A stretch of 64,000 nt of DNA from a bacterium. Its GTDB lineage: Bacteria > Zhuqueibacterota > QNDG01 > JAGLOF01. Of this stretch, positions 1 to 64,000 are shown one piece after another. The notes beneath the pieces are model-generated. The model was not told the origin of the DNA, searched no databases, and saw only the letters and a list, made by a program, of their open reading frames with translations. A program made the translations under genes and the position numbers. The stretch's first letter is position 1. Each line of letters starts with the position of its first letter. Where the stretch lies: assembly GCA_016934955.1 (NCBI GenBank), contig JAFGRY010000008.1:62001-126000 (forward strand), given 5' to 3'.

Positions 1-462
1 TTTCAGTTCCCGGTAGAAGCCCGAGAGTCCGATGATGTTGCCCCGCAGCGAGTTGCCCATGAGCATGCCGCCGATGACCAGGAAATATTTCGCGGAAAAG
101 AGTTCCTGGAGATTGAGCACCGCGATATTGAAATAGGTGATCATCCCGGTAACGGAGAGGAGCAGGGACGCGAAGACGGGCAGAAGGAAGAGCTTTCGGT
201 TCAGATCGCTGTTTTTGATGACCGTAAATGCGGCGGCTGTTACCATGACGAGCATCCAGGCGATGTTGACCAGGGGATTGTCGAGCTGAAAGAGCCAGGT
301 GAGGTAGATGCCCATGAGAAACAGCTGCACTCCCATGCGTGTCACCGAGAGCAGAATCGAACGGGCGATTCCGAGACGCAGATAGCGGCTGAGCCCCAGC
401 GGTATCGCCAGCAGCAGCAGGCACAGTCCCAGGGAAAGGAGCGAGATGTCCTGAGGGCCCAT
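1..462 (-). CDS. fetB: FetB/UPF0014-family ABC permease (partial, N-terminal part)
   Basis: This is the membrane half of a FetAB-type ABC exporter; in E. coli FetAB is linked to iron homeostasis. Only the first 154 residues are present and the gene runs off the left edge. The translation begins MGPQDISLLSLGLCL and shows several hydrophobic helices. It also contains stretches typical of the UPF0014 family (SRYLRLGIARSILLSVTRMG and GGMLMGNSLRGNIIGLS). The start codon overlaps the stop of the upstream ATPase gene as ATGA, so the two are translationally coupled. The metal specificity is not shown by the sequence. Confidence 0.85.
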   Translation of the reverse strand, partial: MGPQDISLLSLGLCLLLLAIPLGLSRYLRLGIARSILLSVTRMGVQLFLMGIYLTWLFQLDNPLVNIAWMLVMVTAAAFTVIKNSDLNRKLFLLPVFASLLLSVTGMITYFNIAVLNLQELFSAKYFLVIGGMLMGNSLRGNIIGLSGFYRELK

Positions 463-1142
463 CAGCGTTTCTCCATGGTGATGTGCCGGACCGCTCCGTG
501 CCGGCGCCAGGCCGGATCATGGGACACGGCCAGTACGGTCCAGTCGGGATTGGACATGAACATATCCACGACCTTCTCTTTCAGCTGTTCGTCCAGGGCC
601 GAGGTGGCTTCATCGAGCAGGAAGACGCCGCGCTTCAGCAGCAGGCCGGCGAGAACGGCGATCCGCTGTTTTTCCCCTCCCGAGAGGGATTCATACTGCT
701 CTTTCAGGACAGAGGGATCGAGTTCCAGGAACGTGAGGAGTGAGTCCGTCTCTTCCCGGCGAACGTGCAGATGGGCGTTCGCCCTGAACGAGAACAGCCG
801 GGAGAGAATCTCATCCACGGGACCGCTGCCCAGGTCAAGGCCCTGGGCCACGTAGGCGACACGGCGACGAATATCCCAGACGGTACGGCGGGTGACGGGA
901 TGCGGCCCGAACCGTACCAGCCCGCTGTCGGGCTGAACGAATCCCAGCAGCAGGCGCAGCAGGGTGGTTTTCCCCGATCCCGATTTTCCGCTGATCAGCA
1001 CCTTGCCGCCGGCAGGCACTTCCAGGGAGAAGTCCCTGATCACCTGTTTTCCTTCGAAGGTGACGGAGACCGATTCATAGCCGCATACAGCGGTACGCCC
1101 CGTTCCGGCGGGACCGTCGGTGTGCGGACCGGCCCTACTCAA
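462..1142 (-). CDS. fetA: FetA-like ABC transporter ATP-binding protein
   Basis: This is the ATPase partner of the FetB-like permease directly downstream. From the TTG start the protein is 226 residues, close to the usual FetA size. Walker A is GKSGSGKT at about 52-59, the Q-loop is near Q100, the signature is LSGGEKQ at about 153-159, Walker B is VFLLDEAT at about 173-180, and a switch SHD follows near 213. I chose TTG because an AAGGA ribosome site lies about 9 nt upstream and the codon overlaps the stop of the TPR gene. The open frame extends further 5' but would overlap that gene by about 100 nt. The start is inferred; the family call is secure. Confidence 0.85.
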   Translation of the reverse strand: MSRAGPHTDGPAGTGRTAVCGYESVSVTFEGKQVIRDFSLEVPAGGKVLISGKSGSGKTTLLRLLLGFVQPDSGLVRFGPHPVTRRTVWDIRRRVAYVAQGLDLGSGPVDEILSRLFSFRANAHLHVRREETDSLLTFLELDPSVLKEQYESLSGGEKQRIAVLAGLLLKRGVFLLDEATSALDEQLKEKVVDMFMSNPDWTVLAVSHDPAWRRHGAVRHITMEKR

Positions 1143-2184
1143 TGATCGATATCCTTCCAAGTTCGGTAAGCGCGGTATGCCTGATGCCGTCCGCCTCTTC
1201 CCGCAGGTGCTGCACCCGTTTTTCAACCTTCCGTTCAACCTTCATTTCAAGGGCGCGGTCGGCGTATCTGAAGGAGGCTTCGAACCGCCCGGTTTCGAGA
1301 CAGCATTTGGCGAGTTTCACCAGACAGGTAACCTCGTTGAACCCGTTGTTCAGTGATTCACCGCGCACCGATGCGAGAATTTCACGGTACACCGGCAGCG
1401 CCTGTTCCCAGGCTTCCGCCTTGAAACGGGTGTCCGCGATCCCCCAGAGAAAGAACCGGCTGCCGGGGAAGCGTTCCAGCCCCTGCTGAAAAAGAGCGAG
1501 CGCTTCCTCGAAATTGCCGCGGTCCCATTCGATCCAGGCGAGACTGTTCAGCCCCACCCAGCGGGTGAAGGTACCCCGCTGCCACGCGATACGCACCTGT
1601 TCGATACCCTGTTCACGTTCATCGGCGATCCAGGGGAGCCATTTCAGGTGCCGGTAGTATTTTCCCGCCCAGTAGCGGTAGCTCCCCAGGCCCAGGAGGG
1701 CATCGTAGAGGGTCGTGTCCAGTTCCACCGCTTTCGCGAGACTGCCGAGGCCGCTTTTCGCCAGGATGAATCCGCTGATGAGACGGCCCGATTTCGCGTC
1801 GTAGAGCCCCCGGTAGCTGCGGGCGCTGCCGAGGTAGAAGTGCAGCCAGGGGTCGTCTTCACTGATCCGCAGCAGCGAGTCCGCGGTGCTGACCGCCCGA
1901 TCGATACAGCGGCTGAACCGTTCTTCCCATTTGTCGGTCTCGTAATCCATCATCATCGACTGGAGCGCGGCGGCTTCGTGTAAATATCCGGCGGGATGAC
2001 CGGGCATGAGCTCGCGAACGCGGTGAAACGTGGCCAGACAGGAGTCGAACTCCAGGGAGAGCGTCTGTTCGATCCCCTGCAGGATCAGCCGCTTCGCTTC
2101 AGGAGGAAAGGAGGTCTGGGCGGAGGCGGAACCGGCGAGCACCAGCAAACAGAGCCCCGCGGCTGTCCCCGGCCGGTTAATCAT
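1135..2184 (-). CDS. Secreted tetratricopeptide-repeat protein
   Basis: A 349-residue protein of unknown role. It has a cleavable signal peptide (a hydrophobic stretch ending ASAQ near residue 23), so it is probably periplasmic or surface exposed. The rest is helical, with TPR-like spacing such as GNFEEALALFQQGLERFPGS and FRYADRALEMK. A tryptophan/tyrosine-rich middle (LGSYRYWAGKYYRHLKWLPW) is less typical of plain TPRs. The start overlaps the upstream deacetylase gene by 8 nt, and the end overlaps the FetA start. It therefore sits inside one transcription unit with the FetAB exporter. No catalytic motif is visible. Confidence 0.75.
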   Translation of the reverse strand: MINRPGTAAGLCLLVLAGSASAQTSFPPEAKRLILQGIEQTLSLEFDSCLATFHRVRELMPGHPAGYLHEAAALQSMMMDYETDKWEERFSRCIDRAVSTADSLLRISEDDPWLHFYLGSARSYRGLYDAKSGRLISGFILAKSGLGSLAKAVELDTTLYDALLGLGSYRYWAGKYYRHLKWLPWIADEREQGIEQVRIAWQRGTFTRWVGLNSLAWIEWDRGNFEEALALFQQGLERFPGSRFFLWGIADTRFKAEAWEQALPVYREILASVRGESLNNGFNEVTCLVKLAKCCLETGRFEASFRYADRALEMKVERKVEKRVQHLREEADGIRHTALTELGRISIIE

Positions 2185-3595
2185 GGCGCTCCTGCTCCAT
2201 CAGGCGCGACACGGTGACCAGGGTGATATCGCGATCCTGCAGCCCCCTGATCATCTCTCCGAGCTTTTTATGGGGAAAATCCGAGGTGCGATTGGTGCCG
2301 AGATGCATGAGCACGATGACGCCGTTGGCTCCTTCTTCGCTGCCGTTTCCGTAATTGACCACTTTTCCCACGATCTGGTCGGCCGAGTGGTAGAGTGAGG
2401 AGGCGGTGTCGGCCACCCAGTCCAGGGTATCCATGGAGTTGTCCCAGCCCCGGCCGACGGTCCAGCCCGTGTGCCGGTACCCCAGGGAGGCGGCCCAGCG
2501 TAAAATTTCATCGTTGTACTCACCGTAGGGCGCCCTCCAGAGGGGCGCCATGTTCGTGCCGGTTATCTCGCGGTAGAGGCGGGCGGTTTTCTCCAGCTCA
2601 TCCCTGAGCAGGGCTTTGCTGACACCGGGAAGCGTGGTCTGCCTGCGGTTTTCGGCGTAGGAGGTGAGGTGGGGATGGCTCCAGGTGTGGTTTCCCGCTT
2701 CGTGACCCTCTGCCGCGATTCTTTTGACCGTCTCGGGAAAGCTGCGAATGAACTGCCCGGTGAGGAAAAAAGTGGAGTGGATGCCCGCCTCTTTAAGCGC
2801 GTCGAGAATGTCATCGGCGGCGTTGTTGTCCGCACCGCCGTCGAAGGTGAGCGCCGCCTGCCTGCGCTCACGACTGCCCCGCCTGAAATCGGCGGCCGTG
2901 ACCGGCCCGGGAAGAGCAGGCGCTGTCGGCGCCGATACCGCCGTTTCGGCAGGGGGCGGCTCCGCTGCGTAGGTGAGCGTGATCGTCTGCAGTGACGTCA
3001 CTCCGTTGTCAGGGTGAACGGCCCGCACCTCCAGCCGGTTGTCACCCCGGTCCAGTTCTATGTCCCTGAACGTGAACCTGCCCTCTTCGGGCAGCACGGC
3101 ACTGATCACCGAGCCGTCGATCATCAGGGTAATGATCCGGTTCTCCTCCGCCTCTCCCTCGATCGTTACCGTGCTTTTGTGCACGGTTCCGCCCGCCGGC
3201 TGCGTGATGAGGGGGGCCTCCACGAACGGTCTTTCCGGCTGTGTCTCCGCCGCCGCGGTTTTCAATTCGGTAAGCCTGACATTCAGCCGCCAGATGGAAA
3301 TCAGGCAGATGAGAAGGCCGCTTCCCAGCACCACCGACACGCCGGTCCGGGGAGGCGATTCGGCGAGATACCGGAACGGGGAGAGCAGTGTTCTCACCAG
3401 GAGAACCAGCAGCAGGAAGATTCCTTTGAAGAGGTTCCTGCCCAGAAACGCCGCGGCACAGGTGATGCCGCAGAACGATTTTCCGAACAGATCGACGGTG
3501 CAGTTGTAGCAGATGTTTTTCGCACATTCGCTGCACTGGCCCGACGAGACCACGTCGTCATGGGTGTCGCAGTAAATGATTTTTTTCTTTGCCAT
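2177..3595 (-). CDS. Zinc-finger membrane protein with C-terminal NodB polysaccharide deacetylase domain
   Basis: A 472-residue multidomain protein. Residues 9-46 hold a B-box-like set of zinc ligands (C9, H12, C21, C24, C29, C32, C42, C46). Two hydrophobic segments follow at about 57-73 and 86-103. An Ig-like or Big-type beta domain comes next (about 130-215, TQPAGGTVHKSTVTIEGEA). The C-terminal half is a NodB carbohydrate-esterase-4 domain: TFDGGAD (a shifted variant of the TFDDG metal motif), HTWSHPH (H-x3-H), RAPYGEY, and a late VLMHLG histidine. These residues predict metal-dependent removal of acetyl groups from a polysaccharide or peptidoglycan. With two membrane segments, the side of the membrane is ambiguous. 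It is the first gene of the FetAB-containing run. Confidence 0.8.
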   Translation of the reverse strand: MAKKKIIYCDTHDDVVSSGQCSECAKNICYNCTVDLFGKSFCGITCAAAFLGRNLFKGIFLLLVLLVRTLLSPFRYLAESPPRTGVSVVLGSGLLICLISIWRLNVRLTELKTAAAETQPERPFVEAPLITQPAGGTVHKSTVTIEGEAEENRIITLMIDGSVISAVLPEEGRFTFRDIELDRGDNRLEVRAVHPDNGVTSLQTITLTYAAEPPPAETAVSAPTAPALPGPVTAADFRRGSRERRQAALTFDGGADNNAADDILDALKEAGIHSTFFLTGQFIRSFPETVKRIAAEGHEAGNHTWSHPHLTSYAENRRQTTLPGVSKALLRDELEKTARLYREITGTNMAPLWRAPYGEYNDEILRWAASLGYRHTGWTVGRGWDNSMDTLDWVADTASSLYHSADQIVGKVVNYGNGSEEGANGVIVLMHLGTNRTSDFPHKKLGEMIRGLQDRDITLVTVSRLMEQERHD

Positions 3596-3631
3596 ATACC
3601 TGATGCCCCGGGGATGGGTTTACGGTACATC

Positions 3632-3660
3632 AAGGTAATCCCCAATCCGTTCAATGTCAA
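3632..3660 (-). promoter_or_regulatory. Putative sigma-70 promoter for the deacetylase-TPR-FetAB run
   Basis: On the minus strand TTGACA is followed after 17 nt by TACCTT, about 40 nt before the start at 3595. The -35 is perfect and the -10 is moderate. It lies in the 282-nt divergent gap shared with the promoter of the 3878 operon. Confidence 0.5.
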
Positions 3661-3779
3661 GAGAGAATGTCCGCAAACTCGTTCCGGGCCCGCAGCGGAT
3701 ACCCCCGGACGGGGGACAGGCATGGCATATATACGCGGGAACCCGGCGGAACGGTCGTGCGTATAAAAATTCCAGACTC

Positions 3780-3808
3780 TTGACATGTCCCAAGGAATGT
3801 ATTATATT
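3780..3808 (+). promoter_or_regulatory. Sigma-70 promoter of the ABC-2 exporter operon
   Basis: TTGACA (3780-3785), a 17-nt spacer and TATATT (3803-3808) lie about 70 nt before the start at 3878. The match to the vegetative consensus is very good. The local sequence turns AT-rich here, against a GC-rich background. Confidence 0.7.
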
Positions 3809-3877
3809 AACTGCTGCTTTGAATATTCTTAAAAAAATATCTATTTCTTCGATTCAGAAATAACATGAGGACCTGTT

Positions 3878-4822
3878 ATGATTGAACTGAACAATGTCTG
3901 CAAGGATTACGGAGACACGAAGGCGCTGAAAAACGTCTCCTTCTCCGTAAAAAAAGGCGAAATCATCGGATTCGTCGGGCCCAACGGCGCGGGCAAGACC
4001 ACTACGATGAAGATCATCACCACCTACACGGCCCAGACCTCGGGAACCGCTTCCGTGGGGGGGTATGATGTGCTGGAAGACCCGCTGAATGTGCGGCGCA
4101 TCATCGGGTATCTTCCGGAAAAAGTACCGCTCTATGACGACATGCTCGTCTCTGAGTATCTCACGTTCATCGGAGAGGCACGACATCTGAACGGCCGCTT
4201 CCGGGAGCGGTATGACTGGGTGATCGAGGCCTGCGGCCTCGAGAGCGCCCTTGCCAAGAAGATCGGCGTTCTCTCCAAGGGATTCCGTCAGCGCACCTGT
4301 CTGGCGCAGGCCCTGATCCATGATCCTGAAGTGCTCATCCTCGACGAACCGACGTCGGGCCTGGATCCGATCCAGATCATCGGCATCCGCAATCTGATCA
4401 GAGATCTCGCCCATGAAAAGACGATCATCCTCAGCACGCACATTCTTCCCGAAGTAGCCAATGTCGCGGACAGAATACTGGTGATCAACGACGGTGAGAT
4501 CGTCGGAAACGGCTCATTCGACGAACTCATCAGTAAAGTGACCAGTAAAGGGTCGGTGTACATCGCCGTCAGATCGGCAAAAAAGGATTTCGAGACAGCG
4601 GTGAAAGATCTGCCGGGCATCAGCGATCTTTCCTATGACAGCACGACACCCAGAGGGGTCGTCGGCTGCCACCTGTATCATAATCCGAAAGACGATATCG
4701 TCGCGGCCCTGAACCGCATCATCAGAGACCGGAAATGGGATGTGCTGGAGTTTCACCGGGAAAGACTCTCCCTCGAGGAGTCGTTCATCCGCTTAACCCG
4801 TTCTCAAGGGGGTGTCTCATGA
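3878..4822 (+). CDS. ABC-2 type transporter ATP-binding protein (GldA-like)
   Basis: A 314-residue ATPase of the ABC-2 (Gld/Nos/DrrA) type. Walker A is GPNGAGKT at 34-41, the signature is LSKGFRQ at about 132-138, Walker B is LILDEPTSGLDP at about 153-164, and the switch histidine lies in STHILPE. A C-terminal extension of about 90 residues follows the nucleotide-binding domain, as in GldA-like proteins. It overlaps the permease start by 4 nt (ATGA). The gene order ATPase, permease, GldG-like, DUF4340 matches the export module called GldAFG in gliding Bacteroidota. That module also occurs widely in non-gliding bacteria, so gliding itself is not implied. Confidence 0.85.
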   Translation: MIELNNVCKDYGDTKALKNVSFSVKKGEIIGFVGPNGAGKTTTMKIITTYTAQTSGTASVGGYDVLEDPLNVRRIIGYLPEKVPLYDDMLVSEYLTFIGEARHLNGRFRERYDWVIEACGLESALAKKIGVLSKGFRQRTCLAQALIHDPEVLILDEPTSGLDPIQIIGIRNLIRDLAHEKTIILSTHILPEVANVADRILVINDGEIVGNGSFDELISKVTSKGSVYIAVRSAKKDFETAVKDLPGISDLSYDSTTPRGVVGCHLYHNPKDDIVAALNRIIRDRKWDVLEFHRERLSLEESFIRLTRSQGGVS

Positions 4823-5547
4823 ATGATACAGGCGTTATTTTCAGGCGTGAATTCCGCGCTTACTTCTACTCTCCCATAGCGTATGTGTTCAGCGTCATTT
4901 TTATCGTGCTGAACAGCAGCCTCTACATGTTTCACTTTTTCTTTATGGGCAACGCGGACATGCGTTCCTTTTTCTCGACGCTGCCGCTGGTGCTGGGACT
5001 GGTGTTCATTCCCGCCATTTCCATGCGGCTCTGGTCGGAAGAAAACAAGCTCGGCACCGTGGAGCTGCTGCTGACCCTGCCCATCAAGACGGAGCACATC
5101 GTCCTCGGCAAGTACCTGGCCAGCCTGGCGTTCTATCTTGTCGCTCTCGCCGGCACACTCACGATCCCGGTGCTGCTGCTGATTCTCGGCCGGCCCGATT
5201 TCGGTCCCATTCTCGGCGGCTATTTCGGATCGGTGCTTCTGGGCGGATTTTTTCTCGCGATCGGCATTTTCATCTCCAGTTTTTTCTCGGATCAGATCGT
5301 CTCCCTGATCATCACCAGTCTTGTCTGCGGATTTCTGACCCTGATCGGGTGGCAGTACGTGCCCATGGTCATCGACGGCTGGATTCCCGGACTGGGTGAA
5401 TTCATGTACAACTATATCGGAGTGACCCGCCATTTCAACGATATTGAACGGGGAGTCATCGATATCAGAAGTGTCATCTACTTTCTTTCCTTTACCGCTC
5501 TTTTCCTCTATCTCAACGCCAAAGCCCTGGAAAGGAGGAAATTCTAA
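4819..5547 (+). CDS. ABC-2 type permease (GldF-like)
   Basis: A 242-residue integral membrane protein with about six hydrophobic segments. It starts MNDTGVIFRREFRAYFYSPIAYVF, the typical cytoplasmic opening of ABC-2 permeases. The motif LWSEENKLGTVELLLTLPI is the conserved amphipathic region of this family. I chose the ATG that overlaps the ATPase stop rather than an earlier in-frame codon inside that gene. The stop and the next start overlap as TAATG, preceded by a GGAGG site. It forms the channel with the ATPase; the substrate is unknown. Confidence 0.85.
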   Translation: MNDTGVIFRREFRAYFYSPIAYVFSVIFIVLNSSLYMFHFFFMGNADMRSFFSTLPLVLGLVFIPAISMRLWSEENKLGTVELLLTLPIKTEHIVLGKYLASLAFYLVALAGTLTIPVLLLILGRPDFGPILGGYFGSVLLGGFFLAIGIFISSFFSDQIVSLIITSLVCGFLTLIGWQYVPMVIDGWIPGLGEFMYNYIGVTRHFNDIERGVIDIRSVIYFLSFTALFLYLNAKALERRKF

Positions 5548-7358
5548 TGGCCCAGAATCTAAAACAACAGTTTTTAACGACGTTCATCGCCGGGGCCGTG
5601 CTCCTGTTTGGAATCGCGGTTGTCATCAATATGATCGCCGACAATGCCCATATCGGCCGTTTCGATCTCACGGCCGACCAGGTGTACAAACTCTCTCCCT
5701 CGGTAAAGAAGATCCTCGCCGATCTGGAAGCGCCGATCGAGCTGACCTATTATGTCTCCTCTTCGGAGAAAATGCCCACCCAGTGGAAAAACCTGGAACG
5801 GGATGTCATCGATAAGCTCGAGGAGCTGAAACTGGCGTCCGCGGGCAAACTCACCTACAAGGTGTTCGACCCCTCGGCCGAGGAAGAAAAGGAAGCGATG
5901 CAGCAGCCCGCGGAAGGTGAACCCGCTCCGGATCTTGTCCGCAATACGGACCGGCCGAACACCGATCGGAAAAAGATCGCCCAGCGGCTCTACGAGAAGG
6001 GCGTAATCCCGTTCGGGGTGCAGAGCACCAGCCAGGATGAATTCGCGATAAAGCGGGTCTATTCATCCATCGTGCTTTCCTACCTGGACCGTAAAGAAGA
6101 TGTCATTCAGGAAGTGCGGCCGGAATCCTTCGGGAACCTGGAGTATGAGATCATGTCGAGAATTTATAAACTGATCTCCAACCGGCGGCCGAGGATAGGA
6201 TTCTATCCGGCCCAGCCCGAGATTCCGCCTCAGTACCGCCAATACTACCGTCAGGGACCGCCGCCGGATATGTACGAGTACACGGTAGAGCTGCTCAGGG
6301 AAGCCGGATACGACGTTCAGCGGACCAATATCACCGCCGATGACCCGGTGCCTGAAGACATTCAGACCATGGTGCTGATGGTCGATCAGCAGCTCAGCCA
6401 GCGGCAGCTGTTCGAGATCAGCCGTCTGGCGCATCAAGGCGTGCGCATCGTGCTCGCCGCCCAGCAGAATAACTATCAGATCTCCGCCGGCGGGGAACCG
6501 GGCTCGTTTATGCTTCGCGGCATGCCCGCCCGCCTCAATATCAACAGTATCACCGGCGACTGGGGATTCGAGTTCGATCCCGCTATGTTCATGGACAAAA
6601 GCAGCGCCTATATTCAGATCCCCGTGTACCAGACACGGGACATGGGGCTCTTTTCGGTACGGCAGCAGCGGATGGAACCGGTGACCAAACCGGTGATCAT
6701 CAAGGTGAATCCGGAAAATATCAACACGGATCTCTCCATCTCCAACAAGATCAGCGAGCTGTTTTATCTCTACGGCGGCAGAATCATCCTGAATCGGGAT
6801 GCGGCGAGCGCGGACAGCATTGCGCTGCGCACACTTTTCACCTCAAGCAATTACAGCTGGACCACCCAGGGCAGTCCGTACGGACCCATCAACGAGAACC
6901 CGCCCCCCGACAGCGAGATTCTCAGGCACCAGATCTTCGGCCTCATCGCTGAAGGGACGTTTCCCTCCTCTTTTGCCGGTCAGGTGATCCCGCAGTGGCC
7001 TCCTGATCCCGAAAGCGGGGAGCAGCCGGCCCAGGCGGACTCCAGCGTCTGGAACCCGGGCAGCCCGGTCGAGAACAAGATGCTTGCGTTCGGGTGTACC
7101 AATATGTTTAAAAGCGATGTGCTTCAGTCGGTCACCAGCCACAAGGCGCTGCTGCTCAACGCCGTTGACGCCCTCACGCTCGGTGACGAGCTGATCAACA
7201 TCAGATCGAAGAATATTCATGCCCGCAGGATACGGGAGATCAGCAGCTTCGGCAAGGCCCTTTCAAAGGGATTCGTGGTCTGGCTTATGCCGGCGGTATT
7301 TGTCGTGCTCGGCATATTTTTCACTATCCGCAGAAGGATGGGGCATCACAACCGCTAA
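5547..7358 (+). CDS. GldG-like ABC exporter accessory protein (ABC_transp_aux)
   Basis: A 603-residue protein with one N-terminal membrane anchor (about 12-32), a long extracytoplasmic part and a C-terminal helix near 573-595 ahead of an RRR cluster. The opening (HIGRFDLTADQVYKLSPSVKKIL, then PIELTYYVSS) is the signature of the GldG/ABC_transp_aux family. These proteins act with ABC-2 permeases in export or surface-protein traffic. The reading frame is translationally coupled to the permease. Its precise biochemical role is unknown even in studied organisms. Confidence 0.85.
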   Translation: MAQNLKQQFLTTFIAGAVLLFGIAVVINMIADNAHIGRFDLTADQVYKLSPSVKKILADLEAPIELTYYVSSSEKMPTQWKNLERDVIDKLEELKLASAGKLTYKVFDPSAEEEKEAMQQPAEGEPAPDLVRNTDRPNTDRKKIAQRLYEKGVIPFGVQSTSQDEFAIKRVYSSIVLSYLDRKEDVIQEVRPESFGNLEYEIMSRIYKLISNRRPRIGFYPAQPEIPPQYRQYYRQGPPPDMYEYTVELLREAGYDVQRTNITADDPVPEDIQTMVLMVDQQLSQRQLFEISRLAHQGVRIVLAAQQNNYQISAGGEPGSFMLRGMPARLNINSITGDWGFEFDPAMFMDKSSAYIQIPVYQTRDMGLFSVRQQRMEPVTKPVIIKVNPENINTDLSISNKISELFYLYGGRIILNRDAASADSIALRTLFTSSNYSWTTQGSPYGPINENPPPDSEILRHQIFGLIAEGTFPSSFAGQVIPQWPPDPESGEQPAQADSSVWNPGSPVENKMLAFGCTNMFKSDVLQSVTSHKALLLNAVDALTLGDELINIRSKNIHARRIREISSFGKALSKGFVVWLMPAVFVVLGIFFTIRRRMGHHNR

Positions 7359-7382
7359 CCAAAAAGAAGAAGGAATGGCCGA

Positions 7383-8441
7383 ATGAAAGTACAACATCTC
7401 AAGATATTCGCCGGTGTTTTTGTGTTTTTGTTAGCGATCTATTTTATCACCAGGCCCCGGCATCAAAGCGTCAATCTGGATGAGCTGGTGCAGAATATCG
7501 TGTTCGGCGTGGCCGAGGACGATGTTAGGGCCATCGAGATATATAAGAACACCGGCGGAGAAGCGCAGGCGACGCTGCAGTTCGCAAAGCAGGATGAACA
7601 GTGGCGCATCCCGTCCTATTTCAACGCCAAGGCCCAGAACGGCCGGGTCGAATCGCTGATCAGCGATCTGATCACGATGACGGGAAAGGTCCGCTCGGAT
7701 TCGCCGGAGCACCTCGCCGCTTTCGGGATCACCGATAACCAGGGGGTCCATATCCTGCTCAAGGATGAAACCGGCAAGACCCTGACCAATCTTATTCTCG
7801 GACGGCGTCCGGAAGACAGCGGCAGCAGCTTTGTACGTTTCGCGGGCAACGAAAAGGTCTATTTCGCCGACAAGAGCATCCATTCCCGGCTTTCTCTCAG
7901 CGGATCGACCGATACGCTGACAACCTTCAATGCGAAGAGTTTCGTCGACCTGCAGGCCGTGCAGCAGCAGGAGGACGATCTTGAAATGGCGGCGCTCGTC
8001 GTGAATGGCAGGGAGATGATCCTCAAGAAAGTGGAACGGGAGGTCGACGTGACGAAGCCCGATTCAACCGCTGCCACCGAAACGCGGCAGCAGTGGGTGC
8101 TGATGCGGGGCGAACGGGAAGTGGATCTCGATCAGGAAAAGGTGACATCATTTTTCCGTGATATCTCCACCATTCGTGCGTTGGAAGTCGTGGACCGGAT
8201 CGGCAATTCGCTGGCCGATATCAACAAGTCCCGTCAGTACGGCACCGCCCGCCCCGCGACCTATCTGGTCTTCAAGAAGCCGGACCGGAATCAGGAAAAC
8301 GTCCTTTTCGGCAGTGAATATGAGAAGGACAAGGGCTATTACATGCAGGTGCAGTACGACGGTCTGGTGTACAAAGTCAGCACGTCGGTATATGATAAAA
8401 TCGTAAAGTGGATCAATGAACTGCCTTCTATGACCGGATAA
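7383..8441 (+). CDS. DUF4340 domain protein, ABC exporter partner
   Basis: A 352-residue protein with one N-terminal membrane helix (about 7-22) followed by a soluble extracytoplasmic region. The pattern EAQATLQFAKQDEQWRIPSY and AFGITDNQGVHILLKDETGK, with repeated W-x-IP and L-I-L-GRR elements, is typical of DUF4340. Such genes commonly follow GldG-like genes. It is the last gene of the operon: a strong terminator starts 27 nt after the stop. Function is inferred only from this association. Confidence 0.75.
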   Translation: MKVQHLKIFAGVFVFLLAIYFITRPRHQSVNLDELVQNIVFGVAEDDVRAIEIYKNTGGEAQATLQFAKQDEQWRIPSYFNAKAQNGRVESLISDLITMTGKVRSDSPEHLAAFGITDNQGVHILLKDETGKTLTNLILGRRPEDSGSSFVRFAGNEKVYFADKSIHSRLSLSGSTDTLTTFNAKSFVDLQAVQQQEDDLEMAALVVNGREMILKKVEREVDVTKPDSTAATETRQQWVLMRGEREVDLDQEKVTSFFRDISTIRALEVVDRIGNSLADINKSRQYGTARPATYLVFKKPDRNQENVLFGSEYEKDKGYYMQVQYDGLVYKVSTSVYDKIVKWINELPSMTG

Positions 8442-8467
8442 CCGGAAAAGTGTACAGGTTTCCGGAC

Positions 8468-8499
8468 AACAGGGGGGACAGTTTTGTCCCCCCTGTTTT
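8468..8499 (+). terminator. Rho-independent terminator after the exporter operon
   Basis: A perfect 13-bp inverted repeat (left arm AACAGGGGGGACA, loop GTTT, exact complementary right arm) runs into a short T tract. It separates the exporter operon from the T9SS cargo gene. Confidence 0.85.
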
Positions 8500-8527
8500 A
8501 TAATATGGCTTAAATTGAAAGAAATCA

Positions 8528-8556
8528 TTGACTTTTTACCCTGGAATCGGTAGATT
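8528..8556 (+). promoter_or_regulatory. Putative promoter of the Ycf48-repeat gene
   Basis: TTGACT (8528-8533), a 17-nt spacer and TAGATT (8551-8556) lie about 50 nt before the ATG at 8608 and just after the terminator. Confidence 0.55.
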
Positions 8557-8607
8557 TGCCTTAATTCGTCTTGGGGGTATTTTTGCAGGACTGGAGGACG
8601 TTCCGGT

Positions 8608-10713
8608 ATGAAGTCTCTTGTAAAAATAGCTGTATTATTTTTTTCTCTTATAGGTTCCGCCTGTTTTGCGCAAACCGACTGGGCCTGGCAGAATCCGCTG
8701 CCGCAGGGCAATTCACTCCTCGGTCTTTCCGTTCTTTCTTCCTCGTCGGCGGTGGCTGTCGGCCGGTCCGCGGCAATTCTGAAAATTGACGCGGGCAGTC
8801 CCCGCTGGTATCTCTCCGCACGAGTCGACGGCGTGACGGAAGTGCTCAACAGTGTCGATTTCATCAGCAGCGCCAGGGGATGGGCCGTGGGCGAAGGGGG
8901 GAGGATCCTGGCCACCGCTGACGGCGGACAGACCTGGTCGCTTCAGAACAGCGGTACCATGGCCGATCTGCGCGATATCTGCTTTGTCGATTCTCTCCAC
9001 GGCTGGGCCGCCGGAACCTCGGGCACACTCTGCCGCACTCTCAACAGCGGCAGCTCCTGGCAGGTGCTCACCTCCCACAGTCTCAATTCCCTGGAGGCGG
9101 TGTACTTTGTCGATCCCGATACGGGCTGGGCCGCCGGCAGCGATGGCGCCATCTACTATTCGACAGACGGAGGCGGGACCTGGAGCGAACAGGAAAGCAA
9201 TACGAAAAAACTCATTTATGATATCTATTTTCTCGATGCGGAGCGGGGCTGGGCCGCAGGCAGCAACGGCGCCTGTATGCATACGGTTGACGGCGGCACC
9301 ACCTGGATCCCGGATTCCACCGGCACCGGCAATGCCATCGAGTCTGTCTTCTTTGTCAACGAGCGTCTCGGCTGGGCCGCGGGTGATGCGGGATTGATCA
9401 TGAAAACCGGCGACGGCGGCACCACCTGGACCTTCCAGCCGACTGCAACCAGCGAACGGTTTTATGCCATCGAATTCGCCGACACGCTCACCGGCTGGGC
9501 CGTCGGAGGCGCCAGCACCATCTATTACACATCGGACGGCGGGGAAAACTGGGATCTGCAGCGGGAAGGCGCCTCAATCTGGCTGAAAGACGTGACCTTT
9601 GCCGATGCCAATACCGGATGGGTTGCCGGCAGAGACGGGGTTATTTACAAAACTGAAAACGGGGGCAAGGACTGGCTGGTGCTCGACAGCGGCGAATGGG
9701 CAAGTCTCGAGGCAATCAGTTTTCTCGATGATCAGACCGGCATTGCCGTCGGCTGGTATGGTACCATGACCCGAACCATCAACGGGGGCGATGACTGGAG
9801 CCATATCTATCTCGGCCGGTATTACGATCTCTACGATGTGCAGTATCTCTCGGAAGATACGATCATCACGGTAGGGGGCGACGGAGTGATCATGCGGTCC
9901 CAGAACAAGGGCATTACTTTCAGAACCGTCTATCTCGATCAGAGCACTCAGCTGCTGGCGGTCCACTGTATCAACACGACGACCGGCTGGGTGGCGGGCA
10001 GCCGCGGAACGATCATGAAAACCGGGGACGGCGGTAATACCTGGCAACGGCTCGAAAGCGGTACGGACAATACACTTATGGATATCCGGTTCACCGACGC
10101 ACTGTTCGGGTGGGCCGTGGGCTGGTATGGGACGATTGTCCATACAAGCGACGGAGGAGAAACCTGGGAGACGCAGGAGAGTCACGTTTCCGATCATCTC
10201 ACCGGAGTGTTCTTCGTCGACCGGCAGAACGGCTGGGCGGTGGGCGTCAACGGCGCGATTCTGCACACGGCAAACGGCGGTGCCAGCTGGGAGAGGCAGT
10301 ACAGCGGCACCTCGGAGTGGATCTACGGTGTCTGGTTCGTGAATCAATCGACAGGATGGGTAACAGGGACGGCGGGATCGATTCTCAAGACAACCAATGG
10401 CGGCGGGTATCTGACCTGCTGCGAAGAGGGTGACAGCAACGGCCTGCCGGAGCGGTTCTCCCTCGCGCAGAATTATCCCAACCCGTTCAACAGCACCACA
10501 TCGATCCGCTTTACCGTAGCGAGGGAATCCCGCGTGTCCATCACTGTCCATGATCTGCTCGGCCGTGCCGTCGCCTCGCTCACGGACAGTTACTACCGTC
10601 CGGGAACCTATGAGATGCGGTGGGATGGAGCCGGTCTGCCCAGCGGGCTCTACATCTGCCGGCTGAAAGCGGGCAGCACCATACTGGCCCGGAAAATGCT
10701 CTATCAGAAGTAG
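8608..10713 (+). CDS. T9SS-sorted protein with about 14 Ycf48-type beta-propeller repeats
   Basis: A 701-residue secreted protein. It has a signal peptide ending near ACFAQ (about residue 22). About 14 repeats of roughly 44 residues follow, each built on GWAAGxxGxIxxTxDGGxTW. The first is degenerate (AVAVGRSAAIL) and the ninth lacks the GW (IITVGGDGVIMRS). Such repeats form seven-bladed propellers in Ycf48/HCF136, so 14 suggests two propellers in tandem. The C-terminus has LAQNYPNPFNSTTSIRFTV and an Ig-like FlgD fold ending in GLYICRLKAGS, the T9SS type A sorting signal. The ligand is unknown; it is likely anchored or released at the cell surface. Confidence 0.9.
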   Translation: MKSLVKIAVLFFSLIGSACFAQTDWAWQNPLPQGNSLLGLSVLSSSSAVAVGRSAAILKIDAGSPRWYLSARVDGVTEVLNSVDFISSARGWAVGEGGRILATADGGQTWSLQNSGTMADLRDICFVDSLHGWAAGTSGTLCRTLNSGSSWQVLTSHSLNSLEAVYFVDPDTGWAAGSDGAIYYSTDGGGTWSEQESNTKKLIYDIYFLDAERGWAAGSNGACMHTVDGGTTWIPDSTGTGNAIESVFFVNERLGWAAGDAGLIMKTGDGGTTWTFQPTATSERFYAIEFADTLTGWAVGGASTIYYTSDGGENWDLQREGASIWLKDVTFADANTGWVAGRDGVIYKTENGGKDWLVLDSGEWASLEAISFLDDQTGIAVGWYGTMTRTINGGDDWSHIYLGRYYDLYDVQYLSEDTIITVGGDGVIMRSQNKGITFRTVYLDQSTQLLAVHCINTTTGWVAGSRGTIMKTGDGGNTWQRLESGTDNTLMDIRFTDALFGWAVGWYGTIVHTSDGGETWETQESHVSDHLTGVFFVDRQNGWAVGVNGAILHTANGGASWERQYSGTSEWIYGVWFVNQSTGWVTGTAGSILKTTNGGGYLTCCEEGDSNGLPERFSLAQNYPNPFNSTTSIRFTVARESRVSITVHDLLGRAVASLTDSYYRPGTYEMRWDGAGLPSGLYICRLKAGSTILARKMLYQK

Positions 10714-10743
10714 ATCTCAGTACCGCTTACCGCAGCAATTCCG

Positions 10744-10766
10744 GGGGACAGGAACCGCCTGTCCCC
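10744..10766. terminator. GC-rich hairpin after the Ycf48-repeat gene
   Basis: A 9-bp perfect stem (GGGGACAGG / CCTGTCCCC, 5-nt loop) lies 31 nt after the stop. It has no T run beyond TTCG, so termination is likely but may be incomplete. Confidence 0.45.
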
Positions 10767-10877
10767 TTCGTATTGTCAGGACCATCTCCGCCGGTATCGC
10801 TGCGACCGCATGTTTTTCTCTAACCCGCCGTCCAATCATGTGAACATACTGATCAGATACCGGGAGGAAGCGATTCC

Positions 10878-12431
10878 ATGAAACCATCTGTCATAACGGT
10901 ACGTGTTGCATGCTGCTGTTCCCTGGCAGTCTGTCGTCCTGCGGCAGCCCAGACCTACCCGATTGTGGACACCGCGCAGGAACTGTTTTTCAACAACAGC
11001 ACCGCCATCCCCGCGCCGGATCCCGGCGGGGCGTTTTCCGGCCAGGATGCCGGTTATACCGGAAATGCGCCCGCGTACCGGGATAACGGTGACGGAACGG
11101 TTACCGACCTGGTAACCGGCCTCATGTGGCAGAAGAGTCCCGACCGTACCGGCGAGGGGCTGATTACGGCAGCAGACAAGGTCAGTTTCTCAGAGGCGAT
11201 GGCCGAAGCAGATGATGTCACTCTCGCCGGCTATGACGACTGGCGGCTTCCCTCGATCAAGGAGCTGTATTCACTGATAGTGTTCAGCGGTCTCGATCCC
11301 AGCGGCTGGAACAGCACAAACACGGACAATCTCGTCCCGTTCATCGATACGCGCTGGTTTGATTTTGGGTACGGGGATGTCACTGCCGGGGAGCGGATCA
11401 TCGATGCCCAGTTCGCCTCTTCAACACAGTACGTCTCGACCACCATGAACGGTGACGAAACGATGTTCGGGGTCAATTTCGCCGACGGCCGCATCAAGGG
11501 GTATCCAACCGGGCCCATGCCCGGTTCGGGCGAGAGCAAACGGTTCTATGTGCTCTACGTACGGGGTAATCCATCCTACGGCGTCAATGATTTTCATGAT
11601 AACGGCGACGGCACGGTATCCGATGTGGCCACCGGGCTCATGTGGCAGAAGAGCGACAGTGAAACCGGCATGAACTGGCAGGAGGCGCTGGCCTGGGTCG
11701 AAGAGAAGAACAGCGGGCATTACCGCGGGTACAGCGACTGGCGGTTGCCGAATGTCAAGGAACTGCAGAGCATCGTTGACTACACCCGTTCACCAGCGAC
11801 GAGCGGAAGTGCGGCTATAGATCCGATTTTTACCTGCAGCCGGATTACTGATGAGGGCGGTAACTTCAACTATCCCTTTTACTGGAGCGGCACCACCCAT
11901 GAGTCGATGGCTGGCGGCAGCAGTGCGGCCTACGTCGCCTTCGGCGAGGCCCTGGGCTGGATGGAGATGCCTCCCTATTCGGGTAATTATATGCTTATGG
12001 ACGTACATGGCGCGGGAGCACAGCGTAGTGATCCCAAATCGGGAGATCCCGCATCCTATCCGTACGGACACGGTCCCCAGGGTGATGTGATCCGCATCTA
12101 TAATTATGTGCGATGTGTGAGAGATATCGCCGCTGCGGAAACCGCGGTGATCGAACAGCGGAGGCCCGGCACGGCAGAGCTGGCCCGGAACTACCCCAAT
12201 CCCTTCAATCCGCTGACGACGATACCGTTTACCCTTTCTGAATCAGGGAGGGCCAGGCTTTCCCTCTATGACATCCAGGGGCGCATCCGCAGGGTCATTC
12301 TCGACGAGTACCTGGATGCCGGCGGGCACCGGGCCGTGCTTTCCGCCGATGGCCTGAGCAGCGGTTCCTACATCTACCGGCTTGTTTTTCAGGATCGCGT
12401 CCTGACGGGCTCCTGCACGCTGCTCAGATAG
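10878..12431 (+). CDS. T9SS-sorted protein with two DUF1566 (Lcl C-terminal) domains
   Basis: A 517-residue secreted protein with an N-terminal signal peptide ending around AAAQT. Two DUF1566 modules are visible. The first has DNGDGTVTDLVTGLMWQK and DDWRLPSIKELYSL; the second has DNGDGTVSDVATGLMWQK and SDWRLPNVKELQSI. This domain occurs in surface adhesins such as Lcl of Legionella. The tail LARNYPNPFNPLTTIPFTL, followed by an Ig-like fold, is a T9SS type A sorting signal. It probably binds glycans or other ligands at the cell surface (inference). It has its own ribosome site (GGGAGGAAG). Confidence 0.85.
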   Translation: MKPSVITVRVACCCSLAVCRPAAAQTYPIVDTAQELFFNNSTAIPAPDPGGAFSGQDAGYTGNAPAYRDNGDGTVTDLVTGLMWQKSPDRTGEGLITAADKVSFSEAMAEADDVTLAGYDDWRLPSIKELYSLIVFSGLDPSGWNSTNTDNLVPFIDTRWFDFGYGDVTAGERIIDAQFASSTQYVSTTMNGDETMFGVNFADGRIKGYPTGPMPGSGESKRFYVLYVRGNPSYGVNDFHDNGDGTVSDVATGLMWQKSDSETGMNWQEALAWVEEKNSGHYRGYSDWRLPNVKELQSIVDYTRSPATSGSAAIDPIFTCSRITDEGGNFNYPFYWSGTTHESMAGGSSAAYVAFGEALGWMEMPPYSGNYMLMDVHGAGAQRSDPKSGDPASYPYGHGPQGDVIRIYNYVRCVRDIAAAETAVIEQRRPGTAELARNYPNPFNPLTTIPFTLSESGRARLSLYDIQGRIRRVILDEYLDAGGHRAVLSADGLSSGSYIYRLVFQDRVLTGSCTLLR

Positions 12432-12472
12432 GCGGCACGCGGGCGGCCTCACCCGCACCTCATGCGCTGCCG

Positions 12473-13135
12473 TCAGATGAACAGCAGATAGTAGAACAGA
12501 CCGGCGGCAAGGGGAACCGAGAGGTTGTCATATCCGCCGGGGGTCGCTCCTTCAGCAGCAGCCGCGACCAGAGCAACCGCGCCGGAACGCAGCAGTGCCG
12601 TCTGCACCGTCACATCGGCGAGCGGGAGCAGCACTGCCAGGCAGGCGGCACATGAAAAGAGGAACATGCTCAGCGATCCCTCCCAGGTTTTTTTGTTTTT
12701 CCCCACGTGAAAGGAGTGCCTGCCCGCTGCCCGTCCGATGATGGTCGCGAAGCCGTCCCCCAGCCCCATGACCATTGACGCCAGTACGGCAATGATCTTC
12801 AGATCGGTGTTCCAGAACAGCAGAATCATGATACAGATCGAGAGCGGGTAGTAGACGGTTCCCAGATTGCCTTCGTCATCACTTTCCATGGCCGGAATAA
12901 GTTTCCAGCGGTGGGAAGCGAGATTGATGAGCACGAAAGAGAGAGGCGGAATCATCACCAGCCAGCGTGAGGTGATGGACCAGGCGAAATACCCCCAGAA
13001 GCCGACGCCGATGTGGATGCATTTTCGCGTGAATTCCGGAGACCGCTTCAGCAGCCGGCGCATCGCTTCACCGGCCAGCACGACAGCAAAGAGAAACAGA
13101 TAGGTGATGACAAGACCGTGCAGATCAGCATTCAT
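12473..13135 (-). CDS. Phytol/dolichol kinase-family (SEC59/DGK1/VTE5-like) membrane protein
   Basis: A 220-residue, multi-spanning membrane protein (about seven hydrophobic segments). The key features are RKCIHIGVGFWGYFAW near residue 37, MGLGDGFATIIGRAAGRH (the conserved DG...GR motif) and KKTWEGSLSMFLFSC. These are the conserved blocks of the CTP-dependent polyprenol/phytol/diacylglycerol kinase superfamily. Substrate cannot be told from the sequence; a lipid alcohol is expected. It is a single gene, convergent with the DUF1566 gene and divergent from the efflux operon. Confidence 0.8.
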   Translation of the reverse strand: MNADLHGLVITYLFLFAVVLAGEAMRRLLKRSPEFTRKCIHIGVGFWGYFAWSITSRWLVMIPPLSFVLINLASHRWKLIPAMESDDEGNLGTVYYPLSICIMILLFWNTDLKIIAVLASMVMGLGDGFATIIGRAAGRHSFHVGKNKKTWEGSLSMFLFSCAACLAVLLPLADVTVQTALLRSGAVALVAAAAEGATPGGYDNLSVPLAAGLFYYLLFI

Positions 13136-13185
13136 GGCTACCTCCTTACCGACATGGGATACGGGATGATCGTCCCGTCTACCGT

Positions 13186-13214
13186 ATGGTAGTCGTGCCG
13201 GCCGATTTATGCAA
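13186..13214 (-). promoter_or_regulatory. Putative promoter of the lipid-kinase-like gene
   Basis: On the minus strand TTGCAT, a 17-nt spacer and TACCAT lie about 50 nt before the start at 13135. A small hairpin (ACGGGATGATCGTCCCGT) follows in the leader. Confidence 0.4.
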
Positions 13215-13402
13215 GGGAAATTCTTCCGGTCCGCATATTTCCCTGCCGCAGAACGGCCGCGGGCGCTTTCCCGCCGGCCTGAAGGGGCGGCCGATTTTTA
13301 CTATGTAACATTTTCGCTTTATGTATCGTATGTAGATGAGGCTGTTTGTCAGCCGGTTCAGCGGATTCGTACACAGCAAAAGGCACTAACCAGGAGCAGA
13401 TC

Positions 13403-14503
13403 ATGAAGAAGAAATCGGGGAAGCGGGTTGTCTGGATCATTCTTGCCGCGGTGCTCGTCATTGTCGTGATAATCATCGCCGTAAATTCCGGCCGGAGCTC
13501 CGATGCGTCACGGGTGACGGTTACCGTCGAGAAAAAGACCATCATCGACAAGGCGCTGGCGGTCGGATCCATCGAACCGGTCAACGAGATCGCGGTGAAG
13601 TCGAAGATATCGGGTGTGGTGGGACAGCTGTTTGTGAATGTGGGCGACTATGTGGAAAAGGGTCAGCCGCTGCTCGAAGTAAAACCGGATCCGACGCCCC
13701 AGGAGCTGGTGCAGGCGAAACGCAACGTCGAAATGAGAAAGATTGCGGTGGAGACGCTGAATAAAGAGCTCAACCGCAACAAGGAGCTTCGGGACAAGAA
13801 TCTCATTTCCGACTACGATTATGAAGTTCTGGAGAGGGAATACGAAGAAAGCGCCCTCAACCTCAAGATCGCGGCGGAGCAGCTGGAACTGCTGGAAAAG
13901 GGGAAGGTAACCATCGCCGACAAGAACATCGAGAGTGTGATCAATTCGCCCATAACCGGATTCATCCTTGAAAAAGCGGTGAATGTCGGTGATCCGGTGG
14001 TACCGCTCACTTCCTACCAGGCCGGCACCGAGATGCTGAAAATGGCCGATATGGAAAAGCTGATTTTCAAGGGCACCGTTGACGAGATCGATGTCGGCAA
14101 GATCCGGGAGGGCATGCCCGTCGAGCTACAGGTCGGGGCATTGCCCAATGCTGATGTCAGGGGCAGGGTGTCTCTCATCTCTTTGAAAGCGCGGCGTGAT
14201 CAGAATACAACCGTATTTCCGGTGGAAATCACCATCGACCATTTGGACGGCAAAGTGCTGCGTGCGGGATTTTCCGCCAACGCCAGTATCATCATCGCCC
14301 GCAAGGACAGTGTGCCGTCCATTCCCGAGCGCGTCGTTTATTTCAGGAACGATTCCGCATTTGTGCGCGTGCCTGTGGGTGAAGCCGGATCCCGGGAACA
14401 GTATATCGAGACAGGGCTCAGCGATGCGATTCAGATCGAGGTGCTCAGCGGTCTGGAAGAGGGTCAGGAAGTCCTGGAAAAAGAGATCACTCAGATACGG
14501 TAG
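13403..14503 (+). CDS. Efflux periplasmic adaptor (HlyD/MacA-like membrane fusion protein)
   Basis: A 366-residue adaptor protein. It has an N-terminal membrane anchor (about 8-26) and a first barrel/lipoyl half (VGSIEPVNEIAVKSKISGVVGQLFVNVGDYVEKGQPLLEV). A coiled-coil hairpin follows (about 110-165), then a second lipoyl half (INSPITGFILEKAVNVGDPV) and a beta-barrel domain. I start at the ATG after CAGGAGCAG because it gives the canonical membrane anchor. It links inner-membrane transporters to an outer-membrane channel. The next two genes supply MacB-like permeases, but no outer-membrane factor or ATPase lies next to it. Confidence 0.85.
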   Translation: MKKKSGKRVVWIILAAVLVIVVIIIAVNSGRSSDASRVTVTVEKKTIIDKALAVGSIEPVNEIAVKSKISGVVGQLFVNVGDYVEKGQPLLEVKPDPTPQELVQAKRNVEMRKIAVETLNKELNRNKELRDKNLISDYDYEVLEREYEESALNLKIAAEQLELLEKGKVTIADKNIESVINSPITGFILEKAVNVGDPVVPLTSYQAGTEMLKMADMEKLIFKGTVDEIDVGKIREGMPVELQVGALPNADVRGRVSLISLKARRDQNTTVFPVEITIDHLDGKVLRAGFSANASIIIARKDSVPSIPERVVYFRNDSAFVRVPVGEAGSREQYIETGLSDAIQIEVLSGLEEGQEVLEKEITQIR

Positions 14504-14507
14504 GCCT

Positions 14508-15740
14508 ATGCGGTTCTTTACAACTATCATCGGGTTTCTCAGGGACATGGCAGCCCAGAAACTGCGAACCACCCTCACCATTTTCGGCATAGTCTGGGGC
14601 ACGGTTTCGATTATCGTCCTGCTCGCGTTCGGATCTGGATTCCAGGATCAGACCATGAATGCGATGTACGGCATCGGCGAGGCGGTCATCCTGCTTTTTC
14701 CCGGACGCACCGCCAAAGTGTTTGAAGGGTACGGCCGTCACCGTCTCATCCAGTTCACGGAAGAGGATGCCTCTCTCCTGGATCGCGAGATCAGGGGCAT
14801 CGAATTTATCAGTCCGGAATACTCAACCTGGGACGCCCCCCTGCGCTACGGGACCCAGCTGAGAAATCCGAACGTAACCGGTGTCATTCCCGAATTCGGC
14901 GTGATGCGTCAGGTAGAGCCGCGTCCGGGAAGCAGGTTCATCAATGAGCTCGACATTAAAGAACGCAGGCGGGTGGTATTTCTCGGCAATGATCTGGCAG
15001 CCTACCTCTTTGGTGACGAAGATCCGGTGGGGAAATATGTTTCAGTCGGCAGCACCCCCTTTCGCATTATCGGCGTGATGAAGGCAAAGGAACAGGACTC
15101 CTCCTACAATTCCCGGGATGAGGACCGGGCCTTCATTCCGGCCAGTACCTTCAAGACGCTTTTCGGACACCGCTATGTGAACAATATCGTACTCAAACCG
15201 AAGGATCCCCGGGATTCGAACATGATCCAGAACCGCATCTACGAAGTGCTGGGGAAGAAATACAAATTCGACCCCGCCGACAAAGAGGCGCTTTCTATCT
15301 GGGATACAACCGAGTTCCAGCAGATGGTGCTGTACATATTCATCGGGTTCAACGTGTTCATGAGCATCATTGGATTCGCAACTCTCACCGTGGGCGGCAT
15401 AGGCGTGGCCAATATCATGTACGTGGTGGTGCAGGAGCGCACCCGGGAGATCGGCATCAAACGGGCCGTGGGCGCCAGGTCCCGTCATATTATGACCCAG
15501 TTTTTTATGGAGACGCTCTTTATCGTGTTTATCGGGGCCGCCATCGGCTATGTGATCTCAGCCGGTCTGATCACTCTCATCGCCATGCTGCCCATCGACG
15601 AGTTTGTGGGGACTCCCCATATCGCCTGGTGGGTGAGTGTCGTCGCTTTTTCCATTCTCGCGGTGATCGGGCTCTTCGCCGGCTATTTCCCCGCAAAAAA
15701 GGCGGCGTCCCTGAACGTCGTTGATTGCCTGCACTATTAA
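14508..15740 (+). CDS. MacB/FtsX-like ABC transporter permease, copy 1
   Basis: A 410-residue permease with the MacB layout: an N-terminal helix (about 18-40, TLTIFGIVWGTVSIIVLLAF), a large periplasmic domain (about 45-275) and three C-terminal helices forming the FtsX domain. A typical element of that domain is GGIGVANIMYVVVQERTREIGIKRAVGA. The ATG lies 4 nt after the adaptor stop. It has no fused nucleotide-binding domain, so it must pair with a separate ATPase. It is homologous to the following gene throughout; the two may form a heterodimer. Confidence 0.85.
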   Translation: MRFFTTIIGFLRDMAAQKLRTTLTIFGIVWGTVSIIVLLAFGSGFQDQTMNAMYGIGEAVILLFPGRTAKVFEGYGRHRLIQFTEEDASLLDREIRGIEFISPEYSTWDAPLRYGTQLRNPNVTGVIPEFGVMRQVEPRPGSRFINELDIKERRRVVFLGNDLAAYLFGDEDPVGKYVSVGSTPFRIIGVMKAKEQDSSYNSRDEDRAFIPASTFKTLFGHRYVNNIVLKPKDPRDSNMIQNRIYEVLGKKYKFDPADKEALSIWDTTEFQQMVLYIFIGFNVFMSIIGFATLTVGGIGVANIMYVVVQERTREIGIKRAVGARSRHIMTQFFMETLFIVFIGAAIGYVISAGLITLIAMLPIDEFVGTPHIAWWVSVVAFSILAVIGLFAGYFPAKKAASLNVVDCLHY

Positions 15741-15790
15741 TTGAACCGATGGCCGCTGCAGGCCACCGTTTCCTTTGGATGGAGTCGTGT

Positions 15791-17038
15791 ATGCCTTTCT
15801 GGATGCTTATCAGTGATTTTCTCCATGATATAAAGGCCAATAAAACCCGCGTGTTCCTCACCACCTTCGCGGTCATCTGGGGCACCCAGGCGATCGTGCT
15901 CATGATGGCCTTCGGACGGGGCTTCAGGGAACGTATCACCACGGCGATGATGAACGGCGGGAACAATATCATTCGTATCTACGGCGGCCAGACCGGTGTC
16001 AAGTACCAGGGGCTGCCCATCGGCCGCTTCATCAGGTTCACTGAAAAAGACGCGGACCTGCTGCGGGCCAGTATTCCCCAGATTCAGGAGTCGGTTCCCA
16101 GTTACGGCAGAGGCGGCGTTCAGCTGCGTAACGGAGAAAACACGGCAACCACCTACCTGGAAGCGGTCTATCCGCAGTTCGAGTTTCTTCGGAACATGTA
16201 TCCCAAAGCGGGAGGCAGATTCCTCAACGAAACCGATCTGGAACAGAAGCGGCGGGTGCTCTATCTGGGAGCCGAAATCACCGAGGAACTGTTCGGCAGC
16301 GAGGACGCGGTGGGGAAAACCGTCGAGATGGACGGTATTCCGTTTACGATCATCGGCGTGATGCAGTCCAAGCTGCAGATGGGCATGAGCGAGGGACCGG
16401 ACACCCGGCGGGCGATCATCCCTTTCACCACGTTCGAGTCGCTCTATTATCACCGCTATCTGCGCATGATTACGGTGCGTCCCAATACATTTTCCAACAT
16501 TCAATTTGTACGGGACGAAATCAGGCGGGTGCTGGGCAGAACGCTCCGCTTCGATCCGGAAGATGACGAGGCGGTCCATATGTGGGATTTCGTCACCAAC
16601 ATCAAGGAAATGTCACAGGTGTTCACCGGAATTGAGATTTTTCTCGGGATCATGGGCGGACTCACTCTGCTCATCGCCGGGGTCGGGATCGCGAACATCA
16701 TGTATGTAGTCGTGAAGGAACGGACCCGGGAAATCGGCATAAAGCTGGCCATAGGGGCCCGTACGAAACATATCATCGCTCAGTTTTTATTTGAGTCACT
16801 CCTGATCACGGGCACGGGCGGACTCATAGGGATCCTCTACTCGTGGGGCGTTGTTACTCTGGTGAGCATGATCCCCGTTGAGAATGAGGGGCTGGCATAT
16901 CTCGGCACACCTGAAATTTCTTCATCTGTCGTGCTCATTACGGTCAGTGTGCTGACGAGCATCGGACTGGTTTCCGGGGTCTTTCCGGCCCGCAAGGCAG
17001 CGGGGCTCGATCCGGTGGAGAGCCTGCGGTATGAATAG
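15791..17038 (+). CDS. MacB/FtsX-like ABC transporter permease, copy 2
   Basis: A 415-residue paralogue of the preceding permease: N-terminal helix in TRVFLTTFAVIWGTQAIVLMM, a periplasmic domain and a C-terminal FtsX block (GVGIANIMYVVVKERTREIGIKLAIGA). The start follows a GGATGGAGTCGTGT leader and gives an N-terminus matching copy 1. The two copies differ along their whole length, which suggests an old duplication. Its 3' end overlaps the next gene by 8 nt. Confidence 0.85.
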   Translation: MPFWMLISDFLHDIKANKTRVFLTTFAVIWGTQAIVLMMAFGRGFRERITTAMMNGGNNIIRIYGGQTGVKYQGLPIGRFIRFTEKDADLLRASIPQIQESVPSYGRGGVQLRNGENTATTYLEAVYPQFEFLRNMYPKAGGRFLNETDLEQKRRVLYLGAEITEELFGSEDAVGKTVEMDGIPFTIIGVMQSKLQMGMSEGPDTRRAIIPFTTFESLYYHRYLRMITVRPNTFSNIQFVRDEIRRVLGRTLRFDPEDDEAVHMWDFVTNIKEMSQVFTGIEIFLGIMGGLTLLIAGVGIANIMYVVVKERTREIGIKLAIGARTKHIIAQFLFESLLITGTGGLIGILYSWGVVTLVSMIPVENEGLAYLGTPEISSSVVLITVSVLTSIGLVSGVFPARKAAGLDPVESLRYE

Positions 17039-17936
17039 AATGATCCGGTCAGGCACATTGATCGCGCTGCTTCCGATTGCGGCCTGCCTGCTGATCTCCT
17101 GCAGCCGGGGCGGAAAAACTCCCGTCCTGAAGGCCTCCGATCTGCCCGTAACCGCGGGGCCCTACCGGCTGGAGCGAATCTACGAGAACACCTGGGCCAT
17201 CACCGAAACATCGCCTCTGGAGACCGTTACCTGCTATCTGCTGGCCGGCGAAAAGAGAGCGCTGCTCTTCGACACCGGCCTGGGCACCGGGGATATCAGG
17301 GCGGCCGCGGCACAGCTGACCGCTCTGCCGGTTATCGTCCTCAACTCCCACTCCCATTATGACCACATCGGCGGCAATTACCTGTTTGCCGAAATTCTGG
17401 GACCGGATCTGCCGGAAACGGTCCGGAGCGCCCGCGGTCTCGGCCACGAGGCATTCGTCTCGTTTTACCGGGACGCCTACATGATGGATCCGGATTCCAC
17501 GGCGTCTTCGTTCGTGATCAGGCCCTATCGAATAACCCGCCGCATCCATGACGGGGACCGGATCGACCTGGGGGGCAGAAGCCTCGAGATCATCTTTACG
17601 CCCGGGCACTCCGCCGATGACCTCTGCCTGCTGGACCGGGAGAACGGGGTGGTTTTTTCGGGGGATATTTTTTACGAAGGGGCGCTGTTCGCCCATCTCG
17701 CGGAATCTGATCCGGAAGCATACCGGAAAACGGCGCTGATCCTGGAACGGCTGGCCGGCGAATTCCGCTATGTCTGTCCCGCCCATTCCCGGCCCATGGC
17801 CCCTGCTTCCCGGCTCGCTGAGGTGAGGCGGCTCTTTAATCGGATCGATGCGGGGACGGCTGCCGTGCGCGATATCGGGAACCGTCTGCTCTATTCGTCC
17901 GATTCGTTGAAAATCGTCCTGAATAAATCCCGCTGA
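17031..17936 (+). CDS. Metallo-beta-lactamase-fold lipoprotein
   Basis: A 301-residue hydrolase of the MBL superfamily. The N-terminus is a lipoprotein signal with lipobox LISC near residue 24, so it is likely tethered in the periplasm. The metal site motif is HSHYDH (HxHxDH), followed by a distant GHSADDLCLLD, then SGDIFYEG and CPAHSRP near the C-terminus. These are the family's remaining ligands. The substrate is unknown; the fold covers lactamases, glyoxalases, lactonases and sulfatases. It overlaps the second permease gene, so it is probably co-transcribed with the efflux system. Confidence 0.8.
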   Translation: MNRMIRSGTLIALLPIAACLLISCSRGGKTPVLKASDLPVTAGPYRLERIYENTWAITETSPLETVTCYLLAGEKRALLFDTGLGTGDIRAAAAQLTALPVIVLNSHSHYDHIGGNYLFAEILGPDLPETVRSARGLGHEAFVSFYRDAYMMDPDSTASSFVIRPYRITRRIHDGDRIDLGGRSLEIIFTPGHSADDLCLLDRENGVVFSGDIFYEGALFAHLAESDPEAYRKTALILERLAGEFRYVCPAHSRPMAPASRLAEVRRLFNRIDAGTAAVRDIGNRLLYSSDSLKIVLNKSR

Positions 17937-17962
17937 TCCTGCCGGGTATTGGGGAAATAGGA

Positions 17963-17986
17963 AGCCCCAAGGCATGCCTTGGGGCT
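17963..17986. terminator. Perfect 24-bp palindrome between convergent genes
   Basis: The half AGCCCCAAGGCA is followed directly by its exact reverse complement. It lies between the lipoprotein stop and the POT transporter stop. Neither strand has a T run, so it is a possible bidirectional but weak terminator. Confidence 0.5.
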
Positions 17987-18017
17987 AACGGGTGTATCCC
18001 GACAATGCAGCAGCCTT

Positions 18018-19517
18018 CTAGGATACCGTTCGCAGCCGTTTCTTCGCGGTCAGCATGATGTAGAGACCGCCTGTTCCGATGACGAACATGATTCCCGACT
18101 GGATCGCGGTTTTGACCGGGAGCATTCCCTGGCTGGACGTGACCAGGTAGAGGATGGCGAAAGCGGCGACGACGATCAGTCCGTACACGAACACCATGAC
18201 CCGGTGGGCCCGGGCGCGGGTGGTTTCATTGTCCTCGCCGAACAGTTTGTTGTATATCCCGAGACCTCCCATGGTGGCGATACCGAGAATGGCGAAGACG
18301 AGCCAGAACATGCGCACGGTGCCCTCATTGCCGGCCTGATCCCGCAGCGGCACCATGATGGCGTTGTAGAGCTCTCCGCCGACGTTCGAGCCCACCAGCG
18401 ATCCGATGACGCCGTAAAGGAACGCGTACCCCATATAGGTCGCCTTGCTCTCCTGGGGGGCGACGGTACCGATATAACTGTAGTATTTGGGGTGCGTGGT
18501 CATTTCGCCGATGGAAAAGACGATGATGCCGGCAATGAACGGCCATACGCTCTGGGAAAGGGAAAGGCAGAGAAATCCCAGCGAGCCGATGAGAATGCCG
18601 CCCATCATGGTCGGGACCGCCTTGAGATTCTTGACGATCCTGCTGACCACGATCTGCAGCAGGACGATGGTGCCCCCGTTCATGACCGTTACGTGCTGGG
18701 GGCCGAGGTGAAAGGAGATGCCGATACTGGCAAAGGCGTTGTTCACCGGCGCGGGATCGATGAAATCACGCAGATACCAGAGCACGGTGCCGAAATTCTG
18801 GAAGTACAAAATCCAGAAACAGGAATAAACGAAAATGAGCAGCATGAAACGGGCGTCCGAAAGCACGAGGGCCGCATCGGAGAGCACCTGTTTGAGTTTC
18901 TTCGTACTTTCGGGTTTGGGCGGATCCCGGTAGAGAAAGATCGTGGGCAGCAGCATCAGCGCGCAGTAGAGGGAGCTGGCGATAAAGACATAGCGCCAGG
19001 AGAAACCCCGCAGGTGGCCGGCGATGAGCGGCGCGATGAGGGCCCCGATGTTGATCATCCAGTAGTAGACCCCGAATCCGAATCCCGATGTTTTTTCATC
19101 CGTGGTTCTTGCCACCGTACCGGTGATGATCGGTTTGAACAGCCCCGACCCGGTTGCCATGATCAGCAGTGAGGAGAAGATCACCCAGTAGCTGGTGACG
19201 TGTCCCGAAATAAAATACCCCGCGGAAAGCAGCGAGAAGGCCACGAGCAGCAGTCTGCGGTACCCGTACCTGTCGGCAAGCGCGCCGCCGAGTATGGGGA
19301 CGACATAGGTGACCGCATACACGACCCCCTGAAGCAGTCCGATTGAGTCCTCACCGAAGCCGAGGCCTCCGTTGGCCACCTTGTCACTGAGGTAGATCGC
19401 CAGAAGAGCGTTCAGCCCGTAATAGGCGCCGCGCTCGAAAAGCTCCATAATATTGGCGATCCAGAAAGTCCGGGGCAGTGATGAGAGTATTCCGCTTTTT
19501 TTTGGCTTGTCGTTCAT
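18018..19517 (-). CDS. POT/PTR2-family proton-dependent peptide transporter
   Basis: A 499-residue integral membrane protein of the major facilitator superfamily. The N-terminus has ANIMELFERGAYYGLNALLAIYL, a variant of the POT ExxERFxYY proton-coupling motif. It is followed by GVVYAVTYVVPILGGALADRYGYRR and the loop GSGLFKPIITGTVARTTDE. About 12-14 hydrophobic segments are visible. It is expected to import di- and tripeptides with protons. The gene is monocistronic and convergent with the lipoprotein gene. Confidence 0.85.
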   Translation of the reverse strand: MNDKPKKSGILSSLPRTFWIANIMELFERGAYYGLNALLAIYLSDKVANGGLGFGEDSIGLLQGVVYAVTYVVPILGGALADRYGYRRLLLVAFSLLSAGYFISGHVTSYWVIFSSLLIMATGSGLFKPIITGTVARTTDEKTSGFGFGVYYWMINIGALIAPLIAGHLRGFSWRYVFIASSLYCALMLLPTIFLYRDPPKPESTKKLKQVLSDAALVLSDARFMLLIFVYSCFWILYFQNFGTVLWYLRDFIDPAPVNNAFASIGISFHLGPQHVTVMNGGTIVLLQIVVSRIVKNLKAVPTMMGGILIGSLGFLCLSLSQSVWPFIAGIIVFSIGEMTTHPKYYSYIGTVAPQESKATYMGYAFLYGVIGSLVGSNVGGELYNAIMVPLRDQAGNEGTVRMFWLVFAILGIATMGGLGIYNKLFGEDNETTRARAHRVMVFVYGLIVVAAFAILYLVTSSQGMLPVKTAIQSGIMFVIGTGGLYIMLTAKKRLRTVS

Positions 19518-19656
19518 GCGTTTCTCTCCATATTATGATTCCGGTGTGAAATACACAGTCGGCGTTGTTTACTGATTGTTCAAGATACTACATCGTCGGG
19601 GAAATTGCCACCACAAATTTTTATTTTTATCCGGCGGCGGGTCCCTGATTTTTTTC

Positions 19657-19686
19657 TTGCATTATTGCCGGGGGGCGCTGTATCTT
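19657..19686 (+). promoter_or_regulatory. Putative promoter of the CsgG-like gene
   Basis: TTGCAT, an 18-nt spacer and TATCTT lie about 58 nt before the ATG at 19744. GGGGAGGG serves as the ribosome site. Confidence 0.45.
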
Positions 19687-19743
19687 AGACGGCTGTGCAG
19701 TTTGGACAATACGGGTAACGTTTGCCAGAGAAGGGGAGGGATA

Positions 19744-20793
19744 ATGAGCAAGAGAACAGGTGCTGCGGTTCTGCTGCTGGGCATGATTTGGATGTCCTGC
19801 GGGTCGACCGGCAGCGTGAACATCAGGGTTCAGAAAGCGGCCGCGGTGGACATGCCGGGCGTGCATACCATCGCCATCGTTGATTTCAAGGGCCCCGAGG
19901 GATCGGGCAGCCAGATCGCGACCATGGTGCAGTCGAAGCTGATGGAAACCGGCCATTTCAACATTATGGAGCGGGAAAAGATCAGCGCCCTGCTCTCGGA
20001 ACAGAATCTGGGCATGACGGGTATTGTCGATCCCTCGACGGCCGCCGAGATCGGCGCCATGCTGGGGGTGGACGCCATGATTTTCGGGGAGGTGACCGCC
20101 TACAAGATCGAGCCTGATAAGCAGGTCTCGAAAAAGGTGAAGGAAAAGCAGTTCACCGGCAAGTACAAGACGGTGACGAAGAAGGATAAGAACGGGAAGC
20201 AAAAGACCGTCAAGGAAAAAATCTACGAGGATGTCTGGGTGACGAAATCCTACTGGGTGCGTCAGGGAAACGTGGATGTCAATTTCCGGGTCGTGAATGT
20301 GAAGACCGGCGCCCTGCTGGCCGCTCACAGTGATTCTGAAAGTTATGACAGCCAGGAGGGGAAGTCTGAATACTCGCTGCTCAACAGCACCCAGTCCAAT
20401 CTGGAGCCCCCCGGAAAGATCCTTTCGGATCTCGCCGAGAAAGTGTGCCGCCGGTTCGTGTTCATGATCTCGCCGCACGTCGTCAGTGAGCAGCGGGTGA
20501 TTGAATCGGGCAAGGAAGGGATCGCGAGGGGGAAGAAGCTGGCCGAGGCCGGCCTGTGGCCGGAGGCCATGGAAGCGTGGCGCAAGTCCGCGAAAAATTT
20601 TCCCAAGGAACCGGCATCATTCTATAATCTGGGGCTCGCCTATGAAGTCCAGGGTGATCTCGACCAGGCGGAGGAGCTGTACAAGGAGGCACTGTCGCTC
20701 AAGAGCAAGGATCTGTACATGCAGGCACTGGCCCGCATCAGAAAGTCAAAGGCGGATCGCGCGCGTCTCGAGCAGCAGCTGGAGAACCGTTAG
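19744..20793 (+). CDS. CsgG-like lipoprotein with C-terminal TPRs
   Basis: A 349-residue lipoprotein with the acylated cysteine at about C19 (WMSCGS). Residues about 38-190 match the CsgG/HfaB/DUF799 pattern (TIAIVDFKGPEG, then MVQSKLMETGHFNIMEREKISALLSEQ, then AEIGAMLGVDAMIFGEV). A strongly lysine-rich insert at about 127-165 (VKEKQFTGKYKTVTKKDKNG) interrupts the domain. The C-terminal 80 residues form two TPR-like helix pairs (EPASFYNLGLAYEVQGDLDQAEELYKEAL). CsgG itself forms the curli secretion pore, but many relatives are periplasmic assembly factors. No curli genes are nearby. It is a single gene ended by a terminator. Confidence 0.8.
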   Translation: MSKRTGAAVLLLGMIWMSCGSTGSVNIRVQKAAAVDMPGVHTIAIVDFKGPEGSGSQIATMVQSKLMETGHFNIMEREKISALLSEQNLGMTGIVDPSTAAEIGAMLGVDAMIFGEVTAYKIEPDKQVSKKVKEKQFTGKYKTVTKKDKNGKQKTVKEKIYEDVWVTKSYWVRQGNVDVNFRVVNVKTGALLAAHSDSESYDSQEGKSEYSLLNSTQSNLEPPGKILSDLAEKVCRRFVFMISPHVVSEQRVIESGKEGIARGKKLAEAGLWPEAMEAWRKSAKNFPKEPASFYNLGLAYEVQGDLDQAEELYKEALSLKSKDLYMQALARIRKSKADRARLEQQLENR

Positions 20794-20824
20794 CAGCAGT
20801 GTTCATAGCGTGTCGGTCATCGAG

Positions 20825-20854
20825 CCCCCGGAACTGTTCCGGGGGTTTTTTTTT
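20825..20854 (+). terminator. Rho-independent terminator after the CsgG-like gene
   Basis: A 9-bp stem (CCCCCGGAA / TTCCGGGGG) with a 3-nt loop is followed by nine T residues. Confidence 0.9.
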
Positions 20855-20927
20855 ATCTTCCGGAGGCGCACCGCCTTCGGGTACAAAAAAAGGTGCGACA
20901 CCGGGCACCTCGGTGACAAGAAAATAC

Positions 20928-20968
20928 TTGACAATCCGTTTTGCGTGTATTAAATTATACGTGAACGT
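20928..20968 (+). promoter_or_regulatory. Promoter and inverted-repeat operator of the double-MerR operon
   Basis: TTGACA (20928-20933), a 17-nt spacer and TAAATT (20951-20956) form a promoter. Directly after it lies TACGT-GA-ACGTA (20957-20968). This repeat is nested in a wider GTGTA...TACAC inverted repeat starting at about 20945. The palindrome over the start region would suit binding by the MerR-type protein encoded 48 nt further on (inference). Confidence 0.55.
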
Positions 20969-21015
20969 ACACTTTTATTTTGATTATTAGTGTAAATATA
21001 CGAAAGGGATTGTTT

Positions 21016-21777
21016 ATGGGTGGTCATATTTATATCCGCGACGAGTTTCTCGAACGGATCGGTGTCGATTCGGGTACGCTGGAAACCTGGGAGCAGCTCA
21101 AGCTTGTCATCCCCTCGGGCTACACCGACGACAATATTCCCTGCTACAGCGAAGATTCGATTGAACGGGTGCTGCACATTCAAAAGCTGCAGGAACTGGG
21201 CTATGAGCCCGAGGAGATCAATAAAATCGTCCGCAAGGTCGGTCTGCCCGGGCGCGCGGACGGGAAAGACGAAGATAAAAAGGCCGGTCAGTATCTTACC
21301 GTCGGCAATCTGGCCGAGCAGGTCGGCGTCAGCCCGCGGACGATAAAGCACTGGGAAGACAAGGGCATTATCGAGGCCAATATGCGGAGCGCCGGCGGGT
21401 TCAGGCTCTACTCCGAAGTATACGTCTACCTCTGCAAATTGCTGCTCGACCTGCAGCTCTTCGGCTACAGTCTGGATGAAATAAAGACGGTTTCCGACTA
21501 TTTCAGGGAATTTCTCGATATTCAGAAGCAGCATCCCGTGATGAATCCCGATGTGACGATGGCCAGGCTGGACGCCTTTCTGGAGCAGATCGCCCAGCTG
21601 TCTGAGAAAATCAGCAAGTTCAAAGACGGTATTCAGCGGTGGGATGAGCTGTTGAAGAAACGGAAAAAAGAGATCGCCGGCATCAGAAATCAGATTGAAA
21701 AGAGAGAAAGAGAGAAGGAAAAAGAGAAGGAAAAAGCCAGGGAAAAGGCCAAAGCGAAGAAAAGGGGTGAGAAGTAA
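21016..21777 (+). CDS. MerR-family regulator with two MerR-type domains and a coiled coil
   Basis: A 253-residue DNA-binding protein. Residues about 5-70 resemble a divergent MerR helix-turn-helix (IRDEFLERIGVDSGTLETWEQ, then YSEDSIERVLHIQKLQELGY). Residues about 91-160 are a clear MerR domain (LTVGNLAEQVGVSPRTIKHWEDKGII, then GGFRLYSEVYVYLCKLLLD). A linker GRADGKDEDKKAG joins them. The C-terminus is a long coiled coil ending in a lysine/glutamate-rich tail. I chose the ATG after GAAAGGG. No effector-binding domain is visible. It leads the hydrolase and radical-SAM genes and probably regulates them. Confidence 0.8.
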   Translation: MGGHIYIRDEFLERIGVDSGTLETWEQLKLVIPSGYTDDNIPCYSEDSIERVLHIQKLQELGYEPEEINKIVRKVGLPGRADGKDEDKKAGQYLTVGNLAEQVGVSPRTIKHWEDKGIIEANMRSAGGFRLYSEVYVYLCKLLLDLQLFGYSLDEIKTVSDYFREFLDIQKQHPVMNPDVTMARLDAFLEQIAQLSEKISKFKDGIQRWDELLKKRKKEIAGIRNQIEKREREKEKEKEKAREKAKAKKRGEK

Positions 21778-21778
21778 T

Positions 21779-22933
21779 ATGAACGCATACGAGATGGTTG
21801 CCGCCGATTTTCAATCCCGCAACCTGGTCGAATGTGCCGACAGCGAGACGCTGCCCGGCAGGGACCGCTCTTCCCGGGCGCTGCTCTCCCACTATCTCAA
21901 TACGACCGCCGCCGGAACGCTGGCCCGCAATCTCCTGCGGGTGAGTGACAGCGAGATCGATGAAAATATCAGGTTTACCTATCCTGTGCTCCATCCCAAG
22001 GGAACGTCAAGGAGCGGCTCGGTCATCATCTTGTTTCACGGGCTGAACGAGAAGCGGTGGGACAAGTACCTGCCCTGGGCTCAGGCGCTTGCGGGAATGA
22101 CGGGCAAATCAGTGCTGCTGTTTCCCCTGGCGTTTCACATGAACAGAGCACCTGCGGAATGGGCCGATCCCCGGCTGATGCAGCGGATCGTCAGGGAGCG
22201 GAAAGAACTGTTCCCCGGTGTGCTGCACTCCAGCTTCGCCAATGCAGCGCTCAGTCACCGAATCCAGTTCGCGCCCGAACGGTTTCTCCGGTCGGGGGTG
22301 CAGTCCTATCTGGATGCGGTGCAGCTGGTGCGGGAAATACGCTCGGGAAGCCATCCGGAGGTGCGTGAAGACGCATCGGTCGATCTTTTCGGGTACTCCA
22401 TCGGCGCGTTTCTCGCTGAAATGCTGGTGATGGCGGATCCCGGGGGGCTGTTCACCCCTTCCCGGCTGGTGATGTTCTGCGGCGGATCGGTGCTGAACCG
22501 CGCGCAGCCCGTTTCCCGGGCGATTATCGACAGTGAGGCGGCCCATGCCATGCAGCGCTATCTGGAAGCCCTTCCGGCCGCGGAGGGACCCGGGAGCGGC
22601 CTCGGCATTATCGCCGCTGACTTCACCCCCAGGGAGCAGGCGATTTTTCTGTCGATGATCCATGCCGACAAATACCGGTCGGTCCGCCGGCGCTGCCTTT
22701 CGGCGCTCACCGGCAGAATCAAGGCCATCACCCTGGCCGGCGACCGGGTGTTTCCCCCGGATGCCGTCGCCGGGACACTGCGGGAGCACGGCATCGATAC
22801 AAAAGTATTTGACTTTCCGTTTCGCTATTCGCATGAGAACCCCTTTCCCGCGGCAGGCGGCCCGGTCCCCGGTCCGGTGCGGGAGAGTATGATGCAGGTG
22901 TGCGAAGAAACCGCCGCAATGTACCGTAATTGA
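21779..22933 (+). CDS. Alpha/beta hydrolase (DUF6051-like)
   Basis: A 384-residue predicted serine hydrolase. The oxyanion region is VIILFHGLNEKRWDKY (HG at 87-88). The nucleophile elbow is GYSIG at 205-209 (S207), a candidate acid lies in TLAGDRVFPPDAV, and a candidate histidine lies in RYSHENPFP. The substrate is unknown. The gene starts one base after the MerR stop, and the radical-SAM gene follows within 11 nt. I recall DUF6051 as the closest named family, but that assignment needs a profile search. Confidence 0.65.
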   Translation: MNAYEMVAADFQSRNLVECADSETLPGRDRSSRALLSHYLNTTAAGTLARNLLRVSDSEIDENIRFTYPVLHPKGTSRSGSVIILFHGLNEKRWDKYLPWAQALAGMTGKSVLLFPLAFHMNRAPAEWADPRLMQRIVRERKELFPGVLHSSFANAALSHRIQFAPERFLRSGVQSYLDAVQLVREIRSGSHPEVREDASVDLFGYSIGAFLAEMLVMADPGGLFTPSRLVMFCGGSVLNRAQPVSRAIIDSEAAHAMQRYLEALPAAEGPGSGLGIIAADFTPREQAIFLSMIHADKYRSVRRRCLSALTGRIKAITLAGDRVFPPDAVAGTLREHGIDTKVFDFPFRYSHENPFPAAGGPVPGPVRESMMQVCEETAAMYRN

Positions 22934-22943
22934 GGATGTGATC

Positions 22944-24377
22944 ATGAAAAAAATGGTATTTATCGAACCGAAGGCGCCCAATCTGCACATATTTTCCCGT
23001 TTCACGCTGCCCCGGCTGGGATGCTTCATTCTGGCGACGCTGATGCAGAAGCGGGGCTGGCAGGCGGATGTTATTGTAGAGGAGAACGAAGAGATCGATT
23101 TCAGCCGTATTCAGGATGCCGATCTGGTGGGCATATCCACCATCACCTCCACCGCTCCCCGGGCCTATGCCATCGCCGACATTCTCCGGAGCAAGGGGAT
23201 ACCGGTGATCATGGGCGGACCCCACGTCACCTTTCTGCCCGGGGAAGCTCTTGAGCATTGTGATTTCGTTGTCCGGGGTGAAGGGGAGCAGGCCCTTACG
23301 GCCTTCGTCGACCAATGGGAGGGGAAGCGCGCCTGGGAAGCGGTACCCAATCTTTCCTTCAGGAAGGACGGGAACCCCATACACACCCAATCCCTGCCTC
23401 TCATTCAGGATCTTGACGCGGTGGCGGTTCCCGATGCCGGTCTGCTTCAGAAATCCTCGAAATCGATTGCCGGAAAACGGGTGATCCCTGTCCAGACCTC
23501 CCGGGGATGCCCGTTCAACTGCACCTTTTGTTCGGTAACCGGCATGTTCGGGAAAAAATTCCGCTACCGTTCCAAAGAGAACATCCTGGCCGAACTGAGA
23601 CACTACGACTCATCGAAAAACGAGATATTTTTCTACGACGACAATTTCACGGCCAACCGGTCCCGGGCCAAGGCCCTGCTGCGGGCCATGATCCGGGAAG
23701 GGTTCCGGTTCACCTGGTCGACGCAGGTGCGGGCCGATATCGCCAAAGACAGGGAACTGGTGGAGCTGATGTACCGGGCCGGCTGCCGTATCGTCTACAT
23801 CGGATTCGAGTCGGTAAATCCCGAGAGTCTCGAGGCGATGCATAAATCCCAGACCGTCGCCGAGATGCGGGAAGCGGTGAAGGTGCTGCGAAAGCAGAAA
23901 ATCAATATTCACGGCATGTTCGTGTACGGATTCGATACGGATTCCTGGAAGACCGTGAAGGCGACCGTGCGGTTCGCGAAGCGGATGAGACTGATGTCGA
24001 CCCAGTTTCTCATTCTCACGCCGCTGCCCGGTTCCGGATTCTACCGGCAGCTGGAGCGGGAAGGCAGGATCGTGCTGAATGACTGGAACCTCTATGACGC
24101 GCACCACGCGGTCTTCAGGCCGTCCGGATTCACCATGGCGGAACTGCAGCGGGCCCAGATCTACAGTCACACCCGTTTTTATTCGTTCTGGGAATCGGTG
24201 AAAAAACTCATCCAGTGGCGCTGGGCCGACCTGATCATCGCGATCTACGCCCGGGGGCTCAACCGGGGCTGGATAAAGAAGAACAGGACGTTTCTCAAAG
24301 TGATCGATCTCATGACCCCGCGCAAGGGGGCGAGGATTTCTGTTGATTACCACGAGGAAGTTTTTGTAAATTACTAA
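22944..24377 (+). CDS. B12-binding-domain radical SAM protein
   Basis: A 477-residue enzyme with an N-terminal cobalamin-binding-like Rossmann domain (about 1-135, with DLVGISTITSTAPRAYAIADILR and MGGPHVTFLPGEAL). A radical-SAM core follows. The iron-sulfur motif is CPFNCTFC (C189, C193, C196), and the SAM-binding GGE-like position is EIFFYDDNF. The N-domain lacks an obvious DxHxxG cobalamin motif, as in BchE/HpnP-like relatives. Enzymes of this class carry out methyl transfers, ring closures or other modifications on unactivated carbons. I prefer the ATG 7 nt after TGAGGA to the upstream GTG. Its pairing with a hydrolase suggests a small-molecule or lipid modification. Confidence 0.8.
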   Translation: MKKMVFIEPKAPNLHIFSRFTLPRLGCFILATLMQKRGWQADVIVEENEEIDFSRIQDADLVGISTITSTAPRAYAIADILRSKGIPVIMGGPHVTFLPGEALEHCDFVVRGEGEQALTAFVDQWEGKRAWEAVPNLSFRKDGNPIHTQSLPLIQDLDAVAVPDAGLLQKSSKSIAGKRVIPVQTSRGCPFNCTFCSVTGMFGKKFRYRSKENILAELRHYDSSKNEIFFYDDNFTANRSRAKALLRAMIREGFRFTWSTQVRADIAKDRELVELMYRAGCRIVYIGFESVNPESLEAMHKSQTVAEMREAVKVLRKQKINIHGMFVYGFDTDSWKTVKATVRFAKRMRLMSTQFLILTPLPGSGFYRQLEREGRIVLNDWNLYDAHHAVFRPSGFTMAELQRAQIYSHTRFYSFWESVKKLIQWRWADLIIAIYARGLNRGWIKKNRTFLKVIDLMTPRKGARISVDYHEEVFVNY

Positions 24378-24409
24378 GACATCCCCTAATCAGCCAGACA
24401 GGAGATCCG

Positions 24410-25381
24410 ATGCTCCCACAACTGACCGATGTGCAGCAGGCGCATCAGCGGATCAGATCCTCTATTCACGAAACGCCGGTATTCACCAGCGCGACCCTTG
24501 ACGCCCGGACGGGCGGACAGGTGTTTTTCAAATGTGAAAATTTCCAGAAGATCGGCGCCTTCAAGATCCGGGGCGGCTGCAACACCGTGTTTTCGCTCGG
24601 GGAGGAGGAAGCGGCCAGGGGAGTCGTCACCCACTCCTCGGGCAACCACGCGGCGGCGGTGGCCCTGGCAGCGAAATTGCGGAACATCCCCGCCCGGATC
24701 GTCATGCCCGAAAATTCCACCGAGGTCAAGATCGCGGCGGTGCGGGGCTACGGCGGCGAGATCACCTTTTGCGCCTCTCATCCCGCGGCCCGGGAGGAAA
24801 CGGCCCTTCGCATCGTGGAAGAGACCGGGGCGGTGCTGATCCCCTCTTATAATGACCCGCGGGTGATCTGCGGCCAGGGCACGGCGGCCCTGGAGCTCAT
24901 GGAGCAGATCGGTGACCTCGACATCATCATGACTCCCCTGGGGGGAGGCGGCCTGCTTTCCGGGACGGCCATCGCGGCGAAGGGGCTGGATCCCGGCATC
25001 TGCGTCATCGGCGTTGAACCGGAACAGGTGGACGACGCCTACCAGTCCCTCAAGACCGGGATGATCGTCACCATCGACAAACCGGTCTCCATCGCCGAGG
25101 GGCTGCTCATGCCCCTGCGGGAGCATACGTTCCCCGTGATCCGGAAATTCGTCAGCGAGATCCTGCTCGTGTCAGAAGAAGAGATCGTGGAGGCGATGCG
25201 GTTCGTCTACGAACGCATGAAGATGATCATCGAACCCTCCTCGGCCGTGGTGCCGGCGGCCATCCTGTCCGGGAAAATCGATATCAAAGGGAAACGCGTG
25301 GGCGCGATCATCTCGGGCGGGAACGTGGATATGGGGGTGTTTTTCCAGTGGATGCATGATAAAGGAAACAGGATACCCTAG
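24410..25381 (+). CDS. Threonine dehydratase/serine racemase-like PLP enzyme
   Basis: A 323-residue fold-type II PLP enzyme. The Schiff-base lysine is K52 in IGAFKIRGG, the substrate loop is SSGNHAA (76-82) and the phosphate-binding loop is GGGGL (178-182). There is no C-terminal ACT-type regulatory domain, so it matches the short catabolic threonine ammonia-lyase or serine racemase group. It would convert threonine or serine to a 2-oxo acid and ammonia, or racemise serine. It lies 32 nt after the radical-SAM gene with its own GGAGAT site. Co-transcription is possible but not certain. Confidence 0.8.
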   Translation: MLPQLTDVQQAHQRIRSSIHETPVFTSATLDARTGGQVFFKCENFQKIGAFKIRGGCNTVFSLGEEEAARGVVTHSSGNHAAAVALAAKLRNIPARIVMPENSTEVKIAAVRGYGGEITFCASHPAAREETALRIVEETGAVLIPSYNDPRVICGQGTAALELMEQIGDLDIIMTPLGGGGLLSGTAIAAKGLDPGICVIGVEPEQVDDAYQSLKTGMIVTIDKPVSIAEGLLMPLREHTFPVIRKFVSEILLVSEEEIVEAMRFVYERMKMIIEPSSAVVPAAILSGKIDIKGKRVGAIISGGNVDMGVFFQWMHDKGNRIP

Positions 25382-25855
25382 GGGCGCACGGCTGTGCGCC
25401 TGGAGACTATGCGGGTTTCGGTATCGGTATCGCAAATCGGTATTCGAAGGTGAAAAGACAGAGCGAGAGAGCGAAAAAATGGTTCATGAGGTGATGGCGT
25501 AAATAAACAATAATCAATATCCAACATTCAATTACCAATATCCAATGACCGGGTGCCCGTGTCCCGGCCTGACCTTGTGACAAGTCTTTCTGTATGATCT
25601 GGTTAAACACTCCTCTTCCCGGCAGACAGTGACGATGGACTTGTCACAAGGTCAGGCCTCTTTTCGTTGGAAACGTGGGGTAGGGCGGATGGGCCGGCCA
25701 CCTGCCTCCGGTCTCCTGCCTCCGGCCTTCCGGGTAAGACGCACGGCCGTGTCCCTCTACCGTATCCTTTACCCTTGTTTTAAAAACAATTCTTCCCGAT
25801 TCTGCGTGTTTTTTAATTGCTTGTTACCTCTTTTTTCCCTATACTTAACTCTAAT
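25382..25855. other. 474-nt intergenic spacer with repeats, no gene seen
   Basis: The spacer holds an AT-rich degenerate tract with AATATCCAA twice (about 25517-25551). It also holds the long inverted repeat at 25566-25658, and a CCTGCCTCCGG/CTCCTGCCTCCGG tract (about 25700-25725). A T-rich leader precedes the next gene. Short open frames here read through these repeats and look spurious. No terminator with a T run was found after the dehydratase gene. Confidence 0.6.
25566..25658. repeat. Inverted-repeat element, copy 1
   Basis: Two perfect 21-nt arms (25566-25586 and 25638-25658) flank a 51-nt interior. The arm core is CCTTGTGACAAGTC and its complement. The interior has GGTTAAAC. Copy 3 at 39485-39577 has the same core and the same interior length. 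It may be a MITE or REP-like element, as no transposase is present. Confidence 0.8.
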
Positions 25856-28708
25856 ATGGATATTCGTCCATCCCTTCTCGACGAACTGACGCTGACCTCG
25901 TTCGCGGCGTTCGATTTTGAAACCACCGGTCTCGATCCCACCGAGCATGAGATCCTGGAGGCGGGCATCGTCCGGTTCGGCGGGGGAGCGGTGGCGAACC
26001 GCTACAGCCGCCTCTTCAAGCCATCCGAACCCGTGCCCCGGGTCATCACCCAGATCACCGGCATACGCCAGGAAGACGTGGAAAACGAAGATCCCGTGCG
26101 CGACCATATGGACGATATCGCCGCCATGCTGGAGGACACCTGGCTGGTGGCCCATAACGCCCCCTTCGACATGGGCTTTCTCATGAACACCTGCCGGCCC
26201 CTGGGGCTGGGAGAGGGCATCGACTACCGGCGGGTGATCGACACCCTCGATCTCTCCGCTCTCCTGCTTCCCGAACTTCCCAATCACAAACTGATAACGG
26301 TTGCCGAACATCTCGGAGTTCCCATCGAGCCCGATCACCGCGCCGCAACCGACGCGGAGACCGCGGGCCTGGTGTTCCTCGAGCTGATCAAGCACGCGGT
26401 CACCCTGGACAGCGAAACCGTGCGCACCATACTCACGGTGCTGGCCGGATCCTCCGACGGGCTGCGGCCCTTTTTCGAGCGGGTCGCCGCCTTCATTCAG
26501 GATGCCGGCGGACACGCGGCCCGCGTACGGCGCAGGGATCCCGACAACATCCTCGTGAACCCGGGCGCTCCCCCGGAATACGACGATACGCTCCGGGTCG
26601 ATCAGCAGCGCATCGACGCCTATTTCGAGCAGAATGGGCTGCTGGCGGGGGAACTCGGCGGCTATGAGTTCCGCAGGCCCCAGCTGGAGATGGCCCGGGC
26701 GGTGAACCGGGCTCTGAATGAGCGGGCGTTTCTCCTGGCGGAAGCCGGCACCGGCGTGGGCAAATCCATGGCCTATCTCTACCCGGCGGCCCTGCGGGCC
26801 GCGGCCGGCGGAGGCAGGGTCGTCCTTTCCACCCACACGAAAGCCCTGCAGGACCAGCTGTTCAGCAAGGAGATTCCCCTGATGATGCGGTTGCTCGACA
26901 CTCCCTTTGCGGCCGTGCTCCTGAAGGGGAGGAACAACTACCTCTGCCTGGACCGCTGGACCCAGCTGCTGAGCGGCGCCGGGTCCTCGCTGCCGCCTTC
27001 CAGGCGGCGACGGCTCCTGCCCATTGTACTCTGGGCAGCCCGGACCGGCACCGGCGACATCGAGGAGAATTCCGGATTCAACCGGGAACGCAATTCCGAT
27101 ATCTGGGCCCTGATCCAGTCGGACGGCGTGCACTGCCGGGGCGGCAAGTGCCGGTTTCAGAAGGACTGTTTTTATCAGCGGATTCGAAAATATTCAAAAA
27201 CCGCGGGAGTGGTGCTTGTCAATCACGCTCTGCTCTTCAGCGACGCGGCCGCCGGCCATTCGGTGCTGGGGGAGTATGACACGCTCATCGTGGATGAGGC
27301 GCACGCCGTCGAGAAGATCGCTTCCGAGAGCCTCAGCCTGCGGCTGAGCCACTGGCTGTTCATGGATTTCTGCGGCGGGCTCTACCAGGAAACCCAGGCC
27401 GGAACGGGACTGCTTGCCGATCTTTTCGCCGCCGTCTCCGGGGCCAGAGAGAAGGACCGGATGCCCGCGCTGCTGGATCGGCTGACGCGGATGAGCGTGG
27501 AGGTGCGGGAGACGAGCAGACGGTTCTTCGCCGCCGCAGGCGCGGTGATCGGCGATCCGCCGGCCCAGCGGGGCTTTTCGGCGCGAAAGCGGTTCCGCGC
27601 GTCCCGGGAGCTTTTCGGCGGTATCGAGGAGGAGCTGCAGTCGCTGCGTCACCTGCTCGAAGACATGGCCGCTGATCTTTCGGCGTTTACAGCGCTTTTC
27701 AGCAAGCACCTCGATGACGGCTCCGAGGTCTTTGACATCCAGAGCCGGGAGCTTGAACGGGTGCAGGAAACCCTGCAGCAGCTGCTTTTGGCGCTGGCCC
27801 ATTTCAGCAAGGACGACTACTCCCGGGACATTGTCTGGGGCGAGCATGTGCGGGCCGTTCCGGAGACGCGGGTCACCCTCTACTCGGTGCCCCTGGATAT
27901 TGCCGGGAAATTGAACGAGATGGTCTATCCGGGGCTGGAGCGGTGCGTGCTCACATCGGCGACCCTTTCAATCGCCGATTCATTTTCGTATATTATGGAG
28001 CGGCTGGGGCTGGACCGGCTCGACCGGGACAGAGTATCCACCGCGCTCTTCGGCTCACCCTTCAACTATGATGAACAGACACTGCTGCTGGCGCCGGGAT
28101 TTCTGCCCACACCGAAGGAGCGGGGATTCGAAGACGCGGTGGCCGATCTTCTGGTCAGCATGCTGGAGGTGCGGCCGGTGGGGACCATGGTGCTCTTCAC
28201 CTCCCACAGCATGCTGCAGCAGGTGCACGGGCTCCTGCTGCCCCGTCTGGAAACGCTGGGGATCAGACTGCTGGGCCAGGGGATCGACGGCCCCCGGTCG
28301 CTGCTCCTGAAGCATTTTCAGGAGGACCGGCAGTCCGTGCTTCTCGGTACAAGCAGCTTCTGGGAGGGAGTGGATGTCCCCGGTGAGGCCCTGGAGCTGC
28401 TGGTCATCACCAAGATCCCCTTCGACGTTCCCACCGATCCCATCGTCGAAGCCCGCACCGAGGCGGTACAGGCCCGCAGCGGCAACGGGTTCATCAATTT
28501 TTCCGTTCCGGAAGCCGTGGTGCGTTTCAGGCAGGGATTCGGCCGGCTCATCCGGTCCGGGAGTGACCGGGGCGCCGTGCTTTTAGCCGATACCCGTATC
28601 ATCAAAAGCCGCTACGGCCGTCTCTTTCTTGACTCGCTGCCGTTGCAGGCGGACGTTGCCGACAATCCCGAGCACCTGCTTGCCGTATTCAGTAAATGGT
28701 TCAATTAG
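25856..28708 (+). CDS. dinG: DnaQ-like exonuclease/DinG-type helicase fusion
   Basis: A 950-residue protein joining two enzymes. The N-terminal DEDDh exonuclease spans about 12-180, with FDFETTG (19-25), HNAPFDMGF (100-108) and HRAATD (161-166). The C-terminal part is an XPD/DinG-type superfamily 2 helicase: Walker [10 protein letters not shown] (296-304), four cysteines C364, C427, C432 and C438 that fit a 4Fe-4S cluster, and VDEAH (479-483). It likely unwinds and trims DNA or R-loop structures in repair. The ATG lacks a clear ribosome site; a TTG 39 nt upstream is an alternative. Similar fusions are known in Firmicutes, where the iron-sulfur cysteines are often missing. Confidence 0.9.
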
Positions 28709-28722
28709 GAGTGAAAGGATAG

Positions 28723-30184
<1,462 letters not shown>

Positions 30185-30186
<2 letters not shown>

Positions 30187-30229
30187 AAAAAACCGGGTTC
30201 CGCCGCTTTTCGCTGCCTGAGAACCCGGT
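30185..30229 (-). terminator. Terminator of rpsT
   Basis: Read on the minus strand, a 9-bp stem (ACCGGGTTC / GAACCCGGT, about 20-nt loop) is followed by a run of seven T residues. It lies between convergent guaB and rpsT. Confidence 0.75.
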
Positions 30230-30274
30230 ACGACCGGAAGAAATACGGCGCTTTTCCGGGCGCCGCACCATCGT

Positions 30275-30529
30275 TTACTGTTTGGCGGTGACGCTCCTGG
30301 TTAACCTGGACTTGAGGTTGGCCGCTTTGTTGCGGTGAATGATCCCTTTGTTGGCCATTTTATCCAGGGTGGAAACAGCGTTTTTGAGCTCGACAGCGGC
30401 TGTTTCTTTGTCAGGAGCATTTCTTACTTTTTTGATGGCGGTTTTCATCGCCGATCTTTTCTGAACATTGCGCAAACGTCTCGTCTCACTCTGCCGGACA
30501 CGTTTTTTCGATGATTTATGCTGTGGCAT
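30275..30529 (-). CDS. rpsT: 30S ribosomal protein S20
   Basis: An 84-residue basic protein that binds 16S rRNA in the small subunit. The N-terminus MPQHKSSKKRVRQSETRRLRNVQ, then KTAIKKVR, KMANKGIIHRNKAANLKSRL and a lysine/arginine-rich helix are typical of S20. It is a single gene with its own promoter and terminator. Confidence 0.95.
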   Translation of the reverse strand: MPQHKSSKKRVRQSETRRLRNVQKRSAMKTAIKKVRNAPDKETAAVELKNAVSTLDKMANKGIIHRNKAANLKSRLTRSVTAKQ

Positions 30530-30563
30530 GTATACCTCATGTTCTCTTTCTTACAGGACATTA

Positions 30564-30592
30564 AATATACAAAATGAGTCAGGTATTGTCAA
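30564..30592 (-). promoter_or_regulatory. Sigma-70 promoter of rpsT
   Basis: On the minus strand TTGACA, a 17-nt spacer and TATATT lie about 35 nt before the rpsT start. It is one of the best promoter matches in the window. Confidence 0.75.
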
Positions 30593-30625
30593 GTTGTTAA
30601 TTGCATTTCATCATACAGAGAGATT

Positions 30626-31204
30626 ATGCTCCCGGCCTCGCTCGTCATAGGTGTGCTGCTGACCGGTGTCGTTTTGGTACTGACCCTTCCGGCCGTGCTG
30701 GAGCTCGCACTGAGATGGCGGGATGCATCTGTTCGAATTCAGGTGAGTCTTTTACTATTCGGGCGGCGCCGCTGGCGGCTTTTCCCCGTTAAACGGCATG
30801 CAAACGGCGGCGGAAGACCACGATCCCGGCGAAATGCACGCGGCGTATTCGTCAAGCGGGTGCTTCGGAATGCAGCGGAAAGCGGTCATCTGCTGCTTTC
30901 ACTGCTGCGGCGTCTGGCGATGCATATTCAGATCAGTAATGTCTCCATAGCCGGGAGTTACAGTCTTTGCGATCCCGCCTGGACGGGCTGGATGGCGGGG
31001 GCGATAGCGGCGGCGGGAGCCGCGGCCGGCCCCGGTACGGTTGATCACCTGCGGCCGGACTTCAGAGGTGACCGTACCGACATCTCGGTGTCAGTGGAGC
31101 TGCATGTCAGGCCGATACGTATCATTCTTGTCAGCGCTGTCTATCTGGTGCGATTCCTGCAACAGCACGGTACAGGTGAAAAGAGGAGGAAGAGGCGATG
31201 GTAA
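30626..31204 (+). CDS. DUF2953-like membrane protein
   Basis: A 192-residue protein with an N-terminal membrane helix (about 4-28) followed by a basic stretch rich in arginine. A region resembling DUF2953 follows (ISNVSIAGSYSLCDPAWTGWMAGAIAAA, then DFRGDRTDISVSVELHVRP), and the C-terminus is arginine/lysine-rich. It overlaps the GerW/YtfJ-like gene by 7 nt. The same pair (ytfI-ytfJ) stands together in Bacillus, which supports the family call. Its function is unknown. Confidence 0.65.
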   Translation: MLPASLVIGVLLTGVVLVLTLPAVLELALRWRDASVRIQVSLLLFGRRRWRLFPVKRHANGGGRPRSRRNARGVFVKRVLRNAAESGHLLLSLLRRLAMHIQISNVSIAGSYSLCDPAWTGWMAGAIAAAGAAAGPGTVDHLRPDFRGDRTDISVSVELHVRPIRIILVSAVYLVRFLQQHGTGEKRRKRRW

Positions 31205-31554
31205 TCGAGGATCTGATAAAGACCGTTCTCGATGAGCTGCGGAAGATGACCAGAACGGAGAATGTGGTCGGGGATCCGCTGAAACTGGATACCGCCACGA
31301 TCATTCCCGTTTCACGCATTTCCGTCGGATTCGGAGCGGGAGGCGGCGCCGGGACCGGGGATACAGGCCGGGGGGAGGCAACCGGTGGCGGCGCCTCCAT
31401 CGAACCGGTCGCGTTTATCGTGATCAGGGATGACAAGGTTGAACTGATCAGCGTCAAGGAAGAGAAGATGTCCCTGGGCAAGGTCATCGATCTCGTCCCG
31501 GGACTCATCGACAAGGTAAAAGAGGCCGGGAAAAAACAAAAGGATGAGACATGA
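31198..31554 (+). CDS. GerW/YtfJ-family protein
   Basis: A 118-residue protein. It has the conserved opening IEDLIKTVLDELRKM, then TIIPVSRISVGFGAGGGAG, a glycine-rich loop, PVAFIVIRDDKVELISV, and the amphipathic end VIDLVPGLIDKV. This is the GerW family, named from Bacillus sporulation/germination. Homologues also occur in many bacteria that do not make spores, where their role is unclear. No other sporulation gene is in the window. It is coupled to the DUF2953-like gene upstream and to the short gene downstream (ATGA overlap). Confidence 0.85.
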   Translation: MVIEDLIKTVLDELRKMTRTENVVGDPLKLDTATIIPVSRISVGFGAGGGAGTGDTGRGEATGGGASIEPVAFIVIRDDKVELISVKEEKMSLGKVIDLVPGLIDKVKEAGKKQKDET

Positions 31555-31745
31555 GCCGTCGAACCAGTTCCCTGCAGGGGGATCTCTTTATATCGCCGGA
31601 CGAACAGAATCCGGCGCTGAGAGTGAAAGAACTCGACAAACTGATCGCCGCCGCCCTGAAAAAGGGGAAGTATGATCTGGCCAGAGAGCTGACCGCCGAG
31701 CAGGAGCATCTCATCCAGCATCTGGTGAGCGGCAGTGACGAATAG
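31551..31745 (+). CDS. Small UvrB/UvrC-motif-like hypothetical protein
   Basis: A 64-residue protein I do not recognise with confidence. The second half (LDKLIAAALKKGKYDLARELTAEQEHLIQHLV) is a helical hairpin resembling a UVR-type or similar interaction motif. Its ATG overlaps the GerW stop as ATGA, which supports translation. It could be a partner of the GerW-like protein. Confidence 0.55.
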   Translation: MSRRTSSLQGDLFISPDEQNPALRVKELDKLIAAALKKGKYDLARELTAEQEHLIQHLVSGSDE

Positions 31746-31748
31746 GAA

Positions 31749-31770
31749 GCAGCCGGCCGCGGCCGGCTGC
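31749..31770. repeat. Perfect 22-bp GC palindrome
   Basis: The half GCAGCCGGCCG is followed by its exact reverse complement, just after the small-gene stop and 24 nt before dut. It may form a strong RNA hairpin that tunes dut expression. There is no T run, so it is not a classic terminator. Confidence 0.6.
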
Positions 31771-31794
31771 GACAAGGCAAAGGATAGACACTGT

Positions 31795-32247
31795 ATGCAT
31801 GAGATTACGGTCAATGTTACCCGGGTCCCCGGCAGCGAGGATCTCCCGCTTCCCGCCTATCAGTCCGACGGCGCGGCCGGCCTCGATCTGACGGCCGCAG
31901 TGACGGGGGATACGGTCATCGAGCCGGGTGCGACGATGCTCATCCCGACGGGGCTGAAAATCGCCATACCGTCAGGGTATGAGGGACAGGTGCGGCCCCG
32001 GAGCGGTCTGGCCCTCAGGCACGGACTGGGTGTGCTCAACGCGCCCGGTACCATCGATTCCGATTACCGGGGCGAAGTGGGGGTCATTGTCTTCAATGTC
32101 GGTGCTGAACCGTTCACGGTGAGGCGGGGCGACCGTATCGCCCAGCTGGTGGTCACCCGGTATGAACGGGTAACGCTGCGCCTCACCGACACGCTCGACG
32201 AGAGCGGACGGGGCGAAGGCGGCTTCGGGTCCACGGGAAGAACCTAG
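31795..32247 (+). CDS. dut: Deoxyuridine 5'-triphosphate nucleotidohydrolase
   Basis: A 150-residue trimeric dUTPase that hydrolyses dUTP to dUMP and diphosphate, keeping uracil out of DNA. All five motifs are visible: AAGLDLTA, RPRSGLAL, GVLNAPGTIDSDYRGE, RIAQLVV and the C-terminal arm GRGEGGFGSTGR. I chose the ATG about 10 nt after AAAGGA, which gives the usual length. An earlier in-frame codon would overlap the short gene. Confidence 0.95.
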   Translation: MHEITVNVTRVPGSEDLPLPAYQSDGAAGLDLTAAVTGDTVIEPGATMLIPTGLKIAIPSGYEGQVRPRSGLALRHGLGVLNAPGTIDSDYRGEVGVIVFNVGAEPFTVRRGDRIAQLVVTRYERVTLRLTDTLDESGRGEGGFGSTGRT

Positions 32248-32305
32248 ACCGGGCAGGTCGTCTTTATTTTTACCGGTCGCCGCGACAATTTCATGGCTTT
32301 TAATG

Positions 32306-32334
32306 TTCAAATGTCATACATTCAACGGGATAAT
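32306..32334 (+). promoter_or_regulatory. Possible promoter before the ECF sigma gene
   Basis: TTCAAA, a 17-nt spacer and GATAAT lie about 25 nt before the sigma factor start. The -35 is weak, so this is tentative. Confidence 0.3.
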
Positions 32335-32358
32335 CAGGCATAGCGGAGATACTGCGGG

Positions 32359-32886
32359 ATGTCAATACCAGAAACCGACGATCGGATCCTCTCGATTCGC
32401 ATACGGGAATCCGACCAGTCCGCCTTCAAGGAACTCTACCTCAGGTATTATGAGGCCATCAGCCGGTATGTCTGGTACCGGCTGCGCAGCCGGGAACAGG
32501 TTGAAGATCTCGTTCAGGAAGTCTTTACCCGGCTCTGGAGCCACCGGTCACGTCTGCGGCCGGACAAATCGGTCAAAGCCTATCTGTACCGGACGGCCTC
32601 CAATCTCATCGTCGACCGCTACCGGAAGAGGGGGTCTGAAACCGCCTTTCTCTCGGAAGTGAAAAGCCCGGTAACCGATGACAGTGAGGAAACCGATATC
32701 AGACTCTCCATGGAAGCGGCCATCGCCTGTCTGCCTCCCAAGGAGAAGACAGTGGTCATGCTGAGCAGGTACGAAGGGCTGAAATACCAGGAAATCGCCG
32801 ACATCTGTCATATTTCCGTGAAAACGGTTGAAAGCCGTATGACCAAAGCGTTCAGGCGGCTTCGCGAAGAGCTTGACGATCAGTAA
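32359..32886 (+). CDS. ECF-type RNA polymerase sigma factor
   Basis: A 175-residue sigma-70-family factor with only regions 2 and 4. Region 2 has AFKELYLRYYEAISRYVWYRL and VEDLVQEVFTRLWSHR, with the -10 recognition helix near AYLYRTASNLIVDRYRK. Region 4 has the LPPKEKTVVMLSRYEGLKYQEIAD helix-turn-helix ending TVESRMTKAFRRLRE. It heads a FecIR-type cassette. The next gene is its likely membrane anti-sigma regulator. Confidence 0.92.
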   Translation: MSIPETDDRILSIRIRESDQSAFKELYLRYYEAISRYVWYRLRSREQVEDLVQEVFTRLWSHRSRLRPDKSVKAYLYRTASNLIVDRYRKRGSETAFLSEVKSPVTDDSEETDIRLSMEAAIACLPPKEKTVVMLSRYEGLKYQEIADICHISVKTVESRMTKAFRRLREELDDQ

Positions 32887-32951
32887 AAAAATGAGCATTG
32901 TGCATAGGGATAATTGGAAACCGGACGTACTAGTGTACGAGAGGCAACAGA

Positions 32952-33995
32952 ATGGAGCGTCAATTGATCAGTTCGAAGTTTGAAAAATTATGTGTGAAAG
33001 CTGCCGCCGAGCAGCTTACCGAAAAAGAGAGAGCCCTGCTCGATGTCTGGATGAGCGGTTCTGAAGAGAACGCCGCCTATTATTCGCAGATCCAGTCCGT
33101 ATGGCAGGCGGCCCGGCCGCCCGAATTTGTTCCTGAAAAAAGCGCGGAAGCGGCGTGGCTCCGCATGGAGGCTGTTTTGAACAGGCCCCGGACATCCCGA
33201 AAAAGCGGCCTACAGGCCCTGCTGGAACGGATGGCCGCTTTCTTCGCGGCCGGCATGCGTCCCGGATTGCGGCCCGTGATGATCGGCGCTCTTCTGGTGA
33301 TCGTGGCAGTGGGCAGCTGGCGGATTGTCGCGTTTAACGCCGGACCCGGCTCGGATTCGGTGATCAGCACGAAAAACAGGCAGAAGACCGAGATGACCCT
33401 TGTGGACGGATCGGTGGTCACCCTCAATTTCGGCAGCACTCTGAAATACGCCGATAATTTCGGCCGCGACAGCAGGGAAGTCCATCTGGATGGGGAAGCA
33501 TATTTTTCCATCGTGCATAACGGCCTTCCCTTTACCGTCATCACCAGGAATGCCCGCACCACGGTCCTGGGCACGGAGTTCAGCGTCAAGTCCAGGGGCA
33601 GTTCCACCCGGGTCATTGTCAGGGAAGGGCGTGTCCGGCTCGAGGCCGCGGACACGCGTACAGCCGCTGCCGACAATGTCATCCTCACCGCTGATCAGAT
33701 GAGCGAGATCGTGGGCGCGGCGGCGCCCGAAGAGCCGGTTCAGGTCGACGCTGAAGAGATGCTCGGCTGGCTGGACGGCCGCCTCGTCTTTCTGCAGACA
33801 CCCCTCCCCGAGGTCCTGGAGGATCTGGAGCATGCGTATGACGTGCGATTCGTTCTTGCCGACACCACCCTGGAAAACCGGACGCTGACCGCGGTTTTTG
33901 AGCAGACATCGTTCGAGACCGTGCTGTCCGCAATCTGTCTCACCATGGGTGTGCAGTACGACAGTCATGAAAACGTGTACGAGATACGCGAGTAA
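32952..33995 (+). CDS. FecR-type anti-sigma regulator
   Basis: A 347-residue inner-membrane protein. The N-terminal cytoplasmic part (1-100) contains the short helical FecR_N region (LTEKERALLDVWMSGSEENAAYYSQI). A membrane helix spans about 107-127. The periplasmic FecR domain follows, with TLVDGSVVTLNFGSTLKYADNF, REVHLDGEAYFSI and FTVITRNARTTVLGTEFSV. The C-terminal 80 residues (GRLVFLQTPLPEVLEDLEHAYDVRFV) are an STN-like fold. It should hold or activate the sigma factor in response to a periplasmic signal. Confidence 0.9.
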   Translation: MERQLISSKFEKLCVKAAAEQLTEKERALLDVWMSGSEENAAYYSQIQSVWQAARPPEFVPEKSAEAAWLRMEAVLNRPRTSRKSGLQALLERMAAFFAAGMRPGLRPVMIGALLVIVAVGSWRIVAFNAGPGSDSVISTKNRQKTEMTLVDGSVVTLNFGSTLKYADNFGRDSREVHLDGEAYFSIVHNGLPFTVITRNARTTVLGTEFSVKSRGSSTRVIVREGRVRLEAADTRTAAADNVILTADQMSEIVGAAAPEEPVQVDAEEMLGWLDGRLVFLQTPLPEVLEDLEHAYDVRFVLADTTLENRTLTAVFEQTSFETVLSAICLTMGVQYDSHENVYEIRE

Positions 33996-34010
33996 CGGGA
34001 AGCGAATGCT

Positions 34011-35105
34011 ATGGTGAACATAAAAACGACATCACGTGTTCTGGGCGTCATTTTTTCAGCCATAGCCGTTCTCCCCGGGTTTTCCCAGGATATCCCCGCT
34101 GAAAAATCCGTAACCCTTCACCTCACCGATGTCCCCCTGCGGCAGGCACTGCAATCAATCGCCGATCAGGCGGATGTGAAATTCGTTTTTTCCGACGATC
34201 ATGTAAACAGCCGGCGCATTACCTGCATGATGAATGCCGTCGCTCTGCAGGAGGCCCTGAACATTATTTCTTTGCGTACCGGGCTGGCTTTTGCGATGAT
34301 GCCGGCCCGCACCGTTGTCATCTACCGTGAGGCTTCGACCAGCTCCGAGACGGCAGACGAGGCTCCCTTCAGTGCCAACCCCATGCGTCCGCCGGTGCTC
34401 AAAGACGTGATCGAACCATATTACCCGCCGCTTGCCAAAAACGAGGGACTGGAAGGACGGGTTGGCATCGAAATGCTCGTGTCGAGCGCGGGCCGGGTGA
34501 GCGATGTCCGTATCTCCTCATCCTCGGGATATAGAATTCTCGACCGGGCGGCGATGGAATTCGCCCGTCAGCTGACATTCGAACCGGCGATGCAGGGCAG
34601 CCGGCCTGTGGAGACCTGGATTTCGCGGATATTCACCTACAATCTGGAAGAGAGGACCCTGCTCCCCGAGCGGTACGCCGCCCAGATCGGGGAATTGCGG
34701 GCGCAGCTGAAAGGCGCCGACAGCGCCTCCCGGCACAGTGTCTACTGGAGCCTGCTGCAAACCCACGCGCAGTACTGCCGGCTGCTGATTGAACAGGGCA
34801 GTGTGCTCGACAACGATCTGCTCCTTCCTATCGTCAGTGAGGAGACCCGCCGCTCCTGGCAGCAGTGGTGGCAATCCGAACCGCTTTTTTTCATTGTCTT
34901 TCACGATTACCTTCGCCGCAATCCCGATTCGCCATATCGTGACGACGCGGTGGCGAAAATGAGATATTTTGCAGGTATTCTCGTCAATAGAATTCTGGAC
35001 CGGCCCAGCGCCGATCCTGAAATACAAGCCAGACAGAATCGTTTCATTGATGACGTGCGCACGTTTTTGAAAAACGATTATTCCGGAACCCCAACCGAAT
35101 CCTGA
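34011..35105 (+). CDS. Secreted STN-TonB_C fusion protein
   Basis: A 364-residue protein with a signal peptide (about 1-25). Next is a secretin/TonB short N-terminal (STN) domain (about 32-105, VTLHLTDVPLRQALQSIADQ and FVFSDDHVNSRRI), then a TonB C-terminal domain (about 125-210, YYPPLAKNEGLEGRVGIEMLVSS and LDRAAMEFARQLTFEPA). A 150-residue helical tail without a known family follows. There is no cytoplasmic anchor or proline-rich spacer, so it cannot act as a classical TonB. In standard FecIRA systems the STN domain belongs to the outer-membrane receptor. Here a soluble protein carries it, 15 nt after FecR. Confidence 0.8.
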   Translation: MVNIKTTSRVLGVIFSAIAVLPGFSQDIPAEKSVTLHLTDVPLRQALQSIADQADVKFVFSDDHVNSRRITCMMNAVALQEALNIISLRTGLAFAMMPARTVVIYREASTSSETADEAPFSANPMRPPVLKDVIEPYYPPLAKNEGLEGRVGIEMLVSSAGRVSDVRISSSSGYRILDRAAMEFARQLTFEPAMQGSRPVETWISRIFTYNLEERTLLPERYAAQIGELRAQLKGADSASRHSVYWSLLQTHAQYCRLLIEQGSVLDNDLLLPIVSEETRRSWQQWWQSEPLFFIVFHDYLRRNPDSPYRDDAVAKMRYFAGILVNRILDRPSADPEIQARQNRFIDDVRTFLKNDYSGTPTES

Positions 35106-35226
35106 CAAGGAGGTGAATTACAGGAAGAGAGGTTGCCAATACCATCATCACGATCATCGTCCCCGTTCCGGGGTATGCGTGCGGATGTACGCACGAAGAT
35201 ACGTACTGTTATCAATGGAGGTTACC
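35106..35226 (+). promoter_or_regulatory. Structured 121-nt leader before the lipoprotein gene
   Basis: The segment opens with a strong orphan ribosome-binding-like site (AAGGAGGTGA). It then contains two short hairpins, CCCC-GTTCC-GGGG and GTGCG-GATGTA-CGCAC. A second ribosome site (TGGAGG) stands before the ATG at 35227. An in-frame open stretch covers the leader, so a longer product or a short leader peptide is possible. Confidence 0.35.
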
Positions 35227-35850
35227 ATGAAGTCCTATATGTCGTTTTTTACGGCCTGCGGTCTTCTCGTTCTGGCCGGATGCGCCACCACGAGGATGAC
35301 GGCAAGCAACACGAAAATGTCCTTCGAATATGAGGGAGACAGTTACACCATTCAGAGTCACAATCCCGATACCCAGGTCGGGTACAATATTCTCGTATCG
35401 ATGCAGGATGAAAAGACCGTTTTCAAGGCGCTGGATGAACAACAGGACGGGGTTATCGATAAAGTGGTCGTCGGCGACATTCCCATGTGGAAAGCGCAGA
35501 CCATATATGATGCGGGCATCAAGTCGGGCAGAGAAAAGGGCGCGGTGAAAAAGCGCTACGTGGAACGCACCTACACCTGTTCCGATGCCAATTACTACTA
35601 TGTCCTGCAGACATTCGAACTCGCAGTCGGAGATGTGTACAACAAACTGGTGATTCAGGATAGATCCACTTCCTTTTTCCAGACGATTGTCACCGATATC
35701 GATGCCGACGGCAGTCTCAACAGGATCGATAAAGACGGCAAATTGAGTATGGATGCCTATCAGGATTTCTACAAGACGGTGATCGCCCGGGGTATGTCCG
35801 AGGGAAAGATTCAGAAATCGGACAACAAATATCTCGTTGCCATGCGCTGA
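35227..35850 (+). CDS. Lipoprotein of unknown function
   Basis: A 207-residue lipoprotein with lipobox LAGC near residue 19. The mature part is rich in charged and tyrosine residues and has a calcium-binding-like stretch (DIDADGSLNRIDKDG). The first half also has DEQQDGVIDKVVVGD, a similar acidic pattern. I recognise no family. It follows the STN-TonB_C gene and ends in a strong terminator, so it may be the last member of the ECF-controlled unit. The ATG preceded by TGGAGG gives the proper signal peptide. Confidence 0.65.
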   Translation: MKSYMSFFTACGLLVLAGCATTRMTASNTKMSFEYEGDSYTIQSHNPDTQVGYNILVSMQDEKTVFKALDEQQDGVIDKVVVGDIPMWKAQTIYDAGIKSGREKGAVKKRYVERTYTCSDANYYYVLQTFELAVGDVYNKLVIQDRSTSFFQTIVTDIDADGSLNRIDKDGKLSMDAYQDFYKTVIARGMSEGKIQKSDNKYLVAMR

Positions 35851-35874
35851 TGGCCGTCGGCTACAGGTCGTTGT

Positions 35875-35913
35875 AAACGCCTGCTGAAGGAGTCCTTCAG
35901 CAGGCGTTTTTTT
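35875..35913 (+). terminator. Strong rho-independent terminator
   Basis: A 16-bp perfect stem (left arm AAACGCCTGCTGAAGG, 3-nt loop) is followed by a run of T residues. It ends the ECF sigma/FecR/lipoprotein region. Confidence 0.92.
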
Positions 35914-36026
35914 ATTGGACGCGGGCCTTCTGTAAGAATTTGCTGGATTAAATGCGAATGTTTTCGCATACTCTGGTGTCACATGTATATACGGCAATCA
36001 GTGCATCTGACATGTAAGGAGAACCA

Positions 36027-36959
36027 ATGAAGATGAAACAACGGTATCCGGGCCTTGTGCCCGCCATTCTGCTTGTCCTGTTCGTGACCGTTCCTTCCCT
36101 GCTTGCGCAGGACGGCGGCAAGAGCACGGCCTCGGCGCTCTTTCAGGCGTTTACCCTGCCCAAGCTGTGGATCAGCTGGGCCTTCGGGCTCGCGGGACTG
36201 GTGCTGCTGGTGCGTTCCCTGGTGACGAAGAAGGTGCGGGCCGCGGCCCAGGCACTGGCCCTGATCACCTTCGGCGTTCTCGCCTCGCTGCCCCTGGGAC
36301 CGTTCGTGCAGCAGCTGGGTCTGCACCCGAGTCCCATGTGCATGATCGAAAAACCCTTTATTTTCGTGTCCATGGGCCGGGCGATCCCCATGTTCTTTTT
36401 CAGCATGATCCTGGCCGTGACGGTGCTCAACCTCGTCGGCAACAAGCTCTTCTGCGGCTGGGTCTGTCCCCTGGGCGCCTTTCAGGAGCTGCTGAACATG
36501 CTGGCCCCGGCAAAAAAGATCAAGGTGCCGTTCACCATCAGCAATACCGTCCGGATTCTTCTGTTCGCGGCCTTCCTGATCGTGCTCTTTGCCGCGGGGA
36601 CCAGCATCTATCCCTTTGTCAACGGGTTCGAGTTCTTCCATTTCGGCTGGGAGCTGATCGGGATCATCATCATCGCCCTGATCGCGGCCGCGGCGCTCTT
36701 TATCTACCGGCCGTTCTGCTATTTTATCTGTCCCATGGGGCTGTTCAGCTGGCTCACCGAGCACATCGCCCTTTTCCGCGTGTATAAAAACGAGAAGCCG
36801 GACTGCGGCAAGTGCCGGATCTGTGTTGAGAAGAGCCCCTGCCCGGCGGTTCAGTCGATCGTGGACGGGAAGTGGTCGCGGCCGGACTGCCACGCCTGCG
36901 GGGCGTGTATCGATGTCTGTCCGAATCACAAGCTGACGTTCAGTATCAGAAAAAAATAA
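36027..36959 (+). CDS. NapH/MauN-type membrane ferredoxin (4Fe-4S)
   Basis: A 310-residue inner-membrane electron carrier with about five membrane helices. The cysteine motifs CGWVCPLG and CYFICPMG lie at membrane-helix ends, as in NapH, NosR and CcoG relatives. The C-terminal domain has two ferredoxin-type clusters: CGKCRICVEKSPCP and CHACGACIDVCP. Such proteins pass electrons across or along the membrane to periplasmic or cytoplasmic reductases. The next gene is a nitroreductase-family flavoprotein 10 nt away, a plausible electron acceptor (inference). Confidence 0.85.
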   Translation: MKMKQRYPGLVPAILLVLFVTVPSLLAQDGGKSTASALFQAFTLPKLWISWAFGLAGLVLLVRSLVTKKVRAAAQALALITFGVLASLPLGPFVQQLGLHPSPMCMIEKPFIFVSMGRAIPMFFFSMILAVTVLNLVGNKLFCGWVCPLGAFQELLNMLAPAKKIKVPFTISNTVRILLFAAFLIVLFAAGTSIYPFVNGFEFFHFGWELIGIIIIALIAAAALFIYRPFCYFICPMGLFSWLTEHIALFRVYKNEKPDCGKCRICVEKSPCPAVQSIVDGKWSRPDCHACGACIDVCPNHKLTFSIRKK

Positions 36960-36969
36960 CGGGTTTCTC

Positions 36970-37506
36970 ATGAAGCGGAAAAACAATCCCCTGATGGCTC
37001 TGCTGCGGGAGCGGCAGAGCATCAGGTCCTATACGGACAAACCGGTTGATCCTGGAACGATCGATCTGCTGAAGGAGGCGCTGCTGCTCTCCCCCAGCTC
37101 CCGGGGAATCAGGCCCTGGCGGTTCGTGTTCGTGGATGACCGCGATCTTCTGGGAGAATTGTCCCGGGTGAAGCCCCACGGCGGGGCGTTCCTGGCGAAG
37201 GCGCCGCTGGGGGTGGTGGTCTGCGGCAGCAGTGACGAGTCCGACGTCTGGATCGAGGACTGCTCCATCGCCTCGACCATTCTTCATCTTACGGCCCACT
37301 CCCTGGGCCTGGGCAGCTGCTGGATCCAGATACGGCAGCGCAAGCACGAGAGCGGGGTGTCCGCGGAGAGCGTGGTCAGGGACCTGCTGGACCTGCCGGA
37401 GTCGCTGCACGTGCTTGCGATCATCGCCGTCGGGTATCCCGCCGGGCCCCTGGAGCGGGCGAAACCGCCTGAGATGGAGTTCGGGAAGATCGTTCACACG
37501 CGTTGA
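36970..37506 (+). CDS. Nitroreductase-family flavoprotein
   Basis: A 178-residue FMN-dependent oxidoreductase-like protein. The family opening is LLRERQSIRSYTDKPV, followed by LLSPSSRGIRPWRFVFVDD. The central CSIASTILHLTAHSLGLGSCWIQIR and late LAIIAVGYP complete the pattern. The substrate is unknown; relatives reduce nitro groups, quinones or flavins. It is probably in one operon with the membrane ferredoxin. Confidence 0.85.
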   Translation: MKRKNNPLMALLRERQSIRSYTDKPVDPGTIDLLKEALLLSPSSRGIRPWRFVFVDDRDLLGELSRVKPHGGAFLAKAPLGVVVCGSSDESDVWIEDCSIASTILHLTAHSLGLGSCWIQIRQRKHESGVSAESVVRDLLDLPESLHVLAIIAVGYPAGPLERAKPPEMEFGKIVHTR

Positions 37507-37511
37507 TTATT

Positions 37512-37547
37512 TTGTGACAAGTCAATTTTTGGGATGACTTGTCACAA
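37512..37547. repeat. Inverted-repeat element, copy 2 (short form)
   Basis: Two perfect 13-nt arms, TTGTGACAAGTCA and its complement, are separated by only 10 nt. The arms share the core of copies 1 and 3, but the 51-nt interior is missing. It begins 5 nt after the nitroreductase stop. A CAGGCAGGCGG tract follows at 37554-37564. Confidence 0.75.
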
Positions 37548-37612
37548 GGTATGCAGGCAGGCGGTCACTCTACACCGCCGGCGCCCCTCATCATCAGGCC
37601 CGGCGTTTTTTC

Positions 37613-37641
37613 TTGACTGCGGCGTATGAATTATGTATATT
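37613..37641 (+). promoter_or_regulatory. Promoter of the toxin-antitoxin pair
   Basis: TTGACT, a 17-nt spacer and TATATT lie about 45 nt before the antitoxin ATG. Confidence 0.65.
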
Positions 37642-37685
37642 CGTATGATAGTTGCTGTTCCGTATGAAAATTTGAGGATTTTCCC

Positions 37686-37919
37686 ATGAGTGTGGCAACC
37701 GTGGGCGCCCGTTTTCAGGTGGTTATCCCCCTGAAAGAGCGGCGCAGGGCGGGCCTGAAACCGGGCCAGAAGGTCAATGTGGTTCTCGAAGAGGGCCGCA
37801 TCGTGCTCGAACCGGTGGGAACACAGCAGCTGCGGGGACTGCTGCGTGAAACGGACGATCCCTATGACGCAGTCGATTATATTAATAAACTGCGCCGGGA
37901 GTGGGAAGAGCGCTCATGA
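37686..37919 (+). CDS. AbrB/MazE-type antitoxin
   Basis: A 77-residue protein with an N-terminal SpoVT/AbrB swapped-hairpin DNA-binding domain (TVGARFQVVIPLKERRRAGLKPGQKVNVVLEEGRIVLEP). The short C-terminal tail should wrap around the toxin. The stop overlaps the PIN gene start as ATGA, the usual arrangement for VapBC. It likely represses its own promoter. Confidence 0.85.
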   Translation: MSVATVGARFQVVIPLKERRRAGLKPGQKVNVVLEEGRIVLEPVGTQQLRGLLRETDDPYDAVDYINKLRREWEERS

Positions 37920-38359
37920 CCCTGCCGGAGACACTGCGCCGCAGGGAAGGGGTCGTGATCGATACAAATATCTGGATCTATCTGCTGCAGGATCATCCCC
38001 GCTTCGGCTCGACCGCCGATTTCATCATCACCCGGGCTCAGGAGGGGGAGTTCACCGCGGTGATCACGCCGATCACCGTCGCGGAACTGCTGACCGGGCC
38101 GCTGCGGGACGGCCGGATGGACCTGGCCGACCGCATCCGCAGCGGCCTGAGGGGACTGGCGGGGGTGAGACCGGTCGACCTGCCGTTCGAGGCCGGGGAG
38201 GTGGCCGGCGCCCTGCGCGCGAAGTACGGCCTGCCCCTGCCCGACATGATGCAGGCGGCCGTGGCCATGCGCTCGGCACGACCGGCGATCATCACCAACG
38301 ACCGGCAGCTGCAAAGAGTGGAGGAGGTGGAGGTGTTTTTACCGGAGGCGTTCGCGTGA
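37916..38359 (+). CDS. vapC: VapC-type PIN-domain toxin
   Basis: A 147-residue PIN-domain ribonuclease. The acidic metal-binding residues are visible: D in VVIDTNIWIYLL, E in TVAELLTG, D in LPLPDMMQAAVA and D in IITNDRQLQRV. VapC toxins cleave tRNA or rRNA when free of antitoxin. The start overlaps the antitoxin stop. The pair stands between two copies of the CTTGTCACAAGG repeat. Confidence 0.88.
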   Translation: MTLPETLRRREGVVIDTNIWIYLLQDHPRFGSTADFIITRAQEGEFTAVITPITVAELLTGPLRDGRMDLADRIRSGLRGLAGVRPVDLPFEAGEVAGALRAKYGLPLPDMMQAAVAMRSARPAIITNDRQLQRVEEVEVFLPEAFA

Positions 38360-38409
38360 CAGATCCTCTTCTCGGAGGCGCCGGAAGACCTTTCACGATA
38401 CTGCGGCAT

Positions 38410-38434
38410 GACATGTCACAAGGCAGGCAGGCGG
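38410..38434. repeat. Half copy of the inverted-repeat family (copy 4) with CAGGCAGGCGG tract
   Basis: GACATGTCACAAGG differs by one base from the right arm of copies 1-3. It is followed at once by CAGGCAGGCGG, the same 11-mer found 4 nt after copy 2. No left arm is visible. The two places form direct repeats on either side of the toxin-antitoxin pair. Confidence 0.6.
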
Positions 38435-38470
38435 AATTGGCCGGTCGAGTGATGACGGAAAGGAAACGGG

Positions 38471-39229
38471 ATGGACGAGCAGCGTTTTTATAATCTTCTT
38501 CTCATCGCCTGGTGTGCTCTGGCGGCGGTAGTCTTCATCGTCCTCTTTTTTGTTCCCGCTCCCTACGGGCGCTACGCGTCCCGGGCAAAGGGGGCCGCCC
38601 TGCCGGGCAGGTGGGGCTGGCTCATCATGGAATCGCCGTCGGTGTTCATTCCCGTGGTCCTTTTCATCACCGGCAGGCATCACCATCTCACGGCCGTCAT
38701 CTTTCTCCTGCTCTGGCTTTCCCACTACCTGCAGCGGGCCTACATGTTTCCCTTCCTCATCAGGGACCGGGAAAAAACGATGCCCGTCTGGATCATGTGT
38801 ATGGCCCTGTTTTTCAATACGGTCAACGGCTATCTCAACGGCCGCTGGCTCTTCTTTTTCGCGAACGGCTACAGCCGTGAATGGCTGGCCGATCCGCGAT
38901 TCCTGGCAGGGACACTGCTGTTCGTTTCGGGGTATATCGTCAACCGCCGGGCCGACTGGCAGCTGCGCCGGCTCCGGAACAGTGGTGACTGCGAATACAA
39001 AACACCCCGCGGCGGGCTTTTCCGGCTGGTCTCCTGCCCCAACTATCTGGGCGAGATCATTATCTGGTGCGGCTGGGCCCTGGCCGTCTGGTCCTGGGCG
39101 GGACTCTCCTTTGCGGTCTGGACTATCGCCAATCTGGCTCCCCGGGCCCGGACCCATCACACCTGGTACAGGAAACATCTGCCGGATTATCCCGATCGGA
39201 GAAAAGCGCTCATCCCCGGCATCTGGTGA
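38471..39229 (+). CDS. Steroid 5-alpha-reductase-like membrane protein
   Basis: A 252-residue integral membrane protein with about six helices. Its C-terminal half matches the 3-oxo-5-alpha-steroid 4-dehydrogenase domain: CEYKTPRGGLFRLVSCPNYLGEI, then WAGLSFAVWTIANLAPRARTHHTWY and the end FPDYPDRRKALIP-like HLPDYPDRRKALIPGIW. This family reduces double bonds of steroids or isoprenoid-like lipids using NADPH. The bacterial substrate is unknown. It stands alone between repeat copies 4 and 3. Confidence 0.85.
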   Translation: MDEQRFYNLLLIAWCALAAVVFIVLFFVPAPYGRYASRAKGAALPGRWGWLIMESPSVFIPVVLFITGRHHHLTAVIFLLLWLSHYLQRAYMFPFLIRDREKTMPVWIMCMALFFNTVNGYLNGRWLFFFANGYSREWLADPRFLAGTLLFVSGYIVNRRADWQLRRLRNSGDCEYKTPRGGLFRLVSCPNYLGEIIIWCGWALAVWSWAGLSFAVWTIANLAPRARTHHTWYRKHLPDYPDRRKALIPGIW

Positions 39230-39394
39230 GAGCCGGCCGCGCGGCGAACTTCTCCCTTTATTTTTCCGCGGTGGTACGATCTTCATCAATGAAAAAGCAC
39301 TTCCCGGCTCCATTTCACGCATCCTTCGTGATGCCTCCCGCCGCTGAGCATTCCAGTGAAACAGGGCTCCCGTGAAAAAAAATGAATTTTCCCC

Positions 39395-39423
39395 TTGACA
39401 TTAATGTTCAATAGTTATATACT
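39395..39423 (+). promoter_or_regulatory. Near-consensus sigma-70 promoter with long leader
   Basis: TTGACA, a 17-nt spacer and TATACT make this one of the strongest promoters in the window. The next start codon is about 325 nt away, and repeat copy 3 lies in between, so the transcript has a long structured leader or encodes a small RNA. Confidence 0.7.
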
Positions 39424-39484
39424 TCATTTGAATTAAAGTATTAAATGAATGAAGCATCGTTCTTTGAGGCAGGGAGGCAGTGTT

Positions 39485-39577
39485 ACGGTTACCTTGTGAC
39501 AAGTCTGTCCTGAGTATATCGGTAAAACCTCATCAGACACCGGTACGGTACAGAACGACTTGTCACAAGGTAATGGG
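39485..39577. repeat. Inverted-repeat element, copy 3
   Basis: Perfect 17-nt arms (39489-39505 and 39557-39573) surround a 51-nt interior, the same interior length as copy 1. The interiors match at roughly half of positions, with a shared GGTAAAAC/GGTTAAAC core. The element ends are set here to match the 93-nt span of copy 1. Confidence 0.75.
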
Positions 39578-39748
39578 CATGACTGTTTTTCGGGTCTTTT
39601 GTGATTTTCGTTGGAAATTTTTGGGTGGGAGGCGGGGCTGAACGAGGTGTGTCGATGATTCAGCACTTCCGGCCTCCGGTGAGCGTTCGATAGCGATACC
39701 GGGAGCGATGAGCGATCAGCGAACAACAGGAAAGACGAGGTGACATAC

Positions 39749-40564
39749 ATGAAAGGAAACCCCATGAACCCTGAACACGCAGCATTCGAAAGCAAACTGA
39801 AACCGGTGAATCCGCACATGGTCTGGTACGGGATTCTCTGGGGCGCCGCGGCGCTGGCGTTTTTTATTTTCATCTGGGCCTGCTACGGAGAGTCGACGGT
39901 CGATACAGCAGCCGGCACGCTCATGGGCCTGGGAGCGCTGGTGGCCCTGATCACCTTTATCCGCACCCGGAACGCCGGGTTCCTCGTGTTCCTGCTCTGG
40001 CAGGGGCTGATGTCGGCGCGGCTGCTCTTCCAGTGGACCGATCCGGTGCTCGTCACGGGGTACCGGATCGTCATCCTGCCCGTTGTCGCGCTTTATTTCT
40101 ACCTGATCTTCGCGAAAAAGACGGGCTGGAAATACCGGAACGTGCTCGAACTGGCCGCCCGGCCGGTGACCGGCGTACAGGACGGATTCACCGGCAGACC
40201 GCGGCCCGCCGGCAACGCTCGATTCACGCCGGAAGCGATCCGCGGATTCGGGAACTATCTGGCAAAGCACCTGATCGCGTTTCCCTACCGGACCGACACG
40301 GGCACCGCCCTGGTGCTCTCCCGCAGCGAGCTCATGGACATGATGTTCCTGCGCAGGAACTTCGACCGCGATTCCTATGTTTTTTTTGCTGATGACGGTT
40401 CCGTCAGCGTTCACATCGCCAAACCGGAATATGAAAAGTACCGGGAAGAGTACACCTTCAGCGAGCTCTGTGATTCCCTGGCCGCCCTCTTTCTGCGCTT
40501 TCTCGATCTTTACGTAGACGGCCGGCAGCAGGAGATCGTCCGTATCGTCAATCATAAGGAATGA
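39749..40564 (+). CDS. Unknown membrane protein with cytoplasmic domain
   Basis: A 271-residue protein I do not recognise. About four membrane helices fill residues 25-130 (ILWGAAALAFFIFIWACY, LMGLGALVALITFI, FLVFLLWQGLMSARLLF, IVILPVVALYFYLIF). A soluble C-terminal domain of about 130 residues follows (AIRGFGNYLAKHLIAFPYRTD, then FLRRNFDRDSYVFFADDGSVSVHIAKPEYE). The start follows GAGGTGA; another ATG 15 nt downstream after AAAGGA is possible. Its stop overlaps the next gene as ATGA, so the two proteins are made together. Confidence 0.7.
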   Translation: MKGNPMNPEHAAFESKLKPVNPHMVWYGILWGAAALAFFIFIWACYGESTVDTAAGTLMGLGALVALITFIRTRNAGFLVFLLWQGLMSARLLFQWTDPVLVTGYRIVILPVVALYFYLIFAKKTGWKYRNVLELAARPVTGVQDGFTGRPRPAGNARFTPEAIRGFGNYLAKHLIAFPYRTDTGTALVLSRSELMDMMFLRRNFDRDSYVFFADDGSVSVHIAKPEYEKYREEYTFSELCDSLAALFLRFLDLYVDGRQQEIVRIVNHKE

Positions 40565-41163
40565 CCATGGATTTCCCGACAGTGACAAAGTTCGCGGGGC
40601 TGCTTTCCAGAAGCTATGCCGAAGATTTCCTGCGGCTGCTGCTGCGCTACCGGGACATCTCGGCTTCGGAAGCCGCCTCCCGGCTCGATCAGCACATAAA
40701 GACCGCTCAGGATTTTCTCGAGGGGCTGGCCGCCCTCGACATCGTGGAGAAGAAGGAGGTCTCGGAAGGGAAACGGCCCTATTTCCGCTACTGCCTGAAA
40801 AAGACCAGGCTCACCCTTGATCTCGACCTCGCCGTGCTTCACGACCCGGCCCGGGACGAGGCGCTGCTGAAGCGGCGGATACGGGAAAGGAAAAACAGCG
40901 GCGCCGTCTTCTCCGCCGGCGGCAGCAATCCCTGGATCAGCTCCGTCGTGCATTTCAGCGGCGATGGGCGCAGTAAAAAAGAGCACCGGATCACCCTCAC
41001 CCGGGCCCAGGGGCTGTTTCTCTATCACCTGCCCTTTCCCGGCACCGATTACCTCGCCGTGCGCGAGATCATCGCCGCCTCCGGCATTAAGGCGGAGAGC
41101 ATTCCGGAAGCGCTGGATCTGGTGGAGATGCTGGAAAAGGCGGGGGTGGTGGAATACGAATAA
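40561..41163 (+). CDS. Unknown winged-helix-like protein
   Basis: A 200-residue protein. Residues about 8-75 look like a winged helix (LLRYRDISASEAASRLDQHIKTAQDFLEGLAALDIVEKKE) with a wing ending RPYFRYCL. The middle has VVHFSGDGRSKKEHRITLTRAQGLF, and a second helical unit near the end (AVREIIAASGIKAESIPEALDLVEMLEKAGVVEYE) resembles another helix-turn-helix. It is coupled to the membrane protein by an ATGA overlap. It may be a regulator controlled by its membrane partner (inference). Confidence 0.65.
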   Translation: MTMDFPTVTKFAGLLSRSYAEDFLRLLLRYRDISASEAASRLDQHIKTAQDFLEGLAALDIVEKKEVSEGKRPYFRYCLKKTRLTLDLDLAVLHDPARDEALLKRRIRERKNSGAVFSAGGSNPWISSVVHFSGDGRSKKEHRITLTRAQGLFLYHLPFPGTDYLAVREIIAASGIKAESIPEALDLVEMLEKAGVVEYE

Positions 41164-41470
41164 GGCAGACAGGAGACAGGAGGCAGGAGACAGAACCCCG
41201 CCCGCCCGAAATATCCGCCGCGAATTAAAATGCGGGATCGCGCGTCTCCAGTAACCACACAATGTTCCCGCCTTCCACGTGAATTCCATTTTTCCATTGC
41301 TTTTCTCCCCATTTTCGCTATAATAAAGGAACTGCACGATACCCGCCTTTTTAAAAAAATCGGATACAATGCAGTTCCCGGGAGTATAATAAAGAAATGC
41401 GCCGGGGAATCGGACCGGGTGCACCGCCGCAGGTACCGGGATCCGCGAACTCGCTTACAGGGCTGCCATT
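41164..41470 (+). other. 307-nt spacer before the V-ATPase operon
   Basis: It begins with a purine-rich tract of GGAGACAGGAGGCAGGAGACAG type (about 41169-41192). It also holds a promoter-like site (TTGCTT, 16-nt spacer, TATAAT at 41297-41324) about 150 nt before the first V-ATPase gene. No gene is seen. Confidence 0.55.
41297..41324 (+). promoter_or_regulatory. Putative V-ATPase operon promoter
   Basis: A perfect TATAAT (41319-41324) is preceded after 16 nt by TTGCTT. The leader to the first gene would be about 140 nt. Confidence 0.5.
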
Positions 41471-41782
41471 ATGAAAGAAATCATCGATACAATTCTGGAA
41501 GAGGAAGAAGAGGCGAAAAAACGGGTGGAAGAGGCGCGGGAGCAGGCAAAACGAATCCGGATAGAAGGAGAAGAGACCGCGCAGAAAACCGAAGCCGAAG
41601 CGCGGGAGGCCGCGCAAAAGGAGGCGCAGCAGCTGCTGCGGGAATCGGAGGAGAAGGCCCAGGAACAAAGAGCGGACATGCTGCGTGCCTCCGGCGGTGA
41701 GTATGAGATCGGGAAGAAACCCGGTAAACGGTACGACAGCCTGATCGACCGGCTGTTCAATGATTTCCTCAAGGGAGTGTAA
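41471..41782 (+). CDS. V-type ATPase stalk subunit G/H-like coiled coil
   Basis: A 103-residue, highly charged protein. Residues 1-75 form a continuous coiled coil (EEEEEAKKRVEEAREQAKRI, then EAEAREAAQKEAQQLL). The short C-terminal part is KRYDSLIDRLFNDFLKGV. In V/A-type ATPases the small coiled-coil subunit (G or H) pairs with subunit E to make the peripheral stalk. The position as first gene of the operon fits this role. Sequence identity in such coils is low, so the call rests on length, composition and context. Confidence 0.75.
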   Translation: MKEIIDTILEEEEEAKKRVEEAREQAKRIRIEGEETAQKTEAEAREAAQKEAQQLLRESEEKAQEQRADMLRASGGEYEIGKKPGKRYDSLIDRLFNDFLKGV

Positions 41783-41789
41783 TGTCCGG

Positions 41790-42821
41790 ATGGGGGCGGT
41801 CGGCACATACGGATTCCTTAACGCCAGGGTGCGGGCGCTGCGTTCCGAGCTGCTCTCCCGGGATGTCTACCGTTCGCTCCTCTCCGCGGAACACCTGCGG
41901 GATTTCCTCGAGGCGCTTTCGCACACCCATCTGGCGCCGCTGGTGGAACGCTTTGGACTCCATTCGCCGGAAGCGCTGGAACGGGAATTGTTCTATGAAG
42001 AAGTCCGCAGACTCAGAAATATAGAACGATATGCCGAAGGGCCGCCCGGCCGGCTTCTTGCGGTCCTGCTCGAGCGGTACGAGATCGAAAAATTGAAGCA
42101 GCTCCTGCGGCTCTGGATGCAGCCGCAGGAGTCCGGAGAGGAGGCCATCCGCGAGAAGGTGATCCACGAGTACTCGCCGGATGCTATTCTGCAGGCGGAG
42201 AGTATCGGGGATATCGTGCAGGTCCTGAAGGGAACGCCCTACGCGGATCTGCTGGAACGATCGATTCCGGATTTCAGGGCCAGGAAGTCCGTTTTTCCCC
42301 TGGAACTGTCGCTGGAGAAGTATGTGTTCGGGCGGCTGCAGGAGATCGGAACGTCGCTCCCCAAAACAGATGGTGCCATTTTCCGCAGGCTGGCGGGACT
42401 GGAAATCGACCTGAAGAATCTTGACTGGATACACCGGTTTAAAACCTATTACGAGCTGAGCGCGGCGGAAATAGACACGATGCTCCTTTCCGGGGGATAC
42501 CGCCTGGCCGCAAAGGACATCCGCAATTATCTGGCCGGCGAACATCTGGCCGAGATCATCGTGAAACTCAGCCGGGGCCGTTCCGTGCGGTTCCCCGGAA
42601 ATCTGGAAGGCGACATCCCGTTCGAATCGCTTGAATTTTTCTACGAGTTGCTGCTCTTCGAAGAAGCGAGGCGGGCCTTTATGGCGTTTCCTTTTAGCAT
42701 CGGCGCGGTTCTGGGATATTTTTACCTGGTCCGGTTCGAGATGCGGAATCTGCGGATTCTGCTGGAAGGGAAACAATACAGGCTCCCCCCGGAAGAGATT
42801 GAATCAATGCTGATCTGGTAG
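41790..42821 (+). CDS. V-type ATPase subunit C (AtpC/NtpC, d-like)
   Basis: A 343-residue helical protein that caps the rotor ring and connects it to the central stalk. The family pattern is GTYGFLNARVRALRSELLSRDVY near the start, ALSHTHLAPLVERFG, then NIERYA and DLKNLDWIHRFKTYYELS, with LVRFEMRNLRILLEGK near the end. I chose the ATG that yields the conserved N-terminus. An earlier ATG would overlap the preceding gene by 23 nt and lacks a ribosome site. Confidence 0.9.
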   Translation: MGAVGTYGFLNARVRALRSELLSRDVYRSLLSAEHLRDFLEALSHTHLAPLVERFGLHSPEALERELFYEEVRRLRNIERYAEGPPGRLLAVLLERYEIEKLKQLLRLWMQPQESGEEAIREKVIHEYSPDAILQAESIGDIVQVLKGTPYADLLERSIPDFRARKSVFPLELSLEKYVFGRLQEIGTSLPKTDGAIFRRLAGLEIDLKNLDWIHRFKTYYELSAAEIDTMLLSGGYRLAAKDIRNYLAGEHLAEIIVKLSRGRSVRFPGNLEGDIPFESLEFFYELLLFEEARRAFMAFPFSIGAVLGYFYLVRFEMRNLRILLEGKQYRLPPEEIESMLIW

Positions 42822-42829
42822 GCATGCGC

Positions 42830-44812
42830 ATGTTTACACCGGAAAAAATGGAACAGATCTATGTGCTGTTTTCCCGCCGTGACGTCACCGCGGTAGCGGA
42901 TGCCGTGGTGGGGCAGGGGAAACTGCAGATCGTCGATGCCGCCGAACTGGAGCAGTGGGCCGGCCATCTCGAAAAAGGCACCGCGGACGAGACGTCCCGG
43001 GCGCTGCAGGAGAGACAGGATCAGGTGCTGCAGCTCTTCCGGGGACTCCGGATCGATGAGGGACTCGCGGATGTACAGCCGGCTGAAGGCGGCCTGCCCG
43101 ATCTGGAATCACGGCTGCAGCGGATCCAGTCCCGCCTCGAGCATCTGCTGAAAGAGGAGGATGAGGCCGCCAGAGAGCTGGGAGAAGCCAGGGAGCTGCT
43201 GGCGCGCACCGGTGACCTCTCCGGGCTCGATGTCACCCTGGCGCGGGAAGGCGGATATGAGTATCTCGCGGTGGAGACCGGGCGGATCGCCGAAGAAAAC
43301 CTCGAGATCCTGCGCACCCGTCTGCAGCCCTTTCTTCATATTCTGGCACCGCTGGGAACATCGGGAGGACAGGTAACGCTGATGGTCATCGCCCTGAAGC
43401 GCGATCAGGGCAAACTCGCCAAGGCCCTCAGAGATTCCGGTTTTTCCCGGCTTGACCTGGGGAAAGCGCCTGCCGTCCTTTCGCCGCAGTGGCTCGACAC
43501 CCTCAGAAAAAGAGAAACCGAGGCCCGGCAGAAACTAGATGACCTGCTGGAGACAAAAAAGCGGCTGCGGGCCGATGAATCGCAATTTCTCAAGTCGTTA
43601 CTCTACCGGATACGGCGTGACCGGATGAAGAGCCAGATTCTCACCTATTTCCGCAGGACCGAATCCACGTTCCTGCTTTCGGGATGGATTCCCTCCCGCG
43701 ACAAGGCCTCGTTCGTCACCGCGGTGAAACGGGCCACCAAAAACCGCTGCATTATCGAAGAACACGCGGCGGACACGCTCGCGGCGGTACGGAACGGCAG
43801 CGTCGAAGTGCCGGTGCAGATGCGAAACCCGCTGCTGCTCAGGCCCTTTGAACTGCTCACCACCGCCTACGGCATCCCCTCGTACCGCACCATCGACCCC
43901 ACACCGGTCATGGCGGTCAGCTTTCTCTTCATGTTCGGCATGATGTTCGGAGACGCGGGCCACGGACTGGTGCTGGCCCTCGCCGGTCTGCTGCTGGCCG
44001 GCCGCAGGCGGGCCGGTCAGACCATGCGGCAGGCCGGTCTGCTGCTTCTCTACGCCGGACTCTCCAGTATCCTCTTCGGTCTGCTGTTCGGCAGTGTTTT
44101 CGGAGTGGAGACATGGCTGCGTCCGCTCTGGGTGAGGCCGATGGATTCCATTACCTACCTTTTCAGGATAGTGATCTATTTCGGGATGGGAATGATCTTT
44201 CTCTCGATCGGGATCAATATCATCAACGGTATCCGCACCCGCGATATCGCCGGCTGCATATTCGACAAAGCAGGACTCCTGGCCGGCGTTCTCTACTGGT
44301 GCGGCATCGTGCTTGTCACCCGGCTGCTGGCGGGCAGGGCCGAGGCGGCGGGTGAGGTGCCGGCGCTCCCGGTTGTCCTCATGATCGGCTCCCTGGTGCT
44401 TCTCTTTCTTCGTGAACCCATTATGCAGCTGTTCAAAGGGAAAAAAGAACTGTTTCCCGAGGGTGCTGCCAGCGGTATCATGGGTGGGCTGGTGGAGCTG
44501 CTGGAGATATCGCTGGGATTCCTTTCCAACACCGTGTCGTTCATCCGTGTGGCCGCGTTCGGACTGGCCCATGCCGGCCTCTTCATGGCCATTTTCGCTC
44601 TTTCGGATTCGGCTAAAACGGTGGCCGGGGGTGTCGCGTCAGGGGTCATATTGATTTTCGGGAACATCCTGATTATTCTTCTCGAGGGACTGGTTGTTTC
44701 CATTCAGGCGGTGAGGCTTGAATTTTACGAATTTTTCAGCCGTTTCTTTTCCCCGGGAGGATCGGCCTACAGGCCGCTGAACCAGGAACTTGTGAGCGGT
44801 CCTCGTCATTAG
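42830..44812 (+). CDS. V-type ATPase subunit I (a-like)
   Basis: A 660-residue subunit with a soluble, coiled-coil N-terminal half (about 1-360) acting as stator. Its C-terminal half has about seven membrane helices forming the ion half-channels. The essential arginine is in FLSNTVSFIRVAAFGLAHAG. Other family blocks are FMFGMMFGDAGHGL and SSILFGLLFGSVFG, and the end is VVSIQAVRLEFYEFFSRFF. Of two nearby ATGs I take the second, 7 nt after TAGG. The first is 6 nt upstream. Confidence 0.92.
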   Translation: MFTPEKMEQIYVLFSRRDVTAVADAVVGQGKLQIVDAAELEQWAGHLEKGTADETSRALQERQDQVLQLFRGLRIDEGLADVQPAEGGLPDLESRLQRIQSRLEHLLKEEDEAARELGEARELLARTGDLSGLDVTLAREGGYEYLAVETGRIAEENLEILRTRLQPFLHILAPLGTSGGQVTLMVIALKRDQGKLAKALRDSGFSRLDLGKAPAVLSPQWLDTLRKRETEARQKLDDLLETKKRLRADESQFLKSLLYRIRRDRMKSQILTYFRRTESTFLLSGWIPSRDKASFVTAVKRATKNRCIIEEHAADTLAAVRNGSVEVPVQMRNPLLLRPFELLTTAYGIPSYRTIDPTPVMAVSFLFMFGMMFGDAGHGLVLALAGLLLAGRRRAGQTMRQAGLLLLYAGLSSILFGLLFGSVFGVETWLRPLWVRPMDSITYLFRIVIYFGMGMIFLSIGINIINGIRTRDIAGCIFDKAGLLAGVLYWCGIVLVTRLLAGRAEAAGEVPALPVVLMIGSLVLLFLREPIMQLFKGKKELFPEGAASGIMGGLVELLEISLGFLSNTVSFIRVAAFGLAHAGLFMAIFALSDSAKTVAGGVASGVILIFGNILIILLEGLVVSIQAVRLEFYEFFSRFFSPGGSAYRPLNQELVSGPRH

Positions 44813-44864
44813 TCAGAGCAGTGAAAACAGCACAGATCAGTACAGTCAGGGAGGATGCATCGAT

Positions 44865-45239
44865 ATGAACAATGCACAGACGTCGTTTCGAAAAACACTC
44901 ATCCGTTCCGGGATGATCATGGCAGTGATCGTATTCGTCGTGTTCGGTCTTACCGCCATCAGCAGTTACGCCCAGATGCAGGACCCCGGCAGCAGCCAGG
45001 CCGACAAGACGCTGCTTGATCCGGCCGTGGCAAAGTACGGGTTTCTCGCGGCCGCCATCGCTGTCAGTATCGGTTCGGTCGGCGGGGGAATCGCCGTCGG
45101 CTATGTCGGCGCCGCTGCCATGGGTGCCATCGGCGAAAAACCGGAACTGTCGGGGCGGGCGCTTATTTTCGTGGGCCTGGCCGAAGGAATCGCGATCTAC
45201 GGGCTGATCATCGCCATTATGATCCTGAACCGGCTCTAA
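44865..45239 (+). CDS. V-type ATPase subunit K (rotor-ring proteolipid)
   Basis: A 124-residue subunit. The N-terminal hydrophobic segment (about 15-33) ends AISSYAQ and looks like a cleavable signal or an extra helix. A single hairpin of two helices follows: AAAIAVSIGSVGGGIAVGYVGAAAMGAIGEKPE and IFVGLAEGIAIYGLIIAIMIL. The ion-binding glutamate is E107. It is followed by glycine rather than serine/threonine. By the rule used for F-type rings this favours protons over sodium, but the rule is uncertain for V-type rings. Confidence 0.9.
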   Translation: MNNAQTSFRKTLIRSGMIMAVIVFVVFGLTAISSYAQMQDPGSSQADKTLLDPAVAKYGFLAAAIAVSIGSVGGGIAVGYVGAAAMGAIGEKPELSGRALIFVGLAEGIAIYGLIIAIMILNRL

Positions 45240-45253
45240 CATCGGAGATTCCG

Positions 45254-45559
45254 GTGAAATTTTATATTATAGGCGATGAGGATACGGTGCTGGGGTTCAG
45301 ACTGGCCGGAATAGAGGGCAGGCATGTTGACACACCCGAAGAAGCACGGGAAGCCCTGGACGCGGCCTTTCACCTGGAAGATATCGGTATCATCGTCATC
45401 ACGGAACGCACCGCGCAATCAATACGCGAACAGGTGGACAGGTATACCTACACCACCACCTTTCCCCTGATCATCGAGATTCCCGACCGTCTCGGTCCCC
45501 TGGAGGGCCGGGGTTCGATCAGGGAAATGATCCGCGCCGCGGTCGGTGTGCATCTATAA
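45254..45559 (+). CDS. V-type ATPase subunit F
   Basis: A 101-residue central-stalk subunit. The opening FYIIGDEDTVLGFRLAGIEGRHV, then DIGIIVITERTAQSIREQVD and the late FPLIIEIPD are the standard AtpF/NtpG motifs. Translation starts at GTG after a GGAG site, 14 nt beyond the ring gene. Confidence 0.92.
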   Translation: MKFYIIGDEDTVLGFRLAGIEGRHVDTPEEAREALDAAFHLEDIGIIVITERTAQSIREQVDRYTYTTTFPLIIEIPDRLGPLEGRGSIREMIRAAVGVHL

Positions 45560-45571
45560 TGAGGACAGGAT

Positions 45572-46210
45572 ATGGAACCCGACGCTCCTCCTGCTGAAAA
45601 ATTGTGCGATGAGATACGCGATCAGTCTCAAAAAGACGCCGACGCTGTTCTGGAACAGGCGCGAAAAGAGAGCGCGCGCCTGATCGAAGAGGCCCGGAAG
45701 CGGGCCGGTGCGGCGCGGGCGGAGGTTCTGGAAAAAGCCGCCGCCCAGGCCGAGGCCGCCCGAAAACGGATTTTGTCGGGAGTGCATCTGGAAATCAAAA
45801 AGCGGCGCATGGCCGCGCAGGAGACTGTGATTACCGATACGGTGGAACATCTCCGGAAGAAACTGCTCGATTTCCGGAAGAGTGACGAATACGGCGATTT
45901 TCTCGATGGAATGATCGCCGAGGGCGCGGCTTCCCTGAACGGAGGCCGGCTGCTCATCACGGCGGGGGACCGGGAACGGACGCTGCTGAGCGGACAACGC
46001 CTGAAGCGAATCACCGCCGGCCTGAAAAAACAGTATGCGGACATTGAGCTGTCTCTCGCGGACGATGCGCTCACGGAAGCCGGCGTTGTCATGGTGACCG
46101 CAGACGGGCGCATGCGGTTCGACAATCGTTTTTCAACCCGCCTGCAGCGTATGGATCACTCTATCCGTCTGCAGGTGTCCAGGTTTCTCGAAGAAGCTGC
46201 CGGCAGGTAA
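45572..46210 (+). CDS. V-type ATPase subunit E
   Basis: A 212-residue peripheral-stalk subunit. Residues about 5-90 form a long charged coiled coil (ARKESARLIEEARKRAGAARAEVLEK). The C-terminal globular domain ends AGVVMVTADGRMRFDNRFSTRLQ, which matches subunit E (GGVVVxxxDGxIxxxNTxexR). Together with the small H/G-like coil it should form the stator. Confidence 0.9.
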   Translation: MEPDAPPAEKLCDEIRDQSQKDADAVLEQARKESARLIEEARKRAGAARAEVLEKAAAQAEAARKRILSGVHLEIKKRRMAAQETVITDTVEHLRKKLLDFRKSDEYGDFLDGMIAEGAASLNGGRLLITAGDRERTLLSGQRLKRITAGLKKQYADIELSLADDALTEAGVVMVTADGRMRFDNRFSTRLQRMDHSIRLQVSRFLEEAAGR

Positions 46211-46258
46211 AAACAGTGAGCGGCAGGATTCGGAACCTGAAAGCTGAAGGAGTTGCAG

Positions 46259-48037
46259 TTGTTTGAGGAAATAGGAAAGGTACACCGGGTGCTGGGGCCG
46301 GTGGTGCAGGCCCGCGGCGTTACCAGAGCGCACATGCTCGAGCTGGTGGAGGTGGGCGAAGACCGGCTCATCGGTGAGATCGTCCGTCTCGAAGGAGACC
46401 GGCTCACGATTCAGGTGTACGAAGATACCACGGGACTTGCTCCCGGCTCGGCCGTTTACGGGTCCGGCATGCCGCTTTCCGTCGAGCTGGGGCCGGGACT
46501 CATCGGCTCCATCTATGACGGTGTTCAGCGCCCTCTGGAAGAGATCAAGAAGGTTTCGGGGGAATTTATTCAGCGGGGCGTCAGGGTGCCGCCGCTGAAC
46601 AGAGAGAAAAAGTGGCATTTTGTGCCCCAGGTGTCCGGAGGCGATTCCGTGCAGGCGGGCCAGGCCCTCGGCATCGTGCAGGAAACGGAACATATTGTAC
46701 ACCGCCTGCAGGTTCCCCCCGGAATTTCGGGAACGGTGCGAGAGATCGCCGGGGAAGGGGATTATACGGTTGAGGAGACGATCTGTGAGCTGAAGACGGA
46801 GAAGGGGAGCGAAACGCTGTCGATGATCCAGCGCTGGCCGGTCCGGCAGGGGCGGCCCTTCCGGGAGAGACTGGCCTCCACCGCTCCGCTCATTACGGGT
46901 CAGCGGGTGATCGACACCCTGTTTCCCATAGCCAGGGGCGGTACGGTAGCGGTCCCCGGCGGATTCGGCACCGGCAAGACCATGGTGGAACACCAGCTGG
47001 CGAAGTGGTCCAACGCCGATCTGGTGGTGTACATCGGCTGCGGAGAGCGGGGCAACGAGATGACCGACGTCCTGAAGGAATTTCCCCGGCTTGTCGATCC
47101 GCGAACCGGGCGTCCCCTCATGGAGCGTACCGTACTCATCGCCAACACTTCAAACATGCCGGTCGCGGCCCGGGAGGCGTCCATTTATACCGGCATCACC
47201 ATGGCCGAGTATTACCGTGATCAGGGCTACCATGTAGCGGTGATGGCGGACTCCACGTCTCGCTGGGCGGAAGCGCTGCGGGAACTTTCCGGACGCATGG
47301 AAGAGATGCCGGCCGAGGAAGGGTTCCCGGCCTACCTGCCGACGCGGCTGGCCGAGTTTTATGAACGGGCCGGCCTGGTGAGCACACTGGACGAGAGCGA
47401 GGGGTCCGTGACCATCGTGGGCGCGGTGTCGCCTCCGGGCGGTGATTTTTCAGAGCCGGTGACCCAGCACACGAAACGGTTCATCAGGGCCTTCTGGGCC
47501 CTGGACCGTGACCTGGCCAATGCCAGGCACTATCCCGCCATATCCTGGCTGGATTCCTATTCCGAATATGTGGATGAGGTCGCATCATGGTGGGAGGAGC
47601 AGGGTGATCCGGAATGGAGCACCCTGCGCCATGAAATTCTTGATCTGCTGCAGCAGGAGTCCCGTCTGCAGCAGGTGGTAAAGCTGGTGGGGGCGGACGT
47701 GCTGCCGGACAGGCAGCGGTTCATTCTCGAGGTCTGCCGTATATTCAAGAATACCTTCCTGCAGCAGTCGGCGTTTGACAAAGTCGACACCTACTCCACC
47801 GTCGACAAGCAGGTAAAAATGCTGCGTATCATCGTCATGTATTACCGTCTGGGTAAAGAGGCCATTGAAAAAGGGGCCACCCTGATGAAAATCCGGCGCA
47901 TGAAGGTGACCGGAGAAATCACCCGTATGAAGTTCAGCATTCCCAATGAGGAGAGCGACAAACTTGACAGTCTCGGGGAGAGGCTGGAACGGGAAATGAG
48001 ACAGCTGGGAAAGATCTATGAGCAATTCGAAACGTGA
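46259..48037 (+). CDS. atpA: V-type ATPase catalytic subunit A
   Basis: A 592-residue catalytic subunit. The P-loop is GGFGTGKT near residue 237, and the catalytic glutamate is in GERGNEM. The long non-homologous insert lies ahead of these (about 110-190), as is usual for subunit A. Other motifs are [14 protein letters not shown] and [14 protein letters not shown] chose the second TTG, 6 nt after AAGGAG; the first TTG directly abuts that site. The gene overlaps subunit B by 20 nt. Confidence 0.95.
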
Positions 48038-49421
48038 TCTCTTTAAAAATCGTGAGTATCAGGGCATCGACCGTATTACGGGGCCGCTCATTTTCATAGA
48101 TCATATTCACGATGTGGGGTACAACGAACTGGTGGAGATACGGACCGGTGACGGTGAAATGCGCCTCGGCATGGTGCTGGAAGCGGCGGAAGGGGCGGCG
48201 GTGGTCCAGGTGTTCGAAGGGACGTCCGGTCTCTCCCTGCAGGAGACCCGGGTGCAGTTCCGGGGCGAACCTCTCAGACTGCCGGTTTCCGCCGGGATGC
48301 TGGGACGCGTGTTCGACGGATTGGGGCGGCCCATTGACGGCGGGTCGCTGCCGGTGGCCGAGGAGTACTGGAACGTCAACGGCGTACCCATCAATCCCAC
48401 TTCCCGCACCTATCCGACAAAGTGCATTCAAACCGGCATCTCAGCCATCGACGGCATGAACACCCTGGTGCGGGGACAGAAGCTCCCCGTGTTCAGCGGG
48501 TCCGGGCTGCCCCACAACCGGGTCGCGGCCCAGATCGCGCGCCAGGCGGCCATTATCGGCGAGGACGTCTCTTTCGCCATCGTATTCGCCGCCATGGGCG
48601 TGAAGCATGATGTCGCCCGTTTCTTCATTCGAAATTTTGAAGAGACCGGAGTGCTGGAAAACGTGGCCCTGTTTCTCTCGCTTGCCGACTCACCCTCGGT
48701 GGAACGGCTGATGACGCCGCGCACCGCCCTGACAATGGCCGAGTTCCTCGCGTTCAGGCAGGACATGCATGTGCTCGTCATCATGACCGATATGACCAAC
48801 TACTGCGAGGCCCTGCGGGAAATTTCCACAATCCGGGGTGAGATCCCCTCGCGCAAGAGCTATCCCGGATATCTTTATTCAGACCTCGCTTCCCTCTATG
48901 AGCGGGCCGGGATGGTGGAGTCTTCCCGGGGATCCATCACCCAGGTGCCCATACTGACCATGCCCAACGACGATATCTCGCATCCGGTCCCGGACCTGAC
49001 CGGCTACATTACGGAAGGGCAGATCGTGCTGGAGCGGGAACTGTTTCAGAAAGGCGTCTATCCTCCCATAGCGGGGCTTCCTTCCCTGTCCCGTCTCATG
49101 AAAGACGGCATCGGGGAGGGCATGACCCGGGAAGACCACGCCCATATTGCCAGCCAGCTGTTTGCCGCCTATGCCAAGGTGAAGGATGTGCGGGCCCTGG
49201 CTTCGGTCATCGGAGAGGAAGAGCTGACGCCCCTCGATCACACCTACCTGGAATTCGGTGATACCTTCGAGCGGCACTTCCTCTCACAGCGGGAGGATGA
49301 AAACCGCACCATGGAACAGACCCTTGACCTGGGCTGGAAAATGATCTCGATGCTGCCGAAGGAAGAACTGAACCGAATTACGGATGAGGAGCTGTCAAAA
49401 TATTATGTGCACGCTTCCTGA
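48018..49421 (+). CDS. atpB: V-type ATPase regulatory subunit B
   Basis: A 467-residue non-catalytic subunit paired with A in the hexamer. It lacks a functional P-loop: the position has [15 protein letters not shown]. Typical B motifs are [33 protein letters not shown], and [30 protein letters not shown]. It starts within the last 20 nt of subunit A. Confidence 0.95.
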
Positions 49422-49468
49422 TCAGGCGGCCGTTTTTCGGCGCTGCCTGAACCATACGAAGGATTGAG

Positions 49469-50098
49469 ATGGCACGTTACCGGGTCGTACCGACGAAAAG
49501 TACCCTCATGCGCCTCAGAAGGGACCTGGGATTCGCCCGGGAGGGGTATGATCTGCTGGAACAGAAACGGCAGATCCTGGTGGTGGAACTTATGGGGCTG
49601 ATGGACAAGACAAGTGACGCCCAGGAAAAACTGGAGAAGGAGCTGCAGGAGGCGTTCCTGGCGCTGCGGAAAGCGGTGGTGCGCATGGGCCGGCGGCATG
49701 TGTCCGATGTGGCGCCGGCCGTCGGCATCGAATCCGATCTGACCATACAGATGCGCCGGGTTATGGGGGTCAATCTGCCGCAGGTAACCGTGAATATCGA
49801 AGACAACGCGCCGTACTTCAGTCCGGGGGAAACCTCTTTCTGGGTGGATGAGGCCATCTCCCGGTTCAAAGGGCTGCTGCAGGATCTGGCCACACTGGCG
49901 GAGCTGCGGATCTCCCTGAAGCGGCTGGCGGTGGAGGTCAAGAAAACCATGCGGAGGGTGAACGCTCTCGACAAGATTGCGATTCCTGATTATGAAGAAT
50001 CGATAAAATACATCGAGGACACGCTGGAAGAGAGTGAGAGGGAGACATTTGCGACGCTGAAAATAATCAAAGAAAGACTTGAGAAAAAGAAAGGGTGA
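49469..50098 (+). CDS. V-type ATPase subunit D (central shaft)
   Basis: A 209-residue, mostly two-helix coiled-coil protein that forms the rotating shaft. The N-terminus VVPTKSTLMRLRRDLGFAREGYDLLEQKRQIL and the C-terminal region VEVKKTMRRVNALDKIAIP, with KYIEDTLEESERETFATLKIIKERL, match AtpD/NtpD. It is the last recognised ATPase subunit of the operon. Confidence 0.95.
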   Translation: MARYRVVPTKSTLMRLRRDLGFAREGYDLLEQKRQILVVELMGLMDKTSDAQEKLEKELQEAFLALRKAVVRMGRRHVSDVAPAVGIESDLTIQMRRVMGVNLPQVTVNIEDNAPYFSPGETSFWVDEAISRFKGLLQDLATLAELRISLKRLAVEVKKTMRRVNALDKIAIPDYEESIKYIEDTLEESERETFATLKIIKERLEKKKG

Positions 50099-50101
50099 AC
50101 C

Positions 50102-50593
50102 ATGACAGCCAATGGTCCGATGAAACGAATCCTCCTGTATGTGGACGGCTCGGAACAGTGTATTACAGCGGCTCAGTATGGAATCGCCTTGGCACACCAT
50201 ACCGGAGCGGAGTTGTTCGCCGTGTATGTGATCAATGCCAGTGTCCTTGACGAGCTGGTAAGGGCGCGCATTTTCATCAAAATGGAAGAGATGGATTATC
50301 TGCAGGATCTTGAGCAGGACGGCAAACGCTATTTGCATTACATTGCGGGACTGGCCCGGGAGAAGCAGGTGCAGGTGTCCACAGAGCTCGTCAAGGGAGT
50401 GGTCAACAAAGAGGTGATTAAAAAAGTGGAAGAACTGGAGGTCGATCTGCTCATTATGGGTGAGCTCGAACCGGTGCTTTCACGTTCCGACACGTTCCAT
50501 GATGAAGCTGAATTGATTTTCAGAAAAGCGACATGTTCGGTGCTTGTGGTGAAAGACGCGAATCATGTGGAATCGTTGTTTGCAACGCTGTAA
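50102..50593 (+). CDS. UspA-like universal stress protein
   Basis: A 163-residue Usp-fold protein (RILLYVDGSEQCITAAQYGIALAHHTGAELFAVYVI, late LLIMGELEP and ATCSVLVVKD). The ATP-binding motif GxxG-x9-G(S/T) seen in many Usp proteins is not obvious, so it may not bind ATP. It begins 3 nt after subunit D, so it is almost certainly in the same operon. A second ATG 18 nt inside (MKRILLYVDG) is also a candidate. It could modulate the ATPase, but this rests on position only. Confidence 0.8.
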   Translation: MTANGPMKRILLYVDGSEQCITAAQYGIALAHHTGAELFAVYVINASVLDELVRARIFIKMEEMDYLQDLEQDGKRYLHYIAGLAREKQVQVSTELVKGVVNKEVIKKVEELEVDLLIMGELEPVLSRSDTFHDEAELIFRKATCSVLVVKDANHVESLFATL

Positions 50594-50632
50594 CACCGTC
50601 ATCAGTGTACGAATTGCGAGGAGGACTGCTCA

Positions 50633-51085
50633 ATGAGACTCTCAGATTTTCTCTCTGAAGAGACAATTACCACTAATGTGCAGAGTGCCGATAAAGAAAC
50701 GATCATCGATCAGCTGCTTGACCTGTGCGTGCATACCGGCGCGGTGCTGGACCGGGAAACGGTGCGGCGGGATGTGCTCAAACGCGAGGAGCTCATGAGT
50801 ACGGGACTCGAGGGAGGTGTGGCTGTGCCGCATGCCAAAACCGGTGCGGTCGGCAGCCTGACCATGGCCCTGGGGATTGCCCGGGACGGGATAGACTTCG
50901 ACTCGGCGGACGGCAAGCCCTCCACGGTTTTCTTTTTTATCCTGGCCCCGGAATCAGAGGCCGGAAAAAACGTGCAGCTGCTGGCCCAGATCGCACGGCT
51001 GACCAGAAACAGTGCATTATGCAGCAGACTGGTGCACGCTTCCACGCCCCGGGAGGCACTGAAGGTGATCCGGGATGCGGAATGA
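50633..51085 (+). CDS. PTS EIIA-like (fructose/Ntr-type) protein
   Basis: A 150-residue stand-alone EIIA domain. The phosphorylatable histidine is H67 in GGVAVPHAK, the family's signature site. LLDLCVHTGAVLDRETVRRDVLKREELMSTGLE and the late LAQIARLTRNSALCSRLVHA complete the domain. No EI, HPr, EIIB or EIIC genes are in the window, so a regulatory role like that of PtsN is more likely than sugar transport. It lies 40 nt after the Usp-like gene with an AGGAGGA site. Confidence 0.85.
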   Translation: MRLSDFLSEETITTNVQSADKETIIDQLLDLCVHTGAVLDRETVRRDVLKREELMSTGLEGGVAVPHAKTGAVGSLTMALGIARDGIDFDSADGKPSTVFFFILAPESEAGKNVQLLAQIARLTRNSALCSRLVHASTPREALKVIRDAE

Positions 51086-51527
51086 AACGGAGGGATGCAC
51101 TGTCGTGATCTGTTATGGCTGTGGGTGGGGAATAGCCATCCGGATGCTGTAAGTCGCCAACGGAGGATACGAAATACACGAAAAAGAGAAATAAAAGAAA
51201 GAAGCATGGCGGAACAGAAGAAAAGTTGCGATGAGATGGGAAAAATACCGACAAGCTAATTCGTACCCCTCTGCATTGTTTTCGTGTTTTCTCCAGCAGC
51301 GATCCTGCCTGCCTGATTCGATGGTATCAGTATCGATCAAGGACTCTGCATGTATTTCTTTTTCATTATGATGAACATTTTTTGCTTTGTTTCGTATTTT
51401 TTTTGTGTCCTTCGCTGGAGGTTTAAAGGGTGGCAGAGATGGGGGCCGGGTATCTTTTTTTCTTGGAATTCTTGACAATTTATAATACATTTAATATTAA
51501 CGTTTTACCAGAATTCCGGAGTATCTT
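51086..51527. other. 442-nt intergenic spacer, AT-rich, no gene seen
   Basis: It contains CGAAATACACGAAAAAG (about 51170-51186) and, about 200 nt later, a degenerate complementary tract TTTCGTATTTTTTTTGTGTCCTTCG (51390-51414). The promoter of the next gene is at the right end. Short open frames on both strands look spurious. Confidence 0.55.
51472..51500 (+). promoter_or_regulatory. Promoter of the TPR lipoprotein/polysaccharide region
   Basis: TTGACA (51472-51477), a 17-nt spacer and TATTAA (51495-51500) lie 27 nt before the TTG start. Because the following genes are closely spaced, this may drive expression far into the sugar locus. Confidence 0.65.
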
Positions 51528-53228
51528 TTGCGAAATCGACGCTCATATTCTGCTTTCATTTTCATCGTGATCCTGCTGATTACGGGCTGCGCCGGAAACC
51601 GGCTTCTGCAGCGTCCCGCCGGGCCGGACAGGCCGCCGCTTCGTGCGGTGACCAATTTCATCACCGGCGTGTTTTATGATCTCAATGACAATCCCGCCGC
51701 GGCGCTGCTGGCCTATCAGGAGGCGCTGCTCTACGATTCCACCTCGGCGGATATTCATCTGGCCATCGGCATGGATTATCTCAGGCTCGGCCGGGAGGAT
51801 GCGGGTATCAGGGCCGTCAAGCAGGCGCTGCGGCACAACCCCGCCGAACACCGGGCGCTGGAGGTGATGGCCGAATATTATCTGGGAAAAAACAGAATGG
51901 CGGCCGCGGACAGCATATTCAGGCAGATGCTGCACTATGACAGCACCAGGACCGACGCCTGGTTCGGGCTCGCCATGATCGCTCAGCAGAAAAGGGAGCT
52001 GGAAAAGGCGAAGACCTACTACCTCAAATGCCTCGAGCTCGACCCCTCCTACGACCCCCGGGTCTATGATTTTCTCGGTACGATCTATCTGGGTGAAGGG
52101 GAGCTTGAAAAAGGCGAAGATATGTACCTGAAGTCCCTGGAGGTGTATAAGGACAACGGTCTTGCCTATAACCGCCTCGGCATGATCGGAGAAGCGCGGG
52201 GAGACACGGCAGCGGCCATTCGCAATTACCGGCGGGCGATTCAGGAAGCCCCCGGATTCAAGGAACCGGTCGAACGGTTGAGCAGAATATACACGATCCG
52301 GGGGGAATGGAAAAACGCGGCCGCACTGCTGCACGGGACGATCGCAGCTGATTCCTCCGATATCGAGAGCTGGCTTTCCCTGGGAGGTCTCTATGTGACC
52401 ACGGGTGAGATCGATTCGGCGAAGGCGCTCTACCGGCAGGTGCAGGAACGGTTCCCCCGGGACGGGCGGGCCGATCTCATTCTGGGCAGAATCCATCTCG
52501 ATGAAGAAGCCTATATCGAGGCTTTTGAAGCCTTCAAACAGGTCGCCGCGAAATTTCCCGACAGTCCCGAAGGCTGGATCGAGTGCGGACGGGCCCTGCT
52601 GCTTGCCGACAGTCTCGAAGCCTCGGTCGACTACCTGCGCAGGGGACTGGCCATCGACAGCGATAATTTTCTCGGCAACTTTCTCGCGGGCAACGCCCTT
52701 CTGCAGCTGGGAGACAATCTCGACGCGGTACCCTACCTGGAAAAATCCCTCGAGAGCATTCACGATCCGGAACAGCAGCTGCCGATCATCGGGGGCCTTG
52801 CCAACGCCTACGACGCAATCGGCAGACATGAGGTGGCGGACAGCCTGTTCCAGCGGGCGCTGGATATCGGCCCCGATGACAGCACGATTCTCAATAATTA
52901 CAGCTACAGTCTTGCCTTGCGGAAGACAAAGCTCGATACCGCCCTGGCTATGGCCCTGCGGGCCCTGGAACAGGAACCCGATAACGGGTCGTTTCTCGAT
53001 ACGGTCGGCTGGATCTATTATCTGCGGGAGGAGTACGAAACCGCCCGTACCTATCTCGAGAGGGCATGGCAGGCACGGAAAACCAGCGCCGAAGTGGCCG
53101 ATCATCTCGGCGATGTCTACTGGAAACTCGAAGAAGCGGAAAAGGCGGTGGAGGCGTGGAAAAAGGCGCTGGAACTCGATCCCGGCAACAGCACCGTCAG
53201 GGACAAACTGCAACAGCGAAGCAGGTAA
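51528..53228 (+). CDS. Large TPR lipoprotein
   Basis: A 566-residue lipoprotein with lipobox ITGC near residue 21. About 13-15 TPR units cover nearly all of the mature protein, for example AALLAYQEALLYDSTSADIHLAIGMDYL and EAEKAVEAWKKALELDPGN. The last repeats are the closest to the canonical TPR. The start is TTG with a GGAG site about 7 nt upstream. Such proteins commonly scaffold envelope complexes. It is followed by a LolB-like lipoprotein and the polysaccharide genes. Confidence 0.8.
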   Translation: MRNRRSYSAFIFIVILLITGCAGNRLLQRPAGPDRPPLRAVTNFITGVFYDLNDNPAAALLAYQEALLYDSTSADIHLAIGMDYLRLGREDAGIRAVKQALRHNPAEHRALEVMAEYYLGKNRMAAADSIFRQMLHYDSTRTDAWFGLAMIAQQKRELEKAKTYYLKCLELDPSYDPRVYDFLGTIYLGEGELEKGEDMYLKSLEVYKDNGLAYNRLGMIGEARGDTAAAIRNYRRAIQEAPGFKEPVERLSRIYTIRGEWKNAAALLHGTIAADSSDIESWLSLGGLYVTTGEIDSAKALYRQVQERFPRDGRADLILGRIHLDEEAYIEAFEAFKQVAAKFPDSPEGWIECGRALLLADSLEASVDYLRRGLAIDSDNFLGNFLAGNALLQLGDNLDAVPYLEKSLESIHDPEQQLPIIGGLANAYDAIGRHEVADSLFQRALDIGPDDSTILNNYSYSLALRKTKLDTALAMALRALEQEPDNGSFLDTVGWIYYLREEYETARTYLERAWQARKTSAEVADHLGDVYWKLEEAEKAVEAWKKALELDPGNSTVRDKLQQRSR

Positions 53229-53244
53229 GCGGCCGGGTGTTGCC

Positions 53245-54015
53245 ATGAGACGAACCGCCGCGACGCTGCTCCTGCTGCTTCTGGCATCCGCCGGCTGCAG
53301 CAGCCTCATCACCGCCCGAAAACCGCTGGATCCGAACGCGGACCCGGCCGATGTCATCGGGAGCGTTGCGGCGAATCTGCGGCGGGTGCAGACGTTTTCA
53401 GGCGGGGGCTTGCTGACCCTCAGCTCGGCGGAGGGGTCTCAGCGCGCGATGCTGAGCGTGCAGCTGAAACGCCCCGATTCACTTCATTTCAAGATAGAAG
53501 GACCGCTCGGTCTCGATCTGCTGGCCGGAAGTATCGGCGGAGACAGCATGCATGTCGTCTCGAGCAGCGACAATATGCTCTACCGGGGACGTCCGGAGCA
53601 GCTGGGCGATATCATCGTGCTCCCGGGAGATCCGGAACTGTCCGACCTGATTTCTCTGTTCATGGGACTGCAGGCGGTGCACGCCGACGCGGCGAGGATC
53701 CAGTCCTTCTGGATTGACGGAGACGCCTTTCGCGCGGAGTATCCGTCCGGAGAGACGGTGTACATCGATCCGGCGGTCAGGGCGGTGACCGGCCGCGAGA
53801 TCCCCGATGGCCTGGGCCGTCCGGCGGTGAAGCTGGAAATGAGCCAGTTCAGGAAAAGAAAGGGTGTTTTCATGCCGCACCTCATCAGGCTGACCGGATT
53901 TCAGCCCCTGCAGCGCCTCACCGTCTACTACGAACGGATGAGGCCGAATGTGAAACTGGACCGTACCTGGTTTGACCTCAGCATACCGAAAGGAGTGACC
54001 ATTGTCGACCTCTGA
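53245..54015 (+). CDS. LolB/DUF4292-like outer-membrane lipoprotein
   Basis: A 256-residue lipoprotein with lipobox SAGC near residue 18. The mature part has the beta-rich, LolB-like pattern: RRVQTFSGGGLLTLSSAEGSQRAMLSVQLKRPDSLHFKIEGPLGLDLLAGSIGGDSMHVVSSSDNMLYRG. In this fold, lipoproteins receive acyl chains and help insert them in the outer membrane. FCB bacteria often have DUF4292 versions. It lies 16 nt after the TPR gene and overlaps the glycosyltransferase gene by 14 nt. Confidence 0.7.
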   Translation: MRRTAATLLLLLLASAGCSSLITARKPLDPNADPADVIGSVAANLRRVQTFSGGGLLTLSSAEGSQRAMLSVQLKRPDSLHFKIEGPLGLDLLAGSIGGDSMHVVSSSDNMLYRGRPEQLGDIIVLPGDPELSDLISLFMGLQAVHADAARIQSFWIDGDAFRAEYPSGETVYIDPAVRAVTGREIPDGLGRPAVKLEMSQFRKRKGVFMPHLIRLTGFQPLQRLTVYYERMRPNVKLDRTWFDLSIPKGVTIVDL

Positions 54016-54958
54016 TCCCGACGCGCCGGTTGCGCTTTCCGTTGTCATTCCCCTTTACAATGAGGAGGAGTCTCTCCCTCATCTGCAGCAGGAGATCGCG
54101 AACGTCTGCGCCGAGCACGGCATCACCTGGGAAGTCATCTATGTCGATGACGGATCCAGCGACAGCTCGTTTTCCGTACTCGAAAAGATGCATCAACGGG
54201 ACAGCCGGATCAAGGTGCTCCAGTTCCGCAGCAATTGCGGCAAATCGGATGCGCTTTCCGCCGGGTTCAAGGAAGCGGCAGGCAGGTACGTGATCACCAT
54301 GGATGCCGATCTTCAGGATGATCCCCATGAGATTCCGCGACTCATCGCCAGGCTGGAAGAGGGATTCGATCTGGTGTCGGGCTGGAAGAAGAAACGGCGG
54401 GACCCCGTGTCCAAGCGCTGGCCGTCGAAATTTTTCAACCGGGTGACCGGTCTGCTCTCGGGAGTGAGGCTCCACGATTTCAACTGCGGACTGAAAATTT
54501 ACAGAAACGAAGTGGTGAAAACGGTCCATGTGTACGGTGAGCTGCATCGGTACATTCCGGTGCTCGCCGCACTGGAGGGGTTTCGGGTGGGAGAACTGGT
54601 GGTGAACCACCGGCCGAGACAATTCGGCAGAACGAAATTCGGCGCCGCGCGGTTTTTCCGGGGACCGCTGGATCTGATCACCGTTCTCTTCCTCAGTAAA
54701 TATATGCGGCGCCCGCTGCATCTGTTCGGCGGTCTCGGTTTTGTCGTCTCACTGGCCGGCCTGGGCATTACCGCGTACCTGGTCGTCATGCGGGTCGTGA
54801 AACAGTCCTATCTCAGCAACCGGCCGATCCTCTTTATCGGCGTGCTGCTGACCATCGTGGGGATCCAGTTCATTTCCCTGGGGCTTCTGGGCGAGATGCT
54901 GACAAAGATGAATGCGTCCCGCCATATCTATTCAATACGGAAAAAACTGGGAGACTGA
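54002..54958 (+). CDS. Family 2 glycosyltransferase with C-terminal membrane helices
   Basis: A 318-residue enzyme of the DPM1/GtrB type. The N-terminal GT-A domain has SVVIPLYNEEESLPHLQQEI and the metal-binding MDADLQDDP. Two C-terminal helices (about 238-258 and 272-295) anchor it. It probably loads a sugar onto a polyprenyl phosphate carrier. Translation starts at TTG, 7 nt after AAGGAG, inside the end of the LolB-like gene. Confidence 0.88.
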   Translation: MSTSDPDAPVALSVVIPLYNEEESLPHLQQEIANVCAEHGITWEVIYVDDGSSDSSFSVLEKMHQRDSRIKVLQFRSNCGKSDALSAGFKEAAGRYVITMDADLQDDPHEIPRLIARLEEGFDLVSGWKKKRRDPVSKRWPSKFFNRVTGLLSGVRLHDFNCGLKIYRNEVVKTVHVYGELHRYIPVLAALEGFRVGELVVNHRPRQFGRTKFGAARFFRGPLDLITVLFLSKYMRRPLHLFGGLGFVVSLAGLGITAYLVVMRVVKQSYLSNRPILFIGVLLTIVGIQFISLGLLGEMLTKMNASRHIYSIRKKLGD

Positions 54959-54959
54959 T

Positions 54960-56096
54960 GTGCGGATTGTCGTGATCGGATCGGCGTATCCCCTGCGCGG
55001 CGGTATTGCCCACTACACGGCGCTGCTGTACCGGATATTGAAAAAACGCGGTCATGTTGTTCGCGTTTTCTCGTTTAAGCGCCAGTATCCGAAGCTGTTC
55101 TTCCCCGGAAAGACACAGATGGACGAGGGCGAAGAGCTGATCCCGATCGAATCGGATCCGGTGCTCGATACGGTCAATCCCGTCACCTGGATCCGGGCGG
55201 TGGTCCGGCTGAGACGTATCAGGCCGGATCTGCTTGTCTTCAAATACTGGATGCCCTTTTTCGCGCCCTGCTATACAACGGTCTCACGCCTCGCGAAACT
55301 GTTTCTGGGATGCCCGGCGATTTTCATTACCCATAACGTCATTCCCCATGAGCGCAGACCCGGCGACCGCCTGCTCACCCGGATCGCTCTGGCCGGAGCC
55401 GACGCGTTTATCGTCCATTCGCAGGCGGTCGGTGATGATCTGCACCGCCTCAAGCCCCGGGCGGACTGCCGGCGGGTGCCTCATCCCGTCTATACGATTT
55501 TTCCGCCGGCGCTTCCGAAAAAGAAGGCGCGGGAGCTGCTCGGCATTGATGATGAACGGGTGATCCTCTTTTTCGGTTTCATCAGAAGATACAAGGGGCT
55601 GCGCTACCTGCTGGAAGCGATGCCGCGCATCTGGGCGGAGCTGCCGGTCAGGCTGGTGATCGCCGGTGAATTCTACGAGGATGAAGATGAGTCAAAGGCG
55701 CTGATCTCGGCGGTGGACGGGGAAGGGCTGATCACGCTCCACGATACCTTTATATCCAATGAACACGTGGCCCGTTTCTTCTGCGCGGCCGATGCCGTGG
55801 TGCTCCCCTATGTGACGGCCACGCAGAGCGGCATTGTCCAGATCGCCTACAACTATAATGTTCCCGTGATCGTGACGAAAGTCGGGGGACTGCACGAAGT
55901 GGTGCTGGACGGTCTCACCGGCTTTACCGTGCCTCCGGAAGATGGAGAAGCGGTCGCCGGGGCGGTGCTGCGGTTTTACCGGGAAAAGAGGGAACCGGCG
56001 TTTGCCCGGCGTATCGAGGCCGAGAAGGAGAACTACTCCTGGGACCGCCTCGCGGAGACTGTCGAGGACATGGGCCGGCGGCTGTCCGCTGAATAG
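54960..56096 (+). CDS. Family 4 glycosyltransferase (1)
   Basis: A 378-residue GT-B enzyme. It begins MRIVVIGSAYPLRGGIAHYTALLYRIL. The C-terminal donor site has ILFFGFIRRYKGLRYLLEAM, FCAADAVVLPYVTATQSGI and VGGLHEVVLDGLTGF. I start at GTG, 6 nt after GGGAG, one base after the upstream stop. Sugar and acceptor are unknown. Confidence 0.88.
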   Translation: MRIVVIGSAYPLRGGIAHYTALLYRILKKRGHVVRVFSFKRQYPKLFFPGKTQMDEGEELIPIESDPVLDTVNPVTWIRAVVRLRRIRPDLLVFKYWMPFFAPCYTTVSRLAKLFLGCPAIFITHNVIPHERRPGDRLLTRIALAGADAFIVHSQAVGDDLHRLKPRADCRRVPHPVYTIFPPALPKKKARELLGIDDERVILFFGFIRRYKGLRYLLEAMPRIWAELPVRLVIAGEFYEDEDESKALISAVDGEGLITLHDTFISNEHVARFFCAADAVVLPYVTATQSGIVQIAYNYNVPVIVTKVGGLHEVVLDGLTGFTVPPEDGEAVAGAVLRFYREKREPAFARRIEAEKENYSWDRLAETVEDMGRRLSAE

Positions 56097-56143
56097 GAGT
56101 CACCACTGTCCATGAGGCACGAAAACAAGGGAGGCGCGGCCGG

Positions 56144-57493
56144 GTGAAGGCGGTCGATTCAGGAAAAACGGTACTGGTCATTGCCTACTATTTCCCTCCT
56201 TCGGGCGGGGCCGGTGTTCAGCGCGTGCTCAAATATGTGCGCTACCTGACCGGGGAGGGCTGGCGGCCGATCGTGCTCACCGTCACCGAGACCGCCGGTT
56301 TTCCGGCCAGGGACGAAACGCTTCTCGCGGAAGTGCCGAAAACCGTGCGCGTGGTCCGGACACCGATTTTCGAACCCTATGCCCTCTATCGCCGTTTTAC
56401 CGGCAGATCCGCCGGCGCGGCAACCGATATCGCCAGCCTTGCCCACGCGGGCCCCGCCAGCATTCCCGAGCGCCTGTCGGAATGGATCAGGGCTGCCTTC
56501 TTTATCCCGGATGCCCGCTGTTTCTGGCGTCTGCCGGCGGTGCGGGCCGGCCTGAACCTCATCGCCGGGGAGAAGGTGGATGTCATTCTCAGTTCGGCCC
56601 CGCCCTATACCTGTCACCTTATCGGCAGAAGCCTGCACCGGCGCACCGGCATCCCCTGGATCGCCGAGTTCCGCGATTCCTGGGTGGGATGGCTCTCCAC
56701 CCCCGCCCGATCGGGGATAGCGGCAGCCATCGACCGCCGGATGGAGCGGTCGGTGCTGCGGGAATCGGATATGGTGATTACGGCAACCGCGGGGGTGCGG
56801 GACGACCTGCGTTCCCGAAGCCCCGGGCTCGCCGGGAAGAGGTTCCGTGTCATCAGTAACGGCTATGACGGCGCGGACTTCCAGGGGGTCACAGGTGCGC
56901 CTCCCCGGGACAGGTTTACACTCACCTATACCGGATCGCTCTACGGCAAGCGCAGCCCCGAGGTTCTGCTGAACGCAACGGCGCGGCTGCTGGAGCGCGA
57001 CCCCTCGCTGCAGTCGCAGCTGCGGCTGCGGTTTGTGGGACGGGCGGATCCCGCGTTTCTCAGAAGCTTCGAGCGGTTCCCCGGGATAGTCGAGTACATA
57101 CCCTACGTTCCCCATGCAGAGAGTATCGCGTTTCTGCTCAACTCCAGCGCCCTGCTGCTGATCATCGACGACGCGCCTGTGAACCGGGGCATTCTCACCG
57201 GCAAGCTCTATGAATACCTGGGCGCGCGCCGCCCGGTTCTGGCGCTGGCGCCGGAAGGGGAAGCCGCCGATCTCATACGGGAGCTGGGCGCGGGTACGGT
57301 GGCCGGTCCCGGCGACTCCGCCGAAGTCGAAAAACAGCTCGCCGCCATGATCACCGCCTGGCGGCAGGGGACGCTGACCTGGAACGCCGACGAGACCCGT
57401 ATTGCGGCGCTCGACCGCAGGGTACTGACCGGCCGGCTTGCCGCCCTGCTCGATGAGGTCACGGTAAAACCCGACGGAGGAGAGCCCCGGTGA
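56144..57493 (+). CDS. Family 4 glycosyltransferase (2)
   Basis: A 449-residue GT-B enzyme. The opening is VLVIAYYFPPSGGAGVQRVLKYVRYL, the middle has PWIAEFRDSWVG, and the donor-site region includes LTYTGSLYGKRSPEVLL and KLYEYLGARRPVLALA. The form resembles WbuB-like transferases of O-antigen loci. It starts at GTG after GGGAGGCG, and its end overlaps the epimerase gene by 4 nt. Confidence 0.85.
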   Translation: MKAVDSGKTVLVIAYYFPPSGGAGVQRVLKYVRYLTGEGWRPIVLTVTETAGFPARDETLLAEVPKTVRVVRTPIFEPYALYRRFTGRSAGAATDIASLAHAGPASIPERLSEWIRAAFFIPDARCFWRLPAVRAGLNLIAGEKVDVILSSAPPYTCHLIGRSLHRRTGIPWIAEFRDSWVGWLSTPARSGIAAAIDRRMERSVLRESDMVITATAGVRDDLRSRSPGLAGKRFRVISNGYDGADFQGVTGAPPRDRFTLTYTGSLYGKRSPEVLLNATARLLERDPSLQSQLRLRFVGRADPAFLRSFERFPGIVEYIPYVPHAESIAFLLNSSALLLIIDDAPVNRGILTGKLYEYLGARRPVLALAPEGEAADLIRELGAGTVAGPGDSAEVEKQLAAMITAWRQGTLTWNADETRIAALDRRVLTGRLAALLDEVTVKPDGGEPR

Positions 57494-58620
57494 AAAAGAT
57501 CTGTTTCATCGTCGGGGCCAGGCCCCAGTTCATCAAATACATGCCCGTGGAGCGGTCGCTGCGGGAGCAGAGCGTTCTGCAGCCCCTGCTCATCCACACG
57601 GGCCAGCACTACGATTACAATATGTCCCGGATATTCTTCGAAGAGATGGGGATCCCCGAGCCCGATTATCACCTGGGTGTCGGGTCGGGATCCCACGCGT
57701 ATCAGACCGCCGAGGGGCTGATCAGGATCGAAGAGGTGCTGCTGAAAGAGCGTCCGGACGCCGTGGTCGTGTTCGGAGACACCAACGCCACGCTTTCCGG
57801 CAGCATGGCCGCGGTGAAACTGCATCTGCCGGTGGTGCATGTCGAAGCCGGACTGCGCAGCTTCAACAGGGATATGCCGGAAGAGATAAACCGGATTCTC
57901 ACCGACCACGCCTCCACCGTGCTGTTCTGTCCCTGCAAACGGGCGGCGGCCCGGCTCGGCAGCGAGGGCCTCCCCCCGGCGGTGCGAAACGGTGATCTCG
58001 TCACCGCCGATGATCTTTCCGGCCTGCCGGCCCGGGCCCGGTTCGAAGACCGGATCGTGATCAATACCGGTGACGTCATGTATGATGTGATGAAGCATTC
58101 CCTGGCCCTGGCTGAACAGCGATCCGCCGTTCTGGAACGGATGCAGCTGATCCCCGGATCCTACGGGCTGCTCACCATGCACCGGGCGGAGAATACCGGT
58201 GATCCGGAACGGCTTACCGCGATGGCGGCGTTCATCAACCGCGCCACGGCCGGCGGGACCGTGGTGTTCCCCATGCATCCCCGCACGAAAAACAGCGCGG
58301 ACGGGGGCCGGTTCGGGCTGCACGCCGGTGTCAGGATCATCGAACCGCAGGGGTACTTCGACCTGCTTATGCTTCTGCACCACAGCCGCTTCCTCCTGAC
58401 CGACAGCGGCGGCATGCAGAAAGAGGCCTACTGGGCGGGCGTGCCCTGTGTAACGCTGCGAAAGGAAACAGAGTGGACGGAGACGGTGGAAAGCGGCTGG
58501 AACAGGCTCTTTCGCGATTTTGACGGCACATTCCCGGAGGGTGAGAACGAACGGGATGCCTATGGCCGGGGAACCGCGGCGCACGGCATCACCGCCGTTC
58601 TCTCGGCCCTGCTGGGGTGA
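57490..58620 (+). CDS. wecB: UDP-GlcNAc 2-epimerase (WecB-like, non-hydrolysing)
   Basis: A 376-residue enzyme that interconverts UDP-GlcNAc and UDP-ManNAc. The family motifs are FIVGARPQFIKYMPVERSL, HTGQHYDYNMS, VVFGDTNATLSGSMAAVKL, HVEAGLRSFNRDMPEEINR and DSGGMQKEAYWAG. These fit the non-hydrolysing group rather than the hydrolysing NeuC group, though the boundary is best settled by a tree. It would supply ManNAc-type precursors. The start is GTG overlapping the preceding TGA. Confidence 0.9.
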   Translation: MKKICFIVGARPQFIKYMPVERSLREQSVLQPLLIHTGQHYDYNMSRIFFEEMGIPEPDYHLGVGSGSHAYQTAEGLIRIEEVLLKERPDAVVVFGDTNATLSGSMAAVKLHLPVVHVEAGLRSFNRDMPEEINRILTDHASTVLFCPCKRAAARLGSEGLPPAVRNGDLVTADDLSGLPARARFEDRIVINTGDVMYDVMKHSLALAEQRSAVLERMQLIPGSYGLLTMHRAENTGDPERLTAMAAFINRATAGGTVVFPMHPRTKNSADGGRFGLHAGVRIIEPQGYFDLLMLLHHSRFLLTDSGGMQKEAYWAGVPCVTLRKETEWTETVESGWNRLFRDFDGTFPEGENERDAYGRGTAAHGITAVLSALLG

Positions 58621-58637
58621 GGAGATATGACAGCAGT

Positions 58638-60137
58638 ATGGTGAAGTCGAAGATACATACCGGCGCTGCCGGGGACGGTGTGCAAAGCGGCTCGGGTACC
58701 GCGGAGATAAAGCAGCTCTTCAATCGTTTTCTGGAACTCGAGGAGCCGTTCTTTCAGCGTGACATCGGCGGATTCCGCTACTGGCACTACATCCGTTTTC
58801 ACGTCTTCACCGACATGCTTTTTCAGCTGAAATGGATCACCTATACCGATGTCAGAAAACACACCCCGGTGTTCAAGCTCATCGGGCTGGCCCTGTCGCT
58901 GCTGAAAAACAGCATGCTGCACAGTGTCATGAGCGACCGGACGCGGTCACCCCTGCTTTTTCTGCAGACATCCCATTCGGTAGTGCACCGGGGACAGCGG
59001 ATCAATCCCTTCACGACCCTGCTCAGGCAGTCGCTGACAGGGAAGGCGACGGTCTGGGAGACCCCGATGCGCTGGTCCCACGCGCCGCTCTCGGACCGGG
59101 AAAATCTCTATTTTCTCGATGCGCTGCATCTGTGGTCGTTTGTGCGGGAGCTGCTGCAGCCTTCGCCGGGAGCGCTGATCAGGGAAGAGATCCGTTTTCT
59201 CAACGGACTGTTTCAGGATCTCGGAATCCGGCTGCCGGAGCAGCGGCTGCGGTTTCTCATCCGCCGGGTCATCAGGCTGAAGAAGAGCTTCAGCGGGCCG
59301 GTGCGGCGCATGCTGAAACGGAAAGGGGTGAAGGTCATCATCCTGGTGAACCACTACGATCCGGTGAAAATGGTGGTCACCGAGGTTGCCCGGACCATGG
59401 GGATCCATGTGGTGGGGCTGCAGCACGGGTCCATGGGGCGGTACAATATCGGGTATAATTTCGCCGACGTCGGGCCGCTGCCGACGCTTCCCGATGAGAT
59501 CTGGACGTTCGGGCCGTTCTGGACCACAACCGCGAGGATCGGGCAGACGGGGCTCAGGCTCCTGGCCATGGGCAGTCCCTATGTGGAGGAACGGGTGAAG
59601 GATACGGTACGGACCGCGGATACGCCGAAAACAACGGTGCTGATCATCAGTCAGTGGACGCTGGCCTCTGATTTCGAGCGGACCGCCCTGGATCTGGCCC
59701 GGGATCTGGACAGGGACCGGTACCGGATCGTGTACAAACTGCATCCGGGCGAATGGCAGATCTGGCGGGCCACCTATTCCGAAGCGTTCCTCACCGCAGG
59801 AATAACGGTCGTGGAGGACGGCGATCTCTATCAGCTGTTCAGCGAGGCGGATGTGATCATCGGCGTGTACTCGACAGCGCTCATCGAGAGCCTCCATTTC
59901 GGGAAACAGCTCATCCTGCTCAACCGGTACGGGATCCACTTTTTTGAAGAGCTCATTCAGTCGGGGCGGGTGATGCCCGCGGAAAACGGCCGCGATATCG
60001 TCGAGTTCATCAGGAATACGGACCTGTCAGAGCGGCGCGTCTATGAAACGGACACATTCTGGACCTCGGGGAGTCTCGCACTCATGACATCACGTCTCGA
60101 TCTTCTGCTCGGGACCGCAGAGGAGAAGCAGGTATGA
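58638..60137 (+). CDS. Putative capsule/surface-polysaccharide glycosyltransferase
   Basis: A 499-residue protein I recognise only broadly. The C-terminal half has a GT-B-like layout similar to capsule or polysialyl/CDP-glycerol-type transferases: VVGLQHGSMGRYNIGYNFADVGP, then DEIWTFGPFWTTTARIG, YRIVYKLHPGEWQIW and DVIIGVYSTALIESLHFGKQLI. The N-terminal 200 residues (FLELEEPFFQRDIGGFRYWHYIRFHVF) are not familiar. I chose the ATG; an upstream GTG overlapping the epimerase stop has no ribosome site. It probably transfers a sialic-acid-like sugar or a polyol phosphate (inference). Confidence 0.6.
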   Translation: MVKSKIHTGAAGDGVQSGSGTAEIKQLFNRFLELEEPFFQRDIGGFRYWHYIRFHVFTDMLFQLKWITYTDVRKHTPVFKLIGLALSLLKNSMLHSVMSDRTRSPLLFLQTSHSVVHRGQRINPFTTLLRQSLTGKATVWETPMRWSHAPLSDRENLYFLDALHLWSFVRELLQPSPGALIREEIRFLNGLFQDLGIRLPEQRLRFLIRRVIRLKKSFSGPVRRMLKRKGVKVIILVNHYDPVKMVVTEVARTMGIHVVGLQHGSMGRYNIGYNFADVGPLPTLPDEIWTFGPFWTTTARIGQTGLRLLAMGSPYVEERVKDTVRTADTPKTTVLIISQWTLASDFERTALDLARDLDRDRYRIVYKLHPGEWQIWRATYSEAFLTAGITVVEDGDLYQLFSEADVIIGVYSTALIESLHFGKQLILLNRYGIHFFEELIQSGRVMPAENGRDIVEFIRNTDLSERRVYETDTFWTSGSLALMTSRLDLLLGTAEEKQV

Positions 60138-61186
60138 AACAGATACGCATTGCCGGCCGGACCATCGGCCCGGATACCCCCTGCTTTATTATCGCTGAAG
60201 CCGGTGTCAATCACAACGGCCGGCTCGACCTGGCCCTGCGGCTGGTCGATGAAGCGGCGGCCGCCGGAGCCGACGCGGTTAAATTCCAGACATACCGGAC
60301 TGAGGAACTGATCCTCGCCGACATCGAGAAAGCCCCCTATCAGCAGCGGACCACGGACCGGAGGGAAAAACAGGAGGAGATGCTCAGAATCCTGGAAATC
60401 GATGAAGCGTTTCACCGGGAGCTGATCCGGCACTGTGAGAAGAAAGAGATCATGTTTCTCTCCACGCCCTATGACACGGCCAGTCTCGAGCTGCTGGTGC
60501 GGCTAAATGTGCCGGCGATCAAGATCGCTTCCACCGATACCACGAATCTGCTTTTTCTGGAGGAGGTCGCCGCGGCCGGGAAGCCGGTAATCCTGTCGAC
60601 CGGCATGTCGACCCTGGAAGAGATCGATCAGGCCGTGCGCTGTCTGCGGCAGGGCGGCTGCCGCGAACTGGCGCTCCTGAAATGCACCTCCGATTATCCC
60701 ACACGGCCCGAAGAGGTGAACCTGGCGGCCATGGACCGGCTCGAGGAGCTGTTCGATGCGGTGACGGGGTTTTCGGACCACACCGCCGGTATCGGCGCCT
60801 CTCCCTACGCGGCCGCCCGCGGCGCCCGCATTATCGAAAAGCACTTTACCCTTGACAAACAGCTGCCCGGACCGGATCATCAGGCATCCCTCTCTCCCGA
60901 AGAGCTGCGGGAACTGGTGCGCCGTGTGCGTGAGGTGGAACTGTTTCTCGGCAGCAGGGATATAGGCCCCACCGCGGCGGAAAAGGTGAACAGGCTGTCG
61001 CTGCAGAAGCATCTGGTGGCAGCTGTTTCGCTGACACCGGGGACCGAACTGACACGCTCGCATCTCAAGGCGAAACGGACCGGCGGCGCCGGAGTTCCGG
61101 CGGGCGACCTTTACCGGGTGCTGGGGAAACGGGTGACCGCCGGCATCGAGGCGGACAGGCCCATTGACTGGGACAATCTGGAGTGA
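60134..61186 (+). CDS. neuB: N-acetylneuraminate synthase-like NeuB
   Basis: A 350-residue enzyme that condenses phosphoenolpyruvate with a six-carbon N-acylated sugar to make a nine-carbon nonulosonic acid. The TIM barrel has FIIAEAGVNHNGRLDLALRLVDEA, ADAVKFQTYR, KIASTDTTNLLFLEEVA, STGMSTLEEIDQAV and LLKCTSDYPTRPEEVNL. The C-terminal SAF (antifreeze-like) domain starts near residue 285. Sialic, legionaminic and pseudaminic acid synthases share this layout, so the product is open. Confidence 0.9.
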   Translation: MKQIRIAGRTIGPDTPCFIIAEAGVNHNGRLDLALRLVDEAAAAGADAVKFQTYRTEELILADIEKAPYQQRTTDRREKQEEMLRILEIDEAFHRELIRHCEKKEIMFLSTPYDTASLELLVRLNVPAIKIASTDTTNLLFLEEVAAAGKPVILSTGMSTLEEIDQAVRCLRQGGCRELALLKCTSDYPTRPEEVNLAAMDRLEELFDAVTGFSDHTAGIGASPYAAARGARIIEKHFTLDKQLPGPDHQASLSPEELRELVRRVREVELFLGSRDIGPTAAEKVNRLSLQKHLVAAVSLTPGTELTRSHLKAKRTGGAGVPAGDLYRVLGKRVTAGIEADRPIDWDNLE

Positions 61187-61191
61187 GCGGT

Positions 61192-61824
61192 ATGAAACAG
61201 GCGGAGCGGGAGCTGACCATTATCGGCACGGGTGGCCATGCCCGGGTCGTCATCGACGCGGCTGAACTGACCGGGTACCGCGTCAGGGGGCTCGTGGATC
61301 TGGCGTACACAGGCGCGGACGAGCAGATACTCGGACACCCTGTGCTCGGCGGTCCCGGCCTGCTGGAGAAGGGCGGGATCACCGGGGCGGTGTGTATCGC
61401 GGTGGGTGACAACCGCGTGCGCCGCACCTGGTTTGAACGGGCGGTGAAACAGGGAATGCGGCTGCCGGCCATCGTCCATCCCGCGGCGGTGGTGTCAGAA
61501 CACGCGGCTATAGGCGCCGGCGTGTTTGTCAACGCGGGAGTCATCGTCAATGCCGGCGCCGTTATCGGCGATAATGTGATCCTCAACAGCGGAGCGGTTG
61601 TCGATCATGAAACGGTTATCGGCGATCACTGTCATATCGCACCGGGGGCACGAATCGCGGGCAGGGTGAGGGTGGGGGCATTGAGCTTTATCGGGATCGG
61701 CGCCTCGGTGATCGACGGGATCACCATTGGCGAAGCGGTCACCGCGGGAGCCGGCAGTGTGGTCATCAGGGACGTCCCCGGCAACACGACGGTTGCGGGT
61801 GTGCCGGCCGGGACGATACGATGA
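61192..61824 (+). CDS. neuD: NeuD-like sialic-acid O-acyltransferase family protein
   Basis: A 210-residue protein. The N-terminal part is a PglD/NeuD-type nucleotide-like domain (LTIIGTGGHARVVIDAAELTGYRVRGLVD). The C-terminal part is a left-handed beta-helix of hexapeptide repeats (IGAGVFVNAGVIVNAGAVIGDNVILN, then IGDHCHIAPGARIAGRVRVG) with the catalytic-type histidine in VDHETVIGDHCHI. It likely adds an acyl group to the sugar or its precursor. The ATG follows GGAG by 8 nt. Confidence 0.85.
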   Translation: MKQAERELTIIGTGGHARVVIDAAELTGYRVRGLVDLAYTGADEQILGHPVLGGPGLLEKGGITGAVCIAVGDNRVRRTWFERAVKQGMRLPAIVHPAAVVSEHAAIGAGVFVNAGVIVNAGAVIGDNVILNSGAVVDHETVIGDHCHIAPGARIAGRVRVGALSFIGIGASVIDGITIGEAVTAGAGSVVIRDVPGNTTVAGVPAGTIR

Positions 61825-62669
61825 TCTTCGTCTCTTCTACCTGTATCAGGACCAGCAGGATCGGCGATGCCGTCAAGACACTGGCAGGGGCCGGATTCCG
61901 GGAGATCGAACTCTCGGGAGGCACACGGTGGTACAGCGGCTGGGAAGAGGAGCTGCTGGCCCTGAAGCGTGAATTCGGCCTGACCTACCTCGTGCACAAC
62001 TATTTTCCACCGGCAAAGGAAGACATCCTCCTGAATCTGGCGTCGGGCCGTAAACAGCTGTTTGAGAAAAGCCTCGATTTTTACCTGCGGGCGCTTGAGA
62101 CCTGTCACCGCCTCGGTTCCCCCCGGTACGGGCTGCACGCGGGTATGCGCTTCGATCCCTCACCCCGGGAGCTCGGCGGCAGGCTGTCCCGTTCGCCCCT
62201 GCGTCCGCCGGAGGAGGCCCGGGACCGGTTTTTCACGGGGCTGCAGCGGCTTGAGGCCGCGGCCGGCAGCATACAGCTGTATGTGGAAAATCATGTGCTT
62301 TCCCCGGAGAACCTGAGGGTGTTTGAAGGGGCCAATCCCCTCATGCTGACCACGTCCGCCGACTACCGGGATCTGCGCCGTCGGGGGTCGTTTACGATCC
62401 TGCTCGACCTGGCGCATCTCGCTGTCTCCTGCACCGCTCTTGATCTGAATTTCGGCGACGAGGCGGCGGCACTCATCGGTGAAACCGATTACATTCATCT
62501 CAGCGGCACCGACGGGCGATATGACGGTAATGATCCCCTGCTGCCGGACAGCCCGGTACTGAGGCCGCTGGCGGGTATAGATCTGACATCATACACGGTC
62601 ACGCTGGAAGTGTACGGAGGGGTCGACGCGCTGGCGCGCTCCCGGGATGCACTGCCGCGCCTGACCTAG
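61821..62669 (+). CDS. Sugar phosphate isomerase/epimerase-like TIM-barrel protein
   Basis: A 282-residue protein of the AP-endonuclease-2/xylose-isomerase-like superfamily. Cues are [21 protein letters not shown], a central [31 protein letters not shown] and [10 protein letters not shown], with acidic and histidine residues in metal-binding positions. The catalytic role is unknown. It is coupled to neuD (ATGA overlap), so an action on a nonulosonic-acid or nucleotide-sugar intermediate is plausible. Confidence 0.7.
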
Positions 62670-62685
62670 CATGCGGAGTCCAATA

Positions 62686-63720
62686 ATGAAGACAGCAATG
62701 ATCACCGGTATTACCGGACAGGACGGATCCTATCTGGCCGACCTGCTGCTGCGAAAAGGCTACGAAGTGCATGGACTGAGAAGGCGGAGCAGCTCATACA
62801 ATCTGGAAAACATTGAACACCTTCGCCTCGATCCCCATATCCATGACAACCGGTTTCATCTCCACTTCAGCGATATGACCGATTCAAGCAGCCTCAACCG
62901 TCTGATCGAAAAGATCAATCCCGATGAAATTTACAACCTGGCGGCCCAATCACATGTACATGTTTCGTTTCAGGTGCCGGAATACACAGCGGAAGTGGAC
63001 GCCATCGGAACCCTCAGGCTTCTCGACGCCATCAAGATGACGGAGGTCGAGACCCGTTTTTACCAGGCCAGCACCAGTGAACTCTACGGGAATGTCCGCG
63101 AAAAGCCCCAGAACGAAAAGACGCCGTTCAATCCCCAGTCGCCTTACGCCATCGCGAAACTGTACGCCTACTATATTACAAAGAACTACCGCGATGCCTA
63201 CGGCCTCTTCGCCTGCAACGGCATTCTTTTCAATCATGAAAGCCCCCGCAGGGGGTCGTCATTCGTGACGCGGAAGATCACCGAGGCCGCGGCGAAAATC
63301 AGGCGCGGCCGGCTCGACCGTCTCTTCCTGGGAAATCTCAATGCCAGGAGGGACTGGGGACACGCGGCCGATTATGTCGAAGCGATGTATCTGATGATGC
63401 AGCACGAAACAGCCGATGATTTTGTCATCGCCAGCGGCGAGCACCATTCGGTGCGGGAGTTCGTCGAGATCGCCTTCGGGCATACCGGTGTGACCATCGT
63501 CTGGAAGGGGAAGGGGGTCGAAGAGAAGGGGTACGACGCAGCCGACGGACGGCTGCTGATCGAGATCGATCCCTATTATTTCCGCCCCACGGAAGTCGAT
63601 GAGCTGCTGGGCGACGCCTCAAAAGCACGGGACGTGCTGAAATGGGAACCGAAAATCGGCTTTCAGGAACTGGTAAGGATGATGGTGGAAGCCGATCTTG
63701 AAAGGATTGTCAATGCATGA
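62686..63720 (+). CDS. gmd: GDP-mannose 4,6-dehydratase
   Basis: A 344-residue short-chain dehydrogenase/reductase-fold enzyme making GDP-4-keto-6-deoxymannose. The NAD(P) loop is [16 protein letters not shown]. Family motifs are [37 protein letters not shown] and [10 protein letters not shown], with the YxxxK site in [19 protein letters not shown]. The start follows CGGAG by 7 nt; an upstream ATG is possible. With the following aminotransferase it points to GDP-perosamine. Confidence 0.93.
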
Positions 63721-64000
63721 ATGGATCCCGGTCTCTCGACCGGTACTGAACGAAAACTGCCGACGCTACGTGCTGGACTGTGTCGATACCGCCTGGATCT
63801 CTTCCGCGGGCGCCTACATCAAACGGTTCGAGAAAATGAACGCGGATTATTACGGTACGGGGTACGGTGTTGCAGTGGCAAACGGCACCGTGGCCCTGCA
63901 CCTGGCGCTTGCGGCGCTGGACATCGGCAGCGGCGACGAGGTGATCGTTCCGGATCTTACATTCGCCGCCACGGCAAACGCAGTTGTCTACACCGGCGCC
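63713..64000 (+). CDS. DegT/DnrJ/EryC1/StrS aminotransferase (partial), perosamine-synthase-like
   Basis: The first 96 residues of a PLP-dependent sugar aminotransferase that runs off the right edge. The opening [35 protein letters not shown] and then [40 protein letters not shown] is typical of GDP-perosamine synthases and close relatives. It overlaps gmd by 8 nt. The catalytic lysine lies beyond the window. Confidence 0.85.

Follow-up and report, generated by a model that had tools for sequence, protein, structure and literature searches.

The closest described relative of the locus analysed here is the PUMA3 system of Pseudomonas aeruginosa, in which the periplasmic protein VreA combines an STN domain with a TolA/TonB-like C-terminal domain (CTD) and is encoded in a cluster with the ECF sigma factor VreI and the FecR-like protein VreR (Llamas 2009; PMC2729926). 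In the proposal of 2009 the STN domain of VreA touches the anti-sigma factor VreR and its CTD touches an outer-membrane receptor, and homologues of VreA were listed in several Proteobacteria (PMC2729926). What VreA does has stayed unsettled since that year because deletion of vreA left sigma-VreI activity, target expression and virulence unchanged in the conditions tested (PMC4971064, PMC7035377); as VreA is dispensable for sigma-VreI activity, a relay role is unproven even for this prototype. An ECF sigma factor, a FecR protein and an STN domain are also encoded in one locus in the FecIRA and FoxIRA systems, where the STN domain is part of the outer-membrane receptor.

The locus was found in a stretch of 64,000 nucleotides (the window) on contig C27 of an uncultured bacterium of the phylum KSB1/Calditrichota, whose genome assembly (G000; 4.4 Mb in 52 contigs) is about 90% complete. 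A three-gene cassette on the plus strand (32359-35105) encodes an ECF sigma factor, a FecR-type anti-sigma factor and a secreted protein joining STN and TonB_C domains to an uncharacterized tail. This order had been read from the DNA in the original prediction and was borne out by Pfam and NCBIfam profiles, the tail matching no Pfam family. The genes are separated by 65 bp (sigma/FecR) and 15 bp (FecR/third gene), an arrangement that fits an operon. The sigma factor (32359-32886, 175 aa) contains the Pfam domains Sigma70_r2 and r4_2 and belongs to the Bacteroidetes-type subfamily TIGR02985 (132.5 bits against a cut-off of 126.4; 1.6e-38). The adjoining FecR protein (32952-33995, plus strand, 347 aa; Pfam FecR 5.5e-16, FecR_C 4.2e-13) shows the organization of a FecIR-type partner, with a cytoplasmic N-terminus, a single transmembrane segment at about residues 109-127 (hydropathy maximum at residue 109) and a periplasmic, STN-like C-terminal domain (residues 278-340).

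The third gene (34011-35105, plus strand) is complete, starts with ATG and encodes a VreA-like periplasmic adaptor of 364 aa, to which domains were assigned with Pfam, AlphaFold and Foldseek. A type I-like signal peptide (residues 1-25; 34011-34085) was read from the sequence and its hydropathy, with an h-region of about 15 residues (about residues 10-24) and pLDDT below 50 for residues 1-27; the N-termini of all three tail-bearing fusions known to us from the survey below are signal-peptide-like. The STN or signalling domain follows (residues 33-106; 34107-34328), with an above-cut-off Pfam STN match (5.5e-8, residues 25-65) and Foldseek matches to the PilQ N0 domain, the PupR CCSSD and the signalling domains of FpvA and PupB. 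A weak Pfam FecR_C match over the same region (6.6e-4) is explained by the C-terminal end of FecR-family anti-sigma factors being itself STN-like (PMC11637429). The TonB C-terminal domain (residues 135-212; 34413-34646; Pfam TonB_C 1.4e-21) was closest by Foldseek to the TonB CTD of the FoxA complex (6i97_D, E 5.4e-6, TM 0.86 on target, rmsd 1.6), while a search of a viral fold library gave nothing usable. Both domains, on which the prediction depended, were thus recognized by Pfam profile and by fold. The AlphaFold model, built with 39 phylum homologues, reached a mean pLDDT of 86.9 and shows three confidently modelled domains with flexible linkers between them and a disordered N-terminus; across 39 sequences with about 20-35% identity, the TonB_C residues Y138, P139, G149, S172, L177, D178 and P192 are invariant. 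No lipobox is present, and no 19-residue stretch beyond residue 45 exceeds a KD hydropathy of 1.33, in agreement with the earlier description of a signal peptide without a membrane anchor, although the N-terminal segment could possibly act as an uncleaved anchor. The CTD is the same by profile and fold as that of TonB energy transducers (PF03544), but the fusion is secreted, carries an attached STN domain and has neither a proline-rich spacer nor the N-terminal membrane anchor that couples such transducers to ExbBD.

A receptor had been reported missing within about 8 kb on the right of the cassette. None of the 22 Plug domains detected in G000 is located on contig C27, so that the nearest detected TonB-dependent receptor is on another contig, which goes beyond a mere distance of more than 8 kb. 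The window locus accordingly has no STN-bearing receptor of the canonical FecIRA type, and its STN protein, in contrast to the receptors of FecIRA and FoxIRA, has no plug or barrel. The sole other STN domain detected in G000 belongs to a 765-aa protein that reads as a secretin; together with the absence of a Plug domain from C27, this means that canonical STN-receptors were not found in G000 as assembled. Additional TonB_C proteins, seven ExbD proteins and M50 proteases are encoded in the genome.

Like VreA, the window protein joins a TonB/TolA-type CTD to an STN domain behind a signal peptide, lacks a barrel, and has an ECF sigma factor and a FecR protein encoded alongside it in a locus without a receptor. 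We regard the cassette, by architecture and proposed mechanism, as a member of the known VreA/PUMA3 class, with VreA compared through its published description. The suggestion in the original prediction of an undescribed variant or new class of cell-surface signalling is not supported, since VreA of PUMA3 already embodies the same idea (PMC2729926); what is new here is the phylum, the link of the tail to a lipoprotein family, and a FecR-TonB_C fusion. Several differences from PUMA3 were observed. VreA has about 240 aa, no tail and a CTD whose nearest match, at 9% identity, is TolA, whereas the window protein has a clear TonB_C domain and a helical tail of 150 aa. The gene order is vreA-vreI-vreR, under PhoB, in PUMA3 and sigma-FecR-adaptor in the window. 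PUMA3 adjoins secretion-system and exbBD genes, whereas no two-partner-secretion or exbBD genes, a common PUMA3 association that is not part of the protein architecture, were found beside the window cassette in its different phylum.

The distribution of such loci was surveyed in 82 genomes of the KSB1/Calditrichota phylum, mostly drafts, by reading out 100 loci and the window, with neighbourhoods called by custom profiles and key proteins verified with Pfam. Scanning the genome contigs with the single 364-aa protein gave no match, and scanning them with a 6-row alignment identified four loci. Among the best-scoring FecR matches, a set from which rarer forms may be missing, there were 76 full-length FecR proteins, and their loci contained an STN-bearing receptor in 62 cases, a receptor without STN in three, and a TonB_C domain without a receptor in six, representing five families; the remaining five were at contig ends or otherwise unassignable. 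Recurrence without a receptor, which the original prediction had proposed as support, was therefore observed. Neither a receptor invariably adjacent to homologues nor a failure of the STN and TonB_C profiles, the two outcomes named beforehand as speaking against the prediction, was seen. A tblastn search of plasmids returned no STN-TonB_C protein, only matches to the TonB_C part covering at most 47% of the query and, where annotated, assigned to TonB.

Three of the six loci, those of the window, G008 and G016, are STN-TonB_C-tail cassettes with the same operon and no receptor; recurrence of the sigma-FecR-fusion order in two further genomes at 26-34% identity excludes chance. In G066, an STN-TonB_C protein without the tail is encoded beside FecR and sigma. 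The STN-TonB_C gene of G041 is frameshifted (L068:7221-7952), its STN and TonB_C halves lying in different frames, which may reflect either an assembly error or a real break. The FecR of G033 itself carries TonB_C fused to its C-terminus (Pfam TonB_C 2.2e-19, FecR 2.5e-16, FecR_C 1.2e-5), although the absence of a receptor is less certain for this locus, which is on a 6.8-kb contig. This fusion suggests a role of TonB_C as an input module of FecR, and it is the strongest new evidence placing TonB_C in the FecR pathway. Both G041 and G033 loci also encode a lipoprotein consisting of TonB_C and the tail. The FecR proteins of the four intact STN-TonB_C cassettes (window, G008, G016 and G066) form one clade (97/83), and a single origin of all six receptor-less TonB_C loci was not rejected (p-AU 0.33). 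Since canonical FecIRA prevails in the phylum, one could regard the cassette as a functionless remnant of such a system whose receptor was lost or replaced, but the intact, conserved frames in G000, G008, G016 and G066 and the clade of FecR proteins tied to the STN-TonB_C architecture make this highly improbable.

In two other loci (L176:771-3732 and L184:4439-7470), a gene of about 360-376 codons is located between sigma and FecR and no receptor was found; these are perhaps a second receptor-less FecR subset (family f23). Sequences upstream of the six cassettes were compared by eye, and CCGTATTACTAT was common to L067 (before 4006) and L060 (before 4504, minus strand), in both within 160 bp upstream of FecR, a possible shared promoter element.

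For the function of the cassette we favour, at slightly better than even chances, receptor-less signalling of the VreA/PUMA3 type. The transmembrane FecR would hold the ECF sigma factor, and the adaptor would dock through its STN domain on the STN-like C-terminal end of FecR, in the manner of receptor signalling domains, a contact proposed from homology to studied pairs of STN domains and anti-sigma factors. Docked STN would shield FecR from regulated proteolysis, and TonB_C, perhaps together with the helical tail, would bind an envelope partner; judging from its fold, the likeliest one is the TonB box of a receptor encoded at another locus. Once TonB_C is occupied, the STN-FecR contact would change, proteases would gain access to FecR and the sigma factor would be released; this direction of the switch, like the sigma targets, is one that we infer. 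Since deletion of vreA was without effect in P. aeruginosa, activation may not run through the adaptor, and the fusion could instead be a constitutive clamp, with STN stabilizing FecR, TonB_C an inherited passenger, and the signal entering FecR by another way. Such a clamp would be consistent with the unchanged sigma-VreI regulon of the vreA mutant and with the inhibition of signalling by free STN domains through protection of the anti-sigma factor; conservation of the TonB_C core at about 20-35% identity, and its retention even where it is fused straight to FecR, argue for use of this domain, and we consider the clamp rather unlikely. Alternatively, TonB_C may pair or compete with real TonB proteins and so report on the TonB-ExbBD machinery, its state or its load, instead of on a single receptor, a reading consistent with the many receptors, TonB_C and ExbD proteins of G000 and with the receptor-bound TonB CTD as the nearest fold match of the domain. 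The formation of TonB CTD dimers in vivo is debated, which counts against this reading, and we judge it improbable.

The preferred signalling model leaves room for a contribution of the tail (residues 213-364; 34647-35102), a helical domain traced by HMM, for which the model of the tail alone shows seven helices with a pLDDT of 90.3. No Pfam family and no PDB entry at E<0.001 matched it. The best structural match was BamD (E 0.18), and an assignment as a BamD/CpoB-like TPR domain was rejected because sequence matches were weak and fold matches non-significant. The tail HMM had matches in 33 of the 82 genomes. About three dozen non-fusion tail proteins were read by eye, and in all of them STN is missing and the signal peptide ends in a lipobox-like cysteine a short distance ahead of TonB_C; these KSB1/Calditrichota lipoproteins therefore share TonB_C and the helical tail with the fusion but carry a lipobox where the fusion has STN. 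Most of them are unlinked to sigma or FecR genes. In a tree of TonB_C-tail proteins, which has long branches and two rows covering under half of the columns, the three tail-bearing fusions nest within one well-supported side of the lipoproteins. As the fusion is also the only tail protein of G000, G008 and G016, it appears to replace the lipoprotein in these genomes.

These observations, together with the lipoprotein encoded within the cassettes of G041 and G033, would also fit a tail that is itself the sensor and that, like the TonB_C-tail lipoproteins, binds a ligand in the envelope, with STN coupling lipoprotein function to FecR. The STN-TonB_C protein of G066 is tail-less and the search of the whole genome detected no tail protein, which speaks against such a sensor, and we hold it to be distinctly unlikely. 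With a TonB_C-centred mechanism still preferred, the lipoproteins may point to the partner: in G001 and G007 their genes immediately precede a receptor gene (150-220 bp), and in G004 the distance to one downstream is about 1.3 kb (L059:2-3357, L061:2343-6218 and L063:8078-13038), and the three receptors are all closest to one G000 receptor on contig C51 (L015/L268; L268:7860-10898). Receptors of this type as the partner class of the adaptor are a hint, not proof.

A broader reading, which we put forward tentatively and consider possible but doubtful, is that TonB_C serves generally as a periplasmic module through which FecR anti-sigma factors receive input, either as an STN-TonB_C adaptor or by direct fusion to FecR, and that it monitors receptors encoded elsewhere in trans and has a tail shared with lipoproteins that may adjoin receptors. 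If true, distant phyla would share a branch of cell-surface signalling that is independent of a receptor. That the receptor-less design of VreA recurs in a phylum far from Pseudomonas, and that FecR-TonB_C occurs as a natural fusion, are arguments for a genuine function of the TonB-like domain in the anti-sigma pathway. STN-TonB_C and FecR-TonB_C proteins are compact constructs for asking what a non-energising TonB domain senses, and the tail/lipoprotein family contributes a helical domain, associated with TonB_C, that had not been described.

The neighbours of the cassette in the window encode a dUTPase, a Spore_YtfJ family protein, a lipoprotein and a ferredoxin-like membrane protein. The lipoprotein gene (35227-35850, plus strand, 207 aa) was considered as a candidate fourth component, since it adjoins the cassette in the window and its homologue in G008 directly follows the fusion gene (L053:6456-7079, E 4.7e-41). 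This candidate was set aside because the family, present in 23 of the 82 genomes, occurs mostly in genomes without a cassette and was not found in G016; whether it belongs to the system is uncertain. Two D-x-D-x-D-G-like acidic loops with weak EF-hand matches were observed in this lipoprotein. The Spore_YtfJ family protein (31198-31554; 5.2e-23) is encoded two genes upstream of the cassette. Finally, an 879-aa frame on another contig of the same genome (G000:C19:78424-79593; L249-L251) encodes a carboxypeptidase-regulatory-like stretch followed by three TonB_C domains, and is not an ordinary TonB.
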